Source: Armatimonadota bacterium
Lineage (GTDB): Bacteria > Sysuimicrobiota > Sysuimicrobiia > Sysuimicrobiales > Humicultoraceae
Length of the DNA stretch: 13,363 nt
NCBI GenBank assembly: GCA_016199305.1
Contig: JACQGZ010000149.1
Coordinates: 1 to 13,363 of the forward strand
Direction: 5' to 3'
The notes under the pieces are model-generated. The model was given only the letters and a program-made list of their open reading frames with translations. It ran no database searches and had not been told where the DNA came from. The position numbers and the translations under genes are program-made. The stretch's first letter is position 1. The number at the start of each line of letters is the position of its first letter. Positions 1 to 13,363 of the stretch are shown here, piece after piece.

Positions 1-1
1 T

Positions 2-322
2 CCAGAGAAGGTCGCCGTGATTCACCGCGCCGAACGAGCGATGCCGCTCGCCGAGGTGGAGGAACTCGTCCGCGGCGTGGACCTCATCCTCATCGAAGGG
101 TACGGTCAGGAGGCGATCCCAAAGGTCGAGGTACGACGATCCGGCATCGGATTCGACAAGCCGCCACCTGTTGGTCCCCGCATCGCCCTTGTCGCCGATG
201 GCGACGGCGATGCTCTCGCCCTGTCCTTCGAAGACATCCCCGCCCTGGTTGATCGGATCGAAGACCAGATCCTGTTCAACTCATCTCGACCGGCATCGGC
301 CGCAAGGCGGCCATCTCCCTGA
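2..322 (+). CDS. mobB: MobB-like molybdopterin-guanine dinucleotide biosynthesis protein, C-terminal part (5' end outside window)
   Basis: The reading frame is open from base 2, so this is the 3' part of a longer gene; the GTG at 17 lies inside the frame and is not taken as the start. The visible segment has the MobB C-terminal pattern: a hydrophobic strand running into an acidic pair and glycine (DLILIEGYG), then PKVEVRR, then a strand IALVADGD and a final helix. MobB is a GTP-binding adaptor that assists MobA in attaching GMP to molybdopterin, giving the bis-MGD cofactor of DMSO-reductase-family enzymes. The Walker A loop would lie upstream of the window and cannot be checked. The family match is from the motif pattern only. 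Its presence shows the organism makes or modifies Mo cofactor, but no molybdoenzyme gene is present in this window. Confidence 0.8.
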   Translation, partial: PEKVAVIHRAERAMPLAEVEELVRGVDLILIEGYGQEAIPKVEVRRSGIGFDKPPPVGPRIALVADGDGDALALSFEDIPALVDRIEDQILFNSSRPASAARRPSP

Positions 323-425
323 GGTGACCATGCAGGCATATCAAGGGAGGAGGTGAGAGAGCTTGCCAGTCCTTTCTGGGGGGGGCGGGGTGACCCGTCG
401 GTACGAGGGATGACGCAAGACCTCT

Positions 426-455
426 ACCCTTCCCTTTCGCCCTTGGGGACAGGGT
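426..455. repeat. GC-rich imperfect hairpin, possible dispersed palindromic repeat or terminator
   Basis: ACCCTTCCC (426-434) can pair with GGGA-c-AGGGT (446-455), a nine-pair stem with one bulged C and an 11-nt loop. It sits between mobB and the acyl-CoA dehydrogenase gene. The wording (CCCTT, GGGG, AGGGTGAGGGG) resembles GC-rich palindromic intergenic repeats often seen in metagenomic bacterial genomes, but only one copy is visible here. No U-tract follows, so a classical terminator is not shown. Confidence 0.35.
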
Positions 456-497
456 GAGGGGAGTTCACATGCGGTTGAATGAGGAGGCACAGACACC

Positions 498-1745
498 ATG
501 AAGATGCAGATGGTGGGACTTTCGGAGGAGCAGCGGCTCATCTGGCAGACGTGCCGGGAGTTTCTGGACGAGGTGGTCCTCCCCTACATCCGGCAGAACC
601 GGGACCGGGAGTGGCTGGCCCCGCCGCAGGAGCGCACGCCTGTGGAGCTTCTTCACGCCGTAGACCAACTCGGTCTGCGCACCCTGGGCGTTCCAGAGAA
701 GTACGGGGGAATCCGGTTCGACGCCCAGGCCCAGACCTTCGCCATCATCGCCGAAGAGCTGGCGCGCGGAGACTCCGGCTTCGCGGATATCGTGTGCCAG
801 AACTGGAAGGTCTCCGTCCTCCTCAGTGCCTGCGCCCCTCAGCACCTCCAGGCCGAGTGGTTCGACCGCTTTATGGAAGACCCGACCTTCCTGATGGCCC
901 ATGCTTTAACCGAGCCCCGCGGAGCCTCCGATCGCTGGCTCCCCTATAACGTCCCCGAGGCCGGGATGCATACAAGAGCTACCTACAAGGATGGGTATTG
1001 GATCCTTAACGGCCGCAAGCAGTTCATCAGCAATGGGTACGGCGCAAAGCTGTACGTAGTTTACGCCAACACGAACCCAAACGCGGGCATCATGGACGGG
1101 ACGAGCAGCTTCCTGGTGCCGCAAGGTACGCCCGGGTTTTTCATCGGCTCGATCCACGAGAAGATGGGCTCGCGCCTGATGAACAACGCCGAGCTGGTCT
1201 TCGAGGACTGCCGGATCCCGGAGGACCACCTCCTGGTTAAGGATGTTGCTCTCAGGCAAGCGGGGGTCTACTTCCGCCCGGGGAAGATCCTACAGGCGGC
1301 AAAGGCCCTGGGGGTCGGGGTGGCAGCCTTCGAGGACACCGTGACCTATGTCCAGCAGCACGTCCAGGGGGGCCGGCCGCTCATCAAGCACCAGATCGTC
1401 GCTGCCGCCCTGGCGGACATGGCCATCAAGCTCGAGACAGTGCGCGCCTTCACCCGCTATGCTGCGCGGGCGCTTGACGAAGGGGCCGAGGATACGGATC
1501 AGCTCTGCCTGATGGCCAAGGTCTACTCCTCGGAGGCGGTCTTCGATATTTGCAGGCGAGCTATGGAGCTCCACGGCGGAATGGGGGTGATGCGGGAGGT
1601 TGGGATCGAGCGCCACTTCCGTGACGCTGCCATCTTCCTGCACATGGACGGCACCAACGACATTCACCGCTTCAAAATCATCAAGGCTATGTTTGCTGAG
1701 ACGGCAGGGACGTACGCCGGCCCCGAGTTAGTCACGGTTTCGTAG
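498..1745 (+). CDS. Acyl-CoA dehydrogenase family protein (FAD-dependent)
   Basis: This 415-residue protein has full family length and the three-part acyl-CoA dehydrogenase layout: an N-terminal helical domain (LSEEQRLIWQTCREFL near residues 8-23), a middle beta domain and a C-terminal helical domain. The FAD/substrate motif reads MAHALTEPRGASDR, close to the usual TEPGAGSD. The C-terminal family signature HGGMGVMREVGIERHFRDA is present. The family oxidises an acyl-CoA thioester at the alpha-beta bond and passes electrons to ETF. Where short/medium-chain and glutaryl-CoA members have YEGT carrying the catalytic Glu, this protein has MDGTNDIH, placing Asp384 there; the following NDIH resembles the glutaryl-CoA-type HDIH. 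The substrate therefore cannot be assigned. The start is ATG 498 behind GAGGAGG at 480-486. It stands alone, with no ETF or CoA-ligase neighbour, and no evident link to the copper cluster. Confidence 0.9.
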   Translation: MKMQMVGLSEEQRLIWQTCREFLDEVVLPYIRQNRDREWLAPPQERTPVELLHAVDQLGLRTLGVPEKYGGIRFDAQAQTFAIIAEELARGDSGFADIVCQNWKVSVLLSACAPQHLQAEWFDRFMEDPTFLMAHALTEPRGASDRWLPYNVPEAGMHTRATYKDGYWILNGRKQFISNGYGAKLYVVYANTNPNAGIMDGTSSFLVPQGTPGFFIGSIHEKMGSRLMNNAELVFEDCRIPEDHLLVKDVALRQAGVYFRPGKILQAAKALGVGVAAFEDTVTYVQQHVQGGRPLIKHQIVAAALADMAIKLETVRAFTRYAARALDEGAEDTDQLCLMAKVYSSEAVFDICRRAMELHGGMGVMREVGIERHFRDAAIFLHMDGTNDIHRFKIIKAMFAETAGTYAGPELVTVS

Positions 1746-1786
1746 GCGAAGCTCGGCAAGAGATTTTGTGCTTGTGGCGGTCGACC

Positions 1787-1801
1787 GGCGGGAATGCCGC
1801 C
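1787..1801 (+). terminator. Small GC hairpin after the acyl-CoA dehydrogenase gene, weak terminator candidate
   Basis: GGCGG (1787-1791) and CCGCC (1797-1801) form a 5-bp stem with the loop GAATG, about 40 bases after the stop codon. The downstream sequence has only scattered T residues. The rest of the 1746-1975 gap between this gene and the convergent thioredoxin gene shows no convincing gene or motif. Confidence 0.3.
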
Positions 1802-1975
1802 TAAGCCCGGATTTCCGATTTGACCATCTGCTGGAAACCGCAGGAACGCGTCGAACGTCTTTATTGGTGCGGGTTTGGACGCGATGATGACGCTGTGGAG
1901 GTGCATACCCACTTAGACGTTCAGAGAAAGCAGCTGGGGGAGGCGCGACCAGGCCGGAGGCCGGGCGCGGGCGGT

Positions 1976-2551
1976 CTACTGCTGGTCCTGATTTGCCAGC
2001 AGTCGCTCCACGGCCTCCTGCCACACCTCCCAGTCCACCACGGCACCCGGGAACCTGCCGACGACCCGGCCGGTCCCGCCGATGAAGAAGGTTTCCGGCA
2101 GGCCGGTGATGCCGTACAGCCGGCCCACTCTACCGTCGGGATCACGGAGGTTCGGGTACCCGATCCCCGTCTGGAGAAGGAACCGGCGCGCGTCGGTCTC
2201 ACGATCGTGGATGTTGATGCCAACGACGGTCACCCCCCTCCCGCCGTAGGTGCGCCAGACGCGCTCCAGCAGAGGCGCCTCGTCTCTGCACGGGAGGCAC
2301 CACGAGGCCCAGAAGTTCAGCAGCACGATGCGGCCGCGCAGATCCGACAGGGCCAGCATCCCTTCCGGAAAGCGAGGCAGGCGGAACTCAGGTGCAGGAG
2401 GCCGCGCCCCCCGCGCCAGCGCCACGCTTACTGCCGGCGGGCCGGGGCGGAGCACGGCACAGCCGAGCAGCGCCACGGCCGCCACGGCCGCGACGACAGT
2501 GAGCCGCGCCAGCCTGGCCCACCGGTCACCGGACTGGCTTCCTGCGTTCAC
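1976..2551 (-). CDS. TlpA/ResA-family thiol-disulfide oxidoreductase, predicted lipoprotein
   Basis: This 191-residue protein has a charged N-terminus, a hydrophobic stretch (about 14-30) and a lipobox-like LLGC with Cys31, so it is probably a lipid-anchored protein on the outer face of the cytoplasmic membrane. The thioredoxin fold follows: APEF near 53-56, NFWASWCLPC with active-site Cys85 and Cys88, and the cis-Pro motif GLPETFFI with Pro152. TlpA, ResA and CcmG relatives reduce extracytoplasmic cysteine pairs in cytochrome c maturation or copper-site assembly. The start is GTG 2551. No ribosome site is well spaced upstream (an AAGG directly abuts the start), but the next in-frame upstream codons offer no ordinary start. 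The gene is divergent from the kinase gene at 2758. The copper cluster downstream makes a role in reducing CuA-type cysteines plausible, but this is inference. Confidence 0.9.
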   Translation of the reverse strand: MNAGSQSGDRWARLARLTVVAAVAAVALLGCAVLRPGPPAVSVALARGARPPAPEFRLPRFPEGMLALSDLRGRIVLLNFWASWCLPCRDEAPLLERVWRTYGGRGVTVVGINIHDRETDARRFLLQTGIGYPNLRDPDGRVGRLYGITGLPETFFIGGTGRVVGRFPGAVVDWEVWQEAVERLLANQDQQ

Positions 2552-2757
2552 ACCTTGATGGTCAGGCAGACTCCCGCCGGCCGTCCATCCGTCGCACGCC
2601 CGATTTCCCCATACGAGCGGCGGTGGACCTGGAGAATCGGTTATCCGCCTGATGCCTGATCGTGTCGGATGGACCTAGACTTTCCTACGAAGAGCGCCGC
2701 GCCCAGTAACAGGAGCAGAGTTGGGGCGGGCCTCGGCGAGACGATGGGAGCGCCGGA

Positions 2758-4959
2758 GTGAGCCTTCGCAGTCGCATCATGATCCTGGTGGCGATGGGCA
2801 TGGTGCTCGCCACCGTCCCCTTGGGCGTTGCGGGGATCGGGATGCTCCGCGCGGCCACCGATCGCATCCTGGAGGAGCGCCTGGCGATGGCGCGGGCCAC
2901 AGCCGAGCATCTCGACCATCTGTTGACCCAGGGGTGGCGGCAACTGGACTACGTCGGCAGGCGCGTCGTTATCGTGGGAGAAGTCGGCGATCCGGCTCGT
3001 GTCCCCGCCGTCCTGGCGGCGGCCCCGCAGACACCCCTCTTCTCAGGGATCTTCTTTGCAGACGCCCGTGGGCGTCTAGTGGCCATGGAGCCGGCGGCTG
3101 GCGACCTGCGTCCGCCTTCTCCGCTGGTGCTGCGATCGGTTCGGGAAGCCCTCACCAGCGGCCGCCGCGCCACCACCGGGCTCCTCCGTACCGAAAGCGG
3201 GGTTCCGGTGGTGATCTTCCTGGTGCCTGCCATCGGACCCACCGGGGCTGTTGTGGGGATCGTGGGAGGGATTGTAAACCTCACCAGCCCAACCCTCCAC
3301 TCGTTCATCGCTGGACTGGCCGTTGGCACCAGCGGTCACGCCGCCATCGTCAGCGCGGACGGGACGGTGCTGGCCAGCACCGATTCCTCCGAACTCTTCA
3401 CGCGCAACGAGCATCCGGAGTTCTTCGCCCGGCTCATCGCCGAGAGGCGGGCCCTGGTGGGCCCGACGGCGGAGCAGCACGGTTCCTCCAACCGGGAGGA
3501 GCGCCACATCATGGCCGGTGCTCCAGTCCCGACCGCGCAATGGGGGCTCGCCCTGGGGCAGAACGAGGAGGAGACCTTTGGCCCTGTTCGCCGGTTGCGC
3601 GGCCTGGTCATCCTCTTTGAGGTCCTCGTGCTCATGGCCGCCCTGCTCTTCGCCTGGCTGGACACCGGCGCCGTCGCGGCCCCGCTCCGTCTGCTGAAGG
3701 AGGCGGCGGAGGGCATCGCGGCCGGGGATCTGCAGCGACGGATCGACGTGCGGCGGGCTGACGAGATTGGAGCGCTGGCACGTAGCTTCGAGACGATGCA
3801 GGCGCAACTGCTCCGTTCCCTCGAGGAAATCCAGCGGCGTAGCCGTGCCTTTCAATCGCTCTTCGAGATCGGCACCGAAGTGCTCAGCCTGCAGGACCGT
3901 GATGCCGTCCTGCAGTCCGTAGCGGTCCGGACCGTGTCCCTCCTGCAGGCCGATGTCGCCTGTGTGTGCCTGCTCGATGACTCAGGGAAGACAGCGCGGG
4001 TGAGCGCCTCGGCCGGAGCGGCGGGGGCGGTGCTCCAGCACCAGCATCCGGTTTCTGTTGCCCCGGGAGATGTCGCGCTGGGGGTCCTGGACTGTCCCAA
4101 CCTGGCAAAACAGTATCGCACCGCCCACCTGGCGTCGCCTCTGACGATCGGTGGTCGGACCGTGGGTGCCCTCTGTGCCGGCACCCAGACGACGCGTACC
4201 TTCTCGACTGAAGACCGGGAGGTGCTGCGTGGGTTGGCCAACCTCGCGGCGATTGCGGTGGAGAACGCTCGTCTCCAGGAGCGCGTGCAGTCGGTGGCCG
4301 TGCTGGAAGAGCGGGAGCGGATCGCCCGTGAGATGCACGACGGCGTGGGTCAGGTGCTGGGCTACGTCAACACCAAGGCCCAGGCGCTGAAGGCGCTGCT
4401 CGATTCCGAGAAGATCGCTGAGGCGCGGGCGCAGCTCGCGCAACTGGAACAGGCGGCGCGCGAGCTCTACGCCGACCTTCGCGAAGCCATCCTGGGTCTC
4501 CGGACGACGACCTTGTCGGACCGCGGACTGATGCCGGCACTGCAGGAGTACGTGCGCCGGTTCAGTGAGCTGAGCGGGGTGGTCACAGCGCTCACTGTCG
4601 AGGGGGACCCATCTCGCTACGTGCTCAGCCCCACCAGCGAACTCCATCTGATCCGTATCATCCAGGAAGCCCTCACCAACGTACGGAAGCACTCGATGGC
4701 CAGGAGGGCGTGGGTCCGGTTTGCCGAACGGGACGAGGTCGTGACGATTGCGGTGGAAGACGACGGGCTGGGGTTCGATCCTACCCGTCTCCAGGCGGGA
4801 GTCTGGCCGAAGTTCGGTCTGCAGATGATGCGGGAACGGGCGGAGGTGATCGGAGGCACCCTTTCCATCCGCTCCCGGGACGGCTCGGGGACGGAGGTCC
4901 TGGTGCGGCTCCCGTTGCAACAGGGGAGGATGGTCGATGCGCGTCCTGCTGGCGGATGA
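2758..4959 (+). CDS. Membrane sensor histidine kinase, Cache-HAMP-GAF-HisKA_3-HATPase (NarX/LiaS-like class)
   Basis: This 733-residue protein has, in order: a first membrane helix (about 7-30); a large extracytoplasmic segment (about 31-280) with the look of a double Cache sensor; a second helix (about 282-301); a HAMP linker (about 303-358); a GAF domain (about 363-502); a HisKA_3 dimerisation helix with ERERIAREMHDGVGQ and phospho-acceptor His527; and a GHKL ATPase with N box QEALTNVRKHS (Asn641), G1 DDGLGF (Asp668-Phe673) and a second glycine box near 687-700. It should sense a small external ligand through Cache, and possibly an internal one through GAF, then phosphorylate the regulator encoded immediately downstream. 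The start is GTG 2758, with GGGAG at 2746-2750 upstream. The last 23 bases overlap the regulator gene, implying translational coupling. The ligand cannot be read from the sequence. Confidence 0.93.
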   Translation: MSLRSRIMILVAMGMVLATVPLGVAGIGMLRAATDRILEERLAMARATAEHLDHLLTQGWRQLDYVGRRVVIVGEVGDPARVPAVLAAAPQTPLFSGIFFADARGRLVAMEPAAGDLRPPSPLVLRSVREALTSGRRATTGLLRTESGVPVVIFLVPAIGPTGAVVGIVGGIVNLTSPTLHSFIAGLAVGTSGHAAIVSADGTVLASTDSSELFTRNEHPEFFARLIAERRALVGPTAEQHGSSNREERHIMAGAPVPTAQWGLALGQNEEETFGPVRRLRGLVILFEVLVLMAALLFAWLDTGAVAAPLRLLKEAAEGIAAGDLQRRIDVRRADEIGALARSFETMQAQLLRSLEEIQRRSRAFQSLFEIGTEVLSLQDRDAVLQSVAVRTVSLLQADVACVCLLDDSGKTARVSASAGAAGAVLQHQHPVSVAPGDVALGVLDCPNLAKQYRTAHLASPLTIGGRTVGALCAGTQTTRTFSTEDREVLRGLANLAAIAVENARLQERVQSVAVLEERERIAREMHDGVGQVLGYVNTKAQALKALLDSEKIAEARAQLAQLEQAARELYADLREAILGLRTTTLSDRGLMPALQEYVRRFSELSGVVTALTVEGDPSRYVLSPTSELHLIRIIQEALTNVRKHSMARRAWVRFAERDEVVTIAVEDDGLGFDPTRLQAGVWPKFGLQMMRERAEVIGGTLSIRSRDGSGTEVLVRLPLQQGRMVDARPAGG

Positions 4960-5590
4960 TCACCCGCTGTTCCGTGATGGCGTGCGCAGCCTGCTGGAAG
5001 CGCGTGGGGTGGAGGTCGTCGGGGAAGCCCGCGACGGCCAGGAAGCTCTGGAGGCCGCGCTGCGCCTCCGGCCTGACGTGATCCTGATGGACATCACCAT
5101 GCCCCGGATGGACGGGCTGGAGGCCACGCGCCTGATCAAGGTCCGGCTGCCGGAGGTCAAGATCGTCATCCTCACCGTCTCCGACGAAGACCGGATGTTG
5201 TTTGAAGCGATCAAGAGCGGCGCCCAGGGCTACCTGCTGAAGGATCTGCAGGCGGACGAGTTCTTCAGCCTCCTCAGCGGCATCGAACGAGGCGAGACGC
5301 CGATCTCCCGGGGGCTGGCCGGCCGGATCCTGGAGGAGTTCGCCCGGCGCCGGCCGGATCGGCCCGAACCGGGCGCGCCAGCTGGGCTGACCGACCGCGA
5401 GCAGGAGGTCCTGACCTGCGTGAGCAGCGGCGCCTCCAACCGGGAGGTGGCGGCCACCCTGCACATCTCCGAGAACACCGTGAAGTTTCACATGAAGAAC
5501 ATCCTGGACAAGCTGCACCTCCACAACCGCGCCGAGGTCGTGGCCTACGCCGCACGCAAAGGATGGCTGCCGTCGGAGAAGGACTGCTGA
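4937..5590 (+). CDS. NarL/LuxR-family response regulator
   Basis: This 217-residue protein has an N-terminal receiver domain with the acidic pair Asp7-Asp8, phospho-acceptor Asp52 (ILMDITMP), Thr80 and Lys102 (YLLKD). The C-terminal LuxR-type helix-turn-helix spans about 150-212 (LTDREQEVLTCVSSG, then SNREVAATLHISENTVKFH). This is the standard partner of HisKA_3 kinases and should bind DNA as a phosphorylated dimer. ATG 4937 has GGGGAGG just upstream inside the kinase gene, and the two reading frames overlap by 23 bases. The next gene on the same strand, 250 bases downstream, is the first cupredoxin, so the copper cluster is the nearest candidate target; autoregulation or distant targets are equally possible. 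Confidence 0.95.
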   Translation: MRVLLADDHPLFRDGVRSLLEARGVEVVGEARDGQEALEAALRLRPDVILMDITMPRMDGLEATRLIKVRLPEVKIVILTVSDEDRMLFEAIKSGAQGYLLKDLQADEFFSLLSGIERGETPISRGLAGRILEEFARRRPDRPEPGAPAGLTDREQEVLTCVSSGASNREVAATLHISENTVKFHMKNILDKLHLHNRAEVVAYAARKGWLPSEKDC

Positions 5591-5721
5591 GGGACGTTCG
5601 TAATCTCGCCTGAACCGAGACTCACCCCCAGGGCACATGCCTTCGGAGCGACGCGCCCAGACCTCCGGCACTGTCTAGGTCTACCCGGACGGGCAGGCTA
5701 GGCGTTCCTTCCTCCCCCGCC

Positions 5722-5781
5722 GGGTGCCTGACAAGACTACTCCCCTGTGTGTTGTGGGCTGCGTTCCTGGAGCCCTACGGT
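5722..5781 (+). promoter_or_regulatory. Leader element copy 1 upstream of the first cupredoxin gene
   Basis: The 47 bases at 5735-5781 match 6412-6458 at 38 of 47 positions without gaps. The two ends are most conserved: the first 11 bases (GACTACTCCCC), then GTGTGTTGTG, and the last 10 (GCCCTACGGT). An outer helix can form between GGGTgCC (5722-5728) and GGaGCCC (5769-5775), with one U-G pair and one mismatch. The element ends 59 bases before ATG 5841. It may be a structured 5' leader or a repeated operator/promoter. It matches no riboswitch class I recognise. Confidence 0.55.
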
Positions 5782-5840
5782 TTCAGTTGGAAGGCCCAAT
5801 GCGTGGTGAAAGGCGCGTATCCCAAGCGGAGGTGTTCGAG

Positions 5841-6266
5841 ATGAAGGAGGTAGCCCTGATAGTTGCGGCAGTGTTGGTGAGCGCCACCGTAGTCTGGGCC
5901 ACGGGCGATCTGAGCCGGCAGACACCCCTCGAACTCAAGGTCCTCCTGGGTTCGAGGGATGCCGAGATGGTCATCCTCCCCAAGACCTGGAACCTGGAGA
6001 CGGGGAAGCTCTACAAGGTCATGCTGGTCAATGAAGGCAAGGTCAAGCACGAGTGGGTGGCTCCCGAGTTCACGCTGACGATCTGGACGCGCAAGGTGGA
6101 GACTGCCGGCGTCGAGGTTAAGGGAGTCATCAATGAAATCGAGCTGCTGCCTGGCGCGAAAGCCGACTGGTACTTCGTCCCCATCCGCACCGGCGAGTTT
6201 GAGATGGCCTGCGAGATCGAGGGCCATAAGGAAGCCGGCATGGTGGGGAGAATCATCGTGAAGTAG
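5841..6266 (+). CDS. Exported plastocyanin-like blue copper protein (cupredoxin)
   Basis: This 141-residue protein has a signal peptide of about 21 residues (MKEVALIVAAVLVSATVVWA) and a single cupredoxin domain. The type 1 copper ligands are visible: His70 in VKHEW, then Cys124, His129 and Met134 in the closing loop ACEIEGHKEAGM (C-x4-H-x4-M), the usual arrangement for plastocyanin- and auracyanin-like carriers. It should be a one-electron carrier outside the cytoplasmic membrane. The frame is open back to 5724, but ATG 5841 is chosen because it follows GGAGG (5828-5832) at good spacing and begins a proper signal peptide. The region upstream holds leader copy 1. A hairpin lies 11 bases after the stop, so this gene is probably its own transcript. 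It is not closely similar to the two cupredoxins that follow. Confidence 0.9.
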   Translation: MKEVALIVAAVLVSATVVWATGDLSRQTPLELKVLLGSRDAEMVILPKTWNLETGKLYKVMLVNEGKVKHEWVAPEFTLTIWTRKVETAGVEVKGVINEIELLPGAKADWYFVPIRTGEFEMACEIEGHKEAGMVGRIIVK

Positions 6267-6277
6267 GATTTGGCCGC

Positions 6278-6300
6278 CCCTGGGGAGATCCCCCACAGGG
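6278..6300 (+). terminator. Hairpin directly after the first cupredoxin gene
   Basis: CCCTGGGG (6278-6285) pairs with CCC-a-CAGGG (6292-6300), an eight-pair stem with one bulged A, 11 bases after the stop codon. TTT follows nearby but there is no real U-tract. It probably contributes to transcription end or mRNA 3'-end protection. Confidence 0.5.
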
Positions 6301-6340
6301 CGAGGGTTTGATCTGTTCGGAAGCGAGAGAATCTCGTCAT

Positions 6341-6386
6341 GAGCGCAGGCCCGACCTACCCGTCGAGGTAGGTCGGGCCTGCGCTC
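6341..6386. terminator. Perfect 20-bp inverted repeat, terminator-like
   Basis: The arm 6341-6360 is the exact reverse complement of 6367-6386, with the 6-nt loop CGTCGA. The arms begin GAGCGCAGGC and end GCCTGCGCTC. It is followed by TTCCCGG rather than a U-tract. It lies between the first cupredoxin and leader copy 2, so it separates two transcripts and may stop readthrough from either side. Confidence 0.7.
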
Positions 6387-6402
6387 TTCCCGGCTGTCGG
6401 GT

Positions 6403-6458
6403 GGGCCGAAGGACTACTCCCCAGTGTGTTGTGAACTGGGCGCCCCGGGCCCTACGGT
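6403..6458 (+). promoter_or_regulatory. Leader element copy 2 upstream of the tandem cupredoxin operon
   Basis: This is the second copy of the 47-nt element (6412-6458), ending 38 bases before ATG 6497. The outer helix here is GGGCC (6403-6407) with GGCCC (6448-6452), the counterpart of the copy 1 helix with different base pairs. An inner hairpin CCCAGT (6420-6425) / ACTGGG (6435-6440) with a 9-nt loop forms well here but poorly in copy 1. The same two end blocks are conserved. Placement before both cupredoxin transcripts suggests shared control. Confidence 0.55.
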
Positions 6459-6496
6459 CGAAGGTGAGGGAAGACTGGCGGTGGCGAGGTGCGATC

Positions 6497-6952
6497 ATGG
6501 AACGGCGGCGTGACGGCATCGTCTACTACGCGCTCGTCGTTGCGATCATTGCGCTGATCATCAGCCTCGTGGCCTATGTCGGGCGGGAGAACCCGGAGGT
6601 CACTTCGGCCCCCCGATCGCCAACGACGATGACGCTCTCCATGGTGGTCGCTACCTTCAGCGGGCAGGGGGTGGCCGCGCACCGCTGGCACCCCACGATG
6701 CTCGTGGTGCGCCAGGGGGATACCGTCGATCTGGCGGTAGCCAACCCTGATGAGTTCAGCCATCAGTTGGAGATCACGGGCTACAACCTGAAGACGAAGA
6801 AGCTCACCCCCGGCAGCAGCGATCGGTTGCAGTTCGTGGCTGATCAGGCGGGCATCTTTGTCTTTCAGTGCGCCTTGCCGCACGACCCGGCCTGGCGTCA
6901 CTGCACGCCTGACCACGAGCTGATGCGTGGCTACCTGATCGTGACGGAGTAG
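6497..6952 (+). CDS. Membrane-anchored cupredoxin with widened CuA-like ligand loop (paralogue 1)
   Basis: This 151-residue protein has one N-terminal membrane helix (about 8-28) after a basic start (MERRR), then a short linker and a cupredoxin domain facing outward. Candidate copper ligands are His89 (EFSHQLEI) and, in the closing loop, Cys125, Cys136, His140 and Met143. The spacing C-x10-C-x3-H-x2-M equals the CuA motif of cytochrome oxidase subunit II and N2O reductase (C-x3-C-x3-H-x2-M), except for seven extra residues between the cysteines. The frame is open from 6308, but ATG 6497 is preferred because it follows GAGGT (6486-6490) and starts the anchor helix. The next gene, 15 bases on, is a paralogue with the same spacing. 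A dinuclear CuA site is inference; a type 1 site or a disulfide between the two cysteines is possible. Confidence 0.8.
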   Translation: MERRRDGIVYYALVVAIIALIISLVAYVGRENPEVTSAPRSPTTMTLSMVVATFSGQGVAAHRWHPTMLVVRQGDTVDLAVANPDEFSHQLEITGYNLKTKKLTPGSSDRLQFVADQAGIFVFQCALPHDPAWRHCTPDHELMRGYLIVTE

Positions 6953-6967
6953 GAGGAGGAGACGGCG

Positions 6968-7459
6968 ATGGACGGACCCAGGTCGGTGCTGAGGTCAGTC
7001 TGGGCCGGAGCCGCGCTCATCATCGCCCTCGTCGCCATCGCGCTGAGCCTGCTGACGCTGGCCGCCCCGCCGACCCCGGCCCGCCCCCTGGCCACTCCGG
7101 TGCCCGTGACCATCGACCTCTCTATGCTGATCACGGGACGAGGGGCCATCGGGGGACCCGCGCTGGAGCACCTCTTCAATCCGGAGATGCTGGTGGTGCG
7201 GCGGGGAGACACCGTGCGCCTTCGGGTGACCAATGGCACGCACTTCCGGCACGGCATCGAGATCGTCGGCTACGGCGTCCGCACCGGCGCCTTGACGGGC
7301 GGCACGCAGAGCTCCGAACTCCTCACCTTCACCGCGGACAAGCCCGGGATCTTCGAGTACCGGTGCTACCTGCCCTACGATCCCGCCACCTCAACATGCG
7401 CACCCGATCACGACAAGATGGTCGGCCATCTGGTGGTCGTCGAGCCTGGGGGCAGGTGA
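6968..7459 (+). CDS. Membrane-anchored cupredoxin with widened CuA-like ligand loop (paralogue 2)
   Basis: This 163-residue protein has an N-terminal membrane helix (about 13-33), a Pro/Ala linker and a cupredoxin domain. It aligns with the preceding protein along the domain: EMLVVRRGDTV against TMLVVRQGDTV, HGIEIVGY against HQLEITGY, and the loop CYLPYDPATSTCAPDHDKM against CALPHDPAWRHCTPDHELM. Candidate ligands are His95, Cys133, Cys144, His148 and Met151, again C-x10-C-x3-H-x2-M. The start at ATG 6968 has a strong AGGAGGAGGA site. It is co-transcribed with paralogue 1. It may act as an electron acceptor or donor for the Fe-S/NrfD pair downstream (inference). A decayed copy of its C-terminal coding end follows its stop codon. 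Confidence 0.8.
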   Translation: MDGPRSVLRSVWAGAALIIALVAIALSLLTLAAPPTPARPLATPVPVTIDLSMLITGRGAIGGPALEHLFNPEMLVVRRGDTVRLRVTNGTHFRHGIEIVGYGVRTGALTGGTQSSELLTFTADKPGIFEYRCYLPYDPATSTCAPDHDKMVGHLVVVEPGGR

Positions 7460-7461
7460 TT

Positions 7462-7500
7462 GACCGCATGATTGGGCATCTGCTCGTCGCCGGACCCGGG
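7462..7500 (+). pseudogene. Remnant of a further cupredoxin paralogue (C-terminal tail only)
   Basis: Directly after the paralogue 2 stop, the frame starting at 7462 reads DRMIGHLLVAGPG, matching the paralogue 2 tail DKMVGHLVVVEPG at 8 of 13 positions with no gaps. Extended by two codons, the nucleotide match is about 29 of 45, spread over codons as in diverged homologues rather than a fresh slip. No start, upstream domain or in-frame continuation into the next gene exists. It looks like the leftover 3' end of a third member of the tandem array. Confidence 0.55.
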
Positions 7501-7510
7501 TCACGGCGAT
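7486..7510 (+). other. Intercistronic hairpin before the Fe-S protein gene
   Basis: GTCGCCGGAC (7486-7495) pairs with GTC-a-CGGCGAT (7500-7510), leaving a CCGG tetraloop and one bulged A. It lies partly in the cupredoxin remnant and 22 bases before GTG 7533. No U-tract follows, so an mRNA processing or stability element, or partial attenuation between the cupredoxin pair and the Fe-S/NrfD genes, is more likely than a strong terminator. Confidence 0.4.
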
Positions 7511-7532
7511 CCAGAGGCCGCAGGGGCGTCGT

Positions 7533-8333
7533 GTGAAGATCTCGCGGCGGAGGTTCATCAAGGTCCTGGCGGCTACGGGTGCAGCCGCAACCCTTCCCTC
7601 TGTGACGAAGCTGGCGGAGTCGTGGGCGGCGGGTGACAAGCGTGCCGTCGGGCAGGGGACGCTGACCCGGCAGTGGGCCATGGTCATTGACCTGCGGAAG
7701 TGCGAGGGGTGCACGACCATCGACAAGCCCCCGCAGTGCGTGGAGGCGTGCAACCGGGCCCACTACCTCCCCGAGGGGCAGCAGTGGATCCGCGTTGTCG
7801 TTGAACGGGACCAGCGGGGCTCTTTCTTCCGACCGATCCCCTGCATGCAATGCGAGAACGCGCCGTGCGTGCAGGTCTGTCCGGTGGGCGCCACCTACCG
7901 CAACGCCAGCGGCGTCGTCCTGGTCGACAACAACCGCTGCATCGGGTGCCGGCTGTGCATGGCTGCCTGCCCCTACGACGTACGTGTCTTCAACTGGGTC
8001 CGGCCCCCCACCCCGCCTGAGGCCGCCCTGGTCAGGTACTCGCCGGAGTTTCCCGTGCCCCATCGGAAGGGCACGGTCTCTAAGTGCATGCTGTGCGCCC
8101 ACCGAACGGCCCATGGCGAACTGCCGGCGTGCGCGGCCGGGTGCCCCATGAAGGCCATCTACCTGGGCGACCTCACCACTGACGTGGCGACAAACGGCGA
8201 TGAGGTGCTGCAGCTCTCCACCTTCCTGAGCGAGAACCACGCCTACCGGTACAGGGGCGACCTGGGCACTCGCCCGCGCGTGTACTACATCCCCGGGCAC
8301 GGGGAGGCCTTCGGCCGGAGGCCAGGGGCATGA
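7533..8333 (+). CDS. Tat-exported four-cluster [4Fe-4S] ferredoxin-type subunit (NrfC/PsrB/ActB-like)
   Basis: This 266-residue protein has a textbook twin-arginine signal, SRRRFIK at residues 4-10, followed by a hydrophobic stretch, so it is exported folded with its clusters. Sixteen cysteines fall in four groups: C57/C60/C69/C73, C104/C107/C112/C116, C136/C139/C142/C146 and C185/C188/C200/C204. This is the pattern of the electron-wire subunit of DMSO-reductase-type complexes, polysulfide reductase and alternative complex III, which normally links a NrfD-type quinone-reactive membrane subunit to a catalytic partner. The start is GTG 7533, behind AGGGG (7522-7526). Its stop overlaps the NrfD start (ATGA), implying a tight pair. 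No molybdopterin subunit is encoded next to it, which is unusual for the family. Confidence 0.93.
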   Translation: MKISRRRFIKVLAATGAAATLPSVTKLAESWAAGDKRAVGQGTLTRQWAMVIDLRKCEGCTTIDKPPQCVEACNRAHYLPEGQQWIRVVVERDQRGSFFRPIPCMQCENAPCVQVCPVGATYRNASGVVLVDNNRCIGCRLCMAACPYDVRVFNWVRPPTPPEAALVRYSPEFPVPHRKGTVSKCMLCAHRTAHGELPACAAGCPMKAIYLGDLTTDVATNGDEVLQLSTFLSENHAYRYRGDLGTRPRVYYIPGHGEAFGRRPGA

Positions 8334-9895
8334 GCGAGGCCCGCCGCCTGGAGGCGCAGCTGCTCGGTGTGCTGGCCCGGCCGCCGCGCTGGTACCCATT
8401 CATTGTGACCCTGCTTGCCGGCGTCGTCGCCTGGGCCTTCTACGCCTGGACTGTGCAGTACCGCATCGGCCTCGGCGTGACGGGAATGCACAACCGCGTT
8501 CCGTGGGGCCTGTACATCATCAACTTCGTCTTCCTCATCGGCATCAGCCATGCCGGCACGCTGGTCTCCGCCATCCTGCGCATCACCGCCGCAGAATGGC
8601 GCCGGCCGATCACGCGCATGGCCGAGGTCATCACGGTCGTGGCGCTCATGACGGGCGCGCTCATGGTCATGGTGGACATGGGACGGCCGGACCGCCTGTT
8701 GTACCTGCTGCGCTACGGGTTCGGCCATCTCAGCTCGCCGATCCTGTGGGACGTCCTCTCCGTCGCCACCTACCTCACGGGGAGCCTGATCTACCTGTAC
8801 ATCCCGCTGATTCCCGACCTGGCGATGCTGCGCGACCGGCTGGGCCCGAAGGTGCCAGGGTGGCAACAGTGGCTCTATCGCACGCTGGCCATGGGCTGGC
8901 GCGGAACGCCGCGCCAGCGGGCGCGGCTGGAGCGGGCGCTCACGGTGATGGCGCTGCTCATCATCCCCATCGCCGTGTCGGTCCACACTGTTGTCTCGTT
9001 TGTCTTCAGCATGACGCTGCGGGTCGGCTGGCACAGCAGCATCTTCGGCCCCTACTTCGTGGTCGGTGCGATCTTCTCGGGGATCGCCGGCATCATCACG
9101 GCCATGGCCGTGTTTCGCCGGATCTACCGGCTGGAGGCGTGGATCACGGAGGAGCACTTCCAGAAACTCGGGTGGCTGCTCCTCGCGCTGAACCTGATCT
9201 ACCTCTACTTCACCTTCTCCGAGTACCTGACGATGGGCTATCAGCCAGACGATGCGGAGGCGGCCCTCCTGCGGCTGCTCTTCATCGGTCCGTACGGAAA
9301 GATCTTCTGGCCCATGGTCCTCGGCGGGCTGGTCGCCCCGGCCCTGCTGGTCATGGTCCCATCCGTCCCCGCCCTGCGCAGCCTCCGCACGGTGCCCGTC
9401 CTCCGGCCGGTGCCGATAGCCCTGACGGCCGCCGGCCTCCTCACCACTGTCCTTCTTGCCCGGGGTATGCCCCAGGCCGCGATCCTGCCTGCCTGGCTGG
9501 CGTCCTGGGAGACTCTCCGCTGGCCCCTGCTCGGTCTCGGTGCGCTCCTGATCCTGAGCCTGGTGCCGGTCCTGCAGGCGCGGCGGGTCGCCAGCCTCGT
9601 CACCGCGTCCGTCCTGGTCAACATCGGCATGTGGTTGAAGCGCTACCTGATCGTCGTCCCGTCCCTCGCGGTGGCCCAAACCCCCTTTGGGGCCATCACC
9701 TACCGGCCGACCTGGGTGGAGTACTCGATCATCGGGGGGACGTTTGCCGGCTTCGCCTTGCTCTACCTGGTCTTCTCGCGGCTCTTCCCGATAGTCTCGC
9801 TCTGGGAGGTGCGGGAGGCCGAGGACAGTGCGATACGCGAGCCAGCGGACGTGGGCACGCGGCCCTACGTTGCACCGGCTGGAGGCAGAACATGA
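8330..9895 (+). CDS. NrfD/PsrC/ActC-family integral membrane subunit
   Basis: This 521-residue protein has about ten or more membrane helices (roughly 21-43, 60-83, 97-116, 138-160, 203-228, 238-262, 280-300, 324-344, 360-378, 397-416, 420-438 and 464-486). Family-type segments include PWGLYIINFVFLIGISHAG, HSSIFGPYFVVGAIFSG, EYLTMGY, and a late NIGMWLKRYLIVVPSL followed by PTWVEY and LFSRLFP-like wording. The last set is reminiscent of ActC of alternative complex III. Family members oxidise or reduce quinone within the membrane and exchange electrons with the Fe-S subunit. It is longer than small NrfD/PsrC proteins and nearer ActC length. ATGA overlaps on both sides couple it to the Fe-S gene and to the next cupredoxin gene, which suggests the three products form one complex. 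Confidence 0.92.
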   Translation: MSEARRLEAQLLGVLARPPRWYPFIVTLLAGVVAWAFYAWTVQYRIGLGVTGMHNRVPWGLYIINFVFLIGISHAGTLVSAILRITAAEWRRPITRMAEVITVVALMTGALMVMVDMGRPDRLLYLLRYGFGHLSSPILWDVLSVATYLTGSLIYLYIPLIPDLAMLRDRLGPKVPGWQQWLYRTLAMGWRGTPRQRARLERALTVMALLIIPIAVSVHTVVSFVFSMTLRVGWHSSIFGPYFVVGAIFSGIAGIITAMAVFRRIYRLEAWITEEHFQKLGWLLLALNLIYLYFTFSEYLTMGYQPDDAEAALLRLLFIGPYGKIFWPMVLGGLVAPALLVMVPSVPALRSLRTVPVLRPVPIALTAAGLLTTVLLARGMPQAAILPAWLASWETLRWPLLGLGALLILSLVPVLQARRVASLVTASVLVNIGMWLKRYLIVVPSLAVAQTPFGAITYRPTWVEYSIIGGTFAGFALLYLVFSRLFPIVSLWEVREAEDSAIREPADVGTRPYVAPAGGRT

Positions 9896-10782
9896 AGAGA
9901 GCGCCGCTGATGGTGGTGGCCGCCGGTGCGATGGCGCTCGTGCTGAGCTTGCTGGTACTTCCGGCGCGAGCGCTGGAGCGCGTTCGCGTGGTCGTCAGCG
10001 AGCGCGGCTTCGACCCGCCGGTGGTCGAGGTCACTGAGGGGGAACTCGTCGAGATCACCTTCGTCTATGGCGACAGTCACCTCCCGCAAGACAACCCGCA
10101 CGTGATCTTCATCGAGGGACTCCGCCTTGAGTCACCCCAGATCAGCCGCGCGCGCCCTGAGGTGGCGGTGCGCTTCACCGCGGAGCAGAGCGGCCGGCTG
10201 CTGTTCAAGTGTACCGCGTACTGTACAGGCCACGACCGGTTGCAGGCCGGCTACCTCAGCGTGCGCCCGGCCTCGGCGGCCGGGCCGGTGCCGGCGGTGG
10301 CCACGGTCCTGCAGTTGCTGGCCGCCCCGCCCGATGTTCCGGGGGCGAAGGCGGCGCTGCGCGCGCAACTTTCGTCCGATGATGGGCAGCCGGTGGAGGG
10401 AGTCCTCGTCCGCTTCGAGCAGCAGGCAGCGCTCGTGAAGACGGGTTGGGCCCCGGTCGGCAGCGCGCGGACGGACCCGCGCGGGGTCGCGCTCATCGAA
10501 TACGCGCCGTTCGGGGACGCTCTGCGGGTGCCGGCCCGCGCGGTCTTCGAGGGCAATGTCCGGTACCAACCGGCAGAAGCGCGGGCCGTGCTGGACCTGC
10601 CCGCCCTCCCGTCGTGGTGGGCACCGGTCGCGGAGGTGCGCGTTCCGGTCGTCGGCACCTGGCTGCTCTGGCTTGTCGTGTCGGCTGTCTGGCTGACCTT
10701 CGCGTATGTGGCTTATCAGGTGTTCACTCTGCCCGAACCCCGGGCGGCGGCGCCGGAGCTTCGGCGCCGTCCGCCACGCTGA
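9892..10782 (+). CDS. Secreted cupredoxin with CuA-like cysteine pair, beta-sandwich domain and C-terminal membrane anchor
   Basis: This 296-residue protein has a signal peptide (about 1-27), then a cupredoxin domain (about 30-125) with His70 (NPHVIFIEG) and the loop CTAYCTGHDRL: Cys107, Cys111, His114 and Leu117. This is close to CuA (C-x3-C-x3-H-x2-M) but one residue shorter before the His and with Leu in the Met position. Residues about 137-236 look like a separate beta-sandwich, transthyretin/Ig-like domain (QPVEGVLVRFEQ, TDPRGVALIEY). A membrane helix at about 252-279 and a short basic tail close the protein, so the copper domain faces outward. The start ATG 9892 overlaps the NrfD stop. 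The tight coupling suggests it docks on the NrfD/Fe-S pair as an electron acceptor or donor. Whether it holds one or two copper ions cannot be told from sequence. Confidence 0.8.
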   Translation: MKRAPLMVVAAGAMALVLSLLVLPARALERVRVVVSERGFDPPVVEVTEGELVEITFVYGDSHLPQDNPHVIFIEGLRLESPQISRARPEVAVRFTAEQSGRLLFKCTAYCTGHDRLQAGYLSVRPASAAGPVPAVATVLQLLAAPPDVPGAKAALRAQLSSDDGQPVEGVLVRFEQQAALVKTGWAPVGSARTDPRGVALIEYAPFGDALRVPARAVFEGNVRYQPAEARAVLDLPALPSWWAPVAEVRVPVVGTWLLWLVVSAVWLTFAYVAYQVFTLPEPRAAAPELRRRPPR

Positions 10783-10801
10783 GAAGGAGGCGAGATCCAT
10801 C

Positions 10802-11680
10802 ATGTGGAGGATTCTGACGCGGTTGGGGAGTGTGCTCGTGCTCGTCCCGGCCATCCTGGCTGTCTCCCTGCACCCGGGCGGCATTAAGGCGGCATCCGCC
10901 CCCCTGAAGGTGGAGGTTCAGATGGTCGCCCACTTGGCCGGGTGCGTGGACCGGAATCTGGTCATGCGGGGCGACCAGGTCATCTGGCTGATTAAGGTAT
11001 TTGATCCCGGAGGGCAAGAGATCACGGCCGGCCTGGATGTGACCGTCCGCGCCGGCACGCTTCAGGTGAAAGCCATAGGGTATGTACCCCAGACGAAGTT
11101 TTGGGCCGTCCCGCTTTCCATCGTCTGGGATATGCCGACAGGCAGCCTTCCCTGGTACGTCACGGTTCGGGACCCGCAGGGTAACGTCGTCGAGTGGCGG
11201 CCGCCCACATACACGGTCAACCGAGTGCTGACCATCATCCCAGGCCCACTCAAGGTGGGTGCCCAGGTGGTCGATCCCGTTTCGGGCAATCCTGTTGCGG
11301 AGGCCAGACCCGGCACGGTCCTACGCATCACCGCATCGGTCAGCCGTCCCGTTCGCGGTGACCTCTATCCTTACGGGAAGCCCGACCGCGAATTGACCGG
11401 GGTCGGGTTGACGCAGACCAAAGGCGCCCCGCTCACCCAGGATGTGACTGTCCGCGCGACCGTCGGCCAGGGGGCCTTCGTGCAGGGGACGCAGACCTTC
11501 TCTGGCGGGGTGCTGGCGACGGTTCCGGTGACCTACGACCTGGCCAGGGAGATCTGGCGGGCGTCATTTGCCATCCCCGCGGGCGCCGCACCCGGCGCGT
11601 ACACGGTTGCCGTCGTCGCAAAGGACAAGTACGACAACACCGGTGTGGGCCTGAGCGCAGCGATCACGCTGCGCCGTTAG
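10802..11680 (+). CDS. Secreted beta-sandwich (Ig-like) protein of unknown function
   Basis: This 292-residue protein has a signal peptide (about 1-31) and then two probable beta-sandwich domains. The first (about 36-145) contains HLAGCVDRNLVMRGDQVIWL, with its only cysteine, Cys48, and His44, and ends near TIIPGPL. The second (about 150-292) ends with PGAYTVAVVAKDKYDNTG, typical of Ig-like extracellular domains. No heme motif, catalytic triad or anchor is seen. The start is ATG 10802 after GAAGGAGG (10783-10790); the longer frame to 10706 runs into the preceding gene and lacks a signal peptide. It is 19 bases after the cupredoxin gene, so it is co-transcribed and probably an extracytoplasmic accessory or docking protein of the complex. 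I do not recognise a named family with confidence. Confidence 0.7.
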   Translation: MWRILTRLGSVLVLVPAILAVSLHPGGIKAASAPLKVEVQMVAHLAGCVDRNLVMRGDQVIWLIKVFDPGGQEITAGLDVTVRAGTLQVKAIGYVPQTKFWAVPLSIVWDMPTGSLPWYVTVRDPQGNVVEWRPPTYTVNRVLTIIPGPLKVGAQVVDPVSGNPVAEARPGTVLRITASVSRPVRGDLYPYGKPDRELTGVGLTQTKGAPLTQDVTVRATVGQGAFVQGTQTFSGGVLATVPVTYDLAREIWRASFAIPAGAAPGAYTVAVVAKDKYDNTGVGLSAAITLRR

Positions 11681-11701
11681 GCATCCTGGGAGGTGACTTC
11701 T

Positions 11702-13174
11702 GTGAGACGAAAGTTGATAAGGTCTTGGGTTGTACTGCTGCTCGGAGTCGTCGCGGCAACTGCCGCGTTGATGCCGGCAGCGGCCCAGCCCGCCGTCGCG
11801 GAGACGAGCGAGGCGACCATCGCCCTGGCTCCGACTCAGGGGACGGTGGGTACGCCGGTGATCGTTGCTGGCCGGGGGTTCCCGGCGGGGCGGACTATTA
11901 CGCTGGTCTGGGAAACTGCGCGTGCTGTAGTCGTCGCCGAGGGCAACCTGTACGGCGGGCGCAAGATCGAGCCGGCGGCGCTGCCGCTGGCTCAGGTCCT
12001 CGTCCGGCCCGACGGCACGTTCTCCTCGCGGCTGGCCATTCCCCGGGATTATGGCGGGGTGCGGAACATCATCGTGCGCCTGGATGGGACGGAGGCCGCG
12101 CGGGCGGGATTCCGCCTGTGGCCGAGTCTGAGGATCTCCACGACGAAAGGGCCTGTCGGCACGCCCATCCGCCTGCGTGGCGAGGGCTTCGGCCTAGGCA
12201 CCACCGATAGCCAGTTCCACGTGATCTACGACAACCGCTATATGGGAGTCTTTTCCGCCGCGGCCACACACGGCACTGTCGACTTCACGATCTACGCCGC
12301 GGGAGACCCGGGGCTGCACCGCATCGACGTCTACCCGAACTTCTACGGGCCGGCCTACCTGAACAACCACGACGGCTTCAAGGAATACGCTGAGGTCCCT
12401 CGATGGGGCTGGAACTTCACGGTAGCGCCCGGCCGGGCCCTGTTGAGCGGTCCAGCCGCGAGCGGACGCTTCGTCAGCGGCCGCGTCACGGGCCCTGTCC
12501 CCGCGCTTCCCGACGGGCCGCCGCTGACAGTCTCGCCGGCACAGGGGCCGGTGGGCACCCGTGTGCGCGTCACGGCAGGCAGCTTTCGGCCGGGGGAGCG
12601 CGTCGAACTCGTCTGGCAGTCCCTCACTGGCGCGTACATTCAGGAGGGCGGCTTCAAGTTCGTGGACACAGTGCTGGCGACCGCCGCGGCGGGCCCGGAC
12701 GGGCGGGTGACTTTCACGACGGTCGTACCGGCCGACGCCGGTGGGTGGCATCCTATTCTGGCCCGGGCTCCCTCCCAGACTGCGGTCGGGCGGTTCGGGC
12801 TCGTGCGAGCGGTCACAGTGGGTCCATTGTCTGGTCCCCCGGGCACGCAGATCCATATCCGGATCACAGGTGCCGGCTGGCGGTCGTGGGAAAACACGGC
12901 GGCGGTCACGTGGGACAACGGCTACACCGGCTATGCCTGTGCCCTCGGCCCCGAGAAGGGCACGATCAACATCTACCTGACCGCTGTGGGTGCGCCCGGA
13001 CGCCGCGTGATCGGGATCTGGCCGGCCATCTTTCGGGGCCCGCTTAGCGTCAACTATGGTGGGAGCCAGCCGGAGAACCAGCGCCTGGCGTTTCTGACGC
13101 CTCAGGACCTTCCCGAGAGCGTCGAGCCCCTCACATTCGTCTTCGACCTGATGGCCGGAGAGGCCAGCCCTTAG
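11702..13174 (+). CDS. Secreted protein with a duplicated two-domain IPT/TIG-like module
   Basis: This 490-residue protein has a signal peptide (about 1-33, cleaving near AAA or AVA). The rest is an internal duplication: unit A (about 40-222) and unit B (about 275-453), each with an N-terminal IPT/TIG-like domain (APTQGTVGTPVIV against SPAQGPVGTRVRV, both followed by an LVW segment) and a second domain (GPVGTPIRLRGEGF against GPPGTQIHIRITGAGW, with VIYDNRYMG against VTWDNGYTG). There is one cysteine (Cys413) and no anchor or catalytic motif. GTG 11702 is preferred over GTG 11693 because GGGAGG (11688-11693) is correctly spaced only for it. It is the last gene before a long hairpin. A structural or binding role outside the membrane is likely; specific function is unknown. 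Confidence 0.75.
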   Translation: MRRKLIRSWVVLLLGVVAATAALMPAAAQPAVAETSEATIALAPTQGTVGTPVIVAGRGFPAGRTITLVWETARAVVVAEGNLYGGRKIEPAALPLAQVLVRPDGTFSSRLAIPRDYGGVRNIIVRLDGTEAARAGFRLWPSLRISTTKGPVGTPIRLRGEGFGLGTTDSQFHVIYDNRYMGVFSAAATHGTVDFTIYAAGDPGLHRIDVYPNFYGPAYLNNHDGFKEYAEVPRWGWNFTVAPGRALLSGPAASGRFVSGRVTGPVPALPDGPPLTVSPAQGPVGTRVRVTAGSFRPGERVELVWQSLTGAYIQEGGFKFVDTVLATAAAGPDGRVTFTTVVPADAGGWHPILARAPSQTAVGRFGLVRAVTVGPLSGPPGTQIHIRITGAGWRSWENTAAVTWDNGYTGYACALGPEKGTINIYLTAVGAPGRRVIGIWPAIFRGPLSVNYGGSQPENQRLAFLTPQDLPESVEPLTFVFDLMAGEASP

Positions 13175-13186
13175 GCTCGGTTGACA

Positions 13187-13242
13187 GCCCGCCCTCCGAA
13201 GCGGACCGGCCTCCTTGCCTGATTGCCCCTCGGAGGGCGGGC
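13187..13242 (+). terminator. Long-stem hairpin after the cluster, terminator candidate
   Basis: GCCCGCCCTCCGA (13187-13199) is the exact reverse complement of TCGGAGGGCGGGC (13230-13242), a 13-bp GC-rich stem with a 30-nt loop, beginning 12 bases after the last stop codon. GTCCTTG follows rather than a U-tract. It most likely marks the 3' end of the long operon. The remainder of the window to 13363 holds no gene I can support. Confidence 0.6.
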
Positions 13243-13265
13243 GTCCTTGCCCGTAACACCATCTA

Positions 13266-13309
13266 CGATGAGAGGAAGAGCGTCCAGCGATGAGAGGAAG
13301 AGCTTCCAG
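13266..13309. repeat. Two tandem 22-bp direct repeats
   Basis: 13266-13287 and 13288-13309 are adjacent 22-base units (beginning CGATGAGAGG) that differ at a single base (G or T at unit position 17). Short imperfect copies of GCCCGTAACACC/GCCCGTAGCACG lie on either side. With only two units and no spacer, this is not a CRISPR. It may be an operator repeat for a gene beyond the window or a small slippage duplication. Confidence 0.7.
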
Positions 13310-13363
13310 CCCGTAGCACGCCGGGGCCGGCCCGGTTTGCAGCATAAGGTGTGGTGCGGAGGA

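Follow-up and report, generated by a model that had tools for sequence, protein, structure and literature searches.

The window, which is the whole 13,363-nucleotide stretch of DNA analysed here, encodes what is probably a quinol:cupredoxin oxidoreductase that contains neither molybdenum nor heme and is located on the membrane's outer face. The unit spans positions 5841-13174 and consists of cup1, cup2, cup3, an Fe-S protein, an NrfD protein, a third subunit, sec1, and sec2. We base this assignment on sequence: the gene set, the export signals, the conserved quinone-site and metal-ligand residues, the recurrence of the unit without molybdenum genes, the exchange of the third subunit's head among relatives, and a shared repeat. 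The proteins would form a complex in which quinol, probably menaquinol, is oxidised by the ActC-like NrfD protein at a site that faces outward, with the four clusters of the Fe-S protein passing electrons to a CuA-like center in the third subunit. An Ig-like domain and a membrane helix would keep this subunit in position above the complex. From there, cup2 and cup3, both anchored, and cup1, which is soluble, would relay the electrons, with a heme-copper oxidase as the most likely destination and other respiratory enzymes as possible ones. A kinase/regulator pair upstream may switch on cup1 and the large operon together via a 47-nt repeat. The features are as follows.

2758-4959, + strand: sensor histidine kinase with dCache, HAMP, GAF, HisKA_3, and HATPase domains (Pfam)
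4937-5590, + strand: response regulator, open reading frame, NarL type by eye
5735-5781, + strand: 47-nt direct repeat, copy 1, upstream of cup1
5841-6266, + strand: cup1, secreted type-1 (blue) copper protein, C-x4-H-x4-M
6412-6458, + strand: 47-nt direct repeat, copy 2, upstream of cup2 and the large operon
6497-6952, + strand: cup2, membrane-anchored CuA-like cupredoxin, C-x10-C-x3-H-x2-M
6968-7459, + strand: cup3, membrane-anchored CuA-like cupredoxin, C-x10-C-x3-H-x2-M
7533-8333, + strand: Tat-exported four-cluster Fe-S protein, DsrO/NrfC-like, 266 aa
8330-9895, + strand: NrfD/ActC-like integral membrane protein with a predicted quinone site (PF03916, E 7e-34)
9892-10782, + strand: third subunit, with signal peptide, CuA-like cupredoxin head, Ig-like domain, and C-terminal membrane helix
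10802-11680, + strand: sec1, secreted protein
11693-13174, + strand: sec2, secreted, with Ig repeats of IPT/TIG-like type (TIG E 0.002, below cut-off)

All of the named genes are intact open frames, and the ATGA overlaps at 8330 (Fe-S/NrfD) and 9892 (NrfD/third subunit) are present in the sequence, as a preliminary description of this DNA had indicated for its set of Fe-S, NrfD, copper, and secreted genes. That description placed two anchored cupredoxins upstream, which correspond to cup2 and cup3, and missed a third upstream gene, the blue-copper cup1. It was also right that the unit holds no molybdopterin or heme gene; a motif scan found CxxCH in none of the eight proteins. Most of the gene set was found again in the loci of relatives, so the set is not a chance arrangement. 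No Pfam family matched sec1 above cut-off, and homologues of both sec1 and sec2 adjoin the unit in the same loci (L033, L035, L147, L148, L175, and L184). Rfam at gathering thresholds and a promoter/terminator scan gave nothing useful. The window is an entire contig (G000:C111) from a genome bin that is 69% complete, so the sequence past both ends is not readable.

The Fe-S protein contains exactly 16 Cys (4 x 4), and its Tat signal (PF10518) and Fer4_11 domain both score above the Pfam cut-offs, in agreement with its earlier reading as a four-cluster, Tat-exported protein. Its relatives in the PDB include PsrB-type and ActB chains. The NrfD protein has no Cys at all, and the four solved chains scoring beyond E 1e-20 against it are ActC-type (E 6e-62 to 4e-57), which bears out its description as ActC-like. 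The ActC quinone-site residues named in section 7 of PMC8076601 align to D116, S136, and D141 of the NrfD protein. D116 takes the position of ActC His139, which is Asp in DsrP and QrcD according to the same section. These three residues are conserved in all 61 rows of the branch described below, and ActC Asp253 aligns to V225.

In a tree of 91 NrfD proteins, 61 rows group together, set apart from the rest by a branch with 100/97 support, and their records carry the names of eight phyla besides the window's own. The relatives' loci are the top 80 of at least 584 and were retrieved with a query from the same branch, so shares given here are not frequencies in nature. Left out of the final tree were copies of L035 and L033 (two rows of L129, and L135), long branches (L188_7329, L149_14863, and L198_2303), a near copy of L207 (L138), and one sequence that was too short (L170). 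Of the 61 rows, 55 have a copper or heme carrier encoded on the same strand, no more than about 3 kb away. A bare carrier scan, which is heuristic, gave 54/61 on the same strand versus 6/61 on the opposite strand.

The third subunit appears to have an exchangeable head. Within the branch, third subunits with an Ig domain and membrane helix carry a cytochrome c in 19 rows and a CuA-like cupredoxin in 5, and the others carry neither. The window's own protein, whose stop-to-stop frame starts too early, was assigned to the copper-Ig type by direct reading. Its Ig domain was assigned via homology to the third subunits of relatives, and its cupredoxin domain scores 16.4 of 27 bits, under the Pfam cut-off, with relative P0128 just over it at 27.9. 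The motif is C-x3-C-x2-H-x2-L, with putative ligands H70, C107, C111, H114, and L117, the first four of which are kept in 8/8 family members. The heme motif is near the N-terminus in 17 of the 19 heme rows and near residue 280 in L185 and L189. Elsewhere in the branch, NrfD and the Ig-TM subunit are fused in one frame (11/61 rows, including G015), and in the phylum's other loci the protein after NrfD has no cupredoxin head. L142 (heme) and L147 (copper) are sisters with support of 100/100; since sister loci differ in the head, electrons seem to leave through the third subunit. They are probably taken up by the copper proteins, because the cupredoxin sits where relatives have cytochrome c. The earlier proposal that copper replaces the usual partner thus probably holds for the window. 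It does not extend to all homologous neighborhoods: the genes do co-occur without a molybdoenzyme, but heme c stands in place of copper in many relatives, which counts in part against the proposal and refines it. We therefore rejected copper as a universal partner.

Canonical CuA sites have a His followed by C-x3-C-x3-H-x2-M. This consensus is not matched by cup2, cup3, or the third subunit, each of which has exactly two Cys: the ligand types are present, but the spacing deviates, with C-x10-C in cup2 and cup3, and C-x2-H and Leu for Met in the third subunit. The label CuA-like, earlier given to the third subunit, therefore fits the two His and two Cys of all three, which lie in positions resembling those of CuA, but not their spacing; canonical spacing occurs in relatives L162, L177, L182, and L202. 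These unusually spaced sites are putative copper sites, and their spacing counts to some extent against the proposed role. The cup2 protein reaches 27.2 bits against Pfam Cupredoxin_1 (cut-off 27), and cup3, which has no Pfam match, gave nitrosocyanin, NosZ, and CoxB matches, all below cut-offs. The cup3 motif is found in 118 of the 120 homologues listed, the remaining two having I for M, and H95, C133, C144, H148, and M151 are invariant across 37 aligned sequences. For cup1, relatives were found, and Pfam Cupredoxin_1 (E 2.5e-4) and NCBIfam CopI both match below cut-off; it is probably a mobile carrier.

The histidine kinase likely regulates the unit. Its homologues (52-66% identity) lie beside the unit in L035, L036, L037, L039, and L041, and those of the response regulator (73-90% identical) in the same loci and L034. 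The core of the 47-nt repeat occurs just twice in the available genome bin with up to 3 mismatches allowed, and imperfect copies are found upstream of cupredoxin genes in relatives. It is absent before three first-of-run genes (L037 cup1, L039 cup2, and L035 16527-17006). Copy 1 is a probable operator or promoter element of cup1.

A candidate acceptor is suggested by G011, where COX2-COX1-COX3 is followed on one strand by cup2-cup3-cup1-cup4-FeS-NrfD-IgTM. COX1 is also present in the window's genome. Only 3/61 rows have oxidase genes within 12 kb, as judged with a one-sequence profile and from short contigs, so we rejected a branch-wide link to heme-copper oxidase and use G011 alone as oxidase evidence. 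The unit also does not replace complex III: PF13631 cytochrome b is present in 42/43 genomes and the unit in 9/43, and we discarded the idea of a substitute for a missing bc complex.

Three other explanations were weighed. The Fe-S/NrfD pair could have a detached molybdopterin subunit as its true partner, with the copper genes as further carriers or merely co-regulated neighbors, which we regard as quite unlikely. It would fit a partial mobB at 2-322, 5.5 kb before cup1, the 69% completeness of the bin, and, in G001, a molybdenum gene some 4.6 kb downstream of NrfD in the unit. It would also fit G006 (97% complete), in which a Tat Fe-S protein, a weak NrfD relative, a molybdopterin enzyme, MoeA/MobB, and MobA are followed on one strand by cup2/cup3 homologues. 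This run indicates that such copper proteins are not bound to the Fe-S/NrfD complex alone; an exclusive tie was rejected, and the earlier view of copper as the replacement partner is weakened to that extent. However, G006 has no NrfD of the window's branch, and its Fe-S/NrfD genes lie outside it. Moreover, 60 of the 61 branch rows lack a molybdenum gene within 6 kb, and the one present in the remaining row comes with an Fe-S gene of its own. This absence applies to the sequence that could be read, since many contigs are short; within that scope it supports the earlier reading of a unit without a molybdoenzyme subunit. The sole PF00384 match in the bin is a fragment on another contig, NuoG-like by eye. 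The third subunit bears a heme or copper head, and the twin-arginine motif is on the Fe-S protein itself in 52 of 58 readable branch rows versus 2/28 on the molybdenum side, both of which argue against a detached molybdenum enzyme.

It is likewise unlikely that the complex serves specifically to feed electrons to a copper-dependent enzyme of denitrification, be it nitrous oxide reductase or NirK, through NosZ-like CuA proteins as its specific donors. Among curated families, the C-terminal stretch of NosZ ranks first for cup2 and second for cup3, both matches being far below cut-offs. The G006 cup2/cup3 pair is about 7 kb from nosZ, and the G020 contig that bears the unit also has nosZ, about 12 kb from where the unit starts. 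Nevertheless, nosZ scores above cut-off in 12/43 genomes, with two further fragments at contig ends in G024, and overlaps with the unit in 4, versus about 2.5 expected by chance, and G004 (96% complete) has the unit without nosZ. Since nosZ does not track the unit, we rejected nitrous oxide reductase donation as the main role. Finally, electrons could run in reverse, from an extracellular donor such as a metal or sulfur compound through copper to the quinone pool, an option raised in the preliminary description. The secreted sec1 and sec2 and the multiheme cytochromes adjoining some heme-type relatives (L128, L131, L132, L169, L188, and L189) could reflect such a role. CuA and blue copper centers have potentials of about +0.2 V and above, which would make menaquinone reduction strongly uphill, and the G011 oxidase operon fits the forward direction; we consider reverse flow very unlikely indeed.

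Complex III and alternative complex III are well-known quinol-to-oxidase routes. It is quite possible, if a little short of probable, that the unit represents a separate, widespread class of quinol:electron-carrier oxidoreductases in which the head is exchanged between cytochrome c and a CuA-like domain, with the window's version an all-copper chain with two new types of CuA-like site. A three-part quinol route whose exit subunit repeatedly switched between heme and copper would add a respiratory class, and the switching would give a natural test of how such carriers replace each other. A fixed loop of 10 residues between the two Cys, as in cup2 and cup3, would make for a copper site of a new kind.

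The preliminary description held that Fe-S/NrfD pairs normally serve a molybdoenzyme or alternative complex III, which is too narrow: the relevant passages of PMC8076601 describe Nrf, Dsr, and Nhc pairs without molybdenum, and those of PMC11434368 present Shewanella SirCD and Geobacter Cbc4 (cbcSTU) as molybdenum-free Fe-S/NrfD quinol dehydrogenases. Its suggestion of an undescribed path survives for the copper-only composition and Ig-anchored branch, which look new, but not for quinol-to-blue-copper transfer by an NrfD-type complex, which is known; a title in the reference list of PMC3150298 reads "menaquinol:auracyanin oxidoreductase".

The unit appears to resemble SirCD and Cbc4 in its gene set, Tat signal, and carriers, as an Fe-S protein and NrfD feeding a separate carrier. 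Cbc4 includes a c-type cytochrome, and the passages of PMC11434368 on these complexes mention no Ig-TM subunit or copper protein for them. Molybdenum Fe-S complexes (CISM) differ in their molybdopterin catalytic subunit, absent from the unit and within 6 kb in one of the branch rows. As in DsrMKJOP, a Tat Fe-S protein occurs without a molybdenum subunit, and DsrO and DsrP are the best NCBIfam matches, but both are under cut-off (185.8 of 200 and 100.7 of 350 bits) and DsrM, DsrK, and DsrJ are absent from the window's unit. With the cupredoxin domains of NosZ, COX2, and nitrosocyanin, the cup2, cup3, and third-subunit proteins share two His and two Cys, but they have 10 residues between Cys or 2 from Cys to His, unlike CuA, and no catalytic domain. 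With alternative complex III (ActABCDEF, including the Chloroflexus menaquinol:auracyanin enzyme) the unit shares an ActC-like NrfD protein, a four-cluster Fe-S module, and a predicted path from quinol to cupredoxin or oxidase. ActB, of about 1000 aa with molybdenum-like and Fe-S domains, is absent and the Fe-S protein is separate here; the unit has no multiheme ActA or monoheme ActE, and no ActF was found, the bin, 69% complete, having a single PF03916 match. The window's unit adds the Ig-TM third subunit and the CuA-like proteins.

We confirmed the observation made in the preliminary description. In the open frames of the window, which is an entire contig (13,363 bases) from a genome bin of 1.58 Mb that is 69% complete, the unit is intact with both of the reported ATGA overlaps, and it includes the Tat-exported Fe-S protein. 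One member, the blue-copper-type protein cup1, was missing from that description's list. The unit consists of:

5841-6266, + strand, blue-copper-type protein (cup1)
6497-6952, + strand, membrane-anchored CuA-like cupredoxin (cup2)
6968-7459, + strand, membrane-anchored CuA-like cupredoxin (cup3)
7533-8333, + strand, Fe-S protein
8330-9895, + strand, NrfD protein
9892-10782, + strand, third subunit: signal peptide, cupredoxin head, Ig-like domain (by homology to relatives), C-terminal helix
10802-11680, + strand, secreted protein (sec1)
11693-13174, + strand, secreted protein (sec2)

The Fe-S protein contains exactly 16 cysteines, NrfD contains none, and the cupredoxins contain one or two. CxxCH is absent from all eight proteins, in agreement with the earlier claim that the unit has no heme gene. 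At the contig start (2-322), a partial mobB-like frame (Pfam MobB, 30 bits) precedes an acyl-CoA dehydrogenase. Several copies of sec1/sec2-like secreted proteins adjoin the unit in the related loci L175 and L148.

Named genomes were scanned with a query alignment built from 15 NrfD proteins, and the best 80 of at least 584 confirmed loci were used. Gene families were mapped on these loci together with nine from the phylum and the window (hereafter the best-80 set), and a careful tree was generated from 91 NrfD rows. In the best-80 set, 61 rows fall together with the window's own, separated from the rest by a branch with 100/97 support, and a quick tree of 95 rows likewise placed the Ig-type rows in a single starred set of 62. 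Among the 30 best-80 rows on the other side, 26 lie no more than 6 kb from a molybdopterin gene, and the other four start less than 1 kb from a contig end. Relatives had been expected to lack a neighboring molybdoenzyme, and this was borne out in the best-80 set, with such a gene within 6 kb in 1/61 rows (L036), where it is accompanied by its own Fe-S gene. Record names for 50 of these 61 rows give Chloroflexota (31), Acidobacteriota (8), Actinomycetota (3), Bacillota, Gemmatimonadota, and Verrucomicrobiota (2 each), and Omnitrophota and Nitrososphaerota (1 each), labels that belong mostly to bins and may individually be wrong.

The nearest solved structure to the window NrfD is ActC of alternative complex III (E 6e-62 to 4e-57), and the nearest curated model to the Fe-S protein is DsrO, with a score below the cut-off. 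The ActC quinone-site residues, as named in the available text of PMC8076601 (section 7), align with D116, S136, and D141 of the window NrfD, which are identical in 61/61 branch rows and 30/30 outside rows of the best-80 set. Asp253 of ActC corresponds to V225. In the same set, R231 is present in all 61 branch rows, with Gln in 27 of the 30 outside. A twin-arginine motif was found on the Fe-S protein in 52 of the 58 readable branch rows versus 2 of 28 on the molybdenum side (best-80 set). Molybdenum-side Fe-S proteins presumably leave the cell together with the molybdenum subunit, using its Tat signal, and RR motifs were seen at the N-terminal start of molybdenum subunits.

Within the phylum (present-day Sysuimicrobiota, the CSP1-3 lineage according to the available text of PMC11604079), NrfD of the window's branch occurs in 9 of 43 genomes, at 11 loci. 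The genome G007 shares its family with that of the window. Loci L034, L035, L036, L037, L039, and L041 contain a kinase, a regulator, a blue-copper protein, more cupredoxins, the Fe-S protein, NrfD, and an Ig-TM protein (Ig-like domain plus membrane helix). L040 has the same gene set without a close kinase or regulator; the nearest ones have 35-44% identity and lie on the opposite strand. Here, in genome G011, COX2, COX1, and COX3 (Pfam), with a 67-amino acid frame between, are followed on one strand by cup2, cup3, cup1, cup4, the Fe-S protein, NrfD, and Ig-TM. In L033, where only 1 kb of contig precedes the Fe-S gene, no copper gene was seen, and NrfD and Ig-TM form one frame. The cupredoxin head is absent from the post-NrfD protein in these relatives (L038 is partial, truncated at its contig end).

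Genome G006 has no NrfD of the window's branch, and its cup2/cup3 pair ends a one-strand run of a (multi)heme protein, Tat Fe-S protein (240.7 bits), weak NrfD relative (65.7 bits), molybdopterin enzyme, MoeA/MobB, MobA, cup2, and cup3. This pair behind a molybdenum operon argues against an exclusive tie of cup2 and cup3 to the complex. The pair with its operon (L116 13823-14772 and L210 1-5627) lies about 7 kb from nosZ, and the run includes a mobB-moeA fusion.

The copper-headed form of the third subunit closest to the window was found in eight database proteins, including the window's own, in which Pfam found only a cupredoxin, below the cut-off. H70, C107, C111, and H114 are present in all eight, with Leu or Met at 117; six of the seven others come from contigs equal in length to that of an NrfD match and may therefore lie on the same contigs. 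Across the 61 rows (best-80 set), the subunit is Ig-TM alone in 24, heme-Ig-TM in 19, one frame with NrfD in 11, copper-Ig-TM in five (counting the window, assigned by direct reading), and not found in two. L128 and L171 have a Pfam cytochrome c domain above the cut-off and an Ig domain below it; the Ig domain is also below in L137, L148, and L153, and above in L175. In the NrfD tree of the best-80 set, the copper-headed rows are not grouped, with at least four changes for five rows forced by starred branches, and heme-headed L142 is sister to copper-headed L147 (support 100/100). Where the subunit is headless, a separate carrier usually adjoins it (Ig-TM rows, 19/24; fused rows, 10/11; best-80 set). 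Overall, 55/61 best-80 rows have a same-strand copper or heme carrier no more than about 3 kb away; four of the six remaining rows are near a contig end, L035_5281 sits next to a second, tandem copy that has its copper genes 4.2 kb off, and L191 has none. A bare carrier scan of the best-80 set gave 54/61 on the same strand and 6/61 on the opposite strand. Because heme and copper substitute for each other at one subunit, which is the strongest evidence, the cupredoxin head is likely the electron exit.

Both cup2 and cup3 keep every CuA ligand type, with 10 residues separating the two Cys. The motif C-x10-C-x3-H-x2-M is found in 118 of the 120 cup3 homologs listed (of 145 found), with Ile replacing Met in the other two; an alignment of 37 sequences shows no variation at the His, Cys, Cys, His, and Met positions. 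Engineered proteins have been switched between CuA and type-1 sites by loop exchange, per the available text of PMC7480511, and therefore the type of site cannot be read from loop length alone. In L162, L177, L182, and L202, the Fe-S gene is directly preceded by a small cupredoxin whose CuA spacing is canonical; NrfD and the Ig domain form a single frame in the first three, and no Ig was found in L202. L119, L120, and L124 contain a second copper/Fe-S set, in which a membrane protein with a 4Fe-4S motif (NosR-like by eye) is flanked by small proteins with canonical CuA motifs. Its neighbor is nosZ in L120, whereas in L119 and L124 it sits next to genes for a kinase and a regulator.

The window has a 47-nt direct repeat, with one copy upstream of cup1 (5735-5781) and the other upstream of cup2 (6412-6458), and its 21-nt core has no further copy in the bin at up to three mismatches. 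In relatives, 7 of 12 regions upstream of cupredoxin genes have a copy with 3-6 mismatches, beginning 75-123 nt before the start codon, against a background of 27/3000 random 250-nt windows from the same loci, some of which may hold real sites. In all seven, the gene that follows is the leading cupredoxin gene of its run; this also holds for three of the five regions that lack the copy. The repeat is probably the target of the adjacent response regulator (4937-5590; kinase, 2758-4959). Since it is shared, with copies in relatives, joint control of cup1 and the large operon by this two-component system is suggested. Between cup1 and cup2, a perfect 20-nt inverted repeat with a 6-nt loop and no T run (6341-6386) is a possible terminator or processing site.

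We propose that quinol would be oxidized in NrfD near the outer face, with electrons crossing the four clusters, reaching the third subunit at its head, and then moving through anchored and soluble cupredoxins to an acceptor, a direction based on the redox potentials of the carriers as generally known. The acceptor would most likely be a heme-copper oxidase, because PF00115, a family that may include nitric oxide reductases, has matches in 9/9 genomes with the unit and a COX operon adjoins it in G011.

The main part of the earlier interpretation, a quinone:cupredoxin oxidoreductase, held up; the copper partner is not universal, as relatives use heme, and two statements of what is known were too narrow. 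One was that Fe-S/NrfD pairs normally serve a molybdopterin subunit or alternative complex III; molybdenum-free NrfD-type complexes are well described in the available portions of PMC8076601 and PMC11434368. Our searches of open-licence papers turned up no description of the Ig-anchored branch or of copper-only partners, and there is a fair chance that this branch merits its own class. PMC8076601 sorts 4,545 NrfD sequences, and the word "copper" is absent from its available text. Alternative complex III has itself been described as a menaquinol:auracyanin oxidoreductase (a title cited in the available part of PMC3150298). Cupredoxins also lie beside an unusual nitrate reductase of methanotrophic archaea, a system that, as presented in the available part of PMC5244752, is different from the window's complex.
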